From an uncultured Prochlorococcus sp. (lineage in GTDB: Bacteria > Cyanobacteriota > Cyanobacteriia > PCC-6307 > Cyanobiaceae): a stretch of 64,000 bases of DNA. Each line of letters opens with the position of its first letter. The first letter of the stretch is position 1. Shown here piece by piece: positions 1 to 64,000 of this stretch. The stretch is taken from contig CACIRS010000004.1 of assembly GCA_902589115.1 (NCBI GenBank), positions 1 through 64,000 on the forward strand, given 5' to 3'. The position numbers and the translations under genes are program-made. Below the pieces are notes generated by a model. That model ran no database searches. It saw nothing but the letters and a program-made list of their open reading frames with translations, and had not been told where the DNA came from.

Positions 1-482
1 AGAGTAAAGGGCCAACAATAATAGATGAAGAAGGTGTGAAAACTAAACTTGGAGTGACTCCATTTAAAGTAGTAGATTTCAAGGCATTAACTGGAGATAG
101 TTCAGATAATATTCCTGGAGTAAAAGGGGTTGGGCCAAAAACTGCTATTAACCTGCTAAATGAAAATAATGATTTAGATGGTGTATATAAGACGCTTAAA
201 GAAGTTGAATTAGCAGGAGATAAAGCATCTAAGGGATGTATAAAAGGGTTGCTAAAAATAAAGCTTAGGGAGAGTCAGGAAAATGCTTATTTATCAAAAT
301 ATCTAGCAAGAATCATGCTGGATATTCCTCTCAATAAAGAGCCTAGGATGCAATTTGGCGAAGTAGATGAAAAAGGTTTAAAAGAGCGTTTAGAAGAACT
401 TGAATTAAATAGTTTGGTCAGACAGGTATCTGATTTTGTCAGAATATTTTCAGTTCAAAATTCCAATCTGAAAAAAAAATGA
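1..482 (+). CDS. polA: DNA polymerase I, 5'-3' exonuclease part (5' end off the window, frame broken at 3' end)
   Basis: The frame is already open at base 3, so the gene starts outside the window; the GTG at 36 in the ORF track is internal. The protein matches the end of the PolA 5'-3' exonuclease domain, with the helix-hairpin-helix stretch GDSSDNIPGVKGVGPKTA and the following helical tail. It ends at a TGA directly after nine A residues (471-479). The next frame continues with the linker and the rest of PolA, so this is one gene broken by one base rather than a natural stand-alone exonuclease. PolA fills gaps and removes RNA primers during replication and repair. Confidence 0.85.
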   Translation, partial: SKGPTIIDEEGVKTKLGVTPFKVVDFKALTGDSSDNIPGVKGVGPKTAINLLNENNDLDGVYKTLKEVELAGDKASKGCIKGLLKIKLRESQENAYLSKYLARIMLDIPLNKEPRMQFGEVDEKGLKERLEELELNSLVRQVSDFVRIFSVQNSNLKKK

Positions 483-2439
483 CTCAGCTTCAAAGGAATC
501 AAAAGAAATTAAAATTACTATTTCAGAAAAGGACATTGACCTTCCTCAAACCCTTGATGCTCAGCCTCCAAATCTAGATCCGATGTTAATACAAAATATA
601 GAAGATCTTGACTCTCTTATAAGGAAAATAGTTAAAAATTCAAACCCTAGTCAACCAATAGCTATAGACACAGAAACAACTGATCTAAATCCTTTTAAAG
701 CAGAGCTTGTAGGGATTGGGATATGTTGGGGCAGTGGTACTAATGACTTGGCTTATATTCCAATAGGTCATAATATAAGCAATAATTATAATCAGATACC
801 TTTAGAAGAAGTAATAAATAAATTATCTCCTTGGCTTAGCGACAAAAGGAAGCCAAAGGTTCTTCAGAATGCAAAGTATGATAGATTAATTTTTCTTAGA
901 CATGGTTTAACTTTAAAAGGCGTAATATTAGACACAATGTTAGCGGACTATATTATTGATCCAAATAGAAAACATAGCCTAGACGAGATTGCCAAAAGGG
1001 AGTTTGGATTTACACCTCAAGGCTTTAGTGACTTAGTAAAAAAAGGCGAAACATTTGCGGAAGTAGATATATTAAGTGCAAGTTTGTATTGTGGAATGGA
1101 TGTATATTTAACTAGAAAGATTGGAATATTACTAACTGAAGAATTGGAGCAAGAAAGTCCAAAGCTATTAAATCTTCTTAAAGAAATAGAGCAACCTTTA
1201 GAGCCTGTTCTTGCTCAGATGGAAGCAACTGGGATACGAATTGATGTACCTTATTTAAAAAAACTTTCGGCAGAGATTCAAGAAAGATTAATGAAAGTAG
1301 AAAAAAATGTGCACAATATTTCAGGTCAGTTATTTAACTTAGCTTCTCCTAAGCAACTAGGAGAAATATTATTTGAAACTCTTCAGTTAGATAGAAAAAA
1401 ATCCAGGAGGACAAAAACAGGTTGGAGTACAGATGTAAATGTACTTGAAAGATTAGAATCAGATCATGAGATAATACCTCTCATTATTGAACACAGAGTA
1501 CTAAGTAAACTATTAAGTACCTATGTTGATGCTCTTCCACAATTAGTTGAAGAAGAAACAAAAAGAGTGCACACAGATTTCAATCAAGCTGTAACTGCAA
1601 CTGGTCGTCTAAGTAGTAGTAATCCTAACCTTCAAAACATACCAATTCGTACAGAGTTTAGTAGGCAGATTCGAAAAGCATTCCTGCCAAAAGAAAATTG
1701 GAGCTTACTAAGTGCAGACTATTCGCAGATCGAATTAAGAATACTAGCCCATTTGTCAGGAGAAGAGTCACTTCAAGAAACCTATAAAAAGAAAGGGGAT
1801 GTTCACGCAATGACTGCAAAAATATTACTTGAAAAAGAATCAATATCTCTTGACGAAAGAAGGTTAGGGAAAACAATCAATTTTGGAGTCATCTATGGAA
1901 TGGGTGCACAAAGGCTTTCAAGATCAACTGGTATTAGCCAAGCAGAAGCTAAGCATTTTTTGAATCGCTACAAAGAAAGATATCCCAAAATTTTTGCTTT
2001 TCTAGAACTACAAGAAAGACTTGCACTAACTCAAGGATATGTCACAACAATTTTCGGAAGACGCAGACCTTTTAAGTTCAATCCAAATGGACTAGGCCGT
2101 CTACTAGGGAAGGACCCTTTTGAAATAGATCTGAATCTTGCTCGAAGAGGAGGTTTAGAAGCTCAACAGTTGCGTGCTGCAGCAAACGCCCCTATTCAGG
2201 GTTCTAGTGCAGATATCATCAAAATTGCAATGGTTGAACTTCAAAGAAAAATTGATGAAGAGAATCTTCCTGCTCATTTACTTTTACAAGTGCATGATGA
2301 ATTAGTTCTAGAAACTGATATACATGCTCTAAATCACATAAAAAATATCGTAGTCAATACCATGGAAAATGCTGTTTCACTTAGTGTCCCACTCTTAGTA
2401 GAGACTGGAGTGGGAGACAACTGGATGGAAGCGAAATAA
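472..2439 (+). CDS. polA: DNA polymerase I, 3'-5' exonuclease and polymerase domains (continues polA in a shifted frame)
   Basis: The frame is open from the A9 run; the first ATG is at 583, just before the exonuclease domain, giving a Klenow-like 618-residue product if translation restarts there. The 3'-5' exonuclease motifs are present: AIDTETTDLNP (Exo I), LQNAKYDRLIF (Exo II) and LYCGMDVYLT (Exo III), so proofreading looks intact, unlike in many bacterial PolA proteins. Polymerase motif A is DYSQIELRILAHLSG, motif B RRLGKTINFGVIYGM and motif C LLLQVHDELVLE. All catalytic carboxylates are present, so the part after the frame break shows no decay. Confidence 0.9.
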   Translation, partial: KKNDSASKESKEIKITISEKDIDLPQTLDAQPPNLDPMLIQNIEDLDSLIRKIVKNSNPSQPIAIDTETTDLNPFKAELVGIGICWGSGTNDLAYIPIGHNISNNYNQIPLEEVINKLSPWLSDKRKPKVLQNAKYDRLIFLRHGLTLKGVILDTMLADYIIDPNRKHSLDEIAKREFGFTPQGFSDLVKKGETFAEVDILSASLYCGMDVYLTRKIGILLTEELEQESPKLLNLLKEIEQPLEPVLAQMEATGIRIDVPYLKKLSAEIQERLMKVEKNVHNISGQLFNLASPKQLGEILFETLQLDRKKSRRTKTGWSTDVNVLERLESDHEIIPLIIEHRVLSKLLSTYVDALPQLVEEETKRVHTDFNQAVTATGRLSSSNPNLQNIPIRTEFSRQIRKAFLPKENWSLLSADYSQIELRILAHLSGEESLQETYKKKGDVHAMTAKILLEKESISLDERRLGKTINFGVIYGMGAQRLSRSTGISQAEAKHFLNRYKERYPKIFAFLELQERLALTQGYVTTIFGRRRPFKFNPNGLGRLLGKDPFEIDLNLARRGGLEAQQLRAAANAPIQGSSADIIKIAMVELQRKIDEENLPAHLLLQVHDELVLETDIHALNHIKNIVVNTMENAVSLSVPLLVETGVGDNWMEAK

Positions 2440-2488
2440 GTAAAAGGGAATATTTAGATCTAGCCTCATAGAAAGTTCTTCCCGATCT

Positions 2489-3985
2489 GTGTCCTTAAAG
2501 CTGTCAAATACACTGACTCGCCGAATAGAACTCTTCCGGCCTCTTTCTCCTCCAAAGGTAAGTATCTATTGTTGCGGGGTAACGGTATATGACCTCTGTC
2601 ACCTCGGTCATGCTCGAAGTTATATTGTCTGGGATGTTTTACGTAGATATCTAATTTGGCTTGGGTATCAAGTTACTTTCGTTCAAAATTTCACTGATAT
2701 AGACGACAAAATCCTTAATCGCGCCTTAAAAGAAAACTGCGAAATGAGAGATATAAGCGAAAAAAATATCATTGCTTTTCATCAAGATATGGACGCGCTA
2801 GGGATTCTCCGACCTGATCGAATGCCTCGTGCCACACAATGCTTAGATGGCATTCGCAATTTGATCGAAGAGTTAGTAGGGAAGGGTGTGGCCTATTCCA
2901 TAGATGGGAATGTCTATTTTGCTGTTATGAAAAACATGAAATATGGAAGATTAAGTGGACGCAATCTTGAAGATCAACAGCAAAATGCAGATGGTCGTTT
3001 AACTGATTCTGAAAGATCTAGCAAAAATAATTCTTTTGATTTTGCCCTCTGGAAAAAAGCGAAAAAAGGTGAACCTAGTTTCCCCTCTCCATGGGGGGAT
3101 GGGCGACCTGGTTGGCATATCGAATGCTCAGCAATGGTTCTAGAAGAACTAGGAGAAACTATCGATATTCATCTTGGAGGAGCTGATTTGATCTTCCCTC
3201 ATCATGAGAATGAAATCGCACAATCTGAATCAGCTACAGGCAAAGAACTAGCAAATTTTTGGCTGCACAACGGAATGGTGAATGTAGATGGACAGAAAAT
3301 GAGCAAGTCACTTGGTAACTTCACTACGATCAGGGCCTTATTAGAGAATGGCATTTCACCAATGACCGTAAGACTATTTGTCTTACAGGCTCACTATCGA
3401 AAACCTCTTGATTTTTCTTCTGAGGGGCTTAAAGCTGCCTCTTCGGGTTGGGCAGGTCTCAACAAATCTCTGTCCTTAGGGATAGTCCATTATAAGCTTC
3501 TTGGCTGGCCAAAATTAAATAGCAACTCTGCAGAAGTTGTGGGCCCCATTAATAGCAAACTTTCTGAGACATTAAATGAGCTGAATCAACGCTTTTCAAT
3601 TGCTATGGATGATGATCTCAATACATCAAGTGCCTTAGCCGTTCTTTTTGATCTTGCGAAACCTCTTCGATCAATTGCAAATCAATTAGATAGAGGGGAA
3701 GAAATTCAATTCGAGGACTTGGAAGGAGATAACTTATACAGTCGTTGGCAATTACTTCTAAACCTGGCGGGGGTTCTTGGGTTAAAACCTGAGGGCAATC
3801 TCAATGTATCTAGCAAAGACTGTGCATTAACTCAGGAAGATATTTCGACTGCCATTCAAAGGCGTAAGGAAGCCAAGCTATCAAAGGACTTTGAAAAAGC
3901 CGATCAAATTCGAAAAGAGTTAAATGATATAGGAATTGAGTTAATAGATAAGCCAGGAGGTATTACGGAATGGCTTTATAAATAA
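2489..3985 (+). CDS. cysS: Cysteinyl-tRNA synthetase
   Basis: This is a class I aminoacyl-tRNA synthetase that charges tRNA-Cys in the cytoplasm. The signature HLGH (HIGH motif) lies near residue 38 and KMSKSLGNF (KMSKS) near residue 270. The zinc-site residues are seen at the CCGVTVYD segment, WHIECSAM and [10 protein letters not shown]. At 498 residues it is close to family length. The start is GTG at 2489; no ATG precedes the conserved N-terminus. It lies 49 bases after polA on the same strand. Confidence 0.95.
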
Positions 3986-4023
3986 TTAGAGATATAAAAA
4001 TAACGATTATTGGTCTTTAATAA

Positions 4024-5358
4024 TTAACTTGCTGTCCAATTTGACATTAAATCTATAAGACTAACTATCAAACCAAAAGCAATTACGGGAGGGGATACCC
4101 AACGAAGCATAAATTTAAGAGTGCCTCGAATAATTTCAGGGGTATTAGAACCTGCCAGATCTTCATCAAAACGTCTTGGGATAACCCAACCAAGCAAAAT
4201 AGACAAAAGTAGTCCTCCAAAAATCAGGAGAATCCCTCCAAAAACAGCATCCATTTTCCCTAAAATATTCAGATCTAAAGCGGAAGGTAACCCGACAAGA
4301 AAAACCAAAAAAGTAGCCGTCCAAACAGCTTGATTTCTTCTCCAACCAAATCTATCCATAATTGATGCCACAGGAACCTCTAACAAGGAAACAGAAGAGG
4401 TAATTGCAGCTATATAAGCAAGAGCAAAAAACAAAACTGCAACCACTCTTCCGCTTAATCCAAGTGCTGACAAACCAGTAGGTAGAGAAATAAATAAAGT
4501 ACCTACTGTGGAACTTGAAATCACATCACTAAGTCCAAAGCTCATTACGACTGGAAATGTGACCATCCCTGCTAATAAACCCACTGTGGTATCGATACCA
4601 ACTACAGCAACCGCCTCACGAGGCAATTTATTACGACGGTCTAAATAAGCTGAATAGGCCAAAATACATCCAATCCCAGTTCCTATTGAAAAGAAAGCCT
4701 GTGTAAAGGCATTTCGAACAGTTGTTGGATTGAAAAGTTGATTCGTATCCCAACGCAAAAGAAAAGTTCGATATCCTTCCCAAGCGCCTGGGAGAGTGGA
4801 TGCCCATATAGCAAGACCTAATAACAAAACGAGTAATAAAGGCATACACCACCTACTAAGACGTTCAATACCTCCTCTTATCCCAGCAGATACAACCAAT
4901 GCAGTAAGAACAAGGCTCAAAAGTTGGCCTATCAAAACGCTTTCACCTGTGCTAACTGCACCAAAAAACTCCTTTGCTTCCACCATGTTGGTAGGCAATC
5001 CAAACAACAACGAATGAAAAAATGTGTGAGCAGTCCATCCCATCAAGACCGCATAAAAAGCCAGAATTCCTATTGCTGCTAGCAAAAAAAGCCAACCCAT
5101 TGGTTGCCAACGAGATCCTCCAAAAGCTCTTGGAGCACTAATAGGACTTTTCCCTGTACTTCGCCCTAGAACCATTTCAGCCACTAAGACAGGCAAGCAA
5201 ACCGTTGAGACAATTAATATATAAATCAACAAAAAGGCTGCTCCCCCTCCCTGAGAAGCTCTATAAGCAAAACCCCACAGATTCCCCAAACCAACTGCGC
5301 TGCCAGCAGCTGCAAGCACGAAACCCGTTCCAGATTGCCATTGTTCTTTTGCCGCCAT
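4024..5358 (-). CDS. Sodium-dependent transporter of the NSS (SNF/SLC6) family
   Basis: The protein is a polytopic inner-membrane protein of 444 residues with about eleven to twelve hydrophobic segments. The first helix carries the NSS hallmark GSAVGLGNLWGFAYRAS, which in the family forms the sodium and substrate site. Bacterial members such as LeuT and TnaT move amino acids with Na+; the substrate here cannot be told from sequence. It is transcribed toward cysS and divergently from dxr, with about 97 bases between starts for both promoters. Confidence 0.88.
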   Translation of the reverse strand: MAAKEQWQSGTGFVLAAAGSAVGLGNLWGFAYRASQGGGAAFLLIYILIVSTVCLPVLVAEMVLGRSTGKSPISAPRAFGGSRWQPMGWLFLLAAIGILAFYAVLMGWTAHTFFHSLLFGLPTNMVEAKEFFGAVSTGESVLIGQLLSLVLTALVVSAGIRGGIERLSRWCMPLLLVLLLGLAIWASTLPGAWEGYRTFLLRWDTNQLFNPTTVRNAFTQAFFSIGTGIGCILAYSAYLDRRNKLPREAVAVVGIDTTVGLLAGMVTFPVVMSFGLSDVISSSTVGTLFISLPTGLSALGLSGRVVAVLFFALAYIAAITSSVSLLEVPVASIMDRFGWRRNQAVWTATFLVFLVGLPSALDLNILGKMDAVFGGILLIFGGLLLSILLGWVIPRRFDEDLAGSNTPEIIRGTLKFMLRWVSPPVIAFGLIVSLIDLMSNWTAS

Positions 5359-5455
5359 TAAAAAATCCTCTTTTCTAACTCCACTTAGTCAATGGAGACA
5401 ATTTCTCTGAGATTAATCCCTATGATGGGAGACTGGTAAAAGCTTCTTAAAGAGC

Positions 5456-6688
5456 GTGAAAGCCATTAGTGTCCTAGGGTCAACCGGTTCTATAGGCACC
5501 CAAACTCTTGAAATCGTTCAAGAGTTCCCTAATCAATTCAAGGTAGTTGCACTGACAGCAGGGAAAAATTTGCCTTTGCTGATTGAACAAGTTCAATCCC
5601 ATAACCCTGAAATAGTTGCTCTTGCTGATAAATCTCTCTTGCCAGAGCTACAAGAAAACTTAAGCGATCTTTATAAGATAAAAAAACTAAAAAAGATTCC
5701 ATATTTAACTGGTGGAGTTGAAGGCTTAAACGAAGCTGCTTCATGGAATCAAGCAGATTTAGTAGTAACGGGAATAGTCGGATGTGCAGGATTGCTGCCA
5801 ACTTTGGCAGCAATTAAATCAGGGAAGGATCTTGCATTAGCCAACAAAGAAACGCTTATTGCTGCAGGCCCTGTGGTTTTGCCTGAGTTAAAAAAAACTG
5901 GCAGTAGATTACTACCTGCTGATTCTGAACACTCTGCAATTTTTCAATGTTTACAAGGAACCCCTCTTGCAAAGAATGCTTCTTTATCAACAGGAATTCC
6001 TACTCCAGGGTTACAGCGCATTCAACTAACTGCTTCAGGAGGAGCATTTCGCGACTGGTCAACAGAAGATCTAAAAAAAGCAACAGTTAAAGATGCAACT
6101 AGTCATCCAAATTGGAGTATGGGAAAAAAAATTACTGTTGATTCTGCAACACTTATGAATAAAGGCCTAGAAGTCATTGAGGCACATTACCTTTTCGGTT
6201 TAGATTATGAAAATATAGAAATAGTTATTCATCCTCAAAGTATTATTCATTCAATGATTGAATTAGCTGATTCTTCTGTACTAGCTCAACTGGGTTGGCC
6301 GGATATGAAACTTCCAATTCTTTATTGCATGAGCTGGCCAAACAGGCTTAAAACTCCTTGGAAAAGATTAAACTTGGCACAAATAGGCGAACTAAATTTT
6401 CGAAATCCAGATACCGAAAAATATCCATGCATGAATCTGGCTTATTCCGCAGGCAAATTAGGCGGAACTATGCCTGCTGTTCTTAATGCTGCTAATGAAG
6501 AAGCTGTTGCACAATTCTTGGCAGAAAAAATCAGTTTTCTGAATATTCCAAAGTTAATAGAATCCGCATGTGAAGCACACAAAAATGATCTGAAAACAAA
6601 TCCAAATCTTGATGATGTATTAATAATAGACAAATGGGCACGAAGGAATGTAAAAGAGCAAGTAGAAAAAAATCAAAAATCTCTATAG
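5456..6688 (+). CDS. dxr: 1-deoxy-D-xylulose 5-phosphate reductoisomerase
   Basis: Dxr converts DXP to MEP with NADPH, the first committed step of the non-mevalonate isoprenoid pathway that feeds carotenoids, phytol and quinones. The NADPH site is [14 protein letters not shown] near residue 8. The metal ligands sit in [14 protein letters not shown], and the catalytic loop and helix in [21 protein letters not shown]. The length of 410 matches the family. The start is GTG at 5456, which places the Rossmann strand directly at the N-terminus. IspF of the same pathway is also in this window. Confidence 0.96.
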
Positions 6689-6703
6689 ATCAAAATATGT
6701 AGA

Positions 6704-7039
6704 ATGATACAAAAAGTCAGCCATCATATGCTTCTATGTGCAACATCAGAAAAGTCTTCATGTTGCTCGTATTCAATTGGTTCACATAGTTGGAACAGGC
6801 TAAAGGGAATAGTCAAAGAGCTTAAATTAGATGACCCAAAAAGAGAGCAAGGAATTGTCCTTAGGAGCAAGGTGGACTGTTTAAGGGTATGCAAAAGAGG
6901 CCCGATTTTGCTCATATGGCCAGATGGTATATGGTACGAAAAAGTTACATCAAAACGAATAGAAATAATCATCAAAGAACATATTATGAAGGGGAGACCG
7001 ATTGAAGAATGGGTCATCAAAAGGACTCCTAATAGCTAA
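6704..7039 (+). CDS. Thioredoxin-like [2Fe-2S] ferredoxin family protein
   Basis: This 111-residue protein has cysteines in an arrangement typical of thioredoxin-fold ferredoxins: LLCATSEKSSCC near the N-terminus and DCLRVCKRGPILLIWPDGIWY in the middle, the second pair spaced CxxxC. Such small proteins are common in cyanobacteria and their electron partners are mostly unknown. It starts 15 bases after dxr, so it is probably co-transcribed. A second methionine at residue 9 could also be the start. The family call is fairly secure and the role open. Confidence 0.7.
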   Translation: MIQKVSHHMLLCATSEKSSCCSYSIGSHSWNRLKGIVKELKLDDPKREQGIVLRSKVDCLRVCKRGPILLIWPDGIWYEKVTSKRIEIIIKEHIMKGRPIEEWVIKRTPNS

Positions 7040-7072
7040 GATATTGTTGGGTACTTTTAAAATGCTTACTAT

Positions 7073-7213
7073 TCAATCTTCCTGTCTATCCCATGGCTCT
7101 TCCAAACCTTTGGATGGAGGTCCAAAAGATAAATAGACACCTAAGCCAGTAAGAAATAAAACCCCTAATAGTAAAAATATAGTCAATAGGAAGGCTGGAT
7201 TAGATGAATCCAT
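7073..7213 (-). CDS. psbN: PsbN, photosystem II assembly protein
   Basis: This 46-residue ORF is too short for the track. It has one transmembrane helix near residues 7-30, followed by the conserved tail SFGPPSKGLEEPWDRQED, which matches the PsbN ending FGPPSKEL-DPF--HED. PsbN was once taken for a photosystem II subunit and is now regarded as an assembly or repair factor. It is convergent with the ferredoxin-like gene. In many cyanobacteria psbN sits opposite psbH; here psbH is not next to it. Confidence 0.85.
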   Translation of the reverse strand: MDSSNPAFLLTIFLLLGVLFLTGLGVYLSFGPPSKGLEEPWDRQED

Positions 7214-7331
7214 TACATGATTTTAATTAATACTAAAAATTAACCTATATATATAGTCAGAGAAAAAATTCTCTACAAAATTGAGATTGAATTTATACTC
7301 CAATACAGCACTAATACAAGAACTAGAGATA

Positions 7332-8465
7332 TCAGATGAGACGTTTAAGATCTTCACTTAGTTTTGACAACCATTTTTCAACCAATTGATCGCCCCAACA
7401 TCCATTTAGCCCATGAAAGCCATTATGACCTCCTTTATTAGTAATTACTACTTTAATTGCCGAATAATCAAAAGAAGAAAGCTTTTCTGAAAGTTTTATC
7501 GCAGCGTGAACTGGAACCCAGGGATCATCCTGAGAATGCAATAGAAGGGTTGGAGGCAATCTCTTATAGGATGAACTAATCTTATAAAGTGGCGACGCTT
7601 TTTTATAATAATCATCTACATTTTTATATCCCCAACGAGGCGCAGTTATTGAAGCGTCAAACTCGAAAATAGACTTTATCGAAGGCCTAAAAAAATTACC
7701 AGATTTCAAAAAGGTTTCTTCTTTTATTGATAAGCCTATTTTATCTTCAAGTGTTTGCTTAACCAACCTTTTCAATAACCAATATTGATAGAATTTATTC
7801 CTAAATCTTTCTATAGATTTACTGCATGCCAAAAGATCTAAAGGGCTGCTAGTACAGACTAAACCATCTATCAAGTGTTTATTATTTTTACTATTAGATT
7901 GTGTCAAAAGGCAAGCATTTAATAGGATCGTACCTCCAAGAGATATGCCAACTCCAAACAAAGGAATTGGATTATTACTAATTCCTTGCCTAGCACTAAT
8001 TTCTTTGCATAAAGCTCTAGCTTTTATAAATACCCCCTCCAAATCACTTGTACAATCGGCCGCATAAGTACCTCCAACAGAAGTTCTTGAAAGATCAGCA
8101 CCTCTTAAATTAATTTTCAAAACTGCAAAACCTGCATTTCTTAAATTAAATGCCATTCTTCTAAGCCCCTGACGTTTAACAGATCCTCCTAATCCATGCA
8201 AAATCACAACCAAGCCTTTAACTGTAATTTCAATAGAAGGTCTGCCAAGTAACGTAATCAATAAACCATTTTGATCTTTACCTCCTGGCTTTTCAGAAAT
8301 AGGAATTTCTATAATTTCTTCAGGAGCTTCTAATAATGGTTCTTGCCTAAACGTGTCCCGTAGAGTTTGTAGATCTCCACCTATCCAAGGCAAACGTTCT
8401 TGAAAAGGTTGTATTCCAAGCTGATTAAGTAGCTTGGAAGATGTCGCCTCATCCCCTTCTTCCAA
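7332..8465 (-). CDS. Alpha/beta hydrolase of the YheT/EMB8 type
   Basis: The protein has the alpha/beta-hydrolase marks: an oxyanion region VILHGLGGSVKR, a nucleophile elbow GVGISLGGTILL with the serine, an acid in LHSQDDPWVPV and a histidine in GGHNGFHG. The order and the long N-terminal segment fit the YheT family, whose substrates are poorly known (esters or lipids). The ORF begins with TTG at 8465 and overlaps the end of pntB by 17 bases; the true start may lie slightly downstream. It is probably at the end of the pnt operon. Confidence 0.82.
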   Translation of the reverse strand: MEEGDEATSSKLLNQLGIQPFQERLPWIGGDLQTLRDTFRQEPLLEAPEEIIEIPISEKPGGKDQNGLLITLLGRPSIEITVKGLVVILHGLGGSVKRQGLRRMAFNLRNAGFAVLKINLRGADLSRTSVGGTYAADCTSDLEGVFIKARALCKEISARQGISNNPIPLFGVGISLGGTILLNACLLTQSNSKNNKHLIDGLVCTSSPLDLLACSKSIERFRNKFYQYWLLKRLVKQTLEDKIGLSIKEETFLKSGNFFRPSIKSIFEFDASITAPRWGYKNVDDYYKKASPLYKISSSYKRLPPTLLLHSQDDPWVPVHAAIKLSEKLSSFDYSAIKVVITNKGGHNGFHGLNGCWGDQLVEKWLSKLSEDLKRLI

Positions 8466-9891
8466 CTCCTAACTCCTTAAGCTCAACAAGAAGGTCACCT
8501 AAAACTTTTTTAGCATCACCAAAGACCATAGAAGTATTTGGGAGTTCAAATAAATCATTCTTAATTCCTGAATACCCAGAACTCATACTTCTTTTCACAA
8601 CAAAAACAGTTTTTGATTCCTGTACATTTAGTACAGGCATTCCATATAAAGGCGACTCAGGATCATTTTTAGCTTGCGGATTTACTACATCATTTGCACC
8701 TAATACAAGAACTACATCGGTAGCAGGAAATTCAGAGTTAATTTCATCCATCTCTTTTAATTGTTCATAAGGTACATCCGCCTCAGCAAGCAAAACATTC
8801 ATATGTCCAGGCATTCTTCCTGCTACTGGGTGAATTGCATAATTAACTTCTATTCCACCTGCCTCTAAAACCCGACTAACTTCTCTCAAAGTATGTTGAG
8901 CCTGAGCTACAGCGAGGCCATAACCTGGAACAAAAATAACTCGCTCCGCCGCCTCAAGAGTTAAAGCACATTCTTCAGTACTGCAACTAGTAATACTTGA
9001 ATACTCGCTGGGAGACTTAGTTGCAGAAACAGAAGAACCAAGTGAGCCCCCAAATAACACCGACAAAAGAGATCTATTCATGCCCTTACACATGACATTA
9101 GTCAAGATCAATCCTGCGGCACCAACCATTGCACCAGCAACAATTAACAGTTGGCTCCCTATAACAAATCCTGCCGCTGCTGCTGCCACACCTGAATAAC
9201 TATTTAGGAGCGAAATAACAACCGGCATATCAGCTCCACCGATTGGCAATGTCACCCCAATTCCTAAAAGAGTTGAAGAAACAACTAACAACCAAAGGCC
9301 ATCAGAGTTTGCATTAGCAAATATTTGGAAAGCAGCAATAAAAGAAACAACTCCAATTGAAATATTGATCAAGTGTCTTAATTTGCTTTGCGTCCATGCA
9401 GGAGTAGAAAGCCACCCCTGCAATTTAGCCATAGCAACTATAGATCCACTAAAGGTAATTGCACCTACAAAAACGGAAACAGCAATAGAGATTGGCTCAA
9501 TAAAATTATTAACAAAGTTAACTTCTTGTGAACTATCAAGAGGGAAAATTGCTACTGCTATTGCAACCAATAAAGATGACATACCACCGCAGCCATTAAA
9601 CAAAGCTACCGTTTCTGGCATTGCAGTCATAGGGACTTGTTTAGCAATTACAAACCCCAATAATCCACCAACAGATGTGCCGACAATGATCCATAACCAA
9701 GCATTTATTGAGATCCCTACATCACCTAAAGAACTAATCAAAACACCTAAAGCTGCCAAACCCATTGCTATTGCAGCTAGACGATTAGCTTGCCTCGCCG
9801 AACGAACTTTTGATAACCCTTTAATACCCAAAGCGAGCAACAATACTGCGAGTAAATCAATGGTGAATTTCAGGATAGTAAAAGTATTCAT
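8449..9891 (-). CDS. pntB: NAD(P) transhydrogenase subunit beta
   Basis: PntB forms most of the membrane proton channel (domain II) and the NADP(H)-binding domain III. About eight to nine hydrophobic helices fill residues 1-270. The C-terminal domain begins near VIFVPGYGLAVAQAQHTLRE and contains HPVAGRMPGHMNVLLAEA and VVLVLGANDVVNP, all classic NADP-site motifs. At 480 residues it is full length. Its start overlaps pntAB by 4 bases (ATGA), indicating translational coupling. The complex uses the proton gradient to reduce NADP+ with NADH. Confidence 0.95.
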   Translation of the reverse strand: MNTFTILKFTIDLLAVLLLALGIKGLSKVRSARQANRLAAIAMGLAALGVLISSLGDVGISINAWLWIIVGTSVGGLLGFVIAKQVPMTAMPETVALFNGCGGMSSLLVAIAVAIFPLDSSQEVNFVNNFIEPISIAVSVFVGAITFSGSIVAMAKLQGWLSTPAWTQSKLRHLINISIGVVSFIAAFQIFANANSDGLWLLVVSSTLLGIGVTLPIGGADMPVVISLLNSYSGVAAAAAGFVIGSQLLIVAGAMVGAAGLILTNVMCKGMNRSLLSVLFGGSLGSSVSATKSPSEYSSITSCSTEECALTLEAAERVIFVPGYGLAVAQAQHTLREVSRVLEAGGIEVNYAIHPVAGRMPGHMNVLLAEADVPYEQLKEMDEINSEFPATDVVLVLGANDVVNPQAKNDPESPLYGMPVLNVQESKTVFVVKRSMSSGYSGIKNDLFELPNTSMVFGDAKKVLGDLLVELKELGVGRRG

Positions 9892-10196
9892 TTGTGATTA
9901 ACCTTGTTTTTTTGGGATTTCCTACTAAACATTCCAAGCATTCGGTCCGTAACAAAAAAACCACCTATTACATTGAACAAAGCAAACCCTAGAGATATTG
10001 ATCCAATTATCAATAAAGGAAGATTATCGTTGGATTTAATTATTAAAGTTAGAGCTGCAAGCATAGTGATACCTGATATCGCATTTGCACCACTCATTAA
10101 AGGCGTATGCAGAGTAGGAGGGACTTTGCCTATTAACTCCAAACCCAGAAGACTTCCCAAGAGAAGAACCCATAACGCTTCTGTGATAAATGACAT
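9888..10196 (-). CDS. pntAB: NAD(P) transhydrogenase subunit alpha, membrane part
   Basis: This 102-residue protein holds three hydrophobic helices and corresponds to the C-terminal membrane part of the E. coli alpha subunit. The motif TLHTPLMSGANAISGI is the family signature. Cyanobacteria and some other bacteria split PntA in two, as here. The start codon shares one base with the stop of the upstream pntAA gene (TAATG), with a GGAGG ribosome-binding site inside the upstream gene. It acts in the membrane with PntB. Confidence 0.93.
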   Translation of the reverse strand: MSFITEALWVLLLGSLLGLELIGKVPPTLHTPLMSGANAISGITMLAALTLIIKSNDNLPLLIIGSISLGFALFNVIGGFFVTDRMLGMFSRKSQKNKVNHK

Positions 10197-11338
10197 TAGT
10201 TAAAACCTCCTGAATTAATTAAATCCTCAAAAAGAATTTGCCCTGACTTAGCTACCAAGCATCCTTTTATTAATTCATCTTCAAGATTTAGATTTATTTG
10301 CCTATCTTTTATCAAGAAACCAAGAAGAGAAACTAAGTTTCTTGCATAAAGGCTACTTGCATGGTTTGGCACAGTACTAGGTAAGTCTGATGCGCCAATT
10401 AATTTCACCCCTTTTCTCTCTACTGTCTCACCATATTTTGCCCCTGCACAATTTCCTCCTTGTGAAACAGCTAGGTCAACTACAACAGCACCAGGACGCA
10501 TTCTATCAAGCATACTTTCATCTATTAACAGTGGTGCGTTGCGCCCTGGTACTTGAGCAGTACATATAGCCACATCTGATTCAGATAAATGATCAGAAAG
10601 TTTTTGTCGCTGGGCGATCAGAAAACTTTCAGACGCTTGTTTTGCATATCCACCTGACTCAAGAGGCTTCTCTTCAATAGAGGGAGGTTCTATAAATCTT
10701 GCACCTAAAGATTCAACCTGTTCTTTGACAGCTGATCGAATATCGCTGACATATACAACCGCTCCAAGTCTTCTAGCCGTTGCTACTGCTTGCAATCCGG
10801 CTACTCCTGCCCCCAAAACAATAACTTTCGCAGGCTGAACTGTTCCCGCAGCTGTCATAAGCATTGGGAAATATCTATCAAGTGCCGCAGCACCTAGCAG
10901 AACGGACTTATATCCAGCAATATTCGCTTGGGAAGAAAGAGCATCCGCCGCCTGTGCACGACTAATTCTTGGAAGCAGCTCAAGAGCTATAGCAGAAAGT
11001 TTTCTAGATGGAATTACTTCTGAAAGTTCACTATTGGAATAAGGAGACAACAATCCAACAACAAGAGCATCTGAAGAGAGGTTTAATAAGGAACTTTTCA
11101 AAGGAGTCTGAACAGACAAAAGTATTTCAGCTTTCCTCCATTCTTTGAGATCACTCAAAGCAACGACATTTGCACCTGCCGCTTCATATTCCTGATCAAC
11201 GAAACCAGCTTGCAAACCAGCTCCCTTTTCAATAGAAACTTCGCAGCCTAAAGCCAAGATTTTTTTGACCGAATCAGGAGTTGCCGCTACACGCTTTTCT
11301 CCAGGGGCCAATTCCAATGGGATTAAAAGTCTTGGCAA
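10196..11338 (-). CDS. pntAA: NAD(P) transhydrogenase subunit alpha, NAD-binding part
   Basis: This soluble 380-residue subunit is the NAD(H)-binding domain I. It begins LLIPLELAPGEKRVAATPDSV, typical of the alanine dehydrogenase/PNT N-domain, and carries a Rossmann motif KVIVLGAGVAGLQAVATARRLGA. The RQKLSDH segment and the VVVDLAVSQGGNCAGA stretch follow as expected. It is the first gene of a three-gene operon pntAA-pntAB-pntB with overlapping ends. The enzyme balances NADH and NADPH pools. Confidence 0.95.
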   Translation of the reverse strand: MPRLLIPLELAPGEKRVAATPDSVKKILALGCEVSIEKGAGLQAGFVDQEYEAAGANVVALSDLKEWRKAEILLSVQTPLKSSLLNLSSDALVVGLLSPYSNSELSEVIPSRKLSAIALELLPRISRAQAADALSSQANIAGYKSVLLGAAALDRYFPMLMTAAGTVQPAKVIVLGAGVAGLQAVATARRLGAVVYVSDIRSAVKEQVESLGARFIEPPSIEEKPLESGGYAKQASESFLIAQRQKLSDHLSESDVAICTAQVPGRNAPLLIDESMLDRMRPGAVVVDLAVSQGGNCAGAKYGETVERKGVKLIGASDLPSTVPNHASSLYARNLVSLLGFLIKDRQINLNLEDELIKGCLVAKSGQILFEDLINSGGFN

Positions 11339-11482
11339 AAGAAGTAAATCAACATCAAACTGAGATTACGAGGTCATAGGTACTTCAGCAGAAACTTGAT
11401 GGAAGAAAGTTTTTCTTTCCTAAAGAAAGTTTTTAAAAGCTGATCTTTTAGCTAATAAGAATAAGAACTGAAATTTTTTTTC

Positions 11483-12061
11483 ATGAGCCTTACTGCAATC
11501 GAATGTCCAGATGGCATTTGTCATAGTCATCACGGAGGACATTCAATTGAAAGAGATGCCATGCAAAAAAATTTGCAAGGGCATGGGCGTGAATGGTGTG
11601 AACGCTTAGCAGAAAGAATTTATGAAATGTCAGTAGATACATATGCCCAAACTGTGATGCCTAGTCTTCATGCATCTGGATGGCAAAGAAGACATTTAGA
11701 CTGGGAGTTCAAACTGTCTAATCACGAATCTGAGCCAGACGAAGCCTTGGTAGAAGGGATCATTAATGCAACTGAAAGTTTTCTACGAAGTAGTGAGGTT
11801 CATCGACTTTTTATTCAGGAATTAGTTCAAGGAACATTTGCAGAGGCAAGGGATGATCAAATCAGGAGCAAAGCTGTTAGAAAACTGATCGAAAATGAGA
11901 TCATGCCAATGCTTGAGGAGCGTAAAAGTGAAGTGATTGGGCGTTTAGCCAAAGAACTTCTTCAAGATGCAAATCAAAACTTAGATTTAGCTTTAAATGC
12001 TGCAAATGAAGGACTAGAAGAAGTAGAACGTTTGCTTATAAATCATACTGAAGCAGTCTGA
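11483..12061 (+). CDS. Conserved picocyanobacterial protein, function unknown
   Basis: I do not recognise a named domain. The 192-residue product is soluble, acidic toward the C-terminus and helix-rich, with a histidine-rich N-terminus (CHSHHGGHS). The ORF is well formed, starts with ATG and is divergent from pntAA across a 144-base gap that contains a TTTCTTT-CCT-AAAGAAA hairpin. The His/Cys cluster might bind metal, but this is inference only. The next plus-strand gene follows within about 45 bases. Confidence 0.6.
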   Translation: MSLTAIECPDGICHSHHGGHSIERDAMQKNLQGHGREWCERLAERIYEMSVDTYAQTVMPSLHASGWQRRHLDWEFKLSNHESEPDEALVEGIINATESFLRSSEVHRLFIQELVQGTFAEARDDQIRSKAVRKLIENEIMPMLEERKSEVIGRLAKELLQDANQNLDLALNAANEGLEEVERLLINHTEAV

Positions 12062-12103
12062 AAAAAATAATCCAGAAATATTCTTCTCGAATAGGGGCTT
12101 GTT

Positions 12104-13588
12104 GTAAGAGAAAAAGAAGGTAGAAATAAATCAATCCAAATCTTATCTATTCCTAATTTTTCATTTGATCTTAAACGTGATCCAAAACAGCCAAGCATCA
12201 AGCCCAGAGTTTGGCAATCAAGATTAATCCAGCTTCTTAGGAGAAGACTATCTATTAAAAGTAATCTGGGGAGCGATCTCCTAATTCATGCTGGACCAGG
12301 AGCAGGAAAAACAATAGGTGCATTGTTGAGTTTCCAATCAATGCAAAAAGAGGGTTTGTTAGATGGAGTTATTGTTTTTTGTCATAGGAATTCTATACTT
12401 CAGCAATGGATTGAATCCGCTAAAAATCTAGGAATTAAGTTACAGGGAATCGATCAAAGTTCATCTCAAGAGAAATTATCAACTCAAAAAGATGGGTGGG
12501 TTCTTACCTATCAAGAAGCATCAATTAATCCAAACCAAACCAAACAAATTCTTCAAGACCAATCACATAAAAATTTATTAGCTATTGGGGATGAGGCTCA
12601 TCATCTTGGCATTGATCCAAATGAATCAGAAAGTCCTGCATGGGGAAAAGCCTTTCTTGAAATAACAAAAAGCTGCAAGCTTCGCCTAGGTCTTACTGGG
12701 ACTCCCTTTAGAGCAGACAACCTTTCATTTTGCTCAGCAAAAAAAACGCTGATTCAAGACAAAGATGGATTTATTGAGCAAATCACACCTGATCTATGCA
12801 TTGAATCCCAAGAACTTATTGAAGCTGGGGATGTTCGGCCTCTTGAATTTCATTTCCAAGACGGATCAGTCGAGCATAAAAGAAACGGAATCCCTAATAG
12901 GGATTTGTCTTTCCTATCCAATGAACTTCGCGAAAGCTGGCGTGCAAGAAATCTTCGGAGGGCCATTCGTCTCTCTGACTCAAGCAGTATTGCAGTACAA
13001 ATACTTATCAAGTCTCAAAAAAAGCTTGATCAAATCAGAAAGAGTCACCCAAATGCCGCAGGTCTTGTCATTGCAAGAGATATAGAACATGCAAACTCTA
13101 TTTCCAACTTCCTTAAAGAGAATGGATCCTCAGTTGAACTCATTCATTCAGAGCAAAAAGATGCGAGTCTTAGATTGGCAAACTTTAAAAGTAGTCAAAT
13201 CCATTGGCTTGTAAGTATTGATATGTGCTCAGAAGGGTTTGATGCCCCAAGGATTCGCTTAGTGGCATATATGACAACAGTAGTTACCAAAAGTCGTTTT
13301 CTCCAAGGGATAACCAGGGCAGTTCGAATGTCAAATGCAAGAGCTTCACTTGAATCAATTCCCAGGCAGCCATCAGTTGTTTTTGCACCAGCAGATCCTC
13401 TCCTTATGGAATATGCAAAAGAGTGGTCTCGTTCAAAACCATATCTAATTTCAAGATTTGAATCTAATAATTCAAACGAAATTGATTCCAAAACTTTCAA
13501 CAGACCATGTTTGCCAATGGAAACAATTCAAGACGAAGCACTTGAATTAATCAGGATTCGAACACCGGAACTACCAAATTTCATGTAG
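12104..13588 (+). CDS. DEAD/DEAH-box superfamily II helicase (start uncertain)
   Basis: The ORF track starts at ATG 12323, but the frame is open back to a stop at 12092 and that upstream stretch encodes HAGPGAGKTIGALLSF, the Walker A loop a helicase needs. Motif II is GDEAHHLGI, motif III LTGTPFRAD and motif VI QGITRAVRMS, so both RecA-like domains are present. No in-frame ATG, GTG or TTG precedes Walker A; GTA at 12104 follows an AGGGG sequence and may be the altered start. Its role (DNA or RNA remodelling) is unknown. Confidence 0.8.
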   Translation, partial: VREKEGRNKSIQILSIPNFSFDLKRDPKQPSIKPRVWQSRLIQLLRRRLSIKSNLGSDLLIHAGPGAGKTIGALLSFQSMQKEGLLDGVIVFCHRNSILQQWIESAKNLGIKLQGIDQSSSQEKLSTQKDGWVLTYQEASINPNQTKQILQDQSHKNLLAIGDEAHHLGIDPNESESPAWGKAFLEITKSCKLRLGLTGTPFRADNLSFCSAKKTLIQDKDGFIEQITPDLCIESQELIEAGDVRPLEFHFQDGSVEHKRNGIPNRDLSFLSNELRESWRARNLRRAIRLSDSSSIAVQILIKSQKKLDQIRKSHPNAAGLVIARDIEHANSISNFLKENGSSVELIHSEQKDASLRLANFKSSQIHWLVSIDMCSEGFDAPRIRLVAYMTTVVTKSRFLQGITRAVRMSNARASLESIPRQPSVVFAPADPLLMEYAKEWSRSKPYLISRFESNNSNEIDSKTFNRPCLPMETIQDEALELIRIRTPELPNFM

Positions 13589-13685
13589 TGATAATTCTTT
13601 TTGTATAGAAGAATTCATATTTGTGACATACATGACAATAAACAGCACCTTCGGCATGTAAATGTAGTCCCATTGGGGACAAATT

Positions 13686-13931
13686 ATGAACACTTCTTTT
13701 AAACGACGGGTTACTGTCGCAAGCTGTTGGGCTTCATCGAGAATCGCAGTGCTGGATGGGCTTGAGAGGTATGAAGACAGTTATGCGATTACCCAAGAAT
13801 TTCGCGAATGGATCACATGCATCGAAGAAAATCCTGAACATTTAGCTGAATCTGTACTGATGGCGCCGCAAACATTCTTCAATCAATCAACTGAAGAAAT
13901 TAGCGACATGGACGAGATGCTTGAAATTTAA
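13686..13931 (+). CDS. Conserved small acidic protein, function unknown
   Basis: This 81-residue soluble protein has no recognised domain. It begins MNTSFKRRVTVASCWASSR and ends with a run of acidic residues (EEISDMDEMLEI). The codon use resembles the flanking genes. It sits alone between the helicase and the thioredoxin reductase gene with about 100 bases upstream and 137 downstream, so it may have its own promoter. It is probably one of the short proteins shared by marine picocyanobacteria. Confidence 0.5.
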   Translation: MNTSFKRRVTVASCWASSRIAVLDGLERYEDSYAITQEFREWITCIEENPEHLAESVLMAPQTFFNQSTEEISDMDEMLEI

Positions 13932-14068
13932 AGAAAAGATTAAAAAGATAGAAGATCTTCGTCATATTTCCTTCGGATTTGTTGCTCGCGTAAGCACGAT
14001 TACCTAGATTATTTAAAAATTATCTGTCTAAATGATTAGTCTAAAAAGGTAATTTTGAAAAATTAGCA

Positions 14069-15463
14069 ATGGTTGTGGAGGCTTCAAGGGAATCTCACGA
14101 AATACAGAACTTAGTAATAATTGGCTCTGGACCTGCTGGATATACAGCTGCCATCTATGCCGCAAGAGCAAACCTTAGTCCTCTTTTGATAACTGGCTTT
14201 CAAAAAGGAGGAATCCAGGGGGGACAACTTATGACCACAACATATGTAGAAAACTTTCCAGGCTTTCCAAATGGCGTGATGGGACCAGAGTTAATGGATC
14301 TCCTCAAAGCTCAAGCTCTTAGATGGGGAACCAAATTATTAGAAGTAGATGCAGAAAAAATCAATCTTCAAACTAGGCCTTTCGTTATAGAGGCAAACAA
14401 AGGTTTGATCAAAACAAACGCTGTAATTCTGGCTACTGGCGCAAATGCAAAGAGACTTCATTTACCCAATGAGAAACTATTCTGGAGCAAAGGCATAAGT
14501 GCTTGTGCAATATGTGATGGCGCCACTCCTCAATTTCACAATGAAGAACTTGCTGTTGCAGGGGGGGGAGACTCTGCCTGCGAAGAAGCAATTTACTTAA
14601 CAAAATATGGAAGCTTCGTTCATTTGATAGTTAGATCAAAGCAGTTTCGTGCTAGCGCAGCAATGATAGATCGTGTAATTAGAAACCCTCAAATCAAAGT
14701 GCACTGGGAATCCGAAATAATGGATGTTGAAGGTGATGAATGGTTAAGAGCTGTAAAACTAAAAAATAAAGTTAAAAACGATATAACTACGCTTTCAGTT
14801 AAAGGACTTTTCTATGCGATAGGTCATAAACCAAATTCAGAACTAGTTAAAGGTCAAATAGAATTAAATAATAATAATTATATTCTTACAAAACCAGGAA
14901 GACCAGAGACTTCATTAGAAGGAGTATTTGCCGCTGGAGATGTTGCCGATTCGGAGTGGCGACAAGGAATAACTGCAGCAGGTAGCGGGTGCAAAGCAGC
15001 TCTAGCAGCAGAGCGATGGCTAAATCAAAATAGTCTTATAAAATTTTTCCCAAAAGAGAATATAGAACCAGAAAAAGCAGATCTAAATATAATTATTGAA
15101 GAATCAACAGAAAAGAATTATTCATCTAATGCATTATGGCAAAAAGGAAGTTATGCATTAAGGAAATTATATCATGAAAGCAAAAATCCCTTATTCGTTA
15201 TTTATTCTTCCCAAAATTGTGGTCCATGTCATGTCTTAAAGCCTCAACTAAAAAGAGTCATTGAAGAACTTAATGGCAAAGCTCAAGGAGTAGAAATTGA
15301 TATAGAAATTGATAAAGAAATAGCTCAACAAGCAGGTGTAAATGGAACCCCAACCGTTCAATTATTCAACCAAAAGAAGCTTTTTCAACAATGGAAAGGA
15401 GTCAAACAACGAAGTGAGTTTTCTACAGCGATCAAAACCCTTCTAGATAAAGAGATTTCATAA
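14069..15463 (+). CDS. trxB: NADPH-thioredoxin reductase fused to thioredoxin (NTRC type)
   Basis: Residues 1-320 are thioredoxin reductase: FAD site GSGPAGYTAAIYAARA, redox pair SACAICDGA near residue 147, NADPH-binding AVAGGGDSACEEA, and GVFAAGDVADSEWRQ. After a linker, residues from about 360 form a thioredoxin domain with the CGPC active site in SSQNCGPCHVLKP. The fusion matches NTRC of cyanobacteria and chloroplasts, which reduces 2-Cys peroxiredoxin with NADPH and works in darkness or low light. It is convergent with infA. Confidence 0.93.
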   Translation: MVVEASRESHEIQNLVIIGSGPAGYTAAIYAARANLSPLLITGFQKGGIQGGQLMTTTYVENFPGFPNGVMGPELMDLLKAQALRWGTKLLEVDAEKINLQTRPFVIEANKGLIKTNAVILATGANAKRLHLPNEKLFWSKGISACAICDGATPQFHNEELAVAGGGDSACEEAIYLTKYGSFVHLIVRSKQFRASAAMIDRVIRNPQIKVHWESEIMDVEGDEWLRAVKLKNKVKNDITTLSVKGLFYAIGHKPNSELVKGQIELNNNNYILTKPGRPETSLEGVFAAGDVADSEWRQGITAAGSGCKAALAAERWLNQNSLIKFFPKENIEPEKADLNIIIEESTEKNYSSNALWQKGSYALRKLYHESKNPLFVIYSSQNCGPCHVLKPQLKRVIEELNGKAQGVEIDIEIDKEIAQQAGVNGTPTVQLFNQKKLFQQWKGVKQRSEFSTAIKTLLDKEIS

Positions 15464-15470
15464 AAAATCA

Positions 15471-15740
15471 TTATCTTCTTCTAGGACCACCAGGACGATT
15501 ACCGCCTGCTCTTCCCCCTGGGGCACCAGCATTTCTTTCTCTATAAGTGATTCTTCCTCGAGTGAGATCGTAAGGGCTTATTTCTACAAGAACTTTGTCC
15601 CCAGCGAGAAGCTTTATTCTGAACTTAGTAAGCTTTCCTGCAGCTCTGCACAAGCATTGATGACCTTCAGGTTGCTCTAACGTAACCAAATAGAACCCAT
15701 TACCCTGTTCTTTCTCAATCACACCAGACGTTTCAATCAT
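15471..15740 (-). CDS. infA: Translation initiation factor IF-1
   Basis: IF-1 binds the 30S A site during initiation. The protein begins MIETSGVIEKEQGNGFYLV and has the S1-like OB fold with VLVEISPYDLTRGRITYR. An arginine/glycine-rich tail (GGRAGGNRPGGPRRR) extends the usual 72-residue core. The track ORF adds five codons from a TTG at 15755; I prefer the ATG at 15740 because it matches the family N-terminus. An AGGAG sequence is better spaced for the TTG than for the ATG, so both starts are possible. Confidence 0.9.
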   Translation of the reverse strand: MIETSGVIEKEQGNGFYLVTLEQPEGHQCLCRAAGKLTKFRIKLLAGDKVLVEISPYDLTRGRITYRERNAGAPGGRAGGNRPGGPRRR

Positions 15741-15783
15741 GCGAACTAACCACAAATGAAAATATGCTCCTAGTTTAGTTCGC
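15741..15783 (-). promoter_or_regulatory. Hairpin abutting the infA start codon
   Basis: In the infA mRNA leader, GCGAACTAA and TTAGTTCGC form a perfect 9-base stem whose last base touches the ATG. The loop of about 25 bases contains AGGAG. Such a placement could control access to the start codon. This is seen in sequence only, and a function is inferred. Confidence 0.4.
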
Positions 15784-15937
15784 CTTGGTGATCCAATTAA
15801 TCAATTACTCATAGCAAAAAATATTTAAGTCAAAAAACACCGCCTAAAACTATGCATTTTGGGACCAAATGAAGGTAAATAGAGCAGGAAACGAAAAACT
15901 GAGCATATGCTCTGAATTGTTAAAAAATTTTTGAAAA

Positions 15938-16153
15938 TTAATTCAACGCATCCTTCAGCTCTTTTACTGCTTGCCATTGGCCATAGTAATAATTTGCTCT
16001 TGATCTTCTTTCGGCATCTTTTAGCCCGTCAAACGCATCAAAACCAATATTTCTCCAAAGCTCATGGCCACAAGCCTTATCTAACTCCTGAACCGCTTCA
16101 CTAGACATGATGTCCAGCCTTCTATTGAAATTTTTAACTTGAGATAAAGACAC
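15938..16153 (-). CDS. Conserved small soluble protein, function unknown
   Basis: This 71-residue protein contains MSSEAVQELDKACGHELWRN and RSRANYYYGQWQAVKELKDALN. It has no membrane helix and no recognised motif. The internal methionine at residue 16 is a plausible alternative start. It lies downstream of ycf39 on the same strand, separated by 62 bases, so co-transcription is possible. The amino acid composition looks like a true protein rather than a shadow ORF, since nothing else occupies this stretch. Confidence 0.5.
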   Translation of the reverse strand: MSLSQVKNFNRRLDIMSSEAVQELDKACGHELWRNIGFDAFDGLKDAERRSRANYYYGQWQAVKELKDALN

Positions 16154-16215
16154 GGCGAGAGAGGCGACCTCTGCAATAGTACAAAGAAACTATCGGAATG
16201 CAACCTTTGTCAATT

Positions 16216-17178
16216 TTAAAAGGGAACTCTTCTTTTTTCTTCCTTATCAATATCTACATTCAGTTCACGCATCCTTTTCGTGATTATTGAATAATACTCA
16301 CTTAGATAAGACTCAAGTGATGATGTCTCAGATGGGTTAAGTCCAAAAGTCCTATACGTTTCTTCCATAGGAGCATCAAGAACTACACCTCCACCGGTGA
16401 TTTCTGAAAAAGCTAATCGATCAGCAATATTCAACGTTGATTGAAAAAATGTAAGTAAAGATTGAGTAAATTCCATTAAAAACTTAGAAACTCTCAAAAT
16501 TCTTGCTTTCTTACCACAAGAACTTTCGCAAAGCTTGACTATATCTTCAGCCTTCCAGGCCTTGGGACCTACAACAGGAAAGCTTTTGCGAATGGTTTCT
16601 GGACGCTCTAAAGCTGCAACGGCAAAACGTGCCATATCTTGAGTATTCATATAAGCAATTTGTGCTGGGGTTCCACTTACCCAAACAGGCTGACTTTCCA
16701 AAACTGGAATTGCATATTGACCAATCAAACCCTGCATAAATGCCGCACCTTGCAAAACCGTATAATCAAATTTTGATTCTTTCAAAAGACTTTCAGTACA
16801 ATATTTGACATCCATTAATGGAATATCCCTATGATTTTCAGCAGCTAGTAATGAAAGAAAAACTACTCTTTTAATGCCTACTTTTTCACTAGCACGATAC
16901 AAATTAAGTTTTCCGTCCCAATCAGTTTCATAAATACTCTTTTGGTCTTCTGGTCTCCCAGTTGCTGAATCAACCAAAGCATCGATTCCTTCTAAGCAAT
17001 AATCAAGACTCTCGGGATCAAGCAAGTCTCCTTGAACAAGTTCACATCCCCACTCTTGAAGAAACGCAGCCTTCCTGGGTACTCTGACCATGCAGCGCAC
17101 TTGATACCCTTTATCAATCGCAGTTCTGGCAATTTGTCTTCCAAGTGTGCCAGTACCACCAACTATAAGAACCTTCAT
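16216..17178 (-). CDS. ycf39: Ycf39, atypical short-chain dehydrogenase for photosystem II assembly
   Basis: The N-terminal dinucleotide-binding motif is VLIVGGTGTLGRQIARTA, followed by RCMVRVPRKAAFLQEWGCELVQGDL, characteristic of the Ycf39/HCF244 group. Ycf39 works with high-light-inducible proteins to deliver chlorophyll to newly made D1. The length of 320 residues is typical. It is transcribed after petM, with starts and ends 54 bases apart, in line with a small photosynthesis operon. A high-light-inducible protein gene lies about 10 kb away. Confidence 0.9.
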   Translation of the reverse strand: MKVLIVGGTGTLGRQIARTAIDKGYQVRCMVRVPRKAAFLQEWGCELVQGDLLDPESLDYCLEGIDALVDSATGRPEDQKSIYETDWDGKLNLYRASEKVGIKRVVFLSLLAAENHRDIPLMDVKYCTESLLKESKFDYTVLQGAAFMQGLIGQYAIPVLESQPVWVSGTPAQIAYMNTQDMARFAVAALERPETIRKSFPVVGPKAWKAEDIVKLCESSCGKKARILRVSKFLMEFTQSLLTFFQSTLNIADRLAFSEITGGGVVLDAPMEETYRTFGLNPSETSSLESYLSEYYSIITKRMRELNVDIDKEEKRRVPF

Positions 17179-17232
17179 AGCTAAGGTGATTTAAGCCAGG
17201 AGCCTAATTGGGAGATCTTGATATCGTGAGGA

Positions 17233-17331
17233 TTAATCTCCTTGAAGCTTGAGTAAAATGGCACCACCTAACAGTCCAAGTGGGATAAGAACCCAAAAGA
17301 CTGCAGCAATCCCAAAAATCTCTGAAGCCAT
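17233..17331 (-). CDS. petM: Cytochrome b6-f complex subunit PetM
   Basis: The ORF is too short for the track. It encodes 32 residues, [20 protein letters not shown] followed by [12 protein letters not shown], which matches PetM almost exactly. PetM is a single-helix peripheral subunit of the thylakoid cytochrome b6-f complex, between photosystems II and I. It lies directly upstream of ycf39 on the same strand. Confidence 0.95.
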
Positions 17332-17478
17332 TTTGAGGCATTGAATTTACTTCCCTATTAAAACCTTCCAAGGTCACCTTCTTGAATATCCTTAACAGGT
17401 CGGCAAAAGAAAGAGCCTCTAAGGAATTCAAAAAAAAAACCTCTTCTATTGATAAACCTAATGGCTGCTTAGAATTGT

Positions 17479-18471
17479 ATGAATACGGCCCCAAATCAAA
17501 ATCGAGATAACATTGCCATTAAGAACAAAACTCTTTGGGGCAAATCAGGAGATTGGTATTGGCAAGGCCTTTATTGCCATTGGCGAGTGCTAGGAGAAAA
17601 CAATCTAAAACCATTGGTATTAATTCATGGATTTGGAGCTAGTAGTGATCATTGGAGAAACAATGCTGAAAGCTTTGTTAAATCTGGTTATAGGGTTTAT
17701 GGAATAGATCTAATTGGTTTTGGAAAATCTGAACAACCTGGGGTAAAGCAATTAAGAAAACTAGATAATCTTTTTTGGGCAAAACAACTTGAAGGCTTCT
17801 TAAATGAAGTTGTAAAAGTCAAAATTCATGGTAAAGCAATACTTATTGGAAACTCTCTAGGAAGTCTAGTTGCACTTACAACTATTGCCCGAAATCCAGA
17901 GCTAGTTGAAGTAATTGTGGCTGCACCGCTTCCTGATCCTGCTTTTATGCAAATAATTAATTTCAAAAGTCCTCTTTATTTAAAGCAAATCAAAAGGATT
18001 TTTGTTAGAACCTTTTTTTCATTGATGCCCTTAGAAATAATTCTACCAATTATTACCAAAACCATATTAATCAAAGTGGCCCTGCAAGCCGCTTATTATC
18101 ACTCTATAAAATCAGATATAACTCTCCAGGAAATAGTTGAGCAGCCTTCTCGCAAGAGATCTGCAGCCCAATCTCTGAGGGCGATGTGTATAGGTATGTC
18201 TTTAAGGCCCGAAATATCCAAAGGCCCTTTTCTGTTAAAGAGAATTGATAGTCGTTTAAAGCGCCCTAAAATTTTGCTTGTATGGGGTCGCCAAGACAGA
18301 CTTGTTCCTTTGGATATTGCTTACAAAATAATGAAGCAATATCCTTGGTTAGATTTGGAAGTGATAAACAAATCTGGCCATTGTCCCCATGACGAGTCAC
18401 ACCAAGAATTCAATAATTATGTATTGAACTGGTTGAAAATTAATTTGGAGGGTACTAACTCAAAGGCATGA
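17479..18471 (+). CDS. Alpha/beta hydrolase
   Basis: The 330-residue protein shows [17 protein letters not shown] (oxyanion region), [13 protein letters not shown] (nucleophile serine), [13 protein letters not shown] (acid) and [11 protein letters not shown] (histidine), a complete catalytic triad. The lid between residues about 160 and 260 is rich in hydrophobic and basic residues. The family includes haloperoxidase-like and lipid or pigment esterases; the substrate is not predictable. Its last four bases overlap the ilvH start (ATGA), so the two are translationally coupled. Confidence 0.85.
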
Positions 18472-18998
18472 AGCACACTCTTTCAGTTTTAGTAGAAGAT
18501 GAGTCAGGAGCTCTGAGCAGAATTGCAGGACTATTTGCTCGACGAGGGTTCAACATTGACAGCCTTGCTGTAGGTCCAGCCGAGGCCAAGGGTCAATCAA
18601 GGCTAACAATGGTTGTTGAAGGAGATGATCAAACCCTTCAGCAAATGACAAAGCAGTTAGATAAATTAGTCAATGTTCTTCAGGTTCTTGATTTAACAAG
18701 ACTTCCAGCTGTTGAACGCGAACTGATGCTTTTGAAAGTAAAAGCACCAGCCAAAGAAAGGACCTTCATATTAGATTTAGTTCAAGTTTTCAGAGCCAAG
18801 GTAGTTGATGTTGCTGATGAGGCACTTACACTTGAGGTGGTTGGAGATCCAGGGAAACTAGTTGCTCTAGAAAAATTACTTATGCCTTATGGAATTATTG
18901 AAATAGCTCGAACAGGAAAAGTTGCTCTAGAAAGAGCCTCAGGAGTTAATACGGAATTACTTAAGACATCTTCAAGTAGAGGAAGATTTCCTGGTTAA
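18468..18998 (+). CDS. ilvH: Acetolactate synthase small (regulatory) subunit
   Basis: IlvH regulates acetohydroxyacid synthase, the first common enzyme of valine, leucine and isoleucine synthesis. The N-terminal ACT domain begins [20 protein letters not shown] and continues [15 protein letters not shown], the family signature; the valine-binding site lies there. The C-terminal domain includes MLLKVKAP and [10 protein letters not shown]. The 176-residue length is normal. The ilvB partner is not in this window. It overlaps the preceding hydrolase gene by 4 bases. Confidence 0.95.
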
Positions 18999-19018
18999 GC
19001 AAACTTTATATTCTTAAT

Positions 19019-19720
19019 TTAGTTTTGTACAAGAATGGCTTTTATTAATTGATCTCCTTGCTCTATTTCATCAATAATTTCTATACCTTTTAGAACTTTT
19101 CCAAAAACAGAATATCGTCCATCAAGTTCTGGCAAGGCCTTTAAAGCTATATAGAATTGGGCACTAGCAGAGTCAACTTCCTTTGATCTAGCCATTGCCA
19201 ATGATCCTCTTTGATGTCTTATTTGGAGTTGGTCTAAATACCTAGCTCCAATTATTTGTTGACTATATCTAGGAAGAACTTCAGATTTAAGCTTAATCTC
19301 TAGAGGAATCAAACGTGCCTTACTAGATACCTTATCTATATAGTTTCCTGTTCCATAATCTTTTTTTGGTACTCCTATCTCTTTCGATAAAGGATCGCCT
19401 CCTTGCACCACAAAAGGGACAGGAGTCCTTATTACTCTATGAAAAATTGTCCCATTGTAAACTCCTTTATTAACCAAATCAATAAAGTTACCTGCTGTCA
19501 AGGGTGCAGAATCACCATTAACTTCTACAAGAATATTGCCTCGAGTAGTAGTTATTTTGACAATAGCTTTTCCTTGAAGGCAAGGAGCAGGTCCATTTGA
19601 ACAAATAGAAGGAATACTTGCTGTAGAAGCTTTAGTACATCCAAACAAAATTGGGATACAAAAAAACCATATCAAGATCGAATCAAAAAGTTTCTTGGAA
19701 TTTGTTTTTTTCAATTTCAT
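19019..19720 (-). CDS. Cyclophilin-type peptidyl-prolyl isomerase, probable lipoprotein
   Basis: The N-terminus (KKLFDSILIWFFCIPILFGC) is a lipoprotein signal with lipobox LFGC at about residue 28. The cyclophilin domain follows: ITTTRGNILVEVNGDSAPLTAGNFIDL, GTIFHRVI, FVVQGGDP and GSLAMARS. It would act on proline bonds of proteins outside the cytoplasm, in the periplasm or thylakoid lumen. Several active-site positions differ from canonical cyclophilin A, as in other cyanobacterial members. It is downstream of ycf4 on the same strand. Confidence 0.88.
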   Translation of the reverse strand: MKLKKTNSKKLFDSILIWFFCIPILFGCTKASTASIPSICSNGPAPCLQGKAIVKITTTRGNILVEVNGDSAPLTAGNFIDLVNKGVYNGTIFHRVIRTPVPFVVQGGDPLSKEIGVPKKDYGTGNYIDKVSSKARLIPLEIKLKSEVLPRYSQQIIGARYLDQLQIRHQRGSLAMARSKEVDSASAQFYIALKALPELDGRYSVFGKVLKGIEIIDEIEQGDQLIKAILVQN

Positions 19721-19727
19721 GGTTTTT

Positions 19728-20303
19728 TTACAGTCCCTCCAAATTGACCTCTAAGAATCTTGCCAATTTGGCACCTTCCTGCTCAAGTTGAGCTAGTGGA
19801 ACTGGCTGCCCTACTCCAGATAAAGGTAAATCTCGACGACCCTGGATGCGCAATGCAATTCTTCGTTTTGGATTAATACCTTCTTTAACTTCTAACTTGA
19901 CGGCCTTTACTTCTTTTAAAGGGATCTCAATCTTGATTTCTTTGAAAACCCCTCTTCTAGAGACAGATAATGTTCCCCTTTGTTTATCAAAAATATTTGA
20001 TCCAGATCCAAAATCGATAACCACTAGAGTCCACAGATAAATAGCCAATAAAAAAGCAGCAATTCCGTAAATACCCATCAATAGTCCTTGAGGGACAAAA
20101 ATCAAGCTCGCTGGATGCCCTAAAGGCAGAAGATCTTGTCCTCGATAACTTGATAAGGAAGCCAAGACAAATCCGGTTCCTCCGATCGTTACCATTGATC
20201 CCACAACAAAATTTGACATTTTTCGAGAACCAAGAACTATCTGCTCAAACAAAGATTGTGAAGGCTGTTCAGCTGAGGTGCTGTTCTTAAGATCAATTGC
20301 CAT
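19728..20303 (-). CDS. ycf4: Photosystem I assembly protein Ycf4
   Basis: Ycf4 is a thylakoid protein that helps build photosystem I. The 191-residue product has two central transmembrane helices ([20 protein letters not shown] and [19 protein letters not shown]) and the conserved C-terminal stretch [17 protein letters not shown] and [12 protein letters not shown]. The start ATG is at 20303. It is divergent from psbD over a 177-base region, an arrangement known in marine picocyanobacteria. Confidence 0.95.
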
Positions 20304-20389
20304 GACAGGTTCAAATCCAACCCATTGTTAATTGCAAAGGTTAATTGAGATCAATTCAGAAGGCATTGAGAAATGAATAACCAATACAA

Positions 20390-20480
20390 GCAGTTTCATA
20401 TGAGGGGTGAATTTCCCCAAATACCCCTTAGGGATTGTTAAAGTCTCTCGGTATCCCAAAAGCTCAGCACCGTTTCTCTC
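20390..20480 (+). promoter_or_regulatory. psbD leader with two short hairpins
   Basis: The region before psbD contains GGGG-TGAATTT-CCCC (20404-20418) and CCC-TTA-GGG (20425-20433), which could fold separately or in alternative pairings. No strong Shine-Dalgarno sequence precedes the psbD ATG. I infer a structured 5' leader; the exact promoter cannot be placed with confidence. Confidence 0.35.
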
Positions 20481-21557
20481 ATGACGATCGCTGTTGGACG
20501 CGCCCAGCAAAGAGGATGGTTTGACGTCCTCGATGACTGGCTTAAACGCGACCGCTTCGTTTTTATTGGCTGGTCAGGCCTTCTTCTAATGCCAACTGCC
20601 TACCTGGCAATTGGTGGTTGGTTCGTAGGAACCACTTTTGTTACTTCCTGGTATACCCACGGAATAGCAAGCTCTTATCTAGAAGGTGCAAACTTTCTTA
20701 CAGCCGCTGTTAGCACCCCTGGCGATGCCATGGGTCATAGCCTCTTATTACTTTGGGGCCCTGAGGCACAAGGTGATTTCGTTCGCTGGTGTCAACTAGG
20801 CGGCCTATGGAATTTCGTTGCCTTGCATGGCACTTTCTCTCTGATCGGCTTCATGTTGCGTCAGTTCGAGATAGCTCGATTACTTGGCCTTCGTCCATAT
20901 AACGCCCTAGCCTTTTCTGCCCCTATTGCGGTATTTCTCAGTGTTTTCCTGATTTACCCACTTGGTCAGCACAGCTGGTTCTTTGCTCCATCCTTTGGTG
21001 TAGCAGCTATTTTCCGCTTCATTCTCTTCATTCAAGGCTTCCACAACTGGACCCTAAATCCATTTCACATGATGGGTGTAGCTGGAATTCTTGGAGGTGC
21101 TCTGTTATGCGCCATTCACGGTGCAACTGTTCAGAACACTCTCTATGAGGATTCAACAGCTCTATCTGGTGGTAAAGCTCAAAGCACAACTTTTAGAGGC
21201 TTTGATCCAACCCAAGAAGAAGAAACCTATTCAATGGTTACAGCAAATCGTTTCTGGAGTCAGATTTTCGGTATTGCTTTCTCAAACAAGCGTTTTCTTC
21301 ACTTCTTTATGCTCCTAGTACCTGTAATGGGTATGTGGGCCCCTTCTATCGGAATCGTTGGACTTGCACTCAATTTGCGAGCTTATGACTTCGTTAGTCA
21401 AGAGATCAGAGCAGCTGAGGACCCTGAATTTGAAACCTTCTACACGAAGAACATTCTTCTGAATGAGGGCATGCGCGCTTGGATGGCTACAGCCGACCAG
21501 CCACACGAAAACTTTGTATTCCCTGAGGAGGTACTGCCCCGTGGAAACGCCCTTTAA
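20481..21557 (+). CDS. psbD: Photosystem II D2 protein
   Basis: D2 is one of the two reaction-centre subunits of photosystem II and binds pheophytin and the QA quinone. The sequence is canonical: [20 protein letters not shown], the helix D region [20 protein letters not shown], and a C-terminus [18 protein letters not shown]. Five transmembrane helices are present and the length of 358 is normal. The last 17 bases overlap psbC in a shifted frame, the widely conserved psbD-psbC overlap. Confidence 0.98.
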
Positions 21558-22923
21558 TAATCTTCTAAAGGCTCCAAACCAGAGTCTTGAAGAGACTGGC
21601 TATGCCTGGTATGTAGGCAATGCTCGTTTAATCAACCTATCTGGGCGTCTACTCGGTGCCCATGTAGCCCATGCAGGCCTAATGGTCTTCTGGGCTGGAG
21701 CGATGCTTCTTTATGAAGTCAGTCACTTCACCTATGACAAACCCATGTGGGAACAGGGTTTAATACTTATCCCCCATACAGCAATGTTTGGATATGGGAT
21801 AGGGCCTGGTGGAGAAATTACTGATATTTATCCATTTTTTGCAGCAGGTGTTGTCCATTTAGTTGCTTCAGCAATCCTTGGATTTGGAGGGATTTGGCAT
21901 GCTTTAGCCGGCCCAGAAAAATTGGAAGAAGCCTTCCCATTTTTCTCAACCGACTGGAGAGACAAAAACCAAATGACCACCATTCTTGGTCGTCATTTAT
22001 GCGTTCTTGGATTGGGATCACTCCTTTTTGCATTGAATTGGCAATTCCTAGGTGGTCTTTATGACACCTGGGCTCCTGGTGGAGGAGCAGTAAGGCTTGT
22101 AACTCCAACTATGGATCCAAGAATTATTTTTGGATACCTTTTTGCCACTCCATGGGGAGGCGGCGGCTCAATGGTTGGTGTCAACTCAGTTGAGGACATA
22201 GTTGGTGGTCATTATTGGTTAGCAATCCTCGAACTAGTAGGTGGTCACTTCCACATGCAAACCAAACCATACGGTTGGGCTCGCAGAGCTTTCATTTGGA
22301 ATGGAGAAGCACTTTTGGCTTATGCATTAGGTGGCCTATGTGTTGCAAGTTTTATTGCATCAACATTTGTTTGGTTTAACAACACTGCATATCCTTCTGA
22401 GTTCTACGGTCCAACAAACGCAGAAGCATCTCAGGCACAAAGTTTTACTTTCCTAGTGAGAGACCAACGTATTGGTGCAAACGTTGGCTCCACAATGGGT
22501 CCTACTGGACTAGGTAAGTACCTGATGAGATCTCCTACTGGAGAAATTATCTTTGGTGGAGAAACAATGCGTTTTTGGGACTTCAGAGGTCCTTGGCTAG
22601 AGCCTCTTCGTGGACCAAATGGATTGAGTCTCGACAAGATCCAAAATGATATTCAGCCTTGGCAAGTGCGTCGAGCAGCTGAATATATGACCCATGCTCC
22701 TAATGCCTCCATTAATTCAGTTGGTGGAATCATTACAGAGCCAAATGCTGTTAATTTTGTGAATCTCCGTCAGTGGTTAGCTTCGGCTCACTTCTTCCTT
22801 GGCTGGTTTACATTCATAGGACATCTTTGGCATGCAGGTAGGGCAAGAGCCGCTGCTGCTGGTTTCGAAAAAGGTATTGATCGTAAGAACGAACCAGTAC
22901 TCGCGATGCCAGATTTAGATTGA
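21541..22923 (+). CDS. psbC: Photosystem II CP43 chlorophyll protein
   Basis: CP43 is the inner antenna of photosystem II and supplies a ligand to the Mn4CaO5 cluster from the large lumenal loop between helices V and VI. Six membrane helices with paired histidines are visible, and the loop contains [20 protein letters not shown] with the conserved glutamate and arginine. The track ORF begins at 21463, but the known start is GTG at 21541 ([14 protein letters not shown]), overlapping psbD by 17 bases. A strong terminator follows. Confidence 0.97.
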
Positions 22924-22952
22924 TTTTTAACTTTTAGATTAGGAATCAACCT

Positions 22953-22984
22953 TAAGGACCTCTTTTTAAGAGGTCCTTTTTTTT
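22953..22984 (+). terminator. Rho-independent terminator of psbD-psbC
   Basis: A perfect stem, GGACCTCT and AGAGGTCC with a TTTTA loop, is flanked by AA on the left and eight T on the right. It lies 30 bases after the psbC stop codon. Confidence 0.92.
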
Positions 22985-23032
22985 ATTGAGTTACATTTTA
23001 AGCAAATTGATTTTTAACTTGATCAATATTTT

Positions 23033-23665
23033 TTAATACACAATCCTAGTTAGGCTTTCTCTCAACCAAGGCAAACTAAGTCCAATAACATTAGAGTAAC
23101 AACCTTCTATTGAACTTATGAATTGGCTTCCTTTTCCTTCTAAAGCAAAGCCGCCAGCACATACTAATGGCTCTCCAGTTGCAACATATTCTTCAATATC
23201 TTTCTTACTTAACTCAACGAAATTTACTTTTGTCGATATAGTTTTTTTTATAGAAAAATTCTTATCGATCCAAGTGCTATGACTTCCATTAATATGTACT
23301 AAATCCAATGAATGTCCAGTATGTAAGAAACCACTTTTAGCAGACATTTTCTCCCATCGTCTAATTGCCTCATTTTGGTTACTAGGTTTCCCAAAAACCT
23401 CTCCTTCAAATTCAAAAACAGAATCGCATCCAAGAACTGCGCAAGTTTCATTCCGCCATTTATTCTCAAAAGACCCCGATCGAATTCTTGATGCAACAAT
23501 TTCTGCCTTCGCAGAAGCAAGTCCTTGAACTAATTTAACCGGATCATGATTTTTTAATTTTGACTCATCTAATTCACTGATTATGACTTCATGAATAATC
23601 CCAGCTTGCATAAGCAATCTATGACGGGCAATGGAAGCCGAAGCGAGAATCAACACTCTAAACAA
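23033..23665 (-). CDS. maf: Maf-like nucleotide pyrophosphatase
   Basis: The Maf family hydrolyses non-standard or modified nucleoside triphosphates to limit their incorporation. The signature N-terminus LILASASIARHRLLMQAGI matches SxSPRRxxLL in degenerate form. VLGCDSVFEFEGEVFGKP carries the catalytic aspartate, and YVATGEPLVCAGGFALEGKG the C-terminal motif. At 210 residues it is family-sized. It lies convergent with psbC and divergent from the next gene. Confidence 0.9.
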   Translation of the reverse strand: MFRVLILASASIARHRLLMQAGIIHEVIISELDESKLKNHDPVKLVQGLASAKAEIVASRIRSGSFENKWRNETCAVLGCDSVFEFEGEVFGKPSNQNEAIRRWEKMSAKSGFLHTGHSLDLVHINGSHSTWIDKNFSIKKTISTKVNFVELSKKDIEEYVATGEPLVCAGGFALEGKGSQFISSIEGCYSNVIGLSLPWLRESLTRIVY

Positions 23666-23729
23666 AAGAAATCACTCACACTCTTAGGCTGCCATTTAAA
23701 GAAACTTTCAACACCTTGGCTAACAAGAG

Positions 23730-24104
23730 ATGGAACCAATTGAAAGACTCAGCATAAAAAGAGCTAAACAAACCTTTCGCTGTCTCCCATTTAATTCAAC
23801 CTTTTACGTAGATGCTAAATCTCTAGGCCTAAATGCAAAAAATGTTTTTAAAAATAAAAGCAGATACAGTAATCCAAATATGAATTGGTTCTCAACATCA
23901 GACGCCATAGAAGCTGATTTTAGATGGCTAATAACTGTAGGGATACTTCGTAGAGAAGTTGATGGGCAAGGTTTAACCTCAAAAATCCGACTTACACCCT
24001 TAGGACGACAAATTTTAGAAAATGAAGCTAACTTGCCTGAGGAAATACCAAGCTGGTCTGAAAAAATTAGCCAATGGCTTAGGCGCAAAAGGTATTTGCA
24101 ATGA
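23730..24104 (+). CDS. Conserved cyanobacterial protein linked to cobQ
   Basis: This 124-residue soluble protein has a winged-helix-like feel in its second half ([35 protein letters not shown]), suggesting a DNA- or protein-binding fold; this is inference. It overlaps the cobQ start by 4 bases (ATGA), so it is translationally coupled to cobalamin synthesis. I know of uncharacterised cyanobacterial proteins of this size next to cobQ but cannot name the family with certainty. Confidence 0.6.
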
Positions 24105-25612
24105 GTTCATATTCTTCTCAAAGTCCATTAATGATTCTAGGGACATGCAGTGGCGCTGGAAAGTCTCTTATGACAGCAGCAATCTGCAGAGTATTGAAAA
24201 GAAAAGGGGAATATCCAATCCCCTTTAAAGGTCAAAACATGAGTAACAATGCTTGGGTTGATGAAGATGGAGGAGAGATGGCTTATTCCCAAGCGATGCA
24301 AGCTTGGGCTGCTGGAATAAAGCCAAGTTCTGCAATGAATCCTGTTCTTTTAAAACCGCAAGGGGATAGTACCAGTGAAGTGATTCACCTAGGCAAAAGT
24401 GTTGGGATTACTGAAGCAAAATCTTATTACGAAGAGTGGTTTGACTCTGGATGGGAAGCAATATGTACAGGCCTAAATAAACTTAAGGAATCAAATCAGT
24501 CTGGAAGATTTGTACTTGAAGGTGCAGGAAGTCCAGTAGAAGTTAATCTGAAACATCGAGACTTAACGAATTTGCGATTAGCAAAGTATATTAATGCAAA
24601 TTGTATATTAGTTGCTGACATAGAAAGAGGTGGAGTATTTGCTCAAATAATAGGAACGATTGCATTATTAAGTCCTTGCGAGAGAAAATTAATTAAGGGA
24701 ATTATAATCAACCGTTTCAGAGGTGATCGTCAACTCTTCAATCAGGGCAAGGACTGGCTTGAGGAAGAAACTGGCATTCCTGTACTTGGAATTATGCCAT
24801 GGTTAAATGAAGTTTTCCCCCCTGAAGATTCATTAGACTTATTAGAAAGAAAAGGTCAAAAATATAATGCAGAAATACATATAGCAGTTATAAAGCTACC
24901 TTCGCTAAGCAACTTCTCAGATTTAGATCCTTTAGAAGCAGAAAAAAGTGTCAAATTAATATGGGTTAAGCCTGGCGATCAATTAGGTTCTCCAGATGCT
25001 GTAATCATCCCAGGCAGTAAGCAAACTATTAGAGATCTAAATATTCTTCATTCGACGGGTTTAGGTATGCAAATAAAAAATTATGCTAATCAAGGTGGAA
25101 ACATATTTGGCATTTGTGGAGGTTTACAAATGCTTGGAAGAAAACTCGAAGATCCTCATTTTTTAGAAGGTTCTTATAAGTCTAATAACAAGGAGGTACT
25201 AGGTTTAAACCTTATTCCTATCAAAACAATCTTTTCAAAAGAAAAGGTTTTAATAAATCGCGAAGTAAAATTTTATTGGCCTGCCTCTAATAAAGTAAAT
25301 GGATTCGAATTGCATCATGGGCATAGCAAACTGATTAATCTGGATGACCAATACACCAAAGAGATCGCTGCGATACCTTCTATTGGATGGGTTACAAATA
25401 AAAGGACTGGTTTCAATGTAGCTGGGACCTATTTGCATGGGATATTTGAGAATGGATCATGGAGAAGGCAGTGGCTTAACAACTTAAGGGAGAAGAAAAG
25501 AATTCCAGCATTAATAACCAATGTTCCAAATCACTTCGAAAATAGGGATAAAATCTTAGACTTACTAGCAGATGAATTCGTTAAGAACATTAAGCTTGAA
25601 AGGGTTATCTAA
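24101..25612 (+). CDS. cobQ: Cobyric acid synthase
   Basis: CobQ amidates four carboxylates of adenosylcobyrinic acid a,c-diamide with glutamine and ATP. The N-terminal P-loop-like domain starts [20 protein letters not shown], followed by [12 protein letters not shown] and [13 protein letters not shown], all typical. The C-terminal glutaminase-like domain shows [15 protein letters not shown] with the nucleophile cysteine and [10 protein letters not shown] with the histidine. The length of 503 is standard. The ferredoxin gene begins one base after its stop. Confidence 0.96.
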
Positions 25613-25613
25613 A

Positions 25614-25859
25614 ATGGGAAAAGAAGTAATCCAAACAAATTGGCCAAATGGTAAAACCATAAATATTAAAATAGGAACTCCTCTTTTGGAGGCTGCTAAA
25701 GAAGCGGGAATATCAATACCAACTGGATGTCTTGGAGGCAGTTGTGGGGCATGTGAAATAGAGATTAATGGAGAAGTAGTTCGAGCCTGTATAACCGATG
25801 TAAATAAGAGTCATCAAACCTCATTGGATATAAGCTTCTATGATGACCCTTATTGGTAA
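25614..25859 (+). CDS. Plant-type [2Fe-2S] ferredoxin
   Basis: The 81-residue protein carries CLGGSCGACEIEINGEVVRAC, the cysteine pattern CxxxxCxxC plus a distal cysteine of plant-type clusters. The track ORF starts at 25572 inside cobQ; the ATG at 25614 is better because it leaves a normal N-terminus and sits one base after the cobQ stop. Its position behind cobQ suggests an electron donor in or near cobalamin synthesis, which is inference. Confidence 0.88.
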   Translation: MGKEVIQTNWPNGKTINIKIGTPLLEAAKEAGISIPTGCLGGSCGACEIEINGEVVRACITDVNKSHQTSLDISFYDDPYW

Positions 25860-25918
25860 ACAAGAAACTTCAATTAGTGTAAAGTAAAAATAAAATTAAA
25901 ATATCTAGAAAAGAATTT

Positions 25919-26380
25919 CTAGAATGAGATATCTTTTAAGATTTCATGAGCAAACGAAGTTAATGGTAATATAAGTGAAATTGAACCAGCTAGAACTATG
26001 TTTGTTATATAAAAAACAAATCTTTTTTTACCGGCCAATCTATTACGCACGACAATCATTATTAGTAGAAATAATGTCGTAGAAGATGCAAGTAAGACTG
26101 AGCTTATTTTATCAATAAAGAAATTAAAATGAAAACCAAAATTACCTATTCCATCTATATCTAGATTGAAATCTTTAAAAACCTCATTGTTCCATTCTTT
26201 TGCAAGTATTAAATAGCTGATCAGAATTGAAAGTCCTATAGATAAGAACAAAATGTAGGTAACAGGCTTAGAAAGCCTGTTCATTGTTCTATTAAAACTC
26301 AGCAAAAGAATACCTATAAAACAAGCACCCATAAATGGCGATGCAGGTATCAGCCAGGCAAGCTCTAAAACATCAAGCAT
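25919..26380 (-). CDS. Short NdhF-like membrane protein (N-terminal part only)
   Basis: The first lines resemble the start of NdhF (chain 5 of NDH-1): LELAWLIPASPFMGACFIGI, then FNRTMNRLSK, FHFNFFIDKISSVLLA and LFLLIMIVVRNRLAGKKRFV fit the order of NdhF helices 1-3. NdhF normally has over 600 residues, and this ORF stops cleanly at 153 with no remaining sequence after it. It is either a conserved short paralogue or a decayed NdhF copy. The quinone-pumping core helices are missing, so it cannot act as a normal NdhF. Its ATG shares one base with the preceding gene's stop. Confidence 0.65.
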   Translation of the reverse strand: MLDVLELAWLIPASPFMGACFIGILLLSFNRTMNRLSKPVTYILFLSIGLSILISYLILAKEWNNEVFKDFNLDIDGIGNFGFHFNFFIDKISSVLLASSTTLFLLIMIVVRNRLAGKKRFVFYITNIVLAGSISLILPLTSFAHEILKDISF

Positions 26381-26490
26381 TATCTTGCCTTACTAGTTGC
26401 TTTGGAAAGCTCTACAAACAACTCTCTTAATCCAATCAAAGCAAGTACTCCAAAGATCAATCCTAATGTAACTGGCAAGATTTCCTGCAT
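26380..26490 (-). CDS. 36-residue membrane peptide upstream of the NdhF-like gene
   Basis: MQEILPVTLGLIFGVLALIG is followed by a short charged tail ending KATSKAR. One membrane helix is predicted by eye. The stop TAA overlaps the next ATG (TAATG), which indicates translational coupling with the NdhF-like protein. It might be a small NDH-1-associated or photosynthetic peptide; the family is not recognised. Confidence 0.5.
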   Translation of the reverse strand: MQEILPVTLGLIFGVLALIGLRELFVELSKATSKAR

Positions 26491-26748
26491 GACTGATAAA
26501 TCACTTACATGTTTGCTAGCAAATTTTTTTAATTTAGACAATTAACCTAACCCAAGCACAGCTATGTCGTAAGCAATATTGCCTACCAGTCAAGAGCGAA
26601 AGGTTTGAAATAACTGTTTTTGAATCTCTGTTATTAAGAAAATCCATTATTAATCGATAAATCGAATCATAATAATATTTATAAAAACAAAATATAATGC
26701 ATTAATAATGGGCTAATTTTAAAATATAAATAGTTGCCCCAACATAAC

Positions 26749-26907
26749 ATGCTTATCTACATATTAATAATAATAGCAATACTTATCTTCTCCTTTTTAG
26801 GTTTCAGATTGAATAAAGTCGAGCGATTTTATTCAACCAAAAAGTCTAAACGAAAAATGGTTAAACGAATTCGAAAAAGAGGTTTAAAAAGAAATAAAAA
26901 ATTTTGA
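26749..26907 (+). CDS. 52-residue single-helix protein with a very basic tail
   Basis: ATG at 26749 opens a frame encoding MLIYILIIIAILIFSFLGF followed by a lysine- and arginine-rich tail (KKSKRKMVKRIRKRGLKRNKKF). The pattern of one N-terminal membrane helix with a basic cytoplasmic end is clear, but no family is known to me. It stands alone in an AT-rich stretch with about 258 bases of featureless sequence upstream, where hydrophobic ORFs can arise by chance. Confidence 0.4.
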   Translation: MLIYILIIIAILIFSFLGFRLNKVERFYSTKKSKRKMVKRIRKRGLKRNKKF

Positions 26908-27037
26908 TTCCGAAAAATATCTTTAGCCTGTTTCCAATAGATCAGATATTTTACAAAGAATTAAAAATTGAGATGAACATACTTAATTCCTTATAACTAG
27001 CTATGCCTTATGATAAAGACTTGCAATTTTCTTTTCT

Positions 27038-27286
27038 ATGCAAAACAATCAAGGCTCATCTACCAACGAAGATATAAATCTTGTAGGAACAGAATCATCT
27101 AATATTGATTCATTACCTAAATGGATTAATAATGATGGACAAGAAGTTAAAGAAGTTTTTGGATTCAATGAAAATGCTGAACTAGTTAATGGAAGAGCTG
27201 CGATGATAGGCTTTTTAATGCTTATACTTACCGAAATTATCTTTCATGGGGATCCAGTGACTAAAAGTATATTTGGATTAGGCTGA
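27038..27286 (+). CDS. hli: High-light-inducible protein (Hli/SCP)
   Basis: The C-terminal half carries the chlorophyll-binding motif in ENAELVNGRAAMIGFLMLI, the ExxNGRxAMIGF signature of high-light-inducible proteins. A single membrane helix ends near the C-terminus at TEIIFHGDPV. The N-terminal 45 residues are polar and unlike other members. These proteins bind chlorophyll and carotenoid, protect photosystem II and associate with Ycf39. Prochlorococcus often carries several copies in genomic islands. Confidence 0.93.
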   Translation: MQNNQGSSTNEDINLVGTESSNIDSLPKWINNDGQEVKEVFGFNENAELVNGRAAMIGFLMLILTEIIFHGDPVTKSIFGLG

Positions 27287-27357
27287 ACAATCAAGACAAG
27301 TTAAATTGAACAATATATTATATTTAATTTATCTAGTAAATCACTGCTATTTATTCA

Positions 27358-27762
27358 ATGAATAAAAAAAGGTCAAGACCAATTACAAATTTAGAAGAAT
27401 TTGAAAGAGCAATAAAACTTGCAAGCCTTGAGGATAGTGAATTGCAAATCATTGAATATGTACGTTTTATAGGAACATTTAGTCAGCCAAGCCTAATAAA
27501 AGAACTTAGAATTAAATCAAAACCTCCTATCCTATCCAGAATCTGCACTGCAAGCAGGAAGATAGGTATCCATATGCCAACTCATTTTAAAAAAGTTCGA
27601 GAATGGTCTGAAATGGTTAGTGCAGAAGGAGTGAGATGGGATGGAGATTTAATTTGTAGTGCTGCTTGGAATATTGATGGGAAAAGACTTTGCCCAGAAG
27701 AGGGAACATCGCAGTTCCATATATTTTCTGTACACCAAGAGCTATTTCAAGGTTTTGACTAA
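27358..27762 (+). CDS. Conserved soluble protein, function unknown
   Basis: The 134-residue product has no membrane helix and no recognised motif. It contains IIEYVRFIGTFSQPSLIKELRIKSKPPILSRICTASRKIG, which could be a helix-turn-helix-like core, and an aromatic C-terminus (WSEMVSAEGVRWDGDLICSAAWNID). It follows the hli gene by 71 bases on the same strand. The composition is that of a real protein. It may belong to the picocyanobacterial flexible gene set. Confidence 0.55.
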   Translation: MNKKRSRPITNLEEFERAIKLASLEDSELQIIEYVRFIGTFSQPSLIKELRIKSKPPILSRICTASRKIGIHMPTHFKKVREWSEMVSAEGVRWDGDLICSAAWNIDGKRLCPEEGTSQFHIFSVHQELFQGFD

Positions 27763-27776
27763 GAAATAATCTTTAG

Positions 27777-28055
27777 TTATCTACCACCTAAACCTAAAAA
27801 AGATAGAACGAAGTTATCAAAGCCGTGATAACCAGCCATCTGGGCAATTAACAGTATAAATAGCCAAGCCAAATGTAATGCGCCCAATAGAACAAAATGT
27901 CTCCACAGGCCATATGTAAATGGAGCCACACCTACAGGTTTAAAAGATTTTGTCATACCAACATAAGCTTTATTCTTGCTCTTATTATTATTTGTATTTG
28001 GCATATCAGCTTTTTCAATATTTTTTGTTGGCAATGATTGTGGTGAGCTAGTCAT
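27777..28055 (-). CDS. Small membrane protein with histidines beside the helix
   Basis: This 92-residue protein has a polar N-terminal half rich in Asn and Lys, then a hydrophobic segment FTYGLWRHFVLLGALHLAWL and FILLIAQMAGYHGFDNFVLS. Histidines at both ends of the hydrophobic stretch are of the type that ligate chlorophyll or haem in photosynthetic proteins, but I cannot assign a family. It is convergent with the preceding gene, 14 bases apart, with no terminator visible between them. Confidence 0.55.
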   Translation of the reverse strand: MTSSPQSLPTKNIEKADMPNTNNNKSKNKAYVGMTKSFKPVGVAPFTYGLWRHFVLLGALHLAWLFILLIAQMAGYHGFDNFVLSFLGLGGR

Positions 28056-28427
28056 AGTTTATTTGGTGAAGAAAGCTAATTAATTATCTTTATTGATTAG
28101 CACATTTACGTCTTACCAAAAACAAAAAAAAGCAAGAATATAACCAATTCGAAGATTAATTACATATAAATGGTAAATTTTATACCAATAAGGTCTTGAT
28201 ACTGATTCCCGCTTATTTTGGAATTTACATGCAATCGACCTCCTAGATGATCCACAAAAGAATCTCCAACTCGGCCTAAAACTTTTGATGACTTAGCTCA
28301 AAAGATAAATAAAAGGAGATTTAACTTATCTTCGTTAAATTTGGCACGAAGATTCTGATCTTAGGTTACTTAAAGTTTGCACTATGCGATATCTATTGAT
28401 GCAAAATAGCTATAAAGCTAATCTCCT
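28056..28427. other. Gene-free AT-rich gap
   Basis: No ORF with a usable start is seen. One in-frame stretch reads GLDTDSRLFWNLHAIDLLDD, ending soon after in LKLLMT and a stop; it looks protein-like but has no start codon, and could be a remnant. The right end must carry the promoter of the next plus-strand gene. Confidence 0.4.
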
Positions 28428-28820
28428 ATGGAAACCTTTAAAACATTTTTATTTGGAATCAGCGGAATAAGCATGATCTTTTGGGTTGCGGTCATTGGCA
28501 TGTGGCATGTTGACATGTTTCCAAAAATCTTTAATTCCGATCAATTTCAAACTATTGGATTGGGGAATTCTCCTGTTCCCAAAAGATCTGATGTCAAATC
28601 GTTGGTAGCAGAAGGCGCTCTAAGGCCAGATATTGAAAATACAGGGCTTACTGACAGAGCAAAATATTCCAGAAAGTCATTAGTTGTAGCAGACTTTAGC
28701 CCTTTAGAAGATGGATATGGAGTAAACCGGCTTTATACTTCAATGATTTTAAGCCTAGGAGTAATGTCATTTATAATAATCACTTATGGTTTACATAGTG
28801 GATTTAGTTTAATTACCTAG
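28428..28820 (+). CDS. Two-helix membrane protein, function unknown
   Basis: The 130-residue protein begins with a hydrophobic helix (FLFGISGISMIFWVAVIGMW), has a polar middle of about 75 residues, and ends with a second helix (SMILSLGVMSFIIITYGLHS). The middle would then lie on one side of the membrane. I do not recognise the family. Spacing of 371 bases upstream suggests a separate promoter. Composition and length resemble other photosynthesis-related small proteins of Prochlorococcus. Confidence 0.55.
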   Translation: METFKTFLFGISGISMIFWVAVIGMWHVDMFPKIFNSDQFQTIGLGNSPVPKRSDVKSLVAEGALRPDIENTGLTDRAKYSRKSLVVADFSPLEDGYGVNRLYTSMILSLGVMSFIIITYGLHSGFSLIT

Positions 28821-29040
28821 TTAAAAAAAATTCAGATCTTCTCAAATTCTTTATGGTTAATTAAGTAATATAATATAAGAAAATTTTTTCTATAATAATC
28901 ATCTGCAAGTAGATCAAAATAGCAAGAGAAGATATAAATTTAATCCAGGCATGCTTCAATTATTACCAAGAGAAGTATTAATTTATATATATTCAAATGG
29001 TCTTTTTAAGTAAATTAAAGTTGGATACTTAGGCAATCAA

Positions 29041-29331
29041 ATGGAAACTTTAGACCCAAACGAATCAATTCTTAGTCCTGAAAAATCAATTGATCAGTCA
29101 AGTACATCTAAACCTGTAGTTCAAGTTTCTACTCCAGAGTTTAAAAATCCAGCTTCCCCATATACTGCATTAAAAAGCTCTTTACAAGAAGGAGTAGGGA
29201 GTTCCCCAGAAAAAATTAAGTTCTTTGGTCCTAGGTTTATGACCATTTGGGTAATGCCTATCGCATTAACAGGAATAGTAATGGAGTTTTTATTCGTAAG
29301 CCCTCTTCGAAATAGCAATCCTTTTAGTTAA
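29041..29331 (+). CDS. Small protein with a C-terminal membrane helix
   Basis: This 96-residue protein has a Ser/Pro/Glu-rich N-terminal 65 residues and a C-terminal hydrophobic segment (FMTIWVMPIALTGIVMEFLF). The arrangement is that of a tail-anchored protein. No family is recognised. It lies 220 bases after the previous gene and before another small membrane protein on the same strand. Confidence 0.5.
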   Translation: METLDPNESILSPEKSIDQSSTSKPVVQVSTPEFKNPASPYTALKSSLQEGVGSSPEKIKFFGPRFMTIWVMPIALTGIVMEFLFVSPLRNSNPFS

Positions 29332-29496
29332 AAGATTTAAGAATAAACCCTAGTCAATTAAATAAAGTTAGTAATTAATAATTTATTTTTAAAGATAAAA
29401 TTGAGTCGATCTCCTTTTTTTGTTATAGGATTGAAAATATCTGCCCTATTTAGGGTATTCCTACATTAGGATGAAGATATTAATATTAAAGAAATT

Positions 29497-29718
29497 ATGG
29501 CTATGGGTAAAAAAGAAATTGCTTCAATATTATATGTTGCTGCGTGGGTCTTGATTTGGGGAACAGTAGGATCATTAATTGATTTCCCATTACTTCAGTC
29601 TGGTGTATATCTAAAAGGTTCAATTGGACAAATTACCACTTTCTTAGTAACAGCAGTCTTTACTTCTATACTAGGTACTTGGCTATTTTCGTATATAATT
29701 TCCAAAAGATTTCAATAG
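29497..29718 (+). CDS. Two-helix membrane protein, function unknown
   Basis: The 73-residue product has two hydrophobic helices (IASILYVAAWVLIWGTVGSL and TTFLVTAVFTSILGTWLFSY), joined by a short polar loop. Both termini are basic. The family is not recognised. Similar two-helix proteins are frequent in picocyanobacterial genomes. It has its own upstream AT-rich region of 165 bases. Confidence 0.55.
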   Translation: MAMGKKEIASILYVAAWVLIWGTVGSLIDFPLLQSGVYLKGSIGQITTFLVTAVFTSILGTWLFSYIISKRFQ

Positions 29719-29749
29719 CAAATTTATTTAGATTAATAAAAAATGAATA

Positions 29750-29995
29750 TCAATATCTAAACCTCTTAATCACCTCTGAAGGGAGCTTTTGATTACCTTC
29801 TTTATACAAAATCCACTGTCTAGTCTCTAGATCATGATCACAACCGTATTGCTGAGGCTCTTGATACTGTTGAGACAACATATAATGACATGATTGATCT
29901 GCCTCAAAGGCAGATCCAAATTTATTCAATTGTAAAAATGCTAGAAAAAGTATTCCAGCAGAGGCTATCAAAATCCAAAATAATCGCATTTTCAA
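29750..29995 (-). CDS. Small anchored protein with two cysteines
   Basis: The 81-residue protein begins with a signal anchor (MRLFWILIASAGILFLAFLQ), then a polar domain with two cysteines in DQSCHYMLSQQYQEPQQYGC. The domain would sit outside the cytoplasm, where the cysteines could form a disulfide. The C-terminus is basic. It is convergent with the preceding gene. No family is recognised. Confidence 0.5.
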   Translation of the reverse strand: MKMRLFWILIASAGILFLAFLQLNKFGSAFEADQSCHYMLSQQYQEPQQYGCDHDLETRQWILYKEGNQKLPSEVIKRFRY

Positions 29996-30184
29996 AATTT
30001 TGTTGAGATCAATTTAAAAAGAAAGAGCTCTATAAGAGAGAATATCGTTTAAAATATTTAATCATCTTGCCCATTTAACTAGCAAGCTCTTGGATATTAG
30101 ATGAATAAGCTTGATGAATTTATGATTGTCAATTGGCATTAGATAAATTAAAGTTAATTATCGTGCACCAATTTATTCTTTTAT

Positions 30185-30304
30185 ATGGGTCTAAAGAAGG
30201 AAGCTGAAACCAATCCTAGAAATGCAAAGCTAGTTTTATTACTTTTTGGACTTGGTCCAATTATAATAATGGGTATATTCCTTTATTCCAAAGGATTCTT
30301 CTAA
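30185..30304 (+). CDS. 39-residue single-helix membrane protein
   Basis: ATG at 30185 encodes MGLKKEAETNPRNAKLVLLL followed by FGLGPIIIMGIFLYSKGFF and a stop. The charged N-terminus and a clean single helix are typical of small photosynthetic membrane subunits. The family is not recognised; the start could not be compared with homologues. It is too short for the ORF track. Confidence 0.5.
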   Translation: MGLKKEAETNPRNAKLVLLLFGLGPIIIMGIFLYSKGFF

Positions 30305-30373
30305 TTTAAATAAATAGCTATTTAATGAAATTACAATAGCAAGATTAATTATCTAAAAAGTAAAAATATAGTC

Positions 30374-30559
30374 TTATTTGTCAGCTTGCTTTACATCACA
30401 GCTGATTTCACATTGCGTTAGTTCTGGATTTGACAATTTTTCTAGTATTCTTGCCATATCTACTGATGACAATTCTCCATTACTGCCCCACTTAAGAGTC
30501 GTCTTCCTTTGGAGTGCTGCTTTTTTAGCTTCTTTAGATTGAGGTTGATTAAGTGCCAA
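30374..30559 (-). CDS. Conserved 61-residue soluble protein, function unknown
   Basis: The protein is hydrophilic: a Lys/Gln-rich N-terminus (QPQSKEAKKAALQRKTTLKW) and a second half SSVDMARILEKLSNPELTQCEISCDVKQ with two cysteines. It has no membrane helix. I do not recognise it. It is convergent with the preceding 39-residue gene and faces 270 bases of gene-free sequence upstream. Confidence 0.5.
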   Translation of the reverse strand: MALNQPQSKEAKKAALQRKTTLKWGSNGELSSVDMARILEKLSNPELTQCEISCDVKQADK

Positions 30560-30829
30560 ACCTTTTTCCCTCCTTTTACAGATCTATATTGAACCTTGCT
30601 CTAGCGCAAAAACGGCCAATTATTATCCAAACTTCACTTATTTTTTTTTTGCAAGTTATGAAAAAATTTCTTCAAACATACTTGAACCTATCTGCAAAAG
30701 CTTAAGCCAAAATGAACTGTTCCTTAATTCAAAAAAGTTTCAAAATGAAATTACAAGCTTCTACTTTGATCTCTTTGGCAATTCAGCCATAAATTAGAAG
30801 TTGTACAAACCTCTCATAAGTTATTAAGC

Positions 30830-31003
30830 ATGAGAATATCTACTCTTTGGGCTATTGCTTTTGGCGAGATGGATCTCTCTCCACTTACAGTGGCTGGGCT
30901 TATAGGGATCGCAGTATTTCTTTTCTTGGCTGTTGGAATCAGCACCTTATCACTATTTAGAGGTGTATCAGAGAGTGGTGAGTCCATACAAAAGAAAGAT
31001 TAA
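30830..31003 (+). CDS. 57-residue single-helix membrane protein
   Basis: ATG at 30830 encodes MRISTLWAIAFGEMDLSPLT, then a hydrophobic helix (VAGLIGIAVFLFLAVGISTL) and a polar tail ending SGESIQKKD. An internal ATG at residue 14 would give a 44-residue protein beginning MDLSPLTVAG and may be the real start. No family is recognised. It is the last gene before the partial tRNA copy. Confidence 0.5.
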   Translation: MRISTLWAIAFGEMDLSPLTVAGLIGIAVFLFLAVGISTLSLFRGVSESGESIQKKD

Positions 31004-31150
31004 ATTGAATTTTATATAATAAGTTAAAAGCTTTAAAGTCCTAGTAATATCTAGGTTCTTATAAAGCGAAAGGTCTCATAAATAATTTTTACAATTGCAA
31101 TGATTTTTTTTAAATCAATATATCAATTTATTATTAATTATTTCCCTTAA

Positions 31151-31197
31151 TGGAGCCAAGCGGACTCGAACCGCTAACCCCCTCCATGCCATGCAGG
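31151..31197 (-). repeat. Partial copy of the tRNA-Ala(GGC) 3' part (direct repeat, copy 1)
   Basis: These 47 bases match the 3' end through the anticodon arm of the intact tRNA-Ala at 31698-31744 with two mismatches, in the same orientation. One mismatch breaks a pair of the anticodon stem. The T arm and acceptor 3' strand are intact, but the tRNA 5' half is absent or too degraded to fold: an AGCTCA-like stretch lies further off at the wrong distance. The copies bracket about 500 bases, as at a tRNA attachment site. Confidence 0.85.
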
Positions 31198-31293
31198 CAT
31201 GTATTCGCCAAAATCCATTGCAGCAGTTGAGCTTTACCTCTTGGTGCCTGGCATCTAGCGCAGATTAGAGGTGGCTAGATAGATCCACCCAAT

Positions 31294-31324
31294 AAAAAAG
31301 GCCCTTGCGAAACGCTCCGGACCT
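31294..31324 (-). terminator. Minus-strand Rho-independent terminator in the tRNA-flanked spacer
   Basis: On the minus strand, AGGTCC pairs with GGGCCT (one G-U pair) around a loop containing GCGTTTCGC, followed by six T. It would end a transcript running from the tRNA-Ala side. Confidence 0.65.
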
Positions 31325-31506
31325 GGGTGATGGGGACCTTATTTCTAAGACTGATTCAGCTTAAAATCAACCCCCATTTGTAGCGTTTTTTCTTATCAGA
31401 CATATTAAGAAACACCATAAATAGCGTGTTTCTACCGATGACAAATCGCTTGACAGTGTGTAAGTTCCGCTCAACGGCCGGGTGATGGGGATCAAACGGT
31501 CTTAAT

Positions 31507-31543
31507 AAAAGAGCCTCTTTTCTGCATGGGGGGCTTTTTTTTT
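31507..31543 (+). terminator. Hairpin with long T run, usable on both strands
   Basis: AAAAGAGCC pairs with GGCTTTTTT (one G-U pair) around a 16-base loop and runs into nine T. The A-rich left arm also allows termination on the minus strand. No plus-strand gene precedes it, so the transcript it ends is unknown. Confidence 0.6.
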
Positions 31544-31570
31544 ATGTGAGGGATGCAGGGGATCCAGGTG

Positions 31571-31590
31571 TTATTCAATTTTCAAGGTTC
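31571..31590 (-). promoter_or_regulatory. rRNA boxA-like antiterminator sequence
   Basis: The minus strand reads GAACCTTGAAAATTGAATAA. The core GAACCTTGAAAA matches the boxA of cyanobacterial 16S-23S spacers, where it lies downstream of a tRNA gene. Here it follows tRNA-Ala(GGC) by about 110 bases without any rRNA. A function is inference. Confidence 0.4.
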
Positions 31591-31697
31591 TATCGCCCAC
31601 CTCCTAGGGGCAAGGATCAATAGGCCTGTTATTAGCAGTACATGGGTCGATCCAATTAGCTTTCACTCGAAGCCTTTGCTATTACTCGAAAAAGAAG

Positions 31698-31770
31698 TGG
31701 AGCCAAGCGGACTCGAACCGCTGACCCCCTGCATGCCATGCAGGTGCTCTACCAACTGAGCTATGGCCCC
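31698..31770 (-). tRNA. tRNA-Ala (anticodon GGC)
   Basis: The minus strand folds into a full cloverleaf of 73 bases: acceptor GGGGCCA with TGGCTCC, D arm AGCTCAGTTGGTAGAGC, anticodon stem CCTGC/GCAGG with loop ATGGCAT (anticodon GGC), and T arm AGCGG-TTCGAGT-CCGCT. A G3-U70 wobble pair, the alanine identity element, is present. The 3' CCA is not encoded. A partial copy of its 3' part lies about 500 bases downstream. Confidence 0.95.
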
Positions 31771-31832
31771 ATATTTAAGGGTGAAGCCTATAGGCTCATG
31801 CCCTCATATTTAACTCTACACATCAAAGTACT

Positions 31833-32450
31833 TCAGATTTGTCGCCATACAGCAAGCAACTTGCCTTGAATCTGAACTTGATCCGCAGACAATTCAATTG
31901 GCTCATAAGCTGGATTTGCAGCTTCAAGCCTCACGCATCCGCCAGTCCGATGAAAATGCTTCAATGTAGTTCCACTTCCTGGAACCATTGCACTCACTAC
32001 GGTTCCATTCTTCAATCGAGAAGGTTCTAAAACAGGTTCCATAAGAACCACATCTCCATCAGCGATATATGAATCAACCATGGAATCCCCATTTACAGTT
32101 AATGCAAAAATTCCTCTAGTTTCTAGAACAGAAGTTAAATCTAGTCTTTCTTGAACATCATCAAAAGTCTCTACTAAACCACCAGCTGCAACAGCGCCAA
32201 GAACGGGAATACCGGAAGCAATTCCACCAATGAGCTGCAATGTTCTTGCCTGGCCTTCTTGCCAGGTGATCCATCCTTTTTGTTGGAGATGACGAAGCCT
32301 GCTCTGAATAGGTGCAGGTGAACGCAAACCCATAGCTTCCATCATTTGGCGAATAGATGGACTGTGATGATGATTACCTATGTAATCAACTAACCACTCA
32401 TAAAGCTCTTGCTGAGCTGAAGTAAGTGATTCATCGGAAAGACTTGCCAC
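31833..32450 (-). CDS. lexA: LexA repressor
   Basis: The N-terminal winged helix-turn-helix is in SPSIRQMMEAMGLRSPAPIQ and SRLRHLQQKGWITW. The C-terminal S24 peptidase domain has a candidate cleavage site in VAAGGLVETF (Ala-Gly), the nucleophile serine in VNGDSMVDSYIADGDVV and the general-base lysine in TTLKHFHRTG. All self-cleavage residues are present, so it should act as a true SOS repressor, unlike some freshwater cyanobacterial LexA proteins. A near-consensus LexA box lies before its start. Confidence 0.94.
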   Translation of the reverse strand: MASLSDESLTSAQQELYEWLVDYIGNHHHSPSIRQMMEAMGLRSPAPIQSRLRHLQQKGWITWQEGQARTLQLIGGIASGIPVLGAVAAGGLVETFDDVQERLDLTSVLETRGIFALTVNGDSMVDSYIADGDVVLMEPVLEPSRLKNGTVVSAMVPGSGTTLKHFHRTGGCVRLEAANPAYEPIELSADQVQIQGKLLAVWRQI

Positions 32451-32468
32451 AAGAGTTTTAGACCAATC

Positions 32469-32482
32469 AATACATTTGTACC
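32469..32482 (-). promoter_or_regulatory. Near-consensus cyanobacterial LexA box before lexA
   Basis: The minus strand reads GGTACAAATGTATT, one base off the published cyanobacterial pattern RGTACNNNDGTWCB. It lies 18 bases upstream of the lexA ATG, where it would allow autoregulation. The match is seen; binding is inference. Confidence 0.5.
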
Positions 32483-32506
32483 TATTGATAGCACAAATGA
32501 CAAGCT

Positions 32507-33463
32507 CTAGAGACCTCCTAACAAAGCAGCCAAAAGAGCCTGCTGAGCATGAAGCCTATTTTCAGCTTGATCAAAGATTCGACTTGCATCACATTCGATT
32601 AATTCCGAGGTAATTTCCTCCCCTCTATGAGCAGGCAAGCAATGCAAAACAATTGCTTTAGGATCAGCTTTAGATAAAAGAGTTTCATTCAAACAAAAAT
32701 TCTTAAAAACTTTCTGCCTATATTTTTGTTCTTCCTCCTGACCCATAGAGGCCCAAACATCTGTATATAAAGCATTTACACCTTTGACCGCTTCACTTGG
32801 ATCATTAAACAATTCAATCGTATTTCCATTTAAAGCAAGTCCTCTAGCTTTAGCTAGAACATTGGATACTGGTAGATACTTTTCGGGACAACAAACTCTA
32901 ACATTAACACCCAAAAGTGCTCCACATATCATTAACGAGTTAGCTACATTATTACCATCTCCAATATATGCCAAAGTTAGACCTTTCAAATCACCAAACT
33001 CCTCCTGCAAAGTTAAATAATCTGCTAAAGCCTGACAAGGATGCTCTACATCTGTAAGTGCATTAATTACTGGAATAGAGGCCCAATGTGCGTATGCTAA
33101 TAACTCCTTTTGTTCAAATGTTCTAATCGCTAGTACATCACAAAATCTACTTAACACCCTAGCTGTATCTTCAAGTGGTTCTCCTCTGCCCAATTGAGTT
33201 ACTTGAGGATTTAAATCTACAGTTTGACCTCCCAACCTTGCCATCGCAACTTGAAAGCTAACTCGCGTACGAGTTGAAGCTTTGGTAAAGATAAGCCCTA
33301 AAACACGATTGCCTAAATCTATGCGTCTTTGACCTTTTTTCAGCTGATGCGCTAATTCGAGTAAAGCAGCAGTCTGTCTGGAGGAAAAATCAGAAGAAGA
33401 TAAAAAATCCTGATTTTTTAAGTTTGACAGAACTGATGCCACACCATGGGATAAATCTGCCAT
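32507..33463 (-). CDS. argF: Ornithine carbamoyltransferase
   Basis: ArgF makes citrulline from ornithine and carbamoyl phosphate in arginine synthesis. The carbamoyl phosphate site STRTRVSFQVAMARLGG, the LGRGEPLEDTARVLSR loop, the ornithine-side loop and HCLPAHRGEEIT are all present. The length of 318 residues is typical. It lies between ftsH and lexA on the same strand, 53 bases after ftsH, so it may be co-transcribed. Confidence 0.96.
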   Translation of the reverse strand: MADLSHGVASVLSNLKNQDFLSSSDFSSRQTAALLELAHQLKKGQRRIDLGNRVLGLIFTKASTRTRVSFQVAMARLGGQTVDLNPQVTQLGRGEPLEDTARVLSRFCDVLAIRTFEQKELLAYAHWASIPVINALTDVEHPCQALADYLTLQEEFGDLKGLTLAYIGDGNNVANSLMICGALLGVNVRVCCPEKYLPVSNVLAKARGLALNGNTIELFNDPSEAVKGVNALYTDVWASMGQEEEQKYRQKVFKNFCLNETLLSKADPKAIVLHCLPAHRGEEITSELIECDASRIFDQAENRLHAQQALLAALLGGL

Positions 33464-33516
33464 GGAGGAAGCCTTAAAGGTCAGTTATCGGAGATCGAGC
33501 CCCCCTGCGTCAAGCA

Positions 33517-35394
33517 TTATGACTTTATTAATTCATTAGGGAGAGAACTTTCATCAAGCATATGCTTTAGATCATCCCCTTCTATCACTTCTTTCTCAAG
33601 GATCTTTTGAGAAATCGTTTCAAGCAAATTCAGATTATGTCTAAGAATCATAAGTGCATTTTCATGGCCACTATCTACCAAGCCTCGAACTTCTTTATCA
33701 ATTGCTTGAGCAGTTGCATCGCTTACTACCCGACGAGGATTGTTGGTACCACCTAAGAATGTTCCTCCACCTTGTTTGTCATATGCCAAAGGTCCCAAAA
33801 TCTCACTCATGCCATATGTACCTACCATTTGTTCTGCTAAATCAGTTGCCCTTTGCAAGTCATTAGAAGCTCCGGTTGTAATTTTCCCAAAAACGATTTC
33901 TTCGGCGGAACGACCACCTAACAAAGTTGCGATTTGGCCTTCTAAATCTTCTTTAGAATTCAAAAAACGTTCTTCTGTAGGTAATTGAAGGGTATATCCA
34001 AGTGCACTCATTCCTCTAGGGACTATAGATATTTTTGCCACCTTGCTTCCACCTGGCATCAAATGACCGACAATCGCGTGACCAACTTCGTGATAGGCCA
34101 CAACCTTTTTTTCATCTTCTTGTAAAACACGACTCTTCTTTTCTAGACCGGCAACGACTCTCTCTATAGCTTCATTCAAGTCCTGTTGTTCTACCTTGTT
34201 TCTTTTAGCTCTAGCAGCTAACAAAGCAGCCTCATTAACCATGTTTGCTAAATCCGCTCCAGCGAAGCCACTAGTAGCTTGAGCAATTCGATCAAGATCC
34301 ACAGCTTCAGCTAATTTGACTTTCTTGACATAAATTTCAAGAATAGTTTTTCTGCCTGACAAATCAGGGCGGTCCACCAAAACTTGGCGATCAAATCTAC
34401 CTGGTCTCAATAGTGCTGCATCAAGGACCTCAGGTTGGTTAGTAGCAGCCAAAACTATTACAGGTTTTTCAGTGGCTGCAAAACCATCCATTTCAGTAAG
34501 TAATTGATTAAGGGTTTGTTCTCTTTCATCATTTCCACCAACTACACCCATAGAACCTGAGCGACTTTTACCGATCGCATCTAGTTCATCAATAAAAATA
34601 ATGCAAGGAGCTTTCTTCTTTGCTTGCTCAAATAGATCTCTAACACGAGCCGCACCAGCACCTACAAAAAGTTCAACAAATTCTGAACCAGAAATAATGA
34701 AGAAAGGCACACTAGCTTCTCCAGCAACAGCTTTTGAAAGCAAAGTTTTACCAGTTCCAGGAGGGCCTACAAGTAAAACCCCTTTTGGAATTCTTGCACC
34801 TATTTCGGTATACCTCTCTGGAGTTTTTAGGAAATCAACTATTTCAGTTAATTCATCTTTAGCTTCGTCAACACCAGCTACATCTTCAAAAGTAACTCTA
34901 GATTCTTCATCAGGAACATAAACTTTTGCTTTGCTCTTAGTAAAGCTAAGTGCTCCCTGAGCACCGCCTCCTCCCATACTTCTTCGTGCAAAAAATTGCA
35001 ATACAAGAATAAAGATCAGTGGAGGAACTACCCAACTAAGGACTGTTGTAAAAATATTTGGCTTCTTAGGTGGAGCGGCAGCAAATTCAACACCCTTACC
35101 TTCAAGCCTTTGAGGTAAGTCCATATCAAAAATCGGGGTTGTAGCTAAAACAGATGGGGCTCCTTCTTCTGGGGAAGAAAGTTCGTATCTAATTTGTTCT
35201 TGAGTGATATATGCCCTTTTCACTTCCCCGTCATTGACTTGATTAATAAAAAGGGAATATGGAACACGAGGGACCTGCATAGCAGGATTAGGCAAAAAAC
35301 TGCTAAAAAGCAGGAAGGCCCCAAAGCCAATCAAAAGAATATTGATGATCCCAAAACGCCGATTAGGTTGATTGTCGTCCTGTCGAATAGGCAT
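33517..35394 (-). CDS. ftsH: ATP-dependent zinc metalloprotease FtsH
   Basis: FtsH is a membrane-anchored AAA+ protease; in cyanobacteria it degrades damaged D1 during photosystem II repair. Two N-terminal helices ([20 protein letters not shown] and a second near residue 115) flank a lumenal domain. The AAA domain has Walker [11 protein letters not shown], Walker [13 protein letters not shown] and the second region of homology [20 protein letters not shown]. The protease has the zinc motif HEVGH. At 625 residues it is full length. Confidence 0.96.
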
Positions 35395-35482
35395 AAAGCT
35401 AACCCCAATTATTGACTACGCTAAACGGCTCAAGGAAGAAGCGTTTGTAAGGACTGGTGTAAGAACCGAATCCTCAAGAAAT

Positions 35483-36592
35483 TTAATCTTGAAACTGAGG
35501 AATACACATTTGCATCAACCAATCTTGATCTATTCGCTTCAATAAGACCTGGTTTAACAAGAGCACTTCTTCCATAGATTTAAAACCAAGACTTGCCAAA
35601 GGGGTTCCAAATGGCTCACCGCCTAACAATTTTGGAGAAATTACTACCGCCAACTCTTGAACACAGCCTGAAGAAATAGCAGCAGAACTCAACCTTGGGC
35701 CACACTCCCACAAGACTCGATTACAACCTTTAAGAGCCAAAGCTTCTAGTAATTCGATAGGTTCTGACTTGTTTAAGACAATTCGTTTGGGACCATCTGG
35801 AAATTGGTATAAATGGTTTCTTTCTGCTATCGAGCTATATGCAATAAAAGTTGAAGCGACGGAAGTATCCCAAAGCTTTGCTTGCTGAGGCAAATTAAGA
35901 CTTTTAGTAAAAACAACTCTCAAAGGCTCTGAGTTTGCAATTCCTCTACTAGTTAACAAAGGATCATCCATCCGCACAGTTCCCCCACCTACTATTACCG
36001 CATCAGAATTAGCTCGCATTTGATGTACATATTCTCTTGCTTTGGAAGAGCTGATCCATTTACTTTCGCCATTAGATAACGAAGTACGACCATCAAGACT
36101 CATAGCCCATTTTAAAACTCCCCAAGGCCTACCTGTTTTGACTCGAAATCTAAATGCCCTATTTTGATAGTCCGCCTCCTTTTTCAAGATTCCATTAATT
36201 ACTTCAAGGCCCGCTTTTTTCAAAGTAGATATACCTTTCCCAGCAACTCTTTTATCGGGATCATTTGAAGCAACTACTACTCTCTGAACTTGAGATTTCA
36301 GAATGGCTTCAGTGCAAGGAGGAGTTAATCCATGATGGCAACAAGGTTCAAGAGTCACTATTAAGGTTCCACCTTTTGCATTATTTCCAGCCTGTGCAAA
36401 AGCTTCTATTTCTGCATGGGGGCTTCCCGCTCTTGAATGAAACCCTTCTCCAAGAATATGTCCTTCTTTATCTAAAACCACTGCTCCAACTAAAGGATTA
36501 GGACTGGTTTCACCTTCTCCAAGAGAAGCTAATTGAAGAGCCCTTCTCATCCAAGGGACCCAAATTAAATTCTTAGAATTAATTTTGTTCAT
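35483..36592 (-). CDS. ribD: Riboflavin biosynthesis deaminase/reductase RibD
   Basis: RibD carries out deamination and reduction of the pyrimidine intermediates of riboflavin. The N-terminal deaminase shows HAEIEAFAQAG and the zinc motif PCCHHGLTPPC. The C-terminal reductase contains KWAMSLDGRTSLSNGESKWI and VGGGTVRMDDPLLT. I start it at the methionine at residue 7 of the track ORF (36592); the upstream ATG at 36610 would lengthen the overlap with the DUF3122 gene. RibF of the same pathway is in this window. Confidence 0.94.
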   Translation of the reverse strand: MNKINSKNLIWVPWMRRALQLASLGEGETSPNPLVGAVVLDKEGHILGEGFHSRAGSPHAEIEAFAQAGNNAKGGTLIVTLEPCCHHGLTPPCTEAILKSQVQRVVVASNDPDKRVAGKGISTLKKAGLEVINGILKKEADYQNRAFRFRVKTGRPWGVLKWAMSLDGRTSLSNGESKWISSSKAREYVHQMRANSDAVIVGGGTVRMDDPLLTSRGIANSEPLRVVFTKSLNLPQQAKLWDTSVASTFIAYSSIAERNHLYQFPDGPKRIVLNKSEPIELLEALALKGCNRVLWECGPRLSSAAISSGCVQELAVVISPKLLGGEPFGTPLASLGFKSMEEVLLLNQVLLKRIDQDWLMQMCIPQFQD

Positions 36593-37097
36593 CAATTTGA
36601 CTATCTTCAACTAATGATCGCCATTCGCCTACTAAATATGGTGGGACTGGTAATTCAGAAAAAACACCTGGCAAGATCAGACGTAAAGGCCTATTGTTAG
36701 TTAAGTCAGATAATAAGCTAGTTAATTCAAACTCAGCTGCTGCCTCTCGTGGATCATTAACTAACTTAGGGTTCAACAAAGTTATATCATTTAAATTCCA
36801 ATTTTTCAATCCTGAATGTACCTGAAGAGAAGTGGGATGGTCGATTCTTAATGTGCCTGGGTAACCTACAATTCGAAGTATAAAATCGTTCTCATGAGCA
36901 TAATTAGGATAAGCGACCAATTGCCAAGTTTCATAATCTAGGTCCCTTAAGCTTTCTAAACTCCGAGTAAAGTTCGTCCCATCATTATTATTAGTAACTT
37001 GTAATTTTGCATAAGCCATATCAGGCAGAAAAACAACAAATAAAATCAATGTAAAAAGAACGACAATAATGTTCTTCAAACTTAAAAAGACTCGCAT
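36579..37097 (-). CDS. DUF3122 family exported protein
   Basis: The 172-residue protein begins with a signal peptide (NIIVVLFTLILFVVFLPDMA, cleaved near YAK). The mature part contains LRDLDYETWQLVAYPNYAHE and LRIDHPTSLQVHSGLKNW, matching the cyanobacterial DUF3122 family of unknown role. It should be periplasmic or lumenal. It ends 14 to 32 bases inside the ribD ORF, depending on the ribD start, so the two are probably coupled. Confidence 0.8.
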   Translation of the reverse strand: MRVFLSLKNIIVVLFTLILFVVFLPDMAYAKLQVTNNNDGTNFTRSLESLRDLDYETWQLVAYPNYAHENDFILRIVGYPGTLRIDHPTSLQVHSGLKNWNLNDITLLNPKLVNDPREAAAEFELTSLLSDLTNNRPLRLILPGVFSELPVPPYLVGEWRSLVEDSQIDEQN

Positions 37098-37286
37098 CTT
37101 AATAGCTGATAAGTAAATTGGTAATTTCTTGAAAATTACTTAAAGAGCAATATACAAGACAAACAAGCAATAAGTATAACCCAAAATGCCTGAGCTTTAA
37201 GGTAATAATTCCTAAAAAAGGAATGGTTAGCAAATTCAACATGGATGAATCATTCAATTAGAAATTAAGATTAAAAAAATAACTAT

Positions 37287-37559
37287 TCAAGAAGAATGGG
37301 TTTGCTCAGCATCAAGAAGAGCATCGAGAGTTATTGCAGATCGAACCAAAGCCTGATATCGCTTTAAAAGCCTGCGATTTCGATCCAACCAACTTGCTGG
37401 ATCTAAATTTTTGGAATTAAAGTTACCCCCATCAAGCTGTGGAGAATCGGGGTCAATCAATTCCAAATCATCTTGCTTATGAATGAGTGCAATCAAAAGT
37501 TCATGCAATCGCTGTCGACGCTCTTCCCTTTGATTTGTTTGTTTGTTTGAATTGGTCAC
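37287..37559 (-). CDS. Conserved picocyanobacterial protein, function unknown
   Basis: The 90-residue product is hydrophilic and helical, with RRQRLHELLIALIHKQDDLE and WLDRNRRLLKRYQALVRSAI. No membrane segment or motif is recognised. It is divergent from cobL across 89 bases and 189 bases upstream of the DUF3122 gene. Composition and clear isolation from other frames support it as real. Confidence 0.6.
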   Translation of the reverse strand: MTNSNKQTNQREERRQRLHELLIALIHKQDDLELIDPDSPQLDGGNFNSKNLDPASWLDRNRRLLKRYQALVRSAITLDALLDAEQTHSS

Positions 37560-37648
37560 TGCTTATCAAGCCAAAAAAAAACTACTATTAAATTGATAAT
37601 TCATTCAAAATAATCAAAAAAGATTCTGTTGACCCAACAAAAAATGAG

Positions 37649-38953
37649 ATGAATACAATTTCATATCAAAATCCTATACACGTCATTGGCACAGATGCTT
37701 CAGGGATTAAAGGCATTCCAGTACCTCAACAGCAAATCATCCTTTCATCAAAAAGACTGGCCGCTCCAAAAAGACTTTTCAAAGTTGTCCATGATTGGTA
37801 TACGCATAAAAATAACCAATCACTTTTGCCAGAGCTATTCCCAAGCGATCGACCTAATGAATTAATTACCTGGTTAACAAAGCTAGATGAAGCTTCTGTA
37901 GTTCTTGCTAGCGGAGATCCTTTGTGGTTTGGAATAGGTAGAAGTCTTTTAGAAGCATTTCCTTCTGAAAGATTGATATTTCATCCTGCACCAAGTTCTT
38001 TTCAATTAGCCTTCGCAAGACTGGGCCGATCATGGCAAGACGCTAGCTGGATAAGTCTTCATGGTCGCGATCCTGCTCCCCTAGCCAAAATCCTGCAAAA
38101 ACGTCCTAAGGCCCTAGCCGTACTAACGGACCCGTCTAGAGGGGGCATAGAAGAAGTAAGAAAAACATTGGTTGCATCTGGATTAGAAAATACCTATTCG
38201 CTTTGGTTATGCGAGCGATTAGGCCATAAGGAAGAACGAATCGTACAAATCGAATCGAAAGCAGGAGCTGTCGATGATATTCATCCACTTCATCTGGCTA
38301 TATTACTTTCAGAAGAAAAAACAATTAAAGATCCAAAAAATCTTCCACATTTTGGACTGAAGGATGGTCTCTTCCTGCAACATGATGACCGTCCAGGTTT
38401 AATGACTAAATTAGAAATAAGAGTACAATTACTTGCAGCCCTAGAGCTCCCCAAGGAAGGCGTAATTTGGGATTTAGGAGCAGGAGTTGGCAGCGTTGGA
38501 TTAGAAGCTATTAGGATGGTTCCAAATCTTAAGCTTCTAAGTGTTGATAAAAGGATTGGGAGCAATTATCTTATCAAAAAAAATGCAAATAGGCTTGGAG
38601 TTAAACCAACAGCAATTATAGAGGATGAGATTATTAATGTTTTAAATGGTTCAACAATTCCTAAGGATGCAATTTATCCAGACCGTATTTTATTAGGTGG
38701 AGGTGGTAACAATAAAAGTGAGATACTTAAACTAACTCTTGAGGTACTTAATCCAGGCGGAATTATAGTTGTTCCTCTAGTAACTTTAGAAAAACTTGGG
38801 GAATTTAGAAAAATATTTGAGTCTTATAATTGCAATTTAACAATTAGTCAACATCAGGCATGGAGAGGTGTTCCATTAGTCGATGGCACAAGACTTTCAC
38901 CAATGAACCCTGTATTAATAATTAAAGGAGAAAAACCACTCCAAATAAATTAA
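37649..38953 (+). CDS. cobL: Precorrin-6Y methyltransferase, CbiE-CbiT fusion
   Basis: CobL methylates C-5 and C-15 of precorrin and decarboxylates it in cobalamin synthesis. The N-terminal half (residues about 1-200) is a tetrapyrrole methylase: VIGTDASGIKGIP and VVLASGDPLWFGIGRSL. The C-terminal half is the CbiT domain with the SAM motif IWDLGAGVGSVGLEA and ILLGGGGNNKSE. The fusion of 434 residues is full length. CobQ of the same pathway is also in this window. Confidence 0.94.
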   Translation: MNTISYQNPIHVIGTDASGIKGIPVPQQQIILSSKRLAAPKRLFKVVHDWYTHKNNQSLLPELFPSDRPNELITWLTKLDEASVVLASGDPLWFGIGRSLLEAFPSERLIFHPAPSSFQLAFARLGRSWQDASWISLHGRDPAPLAKILQKRPKALAVLTDPSRGGIEEVRKTLVASGLENTYSLWLCERLGHKEERIVQIESKAGAVDDIHPLHLAILLSEEKTIKDPKNLPHFGLKDGLFLQHDDRPGLMTKLEIRVQLLAALELPKEGVIWDLGAGVGSVGLEAIRMVPNLKLLSVDKRIGSNYLIKKNANRLGVKPTAIIEDEIINVLNGSTIPKDAIYPDRILLGGGGNNKSEILKLTLEVLNPGGIIVVPLVTLEKLGEFRKIFESYNCNLTISQHQAWRGVPLVDGTRLSPMNPVLIIKGEKPLQIN

Positions 38954-38962
38954 TTTTTCAAC

Positions 38963-39871
38963 TCAAAGACGATCTGGTTTTGCTATATGGGGCAATCCCC
39001 AACCCAACTTCTTGCCAAGCACCTGAAAGAATTCATGATCTCTTAATCTCACAAATTTAACAGGATGATCACTGCTCCTTATAAGGACTCGATCTTCTGG
39101 CCAGACATAACAACCTGCACTTCCATCTACAACCATCATCAGTCTTTCTGGTGTAGCAGGGAAAATTGTTACAGGTTCTTGGTCACTAAATACAAGAGCC
39201 CTAGAAGCAAGTGAATGAGGCGCAATGGGGGTTAATTGCAACACTGGGCAATCAGGTGTTATTACTGGCCCCCCTGCACTAAGTGCATAAGCAGTAGAGC
39301 CTGTTGGAGTAGATAGAATTACTCCGTCAGCAGAAATATCAACTGGTGCATGTCGCCCTATTGAAATTTCGAAATGGCACATACTTGTAAGTGGTTCTCT
39401 ATGAAGAGCCATTTCATTTAGAGAAAGTGCTTCCCACCTACGTTGGTCTCCTCTCATAACGCTCACAACAAGACTCGTGCGTTGTTCGACTGTCCATTTC
39501 ATAGAAATGACTTGCTCTAACGCCTTATCAAGATCAGCTAGATACGCCTCAGCAAGAAAGCCAAGATGGCCAGTATTAATTGGCAAGATTGGAACTTGAA
39601 TAGGCGCAGTTTGCCTAGCAGCTGACAAAACTGTTCCATCCCCTCCAAGCACAATTGCTAAGGGCATAGTCTTATCAAATTCTTCCGGGACGCACGCGTT
39701 ATACCCCATCGTTCGCATGTGCTGATCAGGGTTCGCAAATCCAACCATGCCACCTGAACTGCTAACTCTGACGACATGTAAACCAGATTTTTCCAGCTTC
39801 TGCTGAATCAAGAGCGCAGTATGAACTGCCACCTCTTTGCCATCATTGACGATCAGTCCTACAGAGGGCAC
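38963..39871 (-). CDS. nadK: NAD kinase
   Basis: NadK makes NADP+ from NAD+ with ATP. The GGDGT motif is in [18 protein letters not shown], the NE motif in [10 protein letters not shown], and the glycine-rich loop in [20 protein letters not shown]. The length of 302 is normal. It is convergent with cobL at a distance of only 9 bases and lies 80 bases before pheS, on the same strand. Photosynthetic cells depend on it to keep the NADP pool. Confidence 0.95.
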
Positions 39872-39951
39872 CGACCGACTTGAACAAAGTACATAGAAAT
39901 CTTAGTGTCTTAGTTGAAATTCAACATGACAATTTCATCAAGCGTATTTAA

Positions 39952-40959
39952 CTAAAATTGTTGTAGAAAACGCAAATCACTTGTATAGAGTCTGCGAATA
40001 TCATCGATCCCATGACGGACCATACAGAATCTCTCAACTCCAAGTCCAGCAGCAAAACCACTCCATCTACAAGGATCTAGGCCTAGTCCCTCTAAAACTG
40101 ATGGGTCAACCATCCCGCATCCCATTACTTCCAACCATTTTCCTCTCCATTGAACATCTACTTCTGCAGATGGTTCTGTAAAAGGGAAATAGCTCGCTCT
40201 AAATCGAACTGGAAGTTCCCCGAAGAATGAATTTAAAAACGCCATAACTGTTCCGCGAAGATGGCTAAAATTCAAACCTTCATCTATTGCTAAAACCTCG
40301 ACCTGGTGAAAAACAGGGGAATGAGTTGCATCAACTGCATCACGTCGATAAACCCTCCCAGGAGAAACTATTCGCACTGGTGGAGGATTTTTCTCTAGAT
40401 GACGAATTTGCACTGGTGAAGTATGAGTCCTCAACAACAAATTATTTGATAAATAAAAGGTATCTTGCATATCCCTGGCAGGATGATCCTTAGGAATATT
40501 TAGCGCACTAAAGTTGTAATGATCATTTTCAATTTCAGGGCCCTGAGCGACTTCATAACCAAGTCCACAAAACAAATCTACGATCTTTTCTGAGGTCGCA
40601 ATAAGAGGATGCCTATGACCAATAGGGATTCCGCTTGCAGGCGCTGTGACATCCAAAGTTTGATTAATTAACTGATCTGCCAAAGATGCAGATTTCAATT
40701 CCTCTATACGTTTAGCCAATAATGCTTGAAGCTGAGTCTTTAAAGAATTTGCTCTTTGACCAATCAAAGGCCTTTCCTCAGAAGAAAGCCTTCCCATCAC
40801 TCCAAGAATTCCAGAAAGTCTTCCTTTCTTACCAAGCAAGTTAATTCTTAATTTCTCAAGTGAATCCTGATCGCTTGCTTTCGCTATTTCCAGCGCAGCG
40901 TCAGATTCCAGGAGATCAAGCTCTCCAGTGATTTGTTTAATTGAAGGAGGAGAACTCAC
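39952..40959 (-). CDS. pheS: Phenylalanyl-tRNA synthetase alpha subunit
   Basis: PheS is the catalytic subunit of the class II synthetase and pairs with PheT, which is not in this window. After an N-terminal coiled-coil arm, the catalytic core includes [36 protein letters not shown] (motif 2 region) and [19 protein letters not shown]. Motif 3 lies in [20 protein letters not shown]. The length of 335 is typical. It is divergent from surE across 70 bases. Confidence 0.96.
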
Positions 40960-41029
40960 GAGAAAAAGAACTTGACTAAAGACTTTAGGGACCTATGAGG
41001 ACTAAGTTCCAAAAAGTGTCGTCAAAAAA

Positions 41030-41839
41030 ATGGATCCTCTTAGCATTCTGATAAGTAATGATGATGGAGTTTTCGCTGATGGGATAAGAACTCTTGCAGC
41101 AACTGCATCAAATAGAGGGCATAAAGTAACAGTTGTCTGTCCTGACCAAGAGAGATCGGCCACAGGCCATGGTCTAACACTTCAATCTCCTATTAGAGCA
41201 GAAAGAGCAGATGAGCTTTTTGCTAAAGGCGTAAAAGCATGGGGATGTAGTGGGACCCCTGCAGATTGTATAAAACTTGCTCTATTTGAAATACTTCATG
41301 AAAAACCTGATCTAATACTTTCCGGAGTTAATCATGGTCCAAATCTTGGAACAGATATTTTCTGCTCTGGCACAGTTGCAGCTGCATTGGAAGGCACATT
41401 AGAGGGAATACCTTCAATGGCCGTAAGCATTGCATCTTTTCAATGGCATGATTTTGATTTCGCAAGTTTACTTGCCATGAATATTGTTGAAAGTATTCAG
41501 AAAATAAATTGGCCAGAAAATCTACTCCTAAATCTAAATATTCCTCCTTGCGCAGCTTCTAAGATGGGTCCATTAAAATGGACTAGGCTTTCTATTCGAA
41601 ATTATGTTGAACAATTTAGTAAACGAATTGATCCTCGAGGAAATGAATACTTTTGGCTTGCAGGAGAAGCAGTTAAAGATCTAAACTCGGCAGGCGATGG
41701 GCCTCTTGAATGGCCAAGTGATGTTGCCCAAATAGAAAAAAACTGCCCATCAATTACACCAATTCAACCTGATTTATTTTGGCGTGGACCAATAAATAAA
41801 CTACCCAAAATAACACTTAATAATCAATTGGTTCTATAA
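41030..41839 (+). CDS. surE: 5'-nucleotidase SurE
   Basis: SurE is a metal-dependent phosphatase acting on nucleoside monophosphates. The first metal ligands are in [18 protein letters not shown], the serine region follows ([15 protein letters not shown]), and [20 protein letters not shown] is the family signature. The 269-residue length is typical. The last 16 bases overlap the opposite-strand DUF3611 gene, so the two gene ends are antisense to each other. Confidence 0.95.
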
Positions 41840-42387
41840 ATTCTTTGTAGTAACCAAAGAGAAAAAGCCAAACCAATTACATGTGCAAATAAAACCTGTG
41901 TATTACTCAGCACCGAAAGCATTTCTAATGATGTAATCGGATAATTATCCATGGATCTCATCCCTGCACCAATTGAAATACCTGGAGCCTGCATTGAAGC
42001 CTGCACAAAAAGTGCGCCTGCCAACGATTGATATCCAATTGAGGCAAGCATCAATCCAAGTAAATCAACAAATATTCCCCGCTTCAACAAACGACTAGTT
42101 TCACCTCTACTTGGCCTAGCAGAACTATTAAGTGCCCTTCCGGCCTTGACTATCAACCATCCTTGCCAAAGGCTATATAGCAAAAACAAAAAAGCAATTG
42201 TTGTTAAAGACAAACCTGGACCTAGTCCAAGCGCTCTTTCAGAATTTCGAGCGAGGCTACTGCCTATGTTATTAAAAAGTAAAACGCACACAACAACAAG
42301 GCCAAGAACCGCTTGAATCCAAAAGCGAATCCAGCCCATTCGTCTCATGCCTGACGAAAGCAACTGGAAATCAAGTTGGTCTGCCAT
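41824..42387 (-). CDS. DUF3611 family membrane protein
   Basis: The 187-residue protein has four clear hydrophobic helices, for example [20 protein letters not shown] and [20 protein letters not shown], and a final one [20 protein letters not shown]. These features and the [16 protein letters not shown] start match DUF3611, a cyanobacterial and plastid family of unknown role. It probably lies in the thylakoid or inner membrane. It is divergent from ribF. Confidence 0.78.
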
Positions 42388-42447
42388 CAGTATGTGTGCG
42401 ACTCTTGTTCAAACTTGCCATTAAAACGCGCAACTTGCACGTCCGCC

Positions 42448-43365
42448 TTGATTCAACTCTGCTCTCCTAATCAAGCAAGTTCTCCTACAGCTTTAGCTCT
42501 AGGCAGTTTTGACGGCCTTCACGCTGGCCATCGAAAAGTAATTGAAACTGTCACAAAGTCTGCTCCTGGGATACCTACTGTAGTGAGTTTCTGGCCTCAT
42601 CCAAGAGAAGTGCTATATGGAGAATCAAGACTTCGATTAGACCTACCTTCAGAAAAAACTGCCTTATTAGAACCTCTTGGCATTCAACAACTTGTATTAG
42701 TCCCTTTCAATCTCGAACTAGCAGCCTTATCAGCAGAAGTTTTCGTCGAGCAAATGCTATTAAAGACACTTAAAGCTCGTCACATTGCAATTGGAGAGAA
42801 CTTTCGTTTTGGACGAAATCGAGAAGGAGATGCTTTTTATTTAAAGAAACTTGCTGATAAAAAAGGAATAGAAGTTTCCATATTGCCTATCCTTGAAGAC
42901 AGTAATGGACGTATGAGCAGCAGCAGGATACGTTCTTCATTAAGTCAAGGAGACCTCAAAGCTGCTAGAGAATTGATGGGGAGATCATATAAATTCTGTG
43001 GGAAAGTTGTTAAAGGTAGAGGTTTAGGACGAAAACTAGGATGGCCAACAGCGAACCTCCAAATTGACGGCCGTAAATTCCTCCCAAAGTTAGGGGTATA
43101 TGCAGCAAAAGCTAAAATCAATAACACGAATTCATTACTCCCTGCTGTAATGAACCTAGGGCCTCAGCCAACGGTTGATCCTAATTCACCTTCAACAGTA
43201 GAAGTCCACTTATTAGACATAGAGCAAGAGCTCGTGGGGTGTGAATTAACTATTGAACCTATACAAAGAATAAGAGGCCAAAAACGATTTGAAAGTTTAA
43301 AAGAACTTAGCAAGCAAATTGAAAAAGATAGCAATGAAGCAAGAAAAATCTTGCAAACACTTTAA
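42448..43365 (+). CDS. ribF: Riboflavin kinase / FAD synthetase
   Basis: RibF makes FMN and FAD from riboflavin. The N-terminal nucleotidyltransferase domain shows ALALGSFDGLHAGHRKVIET and the ISSSRIR-like MSSSRIRSSLSQGD. The C-terminal kinase domain has GRGLGRKLGWPTANL and GVYAAKA. The track ORF starts with TTG at 42376 and would overlap the DUF3611 start; TTG at 42448 gives LIQLCSPNQASSPTALALGS and avoids overlap, so I prefer it. The exact start remains uncertain. Confidence 0.93.
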   Translation: MIQLCSPNQASSPTALALGSFDGLHAGHRKVIETVTKSAPGIPTVVSFWPHPREVLYGESRLRLDLPSEKTALLEPLGIQQLVLVPFNLELAALSAEVFVEQMLLKTLKARHIAIGENFRFGRNREGDAFYLKKLADKKGIEVSILPILEDSNGRMSSSRIRSSLSQGDLKAARELMGRSYKFCGKVVKGRGLGRKLGWPTANLQIDGRKFLPKLGVYAAKAKINNTNSLLPAVMNLGPQPTVDPNSPSTVEVHLLDIEQELVGCELTIEPIQRIRGQKRFESLKELSKQIEKDSNEARKILQTL

Positions 43366-43372
43366 AAAATAC

Positions 43373-43465
43373 TCAAGGCAACGTTGGGTAAGCATTAGCC
43401 AAACCCCATACAACAAAGAAGCCTATGCCTCCCAACAGGAGAACGCCCCAGATCAATACATTCAT
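43373..43465 (-). CDS. 30-residue single-helix membrane protein antisense to the thiE 5' region
   Basis: ATG at 43465 on the minus strand encodes MNVLIWGVLLLGGIGFFVVW and the tail GLANAYPTLP. The hydrophobic helix with a conserved-looking tail is like small subunits of photosynthetic complexes, but I cannot name it. It occupies the ribF-thiE gap and overlaps only the non-conserved upstream part of the thiE ORF, which supports a later thiE start. Confidence 0.55.
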   Translation of the reverse strand: MNVLIWGVLLLGGIGFFVVWGLANAYPTLP

Positions 43466-43526
43466 GGTGCTATCAGAACTTCCTTTCTCCATTAATACAG
43501 GAGCATGCGATCCTGCCAAGATTGGC

Positions 43527-44573
43527 ATGAAATTGATGGAATCGATACCAATCGAGAATCAGTGTGTGGCACAGCTCATAGATGCAAATCTTGATAGAGC
43601 TCGAGAAGGATTAAGAGTAGTAGAAGATTGGTGTCGATTCGGCTTGAAAAACAAAGAATTTTTATTAATCATCAAAGACTGGCGACAAGAATTAGGAAAA
43701 CATCATTTAGATATATACAAAAGCGCCCGCTGCGTAGAGAAAGATCTAGGCATAGGCATAAAGCATCCTGCACAAAAAGGAAGAGAATCACCCGGAGATA
43801 TAGTTAAAGCAAATAGCGCTAGAGCTCAAGAAGCATTAAGAGTTATAGAGGAGTTTGCTCGAAACTTAGATCCAGGTCTTTCCTCAACCGCCTCAAAGAT
43901 AAGATATGAGTTATACAAACTAGAAGTGCAAATACTAAGCGAAATAAGCTCTAATAAAAGGAAAGAAATACTACAGAATTGCAAGTTATGTCTTATAACA
44001 ACACCCAAAGAAAATCTTATCGATATTGTTAGTAATGCTCTAGTAGCGGGTGTAAAAATGGTTCAATACAGATGCAAAGAAGGGAATGATCTAAGCAAAT
44101 TTATCGAAGCCCATGAACTTGCATTACTTTGTCAAAAACATGAGGCACTTTTCATAATTAATGACAGAGTTGATCTCGCTCTAGCTGTTAATGCTGATGG
44201 AGTGCATCTAGGGCAAGAAGACTTGCCAACGAAAGAAGCTAGACGCCTATTAGGCCAGGAGCGACTGATAGGCAGAAGCACTCATTCAATCATGGATATT
44301 TATAAGTCCGAGAAAGAAGGTTGTGACTACCTAGGTGTTGGGCCTATTTATCCCACTCAAACTAAGCCTGGGATAGAAATAAAAGGTCTTAATTATATAA
44401 AAGAGTCATCCAATGCCACATGCCTACCTTGGTTTGCTATTGGAGGGATTAATAGCGAGAACTTAAATGAAGTAATTAAAAATGGTGCAACTAGAATTGC
44501 TATTGTTAGTTCAATCATGAATAATAATGATCCTGCAAAGGCAAGTCGCAATTTTCTAAAAGCCCTGGGATGA
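43527..44573 (+). CDS. thiE: Thiamine-phosphate synthase with cyanobacterial N-terminal domain
   Basis: ThiE joins HMP-PP and the thiazole phosphate. The catalytic TIM barrel is in the second half: MVQYRCKEGND, LFIINDRVDLALAVNADGVH, LGQEDLPTKEARRLLG and FAIGGINSENL. The first 150 residues form the extra domain seen in cyanobacterial ThiE (LIDANLDRAREGLRVVEDWC). The track start at 43425 is probably too early; M35 (43527) or M38 (43536) fit better. The thiS start overlaps its end by 4 bases. Confidence 0.93.
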   Translation: MKLMESIPIENQCVAQLIDANLDRAREGLRVVEDWCRFGLKNKEFLLIIKDWRQELGKHHLDIYKSARCVEKDLGIGIKHPAQKGRESPGDIVKANSARAQEALRVIEEFARNLDPGLSSTASKIRYELYKLEVQILSEISSNKRKEILQNCKLCLITTPKENLIDIVSNALVAGVKMVQYRCKEGNDLSKFIEAHELALLCQKHEALFIINDRVDLALAVNADGVHLGQEDLPTKEARRLLGQERLIGRSTHSIMDIYKSEKEGCDYLGVGPIYPTQTKPGIEIKGLNYIKESSNATCLPWFAIGGINSENLNEVIKNGATRIAIVSSIMNNNDPAKASRNFLKALG

Positions 44574-44782
44574 AAATCAAAGTAAATGGGGACATTAAAG
44601 CCCTTGATTTTAAAAACAGAACTGCTTCTTTAGCTGAGGTAATTGAAAAGCTAGGACATAATTCCTTGATGATTGTGATTGAATTCAATGGAGCTATTTT
44701 GCCTCCTCAAGACTGGGAAACACAAAGTGTTCAAGAGGGTGACATTCTTGAAATCGTGACGATTGTTGGCGGAGGTTCCTAA
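44570..44782 (+). CDS. thiS: Sulfur carrier protein ThiS
   Basis: ThiS is a 70-residue ubiquitin-like protein that donates sulfur for the thiamine thiazole. It shows the beta-grasp pattern with LAEVIEKLGHNSLMIVIEFN and ends GDILEIVTIVGGGS. The Gly-Gly that must be C-terminal to be activated is followed here by Gly-Ser, seen in some cyanobacterial forms; whether it is trimmed is not known. It is coupled to thiE by an ATGA overlap. Confidence 0.92.
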   Translation: MKIKVNGDIKALDFKNRTASLAEVIEKLGHNSLMIVIEFNGAILPPQDWETQSVQEGDILEIVTIVGGGS

Positions 44783-44819
44783 AGTTAGATATATGGTCAT
44801 TACTTAAAGAACTAACTCA

Positions 44820-45776
44820 TTGAAAAATCTCTCAACCCACATCATTAGAAGATTGCTCTCGGCTTTAATCCTTCCATCAATAGTTATAGGACTATTGATA
44901 GCAAGCCCTCAACAAACCCATGCAGCTAGTGGGGGGCGAATAGGAGGAGGAAGCTTCAGAGCGCCCTCGATGCCAAGGACTGGAGGATATAGAGGCGGAT
45001 ATAGGGGTGGATATGGAGGATATGGAGGATATGGAGGTAGATATGGTGGTGGAGTTGGGTTCCCATTTATCCTCCCAATATTTGGCGGGGGAGGTCTTTT
45101 TGGGTTCTTAATTCTTATGGCTATAGCAGGAGTAATCGTTAATTCTGTTCGAGGGTTGAATTCATCATCATCAATAGGAAATAGTTCTACAGGAATAGAT
45201 CTTGCTCCTCCTGGGCAAGTTTCGATGATCCAACTGCAAATGGGATTATTGGCAAGCGCAAAAGAATTGCAAAGTGATCTAAGAAAACTTGCAAATACAG
45301 CCGATACATCAACTCAATCCGGCTTGCAAAAGGTTTTACAAGAAGCAACTCTCTCACTTCTTCGTCAGCCTGAATTATGGGTTTATGCAAACTTAGAAAC
45401 AGGAAAAGTACCTTTTAATTCAGCAGAAACAACTTTCAATCGTCTTTCAATGATTGAGAGAAGTAAGTTAAAGGAAGAAGTGACAACAAATGTTTCTGGG
45501 CAAATACTTCAAAACCTTTCATCAAATAAAGTGATCGGCGATGCAGATAAAACCAACGAATACATTGCTGCCACTCTAATTATTGCAAGCAAAAGCAAAG
45601 TAGATTTAAAGGAATCAATTAATAACGAAGACCTCAGAGATGCATTACGTATTCTTGGTTCAATATCATCAACTGATTTAATTGCATTAGAAATCATTTG
45701 GCAGCCCGAAGGGAGTGGAGATGTATTAAGTGCAGAAGAGCTGGTAACTGCTTATCCAAACCTAAAACACCTGTAA
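44820..45776 (+). CDS. DUF1517 family membrane protein with glycine/tyrosine repeats
   Basis: The protein begins with a signal-like helix (LLSALILPSIVIGLLIASPQ), then a low-complexity Gly/Tyr/Arg region (YRGGYRGGYGGYGGYGGRYG) encoded by short tandem repeats. A membrane helix (GGGGLFGFLILMAIAGVIVN) and a C-terminal soluble domain follow, as in the DUF1517 family of cyanobacteria and plastids. The start is TTG at 44820, 37 bases after thiS. Function is unknown; a role at the thylakoid is plausible. Confidence 0.82.
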   Translation: MKNLSTHIIRRLLSALILPSIVIGLLIASPQQTHAASGGRIGGGSFRAPSMPRTGGYRGGYRGGYGGYGGYGGRYGGGVGFPFILPIFGGGGLFGFLILMAIAGVIVNSVRGLNSSSSIGNSSTGIDLAPPGQVSMIQLQMGLLASAKELQSDLRKLANTADTSTQSGLQKVLQEATLSLLRQPELWVYANLETGKVPFNSAETTFNRLSMIERSKLKEEVTTNVSGQILQNLSSNKVIGDADKTNEYIAATLIIASKSKVDLKESINNEDLRDALRILGSISSTDLIALEIIWQPEGSGDVLSAEELVTAYPNLKHL

Positions 45777-45882
45777 TAGCTTGATAGTTCAAAAGCTTCA
45801 CAATTTCTTTAGCAAAAAACTCGCAACAACTCCCACATCAGGGCTTCCACACAATTAGCCTGAGCCGAATTAAAATTTTTCT

Positions 45883-46050
45883 GTGTCTAACTCACCTACA
45901 CCTGAACCACGAACAATGAAGTGGGAAACCAATGGGGAGTTGGCTAGCCGCGATCTTTCTGAACTTGTTAACCGATTACTTGATGTCGAATCAACAAATC
46001 ATGGCAACGAGCTGTCTAGGTTAGGTACCAAATACGACAACAAAGATTAA
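45883..46050 (+). CDS. Small soluble protein, function unknown
   Basis: GTG at 45883 encodes a 55-residue protein, MSNSPTPEPRTMKWETNGEL continuing ASRDLSELVNRLLDVESTNH; an in-frame ATG at 45916 gives a 44-residue alternative. The sequence is polar and helical, with no motif recognised. It is too short for the track and stands between the DUF1517 gene and another small gene. Confidence 0.5.
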   Translation: MSNSPTPEPRTMKWETNGELASRDLSELVNRLLDVESTNHGNELSRLGTKYDNKD

Positions 46051-46116
46051 ATCTCTTTCAAAGCCCTTGCACTTGGTTCATATTTGTTCCACCTTCTAGG
46101 AAAAGAAAAATATTGA

Positions 46117-46290
46117 ATGTCAAGAAAAACTCTTAATTGGATCAATTCACCAGTCCTTATGGAGGCGATAATCCGTTATCAGCAAAATCGTTTGCCTCGT
46201 TCAATGCAACTATGGGTAGAACAGTTGCTCGACTTAGACCCTCAGAAAAATTCTCCGCTTATTCATAACAATCACACCAGCAATAATTAA
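46117..46290 (+). CDS. 57-residue soluble protein, function unknown
   Basis: ATG at 46117 encodes MSRKTLNWINSPVLMEAIIR and continues with YQQNRLPRSMQLWVEQLLDL. The helical, basic N-terminal part suggests a nucleic-acid or protein-binding peptide, without a recognised family. Its stop codon abuts the end of larB on the opposite strand. Confidence 0.5.
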   Translation: MSRKTLNWINSPVLMEAIIRYQQNRLPRSMQLWVEQLLDLDPQKNSPLIHNNHTSNN

Positions 46291-46962
46291 TTAGTGTTGT
46301 ATCAGAGTCTGAGCCTTAATAATTCTTAGAGCAGCCATAGCTGCTCCATAACCGTTATCAATATTGACAGTTACCAACCCAGGGGCACAACTTGCAAGCA
46401 TTCCTTCAAGAGCAGGTCTTCCAGATTGACTGATTCCATATCCAACTGAGACAGGGACCCCAATAACTGGTTGAGGGACTAGTCCTGTAAGAACCGTTGG
46501 CAGAGCTCCTTCCATGCCCGCACAGGCAATCAATACACTTGCCGTTTTAATTCTTCTCAATTGATCAAGAAGTCTATGAAGGCCAGCCACTCCTACATCT
46601 AACAACAAATCTGTTTTTATTCCATGAAATCGCAAAGTCAATTCTGCTTCCGAGGCAACACAAAGGTCACTTGTACCTCCACTAAGAATCAAGACTTCGC
46701 CCAAGAAATCCTTCAATTCCTCTGGAGGACCAAGAGTTAAACATCGTGCTTGCTGGTGAAACTCAACATCTTTCATCAAATCCGATATTTTGCTCGCCTT
46801 TTTAGGATCAACCCTTGTAACCAAGGCATTTTCTCCTAAGGATTTGTATTTTCGCAGGATTGCAACTATTTGCTCAAAAGTTTTGTGCTCTCCCCAAACA
46901 GCCTCAAGCATTCCTAATCGAGTAGGCCTCTGAAGATCCAACCTGACTTCATCAAAATTCAC
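46291..46962 (-). CDS. larB: LarB / circadian phase modifier CpmA family
   Basis: LarB carboxylates and hydrolyses NaAD on the way to the nickel-pincer cofactor of lactate racemase. The C-terminal half is the AIR-carboxylase-like core with VLILSGGTSDLCVASEAELT, ASVLIACAGMEGALPTVLTG and SCAPGLVTVNIDNGYGAA. The cyanobacterial orthologue was named CpmA because a mutant shifted clock phase. No larC or larE is seen in the window, so the cofactor link is not proven here. It overlaps the next gene upstream by 4 bases. Confidence 0.88.
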   Translation of the reverse strand: MNFDEVRLDLQRPTRLGMLEAVWGEHKTFEQIVAILRKYKSLGENALVTRVDPKKASKISDLMKDVEFHQQARCLTLGPPEELKDFLGEVLILSGGTSDLCVASEAELTLRFHGIKTDLLLDVGVAGLHRLLDQLRRIKTASVLIACAGMEGALPTVLTGLVPQPVIGVPVSVGYGISQSGRPALEGMLASCAPGLVTVNIDNGYGAAMAALRIIKAQTLIQH

Positions 46963-47411
46963 TGTGGAGACAACTCTCCCTCATATCGAAGAGGAAATGG
47001 ATTTCCTTTTTTTTGTCCAGTTTCATCTCTAGCAAAATTTTCAAAACGATCTTGAACTAATTCAATTTCTTTTTGAGGAATATTTTTCCACTGGCTTCGA
47101 CTTGCCCAACTAATCAATAGAAATCCTTCCTCATTTTCTTTATCCCAGTACAACTCTCTTCCAAGAAATCCATCTTGCTTAGCCAACCATGGTTCCCAAC
47201 TAGCTTTTTCAGCTTGTAGCCATGAATCCCTAAGGGATTCAGGAACATGAATCCTAAGGTGCTCAACTACTCTAGAATCTGGTCCTGCCAAATTTAATTT
47301 TGGGATTGAAAATGTTTCTATAGGATTACCAAAGGAAAGAATAAATACAATCAGAATTAATAATAAAGAACTTAAAACTCCTTTCAAAGAATTAAAGATA
47401 ACTTTATTCAT
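46959..47411 (-). CDS. TIGR03792-like exported protein
   Basis: The 150-residue protein has an N-terminal hydrophobic signal or anchor ([20 protein letters not shown]) and a mature domain with [35 protein letters not shown], which fits a cyanobacterial family of dimeric alpha-beta barrel-like proteins, TIGR03792. The role is unknown. It overlaps ispF upstream and larB downstream by 4 bases each (ATGA), so the three form a tight operon. Confidence 0.72.
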
Positions 47412-47908
47412 AGCCTATGAAGCAAAGCAACTGCATGGCTACTAATCCCTTCCTCGCGACCTTCAGGTCCAAGGCATTCGTTAGTAGTTGCTTTAACCGA
47501 AACTAAATCTAGTTCTATTCGCATTTTATCCGCCATGTTGCTTCTCATTTGATTAATATAAGGTTTCATTTTTGGTCTTTCGGCAATTATTACAGCATCT
47601 ACATTCGTTATACCCCAACCATTTTTTTTAATTAAATCAACTACATTTTTTAAAAGAATTAAACTATCAGCTCCTTTCCACCTTGGGTCTTCTGGTGGGA
47701 AATATTTCCCTATATCTCCAAGTGCTAAAGCTCCAAGCAATGCATCTGTAATTGCATGTGCAAGTACATCAGCATCGCTATGACCTTCTAGCCCTAGACC
47801 GGCTGGATGCTTCAGTTTTACTCCTCCAATAATCAAAGGCCTATCAGGAACTAAGCGATGAATGTCATAACCGTTGCCGATGCGGAACTGAGGTTTTGCG
47901 TCAGTCAT
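47408..47908 (-). CDS. ispF: 2-C-methyl-D-erythritol 2,4-cyclodiphosphate synthase
   Basis: IspF cyclises CDP-ME phosphate in the non-mevalonate isoprenoid pathway, the same pathway as dxr in this window. Zinc ligands are in [19 protein letters not shown] and [20 protein letters not shown], and the substrate site in [15 protein letters not shown]. The C-terminal [20 protein letters not shown] completes the signature. The length of 166 is standard. It is the first gene of the ispF-TIGR03792-larB operon. Confidence 0.96.
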
Positions 47909-48208
47909 AGCAGAGGTTCTTGAGCAAAGAATAGGATCTGTACTTCAAAAAATACATTCTTTAGGTCATTCTTACTCATACACTCTATAAACATCGCAGT
48001 TGATTGAACTAAATTAGGCCTATGACATAGATAAGCAATCAAACTAGTCAGTTCAAATTTTTCCGACTTATCTAAATTCAACCTATAATCTTCTGCAAAG
48101 CAAAGGTTAAAATATGCAATCTTGTTTTAATCTTTGATTGATAAGGGTAAACACTTTATTATTTTTATTTGGATAAAATCTACTGAAATATTCACATTTT
48201 TTTTTAAA
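47909..48208. other. Gene-free gap between trmD and ispF
   Basis: I see no gene here. The two ORFs the track lists around 48130-48385 lie mainly opposite trmD. The sequence is AT-rich with several T runs but no clear hairpin. It must contain the ispF promoter at its left end. Confidence 0.5.
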
Positions 48209-48910
48209 TTAGCTCTTTTTCGAAAGCCAACTAGCATAAAGATCAGGCCTACGATTTTTCGTTCTTTCTTCTCTTTTTCTTTGTCTCCAATCAGCAATAG
48301 CCTTGTGGTTTCCACTCCGCAAAATATCAGGAACCTTCATCCCCCTATAGTTTTCTGGTCTCGTGTACTGAGGATAATCCAATAAAAAATTGTTGTGACT
48401 TTCTTCCAATAAAGAGTTCTTATCTCCCAACGAACCTGGTAAAAGTCTAATTAAGCCATTAATGATAACCATTGCTGGTAATTCGCCTCCGGTAAGAATA
48501 AAATCGCCTATAGAAATTTCTTCATCGACTAGGGTTCTAATCCTTTCATCAAAACCTTCATACTGGCCGCAGATAAGAATTAATTGGTCTTGCTCCAAAG
48601 ACCAACGTTGTAAATCTTGCTGTTGAAGAGGTTTACCTTGGGGACACATCATTATCACCTTTCTTCGTTCTTTTAAAGGAATTGATTCAATTGCCGAAAA
48701 AATAGGCTCAGGCTTAAGAAGCATCCCAGGCCCACCTCCATAAGGCTCATCATCAACTTTTCTATATCTATCAAAGGCAAAATCACGCGGATTATGAAGA
48801 AATAACTCTGCAATATTTGTATCCAAAGCCCTTTTAATAATGCCAAGTCCACCTAAAGAAGAGAATGCATCAGGCGATAAGCTGACAACATCTAAGCGAT
48901 AAGGAACCAT
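48209..48910 (-). CDS. trmD: tRNA (guanine-37-N1)-methyltransferase
   Basis: TrmD methylates G37 next to the anticodon to prevent frameshifting. The SPOUT knot is in ILICGQYEGFDERIRTLVDE and IGDFILTGGELPAMVIING, and the C-terminal domain begins with YTRPENYRGMKVPDILRSGN. The 233-residue length fits. It lies 132 bases downstream of era on the same strand; era, a ribosome-assembly GTPase, may share transcription. Confidence 0.96.
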   Translation of the reverse strand: MVPYRLDVVSLSPDAFSSLGGLGIIKRALDTNIAELFLHNPRDFAFDRYRKVDDEPYGGGPGMLLKPEPIFSAIESIPLKERRKVIMMCPQGKPLQQQDLQRWSLEQDQLILICGQYEGFDERIRTLVDEEISIGDFILTGGELPAMVIINGLIRLLPGSLGDKNSLLEESHNNFLLDYPQYTRPENYRGMKVPDILRSGNHKAIADWRQRKREERTKNRRPDLYASWLSKKS

Positions 48911-49041
48911 AAAGAAACATCCAATTCTTTAACCATATCCCCAATCGGCGTAATATTTCTATCTGAAAATATCTTCTAATCAAATATTTCAAAAAATCTA
49001 GAGATTTTATAGATATGAGTTCTTAAATTCAAGAAAACTAG

Positions 49042-50031
49042 TTATTCAGTACTTCCATAACCTAATTCCAACAATCTTGCAGGCTTCCTTCTCCAATCAG
49101 GAACTACCTTTACAAAGCATTCCAAGTAGACAGGGCCATCAATCAATTTCTGCATTTGCAGTCTTGCCTCTTGGCCAATCAGCCGTAACATTCTCCCCCC
49201 TTTACCAATAAGAATAGCCTTTTGACTTTTCCGTTCAACAAGAATAGTTGCAAGAATTGCAGTCACACCAATACTCCCCAGTTTTTTGCTAGGTCTTTTA
49301 ATATCTTCTATGCGATCGATATTGACTGCAACACTATGAGGAACTTCTTCTCTAGTATTAATCAAAACTTGTTCTCTAATTAATTCTGCGAGAAGTATTT
49401 TTTCAGGTTGGTCACAAACCATCTCTGGCGGATATAAAAGTGGGCCATTGGGTAATTGTATGGAAATCTTTTCGATTAATTCACTACATCCTTCTCCTTG
49501 AATTGCACTGCAACGATGAATAGACCAATTTGGATTATTTAAAAAATTAGAATATTCCTTTTCTGCGACTGCATAATTCTCCTCATTTAATAAATCTGAT
49601 TTATTCAAGACCACTATTACCGGGACTTCGTATTTTTTTAGTAAATTTACGATAAATGCGTCCCCTTTCCCAGGTCGATTGTTAGCTTCAAGAATTAGTA
49701 GGACCACATCAACCTCACCAATAGATGACTTAGCAGTTTGCACTAAACGTTCACCTAGCAAATGATGAGGTTTATGAATTCCAGGAGTATCAACCAGAAT
49801 CAATTGAGCAGTTTTTGTGGTCAGAATTGCTCTAAGGCGGTTTCTAGTTGTTTGAGCAACTGGAGATGTAATTGCGACCTTTTCACCAAGACATTGATTA
49901 AGCAAAGTAGATTTGCCTACATTGGGTCTTCCAATCAAGGCAACAAATCCTGAACGATAATCCTTGGCTATAGGCTCAGATAAGGACAAAGACTTGAAAA
50001 CAAGGAATGATTTCCCATAGCGTGACTCCAA
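49042..50031 (-). CDS. era: GTPase Era
   Basis: Era binds 16S rRNA and assists 30S assembly. The G1 loop is in ALIGRPNVGKSTLLNQ, G3 DTPG in LILVDTPGIHKPHHLLGE and G4 NKSD in VIVVLNKSDLL. The C-terminal KH domain with GKGGRMLRLIGQEARLQMQK binds RNA. The ORF starts at TTG 50031; another TTG at 49989 would remove 14 non-conserved residues and leave room for divergent promoters. No ATG start is available. Confidence 0.95.
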   Translation of the reverse strand: MESRYGKSFLVFKSLSLSEPIAKDYRSGFVALIGRPNVGKSTLLNQCLGEKVAITSPVAQTTRNRLRAILTTKTAQLILVDTPGIHKPHHLLGERLVQTAKSSIGEVDVVLLILEANNRPGKGDAFIVNLLKKYEVPVIVVLNKSDLLNEENYAVAEKEYSNFLNNPNWSIHRCSAIQGEGCSELIEKISIQLPNGPLLYPPEMVCDQPEKILLAELIREQVLINTREEVPHSVAVNIDRIEDIKRPSKKLGSIGVTAILATILVERKSQKAILIGKGGRMLRLIGQEARLQMQKLIDGPVYLECFVKVVPDWRRKPARLLELGYGSTE

Positions 50032-50568
50032 ATGGACAGAAAAGCTATGACCAACAAGAAACTAAATTTTGAAAAATCTCTAAATGCCTCAATAGTTTGG
50101 TGCAATGCTTGGGAAAGAGGAGAAATAAGCGATGAAGTAATTGCAGAGCATGTTAATGATCTAATAAATAGTCAAGATGGTGCACGCGCTTTTTTTGCCG
50201 TCAGCCTTTCCAGTGATTGTCCTTTAATGGATAGATTGCCTGAGGCATTTGTAATTCAACTAAGAAGTCATGGCGAAATCGTTGTTGACTTAATTATCAA
50301 GAATCTAGCCATGAGTAGCGCTATGGCCTTACATCATGAACGTCATTCAAACAAAAAACAAAAAGCTGGCTCAGAAAGGATTAAATCAAGATGCATAGAC
50401 CTTTTAAGATTATTAGAGCCAAATTCTGTCAAGAATAATTTAGGAATACTTCAAAACTCAATAACTGGAGATGGGGCCTATAAGGCATTTCTTGATAAGT
50501 GGAATTATGATCAAGAGCAAAAGGAAGCCATTCAAGAGAGTATTTATAAAATAGCCAAAAAAAATTAA
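50032..50568 (+). CDS. Conserved cyanobacterial protein, function unknown
   Basis: The 178-residue protein is soluble and helical, with LNASIVWCNAWERGEISDEV and GARAFFAVSLSSDCPLMDRL. No domain is recognised. The start at 50032 abuts the era TTG; the ATG at 50047 is an alternative. Its last codons lie within the terminator of the opposite-strand BI-1 gene. It is unlike any known era partner, and its position may be incidental. Confidence 0.6.
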   Translation: MDRKAMTNKKLNFEKSLNASIVWCNAWERGEISDEVIAEHVNDLINSQDGARAFFAVSLSSDCPLMDRLPEAFVIQLRSHGEIVVDLIIKNLAMSSAMALHHERHSNKKQKAGSERIKSRCIDLLRLLEPNSVKNNLGILQNSITGDGAYKAFLDKWNYDQEQKEAIQESIYKIAKKN

Positions 50569-50606
50569 CTGATGAAAGGGGCAATAGAAATCCTTTCATC
50601 AGTTAA
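50557..50606 (-). terminator. Terminator of the BI-1 family gene
   Basis: TTAACTGATGAAAGG and CCTTTCATCAGTTAA form a perfect 15-base stem with a 12-base loop. On the minus strand it is followed by eight T. It also contains the stop codon of the opposite gene and may end that transcript as well, though no T run follows on the plus side. Confidence 0.85.
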
Positions 50607-50637
50607 TAGTTAATTCAAAAGGAAAAATCTGGAAGAT

Positions 50638-51375
50638 CTAATCTCTTCTACCTCCTCCTTGAAGTGCAATCATTAGACGAAGAATAAAGATGAAGAGGTT
50701 GATATATGTGAGATACATTCCTAGAGCACCTGCTAAATATTGATCATCACGATATGTTCTTGGCATTGTATAGAAGTCAACAAAAGACATTCCTACAAAA
50801 AGTACTGTTCCAAAACCTGCAATCATTAATTCGAAGCTACTTCCCCCAAACATTCCTGGAGCAAATAATCCTCCAACTATTTGAACGAGCATTGCAATAA
50901 TCAAACCAATCAAACCAAGTCCGACCACACCACTCAATGCCTGGCCAACACTGTCACTCATCCGACGACCAACAACTGAAGCTATTGCAAAAGTAATTCC
51001 AGTAGCGAGAGCTGCTGTTCCAACTGCACCCATACCTGCACTACCTATTGCTATTGCAACTATTCCACTCAAGGTATATCCAGTAATAAGGCTATAAGCA
51101 CTTAGTAATGGCAAAGCTGTTGAGTTGTTTGCCTTCATGGCAACGTTTTGAGCCACAAAGAAAAGAATGAAATTTCCTACAAGAGCAACCCAAAAAAGAG
51201 GCATGAAAAGTCCTGGGTTAGTCACCTGTAAAGAGAGACCACCAATTACACCGCCTGCAGTTAAAACCATTCCGCCACCTACATAAGGCAGGGCTTTATT
51301 GACTACATTTGGGCCAACTAGAGCGCTGGACTGAGCTTCTCTAATGGCTTGCTGAAAATTACTGCTTGCTGGCAT
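50638..51375 (-). CDS. BI-1/YccA family inner-membrane protein
   Basis: The 245-residue protein has seven hydrophobic helices, for example MPLFWVALVGNFILFFVAQN and VVGLGLIGLIIAMLVQIVGG. The ending GMYLTYINLFIFILRLMIAL is typical of the Bax inhibitor-1 / YccA family, which in bacteria includes FtsH-interacting proteins. Its molecular role in cyanobacteria is unknown. A strong terminator follows. Confidence 0.88.
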   Translation of the reverse strand: MPASSNFQQAIREAQSSALVGPNVVNKALPYVGGGMVLTAGGVIGGLSLQVTNPGLFMPLFWVALVGNFILFFVAQNVAMKANNSTALPLLSAYSLITGYTLSGIVAIAIGSAGMGAVGTAALATGITFAIASVVGRRMSDSVGQALSGVVGLGLIGLIIAMLVQIVGGLFAPGMFGGSSFELMIAGFGTVLFVGMSFVDFYTMPRTYRDDQYLAGALGMYLTYINLFIFILRLMIALQGGGRRD

Positions 51376-51451
51376 AACTAACCAGATGTCTGAACTAAGT
51401 TACTTTGACAGCAAAAAAACGTAATTGGGCGAATTATTTGTGCGGATCTCC

Positions 51452-52423
51452 CTATTCGTTGTATTTAGATGCATAAGCATTGACGACCTTCTGAACCAGA
51501 GGATGTCTAACGACATCTGCAGAGTTCAGATAACAAACTGCAACACCATCAACACTTTTCAATAAATCTGCAGCCTCAACAAGCCCACTTAATTGTCCAT
51601 TAGGTAAATCAACCTGGGTGATATCTCCTGTCACTACCATCCGAGACCTCTCACCAAGTCTTGTCAATACCATTTGCATCTGAGCAGAAGTTGTGTTCTG
51701 CGCCTCATCAAGGATGACAAATGCTTCATCTAAAGTTCTACCTCTCATATAGGCAAGAGGAGCCACCTCGATTACACCTTTTTCAAGTAAAGAAATAGTT
51801 TTTTCTTGGCCTAGCAAAGTATGAAGGGCGTCATACAGAGGGCGAAGATATGGATCAACTTTTTGCTGCAAATCACCTGGAAGGAAGCCCAATCTTTCTC
51901 CAGCTTCAACGGCAGGGCGAGTTAATACAAGCCTTTCGACTTTTTTATCAGTAAGCATTTTCACAGCAAGAACAGTCGCCAAAAAAGTTTTTCCTGTACC
52001 AGCAGGGCCCAAAGCAAATGTCAAATCATGATTTTTCATTGCATCGACATAAGTCTTCTGTCGAAATGTTTTTGGTCTTAATAATCTGCCCCTTTGACTT
52101 CTTGCAAGAATTTGATTGCCTAATTCTTGATGGTCTTTTTTCCTGCCTGATTCCAAAGCATTAAGCGCCAAATGCAAATCAACTGAAGAAACAACCTGAC
52201 CTTCTTGCCATAACGATTTAGTTAGCTCAACAAGTGCAATAGATCTTTCTAGTTGATCAGAATCCCCAAATATTTCAAGGCTTAGACCTCTCAATACCAT
52301 AGAAGAACCTGTTAGCTCTTCTATTCTTTTTAGATTTTTATGATCCTGACCAGTTAAGGCCAAAGCAGAGTCATTATCGGGTAGATCTATTACGAAGCGA
52401 CCTTCATTGGAAGCTTCTTTCAT
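51452..52423 (-). CDS. phoH: PhoH-like ATPase
   Basis: The P-loop is in DLTFALGPAGTGKTFLATVL and Walker B in RTLDEAFVILDEAQNTTSAQ, both conserved in PhoH proteins. The N-terminal 80 residues form a KH-like domain typical of long bacterial PhoH. The family is linked to RNA metabolism and stress, and in some bacteria to phosphate limitation. It follows rpsP with only 8 bases between, so rpsP and phoH are probably co-transcribed with ffh upstream. Confidence 0.92.
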   Translation of the reverse strand: MKEASNEGRFVIDLPDNDSALALTGQDHKNLKRIEELTGSSMVLRGLSLEIFGDSDQLERSIALVELTKSLWQEGQVVSSVDLHLALNALESGRKKDHQELGNQILARSQRGRLLRPKTFRQKTYVDAMKNHDLTFALGPAGTGKTFLATVLAVKMLTDKKVERLVLTRPAVEAGERLGFLPGDLQQKVDPYLRPLYDALHTLLGQEKTISLLEKGVIEVAPLAYMRGRTLDEAFVILDEAQNTTSAQMQMVLTRLGERSRMVVTGDITQVDLPNGQLSGLVEAADLLKSVDGVAVCYLNSADVVRHPLVQKVVNAYASKYNE

Positions 52424-52431
52424 TTGAAAAT

Positions 52432-52815
52432 TCAGCTATCTGATGAATCTGAAGCAGATGATTCTGCCTCTGATCCTTCAGCTTTTTTTTCTGCAGCTTT
52501 TTTTTCTGACTTCTTGGATTCTTGTTTACTTGCCTCAGCCATTTTGGCTTTTCCAATTATTTCAGCAGGCCTAATTTTTTTTTCAAGTAACCCTCCTTTT
52601 TCGAGTAAAGACCTAACTGCATCAGTTGGCTGAGCCCCTTGACTCAGTCTTAACCTCAATGCTTCTGTATCAAGCCTAGTTTCCTTAGTGCGAGGATTAT
52701 AAAACCCTAATTCTTGAAGAGGCCGACCATCTCGTCTAGAGGTGCTATTACAAGCGACCAAACGGAAACTCGCTTCACGCTTCTTCCCGAAACGCTTCAG
52801 ACGAAGCTTAATCAT
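52432..52815 (-). CDS. rpsP: 30S ribosomal protein S16
   Basis: S16 is a small assembly protein of the 30S subunit. The core is residues 1-82: [40 protein letters not shown] and [22 protein letters not shown]-terminal extension of about 40 residues is rich in Lys, Ala, Glu and Ser ([20 protein letters not shown]) and low in complexity, as in other picocyanobacteria. It lies 81 bases after ffh on the same strand. Confidence 0.96.
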
Positions 52816-52896
52816 TTTGACTTTACTTATTGAACTGTTTTGTTTTGATGCTGCTTAAGAAACAGAATCAAATTACTACTTTAACCTGCTGAAGGA

Positions 52897-54360
52897 TCAA
52901 AGGTCTCCAAAACCCTTCTTTTTCTTATGGGGTTTCTGACGTTTTGGAGAGCCGCTACCTAATCTTTTTCCTTTTTGATTAGCTCCAGGAAAATTTCCTG
53001 AGTCCATACCAGGCATTCCCATACCAGGCATTCCCATACCAGGCATTCCCATACCAGGCATTACTCCAGTAGACATTTGCTTCATAAAACCACGCATTTT
53101 TTGAAAATCAGCCAAAACCTTATCCACATCAGCAGATTTATAACCACTTCCTATTGCTACTCTTTTCCTACGAGAAGGTTGAGCTGCTAAAAGTTCAGGC
53201 TGAGTTCTTTCATCAGGAGTCATTGACCCAATCATTGCTTCAATTCTATGCAGCTGTTCCTCTCCACTTTTAAGCATTCCATCATCAATTTTACTCATTC
53301 CAGGAATCATCTTCATCAGGCCACCAAGTGATCCCATCCTTTTAATAAGTTTGAGTTGTTTTACAAAGTCAGAAAAATCAAAAGTAGCCTCTTGAAGCTT
53401 TTTCTGCATTTGCTCAGCATCTGCAATTTCAACTTCTTTTTGAGCTTTTTCTACAAGGGTTAATACGTCACCCATTCCAAGTATTCGACTCGCCATCCTT
53501 TCTGGATGAAATGGTTGGAGAGCTTCAACTTTTTCTCCAGTTCCAATAAACTTGATAGGCTGCCCGCTAATTTTTCGAATTGAAAGAGCTGCTCCACCTC
53601 TAGAATCTCCATCTAATTTTGTTAATACCGCTCCTGTAATTCCAACTTTCTCATGAAAGGTTCTAGTCAAATCTGCAGCTTCTTGACCAATCATTGAATC
53701 GACAACAAGTAAAACCTCATCTGGATTTACAGCTTTGCGAATTCGTACCATTTCTTCCATCATTTCAGCATCTATTTGTAATCTTCCTGCTGTATCAACT
53801 AATAACGTGTCATATTTTTCCTCACGCGCCTTTCTTAAACCTGCACTAGCAATTTCCTCTGGCTTAGCATCAGTTCCCAGACTAAAAACATCAACATCTA
53901 TCTGAGAGCCAAGAGTATTTAATTGCTCAATAGCAGCTGGCCTATAGACATCTGCACCAACCAACAAAGCCTTCTTGCCTTTCTCTTTAAGATAAAGACC
54001 CAATTTTGCAGTAGCAGTTGTTTTACCTGCACCTTGAAGACCTGCCATAAGAACAACTGTTGGAGCCTCTTGAACATCAGCCAAAGGTGAGTTTGCACCT
54101 CCCATTACTTCAACTAATTGATCATTAACAACTTGAATAAACTTCTGTCCTGGATTTACTCCTCGAACAACTTCTGTACCAATTGCTTTTACTCGAACTT
54201 CCTCAACAAATTCCTTGACAACAGACAAACTCACATCAGCGTCAAGGAGAGCTCGTCTTACCTCTTTTAAAGCCTCTTCTATATTTGTCTCGCTAATTTT
54301 AGCCTCACCTCTGAAACTCTTAACCGCATCTTCAAAACGGGCTGAAAGATCATCAAACAT
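52897..54360 (-). CDS. ffh: Signal recognition particle protein Ffh
   Basis: Ffh (SRP54) delivers nascent membrane proteins, in cyanobacteria including thylakoid proteins. The GTPase P-loop is in VVLMAGLQGAGKTTATAKLG, G3 in LLVDTAGRLQ and G4 in GAVLTKLDGDSRGG. The M domain follows with the RRKRVAIGSG segment. The C-terminus carries a tandem GMGMP repeat and a Lys-rich end (QKPHKKKKGFGDL). The 487-residue length is normal. The rpsP neighbour is conserved in bacteria. Confidence 0.96.
   Translation of the reverse strand: MFDDLSARFEDAVKSFRGEAKISETNIEEALKEVRRALLDADVSLSVVKEFVEEVRVKAIGTEVVRGVNPGQKFIQVVNDQLVEVMGGANSPLADVQEAPTVVLMAGLQGAGKTTATAKLGLYLKEKGKKALLVGADVYRPAAIEQLNTLGSQIDVDVFSLGTDAKPEEIASAGLRKAREEKYDTLLVDTAGRLQIDAEMMEEMVRIRKAVNPDEVLLVVDSMIGQEAADLTRTFHEKVGITGAVLTKLDGDSRGGAALSIRKISGQPIKFIGTGEKVEALQPFHPERMASRILGMGDVLTLVEKAQKEVEIADAEQMQKKLQEATFDFSDFVKQLKLIKRMGSLGGLMKMIPGMSKIDDGMLKSGEEQLHRIEAMIGSMTPDERTQPELLAAQPSRRKRVAIGSGYKSADVDKVLADFQKMRGFMKQMSTGVMPGMGMPGMGMPGMGMPGMDSGNFPGANQKGKRLGSGSPKRQKPHKKKKGFGDL
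53004..53063 (-). repeat. Four tandem 15-base repeats in ffh
   Basis: The unit CCATACCAGGCATTC occurs four times without gaps; the first three copies are identical and the last differs in one base. On the ffh strand each codes for GMPGM in the methionine-rich C-terminal part. Copy number could vary between strains by slippage. Confidence 0.95.
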
Positions 54361-54429
54361 AACGATTCAATTAAATAGAGAGGTTAATTTTAATAAAAAA
54401 AATTTTAAACTCCTTAAATATAATCTAAA

Positions 54430-56466
54430 TCATTTACCGCTAATATAAGCCACTAGTTGCCAAATATTTTTATCCCTTCCAAGTATATAGGTTACTTTCA
54501 AATCAGGTATAAAGGTTTCTGAAATTGATTTTCCTGAAGAATCAAGTCGTTTTTCACTATATGAAAGTCTTGTTTTAACCTCTATTCTTTTTAGAGTTTG
54601 AGAAACAATTTTCATGGTAGAAATATTTGCTTTTATGATCTGCTTTTCGCCACCTTTCTTATCTTTATTTCTTTCTTTATAGACACGCTTAACAAGAGTA
54701 TCTCTGGCAACATTCTTTAGCGATTCACTCTCTAACCCAGAAAGAATCCTAGATTTAGCATCCAGCCAAGCCTGTACAAGGCTACGAACCTGCTCTTCTG
54801 AAGGGACTTCAGATTTCAAAAGATCAAAAAGCAAAACTTCGCTTTCAATAGTTTCTTTTTCTAGATCACTTTCTCTTAATACAGAATTCTCATTCAAAAG
54901 GAATTCAGATTCTATTTGAGTTGGAGTTTCTATCTCTTGATCTAAATTCTTATTTCGAGATCCAACAAAATTAACAGTGAATCCTATGCAAAATATTGCG
55001 ATTATAAAGTAATATAGTTTAGGTAAACTTTTAATTTTAGAAGTCAAGCTCAGAAAAATATGTCCAAATAAATTCAAACCAGAAACTATTGATCTGAAAT
55101 AATTATTACTATCATCAAATTTTTCTTTATCAAGAGACTGATTATCTTCTAAATTTTCTTCCACATAACTGTTTTTATTAGCTTCATTACTTTCTTCTAT
55201 AGCTTCCTCATGATTGGAATTAACTTCTAAATTTGTATCATCCGCTAGAGAAGTAAAGAAAGAGAAGCCAGCTCTTGCAATACCTAGCCCACTACTCCTA
55301 TCAAGTTGGCCTATATAAGCTTGTACATCTCTGTCTGCAAACCAAGCCTCTAAATCTACTTCGTTAGGATTAACATCTCTATAACCAGGTAGAACATCAG
55401 TCCTTAACCAATCTCTACAGTAATCACATAATGCTCCAAGAATTTCGCCTGGGTAATTATCAAGCCATTGGGTTAAGTCATTATCGCTACTCTCTTTAAA
55501 TCTATATATAGCTTTATCAATATCAGCCAACAACAAATCCATGCAACCTAGTAATGGCATTGAATCAAGCCCTTGAATATTTAAATTCTTTAGATACTTT
55601 CTTGCTTCATAAATTCTTTCCGGCTTTCTTCTTGAAAACCCTACTGCGACCAAAGCCATAACAGCGAGAAATCCTGCATCAGAAGAGCCACTTTTATTCC
55701 AAGTTTTAAAAAGATCGACCTGTTCTTGAACAGTAAGGAACTTTCTAATTTGTTGAAAGAAAAGTTCGAATTCAGATTGTTCTAAACAACTATTTGATTC
55801 TGAATTAGCCCCTTCTATTCCTCCCCTTTGCATTACAAAGTTGTCAAGTAATTCAATACCTTCTTGGTGAGCTAATTGGTCCCCAAGATCTCTGCTAAGT
55901 AAATCAAGTATTCGATAAGGAAGAAGTTCTACTAAATACATCTCAAGCTCTTCACGCTTATCTTTCAATTTCCCCATTCTTTGTAACAACTGAATACCTG
56001 TCTGCAGCAAAGATGCTGCAGACTCGTAATGACGCTCATCTTGTTCTTGTATGGCAGCAGCTTTGCAAGACAAAGCTGTCAAAAGGGTGAGGTCTGCTTC
56101 CCTGCCACTACCCAATGCAGGGGTTTGAGGAGGCTGCAAAGCCTTTATAGCTAGATGGAAAGCCTCGCTTGAGGCATCAGCTTCCCAAAGCAAAATCAAA
56201 CCTGCTACTTCCCTATTAGACGAGAGCTCAAGTCCTAAAGCTCCATCTAACAAAGCAGCTTCATATTTTTCTCGTTGTACCTGATTACTAAGAAGGTCTG
56301 CAGAAAGCCTTAAGAGTTCTGCTCGCTGAATGAGAACCTCATCAGTAAACCCCTCTCGCGGATGCCTATCTAATCGCAATTCCAAGGCCCGAAGGACCTT
56401 CTCAGGCTCCGCCGAAGGGCTCACTCCTAGCAACCGGAAATGATCAATCGGCAATTCCACTAGCAA
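54430..56466 (-). CDS. ftn2: Cell division protein Ftn2/ZipN (ARC6-type)
   Basis: Ftn2 anchors the FtsZ ring to the membrane in cyanobacteria; ARC6 is the plastid version. The N-terminus has a J-like domain (LPIDHFRLLGVSPSAEPEKV and LRLSADLLSNQVQREKYEAA). A helical region follows, then a membrane helix near residue 485 (LYYFIIAIFCIGFTVNFVGS). The C-terminal part (VRSLVQAWLDAKSRILSGLE) lies in the periplasm and resembles the ARC6 end. At 678 residues it is typical. It lies upstream of ffh. Confidence 0.9.
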   Translation of the reverse strand: MLVELPIDHFRLLGVSPSAEPEKVLRALELRLDRHPREGFTDEVLIQRAELLRLSADLLSNQVQREKYEAALLDGALGLELSSNREVAGLILLWEADASSEAFHLAIKALQPPQTPALGSGREADLTLLTALSCKAAAIQEQDERHYESAASLLQTGIQLLQRMGKLKDKREELEMYLVELLPYRILDLLSRDLGDQLAHQEGIELLDNFVMQRGGIEGANSESNSCLEQSEFELFFQQIRKFLTVQEQVDLFKTWNKSGSSDAGFLAVMALVAVGFSRRKPERIYEARKYLKNLNIQGLDSMPLLGCMDLLLADIDKAIYRFKESSDNDLTQWLDNYPGEILGALCDYCRDWLRTDVLPGYRDVNPNEVDLEAWFADRDVQAYIGQLDRSSGLGIARAGFSFFTSLADDTNLEVNSNHEEAIEESNEANKNSYVEENLEDNQSLDKEKFDDSNNYFRSIVSGLNLFGHIFLSLTSKIKSLPKLYYFIIAIFCIGFTVNFVGSRNKNLDQEIETPTQIESEFLLNENSVLRESDLEKETIESEVLLFDLLKSEVPSEEQVRSLVQAWLDAKSRILSGLESESLKNVARDTLVKRVYKERNKDKKGGEKQIIKANISTMKIVSQTLKRIEVKTRLSYSEKRLDSSGKSISETFIPDLKVTYILGRDKNIWQLVAYISGK

Positions 56467-56581
56467 TTAGGCCATTGGGATAAAACTCTAGGCATGAGAA
56501 GGGGTTTTGCCCATCGTTCTTCCTCATGCCCTTACAGTCGTATAAATAGTGTTAGTTATTTGCATGATTGATAGCACAGCC

Positions 56582-57652
56582 ATGACATCCCAAAAGGGCC
56601 TAAATAACTCAAATCCAACGAGTGAACATGCCGAAAGAATTAGCAGAATGAGCTCTCAACAAAGAGCCTCGATAGACCGAAAAGCTGGTCTGGAGCTATT
56701 CAGAGACATGACTCTTGGCAGAAGATTTGAAGATAAATGTGCGGAAATGTATTACAGGGGGAAAATGTTTGGATTTGTGCATCTATATAACGGACAAGAA
56801 GCTGTGAGTTCTGGCGTAATAGGCGCCATGCAAAGAAAGCACGATTGGTTTTGCAGTACTTATAGAGATCACGTTCATGCTTTAAGTGCTGGAGTTCCTG
56901 CCAAAGAAGTAATGAGTGAACTCTTTGGCAAGGAAACTGGATGCAGCAAAGGTCGTGGTGGCTCTATGCACCTTTTTTCAAAAGAGCATCATCTCTTAGG
57001 AGGCTACGCATTTATAGGGGAAGGAATTCCAGTAGCGCTTGGATCCGCATTCACAAGTAGATACAAACGGGATGCACTAAATGAAAATAGCGATTCTGTT
57101 ACCGCAGCTTTTTTTGGCGATGGCACATGTAATAACGGACAATTTTTTGAATGCCTAAATATGGCTCAACTATGGAAGCTGCCAATAATATTTGTAGTTG
57201 AGAATAATAAATGGGCTATAGGTATGGCTCATGACAGAGCTACCAGTGATCCAGAGATTTGGCGTAAAGCAGATGCATTTGGAATGAAAGGAGAAGAAGT
57301 TAATGGAATGGACGTATTAGCTGTTAGAGGAGCTGCTGAAAGAGCTATAAAACGAGCAAGAGCAGGAGAAGGTCCTACTGTGCTCGAATGCCTTACTTAT
57401 AGATTTAGGGGGCACTCATTGGCTGACCCAGACGAGCTTCGTGCTGAAGAGGAAAAAGAATTTTGGGCAAAAAGAGACCCTCTAAAAACCTTTGAAAAAG
57501 ACCTATCCGAGCAAAGCTTGGTATCAACTGATGAGCTAAGGATGATTGAGAAAGAAATTGATAAAGAAGTAAATGATGCTGTTGAATTTGCACTAGCAGC
57601 TGAGGAGCCAAATCCAAATGATTTAACTAAATATATTTGGGCAAATGATTAA
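56582..57652 (+). CDS. pdhA: Pyruvate dehydrogenase E1 component, alpha subunit
   Basis: PdhA binds thiamine diphosphate with the beta subunit and decarboxylates pyruvate. Motifs are [36 protein letters not shown] and the TPP loop [20 protein letters not shown] ending VVENN. The phosphorylation-loop region [14 protein letters not shown] is present. The track start is GTG 56549; the ATG at 56582 ([10 protein letters not shown]) avoids 11 non-conserved residues. PdhB is not adjacent, as usual in picocyanobacteria. Confidence 0.93.
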
Positions 57653-57703
57653 CAAAATAGAAACAAATAATATGATAGTTTTTAAACATATGCCTAGTCT
57701 AAT

Positions 57704-58645
57704 TTAAATTCCACTAGGTAATTTCCTAGTTAAATTTCTCAACTTTCTAAGAGCCTTTAACTCAACTTGACGAACTCTTTCTCTTGATACTTCAAGTAAT
57801 CTGCCTATCTCTGCAAGGGTATGTCTTTCATTACCTTCTAATCCAAACCGTAACTTCAAAACATGTTGCTCTTGCTCACTTAAATGAGTGATCCAACGGC
57901 CCAATTGTTCATGGTGAATACGCTGTTCAACTTTATCTAAAGGCTGTTCATGAGCAGAATCAGCGATGAGATCTCCTAAAAAACTTCTTCCATCTTCACC
58001 ATTAACTGGAGCATCCAAGCTGCTTGTTGTGAGAGCTTGACGTAGCAAAGAATCAAGTTCACCTACTGGGATATCCATAGCTTCAGCTATTTCAGAACGA
58101 CTAGGCATGGCTCCTAACTTATGAGCCAAGTCAAGACTTACCTTCCTAATAGTTGTCAACCTTTCACTTAAATGGACAGGAAGCCTAATAGTTCTTGACT
58201 GACAAGCAATTGCTCTGGTCATGCTTTGGCGAATCCACCAAAATGCATAAGTAGAAAATTTGTATCCTCGAGTTGGATCAAACTTTTCAACAGCCCTTTC
58301 CAAACCAAGAGAACCTTCCTGTATTAAATCCAATAATTCAAGACCTTTACCTTGATATTTTTTGGCGACGCTAACCACTAAACGAAGATTCGCTTTCATC
58401 ATTCTCTCTTTAGCCCGTCTCCCTATACGAATTAAACGACGTTGATGATTAGTCAAATCCTTGCTTTGGCTATCTACAGAGCCATCCTCTGTAAGAGTCA
58501 TCATCATCTGGACTTGATTGCCAAGTTCAATTTCCTCAGCAGGAGTTAAAAGAGGAATCCGACCAATAGTTGATAAATACCAACTAATTGGATCACTACT
58601 TCGACGTCTTTGAGATTCAGAGGTCTTGGGGGCCGAGGAAACCAT
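57704..58645 (-). CDS. RNA polymerase sigma factor, RpoD-like group 2
   Basis: The 313-residue protein begins region 1.2 at PISWYLSTIGRIPLLTPAEE. Region 2 (NLRLVVSVAKKYQGKGLELL and FSTYAFWWIRQSMTRAI) recognises the -10 element, and region 4 (HTLAEIGRLLEVSRERVRQV) the -35. It lacks the long N-terminus of the principal sigma, so it is a group 2 factor used in stress or light responses. The start ATG is at 58645 with 148 bases upstream. Confidence 0.92.
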   Translation of the reverse strand: MVSSAPKTSESQRRRSSDPISWYLSTIGRIPLLTPAEEIELGNQVQMMMTLTEDGSVDSQSKDLTNHQRRLIRIGRRAKERMMKANLRLVVSVAKKYQGKGLELLDLIQEGSLGLERAVEKFDPTRGYKFSTYAFWWIRQSMTRAIACQSRTIRLPVHLSERLTTIRKVSLDLAHKLGAMPSRSEIAEAMDIPVGELDSLLRQALTTSSLDAPVNGEDGRSFLGDLIADSAHEQPLDKVEQRIHHEQLGRWITHLSEQEQHVLKLRFGLEGNERHTLAEIGRLLEVSRERVRQVELKALRKLRNLTRKLPSGI

Positions 58646-58793
58646 TTCTTGTAATCACGTCATCAAATGTGAGAAGACTTTCCTATAGAAATCTCGAAAC
58701 AGCTCAGGTTTTCAAGAACCCTTCAGATTCATGCATGCAAAAGTACACATTCGGACCAAAAAAGGCCCATTTAGAACGTTCTTATGTGTCAAA

Positions 58794-60353
58794 TCAAACA
58801 TTTTGAGATTGAGCAGTCGTAACTAAATACGCCAACTCTTCTGCAATAGAACCCGCATTACTCCCACTTCTAACCTTCAGGCCAGCCTCTGCATGAAATA
58901 AGGCTGCTGCTGCAAGTTGCAAAGCACTGCAATTATTTTGGGCTGCCAAATCAAGTGCACCTAAGCCAGTAGCAAATCCAGCCAAAACATCTCCTAAACC
59001 CGCTCTGGCTGTCCATGATGCAGTTTCTCCTAATTGCCATGCTTTCCCAAAAGGGTCTGCAATCACAGTATGAGCTCCTTTAAGTAAAACAGCTGCTCCA
59101 CTAATGCTTGAAGCCTTTAAAGCTGAATCAACAGGTGATAACTGATCAAGATCAGGAAATAATCTCTGAAATTCACTTTGATGAGGAGTAATCCAAGTAG
59201 GCCCTATACGTGTTTTAAGCCATTTCCATCCTTTAGAAGACGCCGCCAACATATTTAAACCATCTGCATCCAGGACTAACAAACCCTTAAAGCCTGCCAA
59301 TTGTTCTGAAAAAATCTTATCCGGGGCTTTTCTTAAACCTAATCCTGGCCCAATTAAAACCGAATCAAATCTAGAGAGGTTAATGCGATTCAAAAAATTA
59401 CAAATCGATTGTGATTCATTTTCTCTCTCATCAATCAATCCTGAAAGAATTATTTCGGGCAAGGAATCAACTAAAACACTATAAACTTTTTCAGGCAAAG
59501 CGGCATGAATTATTCCTACTCCACTAGCCAAAACCCCTTTAAGACATAGAATCGCAGCACCTTTATAATTACGACTACCTGCAATAATTAAAGACCTTCC
59601 TCTTTGATATTTGCCAGAATTCAATGGAGGTTTTGGGAAAGAGTATGTATTAATATCTTTAGAAGTTAATCGAAGCAATTTAATATTAGAAGACTTATCT
59701 AAAAGATACTTTGGGATCCCAATTTCAATCCGTTTTAAATGGCCAACATTTGCCAAGGCTTTATCTTGAATTAATCCTCGTTTATAAAGTCCTACAGTCA
59801 ATGTTGTGCAGGCATAGGCAGCTCCTCCTGGAAAAGAATTACCTGAATCCGAACAAACCCCAGCAGGAACATCGAGACTAACTAATTTACCTGAATTAAA
59901 CTTTTCTCTCGATAACAAAATGCTTCCAAGATCAACAGGCAAGGGCCGTTTTTGGCCTAAGCCAAACAACGCTTCAATCCAAAGATTGTTCTCAGAAGGA
60001 TCAGGTGGATTCGTAATCTCCTGAATACCTAGCCACCTTGCATAACAAAGTTGATTAAAGGTAATTTCTTTTTTTATTTCCAAGGGACACCAAATCTTTA
60101 CTTCCACACCAGAAAGATATAATTCTCTTGCAACTACAAGGCCATCACCTCCATTATGGCCTGGACCCACTAGGACTAATACTCCATTAGTTAATAGATA
60201 AGAATGTTTTAAAAACCAGTTAGCCATATTCAGGCCAACTTTTTCCATTAATGAAGATATAGGCATCCCATGATCAAAAATTTTCCGCTCAACAGCTGCC
60301 ATAGTCTTGGCATTAACAATTAAATGTTCAGAATCAGGTAAGGGCCAAGTCAA
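58794..60353 (-). CDS. nnrD: Bifunctional NAD(P)HX epimerase / dehydratase
   Basis: This repairs hydrated NADH and NADPH. The N-terminal YjeF epimerase domain shows [15 protein letters not shown] and [20 protein letters not shown]. The C-terminal ribokinase-like dehydratase carries [42 protein letters not shown] and [18 protein letters not shown]. The fused length of 519 fits bacterial forms. It is divergent from mnmA; the ORF starts 16 bases apart at their outermost possible starts. Confidence 0.94.
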
Positions 60354-60434
60354 AGTAATTTCTCCTTATTGATTCAATATGTATGCATCAGCTCATTTGT
60401 GCCTAATCCATCCAACACTCACCATCAGGGATAT

Positions 60435-61619
60435 ATGAGATCAATTGAGCATCAAACAACTGCCTACCAAAAAACCCTAAATCAATTGAGAGAGGTTTCG
60501 GGAGATCAAAGAGTGGCTGTAGGCCTTTCTGGAGGAGTAGACAGCTCGCTCACAGCTGCATTATTAGTTGAGGCAGGATGGACAGTCGAAGGATTAACTC
60601 TATGGCTGATGAGCGGCAAAGGATCATGCTGTTCAGATGGACTAGTTGACGCAGCAGGTATATGTAAACAACTTGGGATCCCTCATCATGTTGTTGACAA
60701 AAGAGAAACTTTCAAAGAAGAAGTTATTGAAAGTGTAATAAATGGATATCAACAAGGTAGAACTCCTCTTCCATGTTCCAAATGTAATAGATCAGTCAAG
60801 TTTTCATCAATGTTGAACTGGGCTAAAGAAGAGCTTGGTGTAAATAGAATCGCAACAGGCCATTATGCAAGAATAATTGACAAAAATGATAAGCAAGATT
60901 CCATAATTACTCCTGGTGATTCATATGGTAAATATAAACTTCTTAGAGGCAAAGATAAAAACAAAGATCAAAGCTACTTCTTATATGATCTATCTCAAGA
61001 AGTACTGGCAAAAGTAATATTTCCTCTTGGCGAGCTTACAAAAAATGACACAAGGCATGAAGCTGCTAAGTATGAGCTCAGAACAGCCGAAAAACCAGAG
61101 AGTCAAGATCTATGTCTTGCTGAACATCATGGATCAATGAAAGCTTTTCTTGATGCTTATTTGCCACCTAGAAAAGGTAATATTATGCTAATGGATGGAA
61201 CTATATTAGGAGAGCATGATGGTATTGAGCATTTTACAATTGGTCAAAGAAAAGGGTTAGGAGTCTCATGGAAAGAAGCCTTGCATGTTGTAAAGATTGA
61301 GCCAACTAAAAATGAAATATATGTTGCACCAAGATCTGAGGCAGGTAATTCAAGTTGTGTTATCGGTGAAGTTAATTGGGTTTCAATAGATCCACCGAAA
61401 AAAGATATAAGTGTAGAAGTCCAAATACGCTACCGATCAAATCCAATAAAAGCAAAACTTATTCCAATTGAACCTACTCAAAAAGATCTTGATAGCAAAA
61501 GACCTTATAGATGTAGGCTAGAATTTATGGAAAGTCAATTTTCCATTACCCCAGGACAAGCAGCGGTTTTCTATTTAGAAGATATTGTCCTTGGTGGAGG
61601 ATTAATTGAAAGATTTTAA
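60435..61619 (+). CDS. mnmA: tRNA-specific 2-thiouridylase
   Basis: MnmA thiolates U34 of tRNA-Lys, Glu and Gln. The ATP pyrophosphatase loop is [20 protein letters not shown]. The first catalytic cysteine is in [16 protein letters not shown] and the second in [16 protein letters not shown]. The C-terminal domain includes [13 protein letters not shown]. The track ORF starts with TTG at 60369; the ATG at 60435 gives a better N-terminus ([13 protein letters not shown]). The last 18 bases overlap lnt on the other strand. Confidence 0.94.
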
Positions 61620-63104
61620 ATTTCCAAGAAAATTCCTTTTCGATTCTACAATTAAAAAAAGTAAGCAACATAATATCAACAACTTCAAAGGAAGTTCACC
61701 CCATAATGTATAAAGAGTTATTTCCTTATTTAGACTAAGTTTCATTAGATCCATACTCTGCTTATTAGATTTTAAAGTCTTCGAAACCCTTCCATTTGAT
61801 AATACTATGCCAGTTGGACCAGTATTTGAAACCATAACAACATTTCTGGATGTTTCAATACTTCTAATCTGAGCCAAAGCTAAAAATTGTTTTTGTAGTA
61901 ATTTTGGATATGGGTCTAAATTTGCAATAGCCAAAATCCATTTAGAACCATCCTTTATAGATTGTCTTAATGCAATTCCGTTACTAATTTCATAACAAAT
62001 AGCTCCTGCAATTTGAGGGCCACTCCAATGTAAACTTCTAGACGGTTCACCAGCTTCTAATCCTCCAACATAGGAAAGACCTTTAGAAGACATCTGCAAT
62101 AGTTGTGGAACCCACTCGCCAATAGGTACCAATCGATGCTTATCAAGATATCTAGAAAATTTAGTTTCTCCTTTTTCAAAAACCAACAAAGAACTTCTCT
62201 GACGTCCCTTTTCCCAACGGAAGCCTCCTATAAGAACAGTCAGTGGAGATGGAGACAATAGCTCCTGATTTATTAAGAGCGAACCTTCAGGTGCTGCAAA
62301 AATATCTGCTCCTAATCTGTAAGCATTCTCAATTGAAGAGTTAAGTTTTTCAGGTAAAGCTTTTCTTTGAACTTCATTAAACTTTAATCTAGTAGGTATA
62401 GAGGGCTGCCAAAGTGCTACTGATAAAGATTGATTGTCATCTTCTGGAAAAGAAAGAAGCCATCCTAAACTATTAAAAAAAATTAATAATGAAGTACCTG
62501 CTACAAATACTCTTTTCCATTCAAATCCGGATTTAAAAATATAAAATAATTTATTTATCCACCAACCAATCATCAAATTTATTACTGCTAAGCCACCTGA
62601 ACCAAACCATCTTGCAATTCCTGCCAAAAAAGTTTCTTCAGGAAGTACACTTTCCCCTATACCAATCCAAAACAAAGGTAATCTTGCAAGCTGTGTTTCT
62701 GTTAATGCCCATATAGCAGACATTAAAATTGCCCATAGGAGATTTACCTTTATTCCATTATCTTTTTTAAGATAAAGTACTAACTTATTCCCTAACCAAG
62801 CCCAAGTCATCACTAGCAACCCACCAAAGCATCCACATAAGACCCAAATAAAAATAGCAATCGGAAGACTTAATTTAGAAGGTACTCCTATCCAATCAAG
62901 AGGATGTAGAGCCAATAACCATCTATGACTAAAAAGTACCGCAATTGTTCCCCACAAGAATGCTGCATAAGGCGTTCTGCTAATTGACCAAAGTAATGCC
63001 AACCCAATAGGCATCCACCAAACCCCTAACTGAGAAAGGCTCAATCCCGCAAGCACGCCCCCGATGGAAGCTTCTATGAATAAAAATGTTTGATTTTTAC
63101 TCAT
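61602..63104 (-). CDS. lnt: Apolipoprotein N-acyltransferase
   Basis: Lnt adds the third acyl chain to lipoproteins. The first half has six to seven membrane helices. The nitrilase-like domain follows, with the catalytic glutamate in [13 protein letters not shown], the lysine in [14 protein letters not shown] and the cysteine in [14 protein letters not shown] further helix ends the protein. At 500 residues it is normal. It is divergent from the FKBP gene and overlaps mnmA at its 3' end by 18 bases. Confidence 0.92.
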
Positions 63105-63260
63105 CTAGGATTTGGAAAGTCATGGTCTAAAGAAAATAAAGATAAAAAATGTCAACCCATCAAGTAAAAATCTACTTAAGTAACTATGCCAAGAAATGAT
63201 ATTGCTAATTGACAAGCTCCTGCAAGAATCAATGGAAGTTGCCCTACAGAGGATCTTTTC

Positions 63261-63854
63261 GTGAAAGAGGTATTTATTAGCTCAGCGATTTTTATTACTT
63301 GCCTTCTTATTGCGATAGTAAGCCAAATAATTTCCCCAACAAACGTTGCAGCCTCTACATTTGAGCATCCTCTGCAAACAGAGGTAAGAAATATCGAAAA
63401 ACCAAGCCTGAACAAACAACTTTTTGAATTGGATCCCAATGATCCAAATCCATCACTGTTCATGATGGCTACAGATAAAGTTGAATCTCCATTAGGTGGA
63501 AAATTAGAAATGAAAAATTCAATTCGCACAGCCAGTGGACTTAAGTACACAGATTTAGTAGTCGGACAAGGAGCAGAAGCAACTGCAGGGCAAAGAGTAT
63601 CGGTTAATTATCGAGGCAAATTAGAAAATGGGGAGGAATTTGATAGCAGCTATGGTCGCAAACCATTTAGCTTTGCTCTTGGGGCTGGTCAAGTAATCAA
63701 GGGCTGGGATGAAGGAGTCGCAGGGATGAAAGAAGGTGGCAAGAGAGAATTAATCATTCCTCCAGATCTGGGATACGGAGAGAGGGGAGCAGGAGGAGTT
63801 ATTCCGCCTAATGCGACCTTGATATTTGAAGTTGAGTTACTAGGAGTTAATTAA
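63261..63854 (+). CDS. FKBP-type peptidyl-prolyl isomerase, exported
   Basis: The 197-residue protein begins with a signal or anchor helix ([20 protein letters not shown]). The FKBP domain lies in the C-terminal 105 residues: [60 protein letters not shown] and [11 protein letters not shown]. It should assist folding in the lumen or periplasm. The start is GTG at 63261. A likely sodN gene begins 82 bases downstream on the same strand. Confidence 0.93.
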
Positions 63855-63936
63855 TCTGATCATCAACTAAGCAAACATCCCTCCACTTAGCAATCTGCCA
63901 AGTTAAGGTAATAAAACGCTTTTTATTTATTGCCAG

Positions 63937-64000
63937 ATGTTGAACAAGGCACTTTCACGAATCCTTAATCTCATAGCTGCGACAAAGGTCCATGCACATT
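63937..64000 (+). CDS. sodN: Probable start of nickel superoxide dismutase (cut by the window edge)
   Basis: ATG at 63937 opens a frame MLNKALSRILNLIAATKVHA plus one His and then the window ends. NiSOD precursors in Prochlorococcus have a short leader ending in His just before CDGPCGVYDP, with His as the first mature residue and nickel ligand. The leader length, hydrophobicity and final HAH fit. The call rests on 21 residues and on my recollection that sodN occurs near an FKBP-type gene, so it is tentative. Confidence 0.45.
   Translation, partial: MLNKALSRILNLIAATKVHAH

Follow-up and report, generated by a model that had tools for sequence, protein, structure and literature searches.

A probable tRNA-Ala(GGC)-targeted element relic in Prochlorococcus that retains a putative pair of divergent, complementary small RNAs

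The tRNA-Ala(GGC) gene, its partial copy and the DNA between them

The stretch we analyzed (64,000 nucleotides of contig CACIRS010000004.1, hereafter the window) comes from a deep-branching Prochlorococcus and holds one tRNA gene, an intact tRNA-Ala(GGC), whose 3' half is present a second time a short distance away (Table 1). A repeat search of the window aligned positions 31151-31197 with 31698-31744 as a 47-bp direct repeat of 96% identity, 547 bp from start to start, the partial copy lying beyond the 3' end of the tRNA gene in the same orientation. This confirmed two statements of a first-pass annotation of this DNA, which had given a 47-base repeat with two mismatches and a spacing of about 500 bases. 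Neither ARAGORN nor Rfam found another tRNA in the window, and as ARAGORN calls a single tRNA we rejected the partial copy as a second functional one. Even with as many as 17 mismatches allowed, the 47-mer occurred in just two places in the whole window, and with up to 3 mismatches it had exactly two sites in the genome assembly, which excludes a chance origin of the repeat. The annotation had also suggested an attachment array for larger islands, but neither the window nor the assembly has a third copy of the tRNA end.

Table 1. Features of the repeat-bounded interval and its borders (window coordinates)
Feature	Position	Strand	Basis or remark
Partial tRNA-Ala 3' half, putative distal attachment-site scar	31151-31197	-	45/47 identity, repeat search
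Segment 1 of bracketed DNA	31198-31290		GC 0.50 vs 0.32 in left flank; no relative found
Putative sRNA A	31291-31424	-	-10 region, GGGGG ... UCCCCAUCACCC, GC-rich terminator, 3' U-run; alignment, consensus fold, model R1
First GGGTGATGGGGA	31325-31336	+	Read as UCCCCAUCACCC in A
Candidate -35 of B, TTATCA	31393-31398	+	
Shared palindromic -10 region	31416-31424		CATAAATAG here, TATAAATAG in most relatives; conservation
Putative sRNA B	31416-31545	+	-10 region, hairpin 31476-31501, terminator; alignment, folds, pair counts, terminator scan, model R2
Candidate -35 of A, TTGTCA	31444-31439	-	
B hairpin presenting GGGUGAUGGGGAUC	31476-31501	+	Folds
Second GGGTGATGGGGA	31480-31491	+	Read as such in B hairpin
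B terminator with U-run	31507-31540	+	Terminator scan
BoxA-like block GAACCTTGAAAATTGAATAAC	31570-31607	-	Recurs beside module copies in other genomes
40-nt gene stub	31606-31645	-	93% identity to 5' coding end of G042 staphylococcal-nuclease-like gene
Intact tRNA-Ala(GGC)	31697-31770	-	ARAGORN; Rfam RF00005, 67.1 bits; 3' end faces bracketed DNA

The annotation's report of no integrase or gene between the two copies agreed with our searches: the open reading frames listed for the interval encode only 42-68 aa, none of them convincing, and no recombinase was found in the window either in the ORF list or by tblastn with the recombinase proteins of comparable elements. No attP arm or circular form was seen in the window. 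A conserved 255-bp module (31291-31545) makes up about half of the bracketed DNA, and the segments outside it have a GC content of 0.46-0.50 versus 0.32 in the left flank. For the segment beside the partial copy, a sequence search elsewhere gave only short, weak matches and no source. On the tRNA side, the boxA-like block resembles boxA of the genome's own 16S-23S spacer; an rRNA-spacer origin of that segment was rejected, the match to the spacer being just the 21 nt of boxA. The gene to which the neighboring 40-nt stub corresponds encodes a product matching the SNase family. The whole bracketed segment was found only in this genome among the genomes searched.

Outside the interval, a run of small ORFs (26380-31003) adjoins the partial copy; of ten that we tested, one had a Pfam match, to a chlorophyll a/b-binding protein of the high-light-inducible type (27038-27286). 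The window also encodes the antisense RNA IsrR, a regulator of isiA (21955-22138; Rfam RF01419, 135.7 bits).

tRNA-Ala(GGC) loci in related genomes

Among 400 genomes of the family, 241 matched the 47-mer of the tRNA half when up to 3 mismatches were allowed, and 30 of these have at least two copies when per-genome rows are counted. In all seven other multi-copy genomes that we inspected (G020, G085, G374, G241, G139, G162 and G016), the extra copy is found 3' of a complete tRNA, in direct orientation, and its identity stops near the anticodon arm. The repeat-bounded intervals in these genomes span 1.1-4.7 kb, that of the window being the shortest seen. Their contents include a LodA-like oxidase with an FAD oxidoreductase (G020), a carbamoyltransferase (G085), a GDSL protein (G374) and, in the 1.1-kb interval of G016, a single 213-aa ORF of unknown kind. 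Those of G241 and G139 contain tyrosine-recombinase ORFs in pieces, 43-51% identical to each other, which match a PHROG integrase profile (E-value 2e-5 for the best piece, the rest weak). Judged from sequence, such geometry and contents are the pattern of tRNA-targeted integration, and the comparison shows tRNA-Ala(GGC) as a recurrent putative insertion point across the family.

The relatives examined that have tRNA-Ala(GGC) beside lexA possess one tRNA and no partial copy within up to 1.35 kb on its 3' side, so the repeat arrangement is not ancestral in them. We found no clean empty site among close relatives, and a strict one is not demonstrable because the 3'-side flanks differ and are mostly not syntenic. 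The annotation had held that its reading would be refuted if every strain had the identical 500-base segment and repeat with constant flanks; the other genomes that we examined lack the arrangement.

Some further features of these loci deserve record. G020 has a small-protein gene in two places, within the tRNA-Ala element and past the partial copy (L096, 7708-7962 and 13207-13542), as if two elements were stacked, and the protein has distant matches in the elements of G241 and G085. This gene, common to three elements, was first taken for a phage terminase subunit, an assignment we rejected as it had no library support. G374 encodes a homolog of the G241/G139 recombinase 5' of its intact tRNA-Ala(GGC), outside the repeat-bounded interval (L125, 3396-3902). 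At five loci (L063, L065, L067, L069 and L078), ~270 to 1000 bp of extra DNA lies between lexA and the 5' side of tRNA-Ala(GGC), compared with ~65-70 bp in other relatives.

Seven tRNA genes have been described for the tycheposons, tRNA-bordered integrative elements of Prochlorococcus. The window locus resembles these in having a tRNA gene at one border of the interval and a directly oriented partial 3' copy at the other, and comparable elements at the same tRNA carry tyrosine-recombinase pieces or cargo. It differs in having no tyrosine recombinase and in an interval of 547 bp with only a nuclease-gene stub, whereas tycheposons as defined in PMC10872708 are 4-200 kb with cargo. Since it fails on both size and recombinase, we do not class the locus as a tycheposon. 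When the annotation invoked integrative elements, tycheposons included, it was right about the tRNA 3'-end geometry, and the same tRNA does recur as an insertion point in the family, but strict tycheposon membership does not hold.

A divergent module of two putative small RNAs

Aligned copies of the module consist of two halves with outward-facing terminators and a conserved palindromic TATAAATA between them, and the reading that suits the module best is a pair of divergent sRNA genes, A on the minus and B on the plus strand. Their promoters are proposed from conservation of the -10 region, the listing of a sigma-70 scan containing no divergent promoters for A and B. The terminators, short repeats and boxA-like site of the annotation are all real but were under-read: the terminators and the repeated GGGTGATGGGGA are parts of a conserved two-RNA module, a putative sRNA pair that the annotation overlooked.

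Because each half of the module has one GGGTGATGGGGA in the DNA, the A and B RNAs are complementary over 12 nt (motifs GGGUGAUGGGGA / UCCCCAUCACCC). In most of the 18 pairs tested, this motif, whole or nearly so, is the longest perfect A:B complement, against an average of 6.3-7 nt in shuffled controls. In the LLI-type genomes G085 and G172 the complement extends to 17 nt, both RNAs having changed together, while one diverged copy (L045_16634) has lost the complementary motif and another (L150_4928) has a longer match that comes from overlapping 5' ends. In seven genomes the 12-mer has 4 to 10 occurrences each, most of them within A or B, versus 0 to 1 for a reversed control. The two hairpins of B have 95-96% paired cells, with two-sided changes at 5 of 18 pairs (9 of 18 with a model-fitted alignment), above all 500 shuffles. 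The consensus fold of A comprises a terminator stem and a GGGG/CCCC helix in which the motif of A is held, with no two-sided covariation in the alignment from which it was derived; the whole module, folded as a single sequence, was only mildly better than shuffles.

Relatives of 31286-31543 with 75-94% identity over up to 258 bp were found in ~25 genomes, often twice per genome, and model R1, which represents A, had matches in 162 of the 400 family genomes, mostly those of Prochlorococcus size. Several genomes carry many copies, with up to nine in G051 and six in G030, and some copies form nearly identical pairs that lie a few kb apart, with identical stretches of up to 378 bp. G070 carries an A/B pair, some copies elsewhere have A without B, and contig 18 of the window's own genome holds another copy, consisting of A alone. 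Among the module neighborhoods we inspected, only one other copy is close to a tRNA; as the module is usually away from tRNAs, it may lie between the repeats by coincidence. With Rfam, neither the module nor its distant relatives gave any match except the tRNA; HPnc0260 and other sub-threshold matches were rejected as below the gathering score, and a Rhodospirillales motif match (L123) was rejected as a 26-bp match only. Many Prochlorococcus genomes contain the putative A/B pair, which the library of RNA families that we searched (Rfam) does not include.

One region of G051 (L149-L152, 86-143 kb) contains a cluster of several A/B copies, some of them A-only, which suggests an island rich in A/B RNAs.

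In Prochlorococcus MED4, Yfr10/Yfr12/Yfr18 adjoin Yfr2/Yfr4/Yfr5 and have complementary motifs (PMC2518516), and crosstalk of Yfr2 with Yfr1/Yfr10 is experimentally supported (PMC6778093). A and B are likewise adjacent, complementary in their motifs, multicopy and partly in genomic islands. In contrast to the MED4 pairs, they form a fixed module in which both genes run outwards from a single -10 region, have no Rfam match, and carry UCCCCAUCACCC where the Yfr motif is ACUCCUCACAC. The CUCCUCACAC-type motif of Yfr1/Yfr2/Yfr10 and its partner are not in the A and B alignments, and motifs and Rfam set A/B apart from these three; A or B may still correspond to another named Yfr RNA, such as Yfr13 or Yfr19. 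B of the window's subclade (L042, L047 and L048 copies; window 31456-31464) has GUGUGUAGG or GUGUGUAAG, which closely resemble GUGUGUAGGAG, the 5' motif given for Yfr2-type RNAs (PMC2518516), but are not conserved in other lineages. PMC8687705 describes a trans-acting sRNA and its cis-encoded antagonist, with processing by RNase III; the resemblance would lie in an sRNA being partnered by an antagonist RNA that is encoded locally.

Origin of the locus and possible role of the pair

We read the locus as the relic of a tycheposon-type element at tRNA-Ala(GGC) that retains a divergent pair of complementary sRNAs, and give this a probability of roughly 0.68. We infer the following history of insertion and deletion from the repeat and from the recurrence of its geometry in other genomes. 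A tycheposon-type integrative element would have entered at the anticodon-arm/3' half of the tRNA gene, which was regenerated intact while the displaced 3' half became the partial copy. Recombinase and most cargo would later have been lost, leaving 500 bp of island DNA with the nuclease-gene stub, the boxA-like block and the A/B module.

A non-mobile origin is a considerably less probable account: local duplication or illegitimate recombination would have copied the tRNA 3' half, and rearrangement would have placed island DNA between the copies. It would explain an interval without a recombinase, and the module is itself repeated, with stretches of identical DNA between pairs elsewhere that point to duplication by recombination being common in these islands. 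Against it, the anticodon-arm breakpoint, the location 3' of the tRNA and the direct orientation are as in the other cases inspected, and two of those have recombinase pieces. Were the 547 bp instead a live minimal satellite, excising and moving by mobilization in trans with the sRNA pair as cargo, the 45 of 47 identical positions in the repeats would be natural, and the one-ORF interval of G016 would offer a small counterpart at the same tRNA. We think this improbable, given that the segment, among the genomes searched, occurs only here, has a decayed gene stub inside and displays nothing that indicates mobility; moreover, no phage record matched the module at the sensitivity used, and five exact motif matches in viral contigs were rejected as none gave a module match. 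A relic is the likelier state of the interval, to which the nuclease-gene stub and the missing recombinase both point, and of the three possibilities listed in the first-pass annotation it best fits an interval with no ORF, a decayed tRNA copy and a gene stub.

The module, too, can be read otherwise. Instead of an RNA pair it may be a terminator working in both directions or, with its two direct GGGTGATGGGGA sites, an array for DNA binding. The 12-mer is a perfect direct repeat in the DNA, and the sRNAs are predictions from sequence; we consider this reading rather unlikely, as the terminators point outwards from a conserved center, the B hairpins have compensatory changes, another lineage reached its 17-nt complementarity by matching changes in both halves, and A is also present without B. 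Several type I toxin-antitoxin pairs consist of divergent RNAs that are complementary to each other, and a frame of 14-15 codons is kept in 23 of 25 B copies, which would suit A or B as a tiny mRNA. This seems very improbable to us. Third positions vary least in the B frame (0.086 versus 0.111 and 0.165), the opposite of protein-level selection, and on this pattern a coding function of B was rejected; the small peptide ORF under protein-level constraint that marks a type I pair was thus not found. The B peptide is also not strongly hydrophobic, and the LLI-type B sequences that we read by eye have no such frame ending at the motif.

With A and B taken as RNAs, both would start at the one palindromic -10 region and run outwards to separate terminators. 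The conservation of the module, its complementarity and the covariation in the B hairpins are what we observed, and transcription, pairing of the RNAs in the cell and any target are what they would lead one to expect. As the motifs are complementary, B probably pairs with A, either as its decoy or antagonist or in joint regulation of targets. A wider proposal, which we offer tentatively and regard as doubtful, is that islands and tRNA-targeted elements of Prochlorococcus carry the fixed divergent module as cargo in multiple copies, a self-contained regulator/antagonist pair that spreads horizontally and is here the sole recognizable functional content of a remnant. Regulation in Prochlorococcus relies on few proteins and many small RNAs. 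If the proposal is true, a widespread, multicopy, island-associated sRNA pair would make a well-defined RNA circuit open to testing in the most abundant phototroph, and would connect mobile elements with regulation by RNA.
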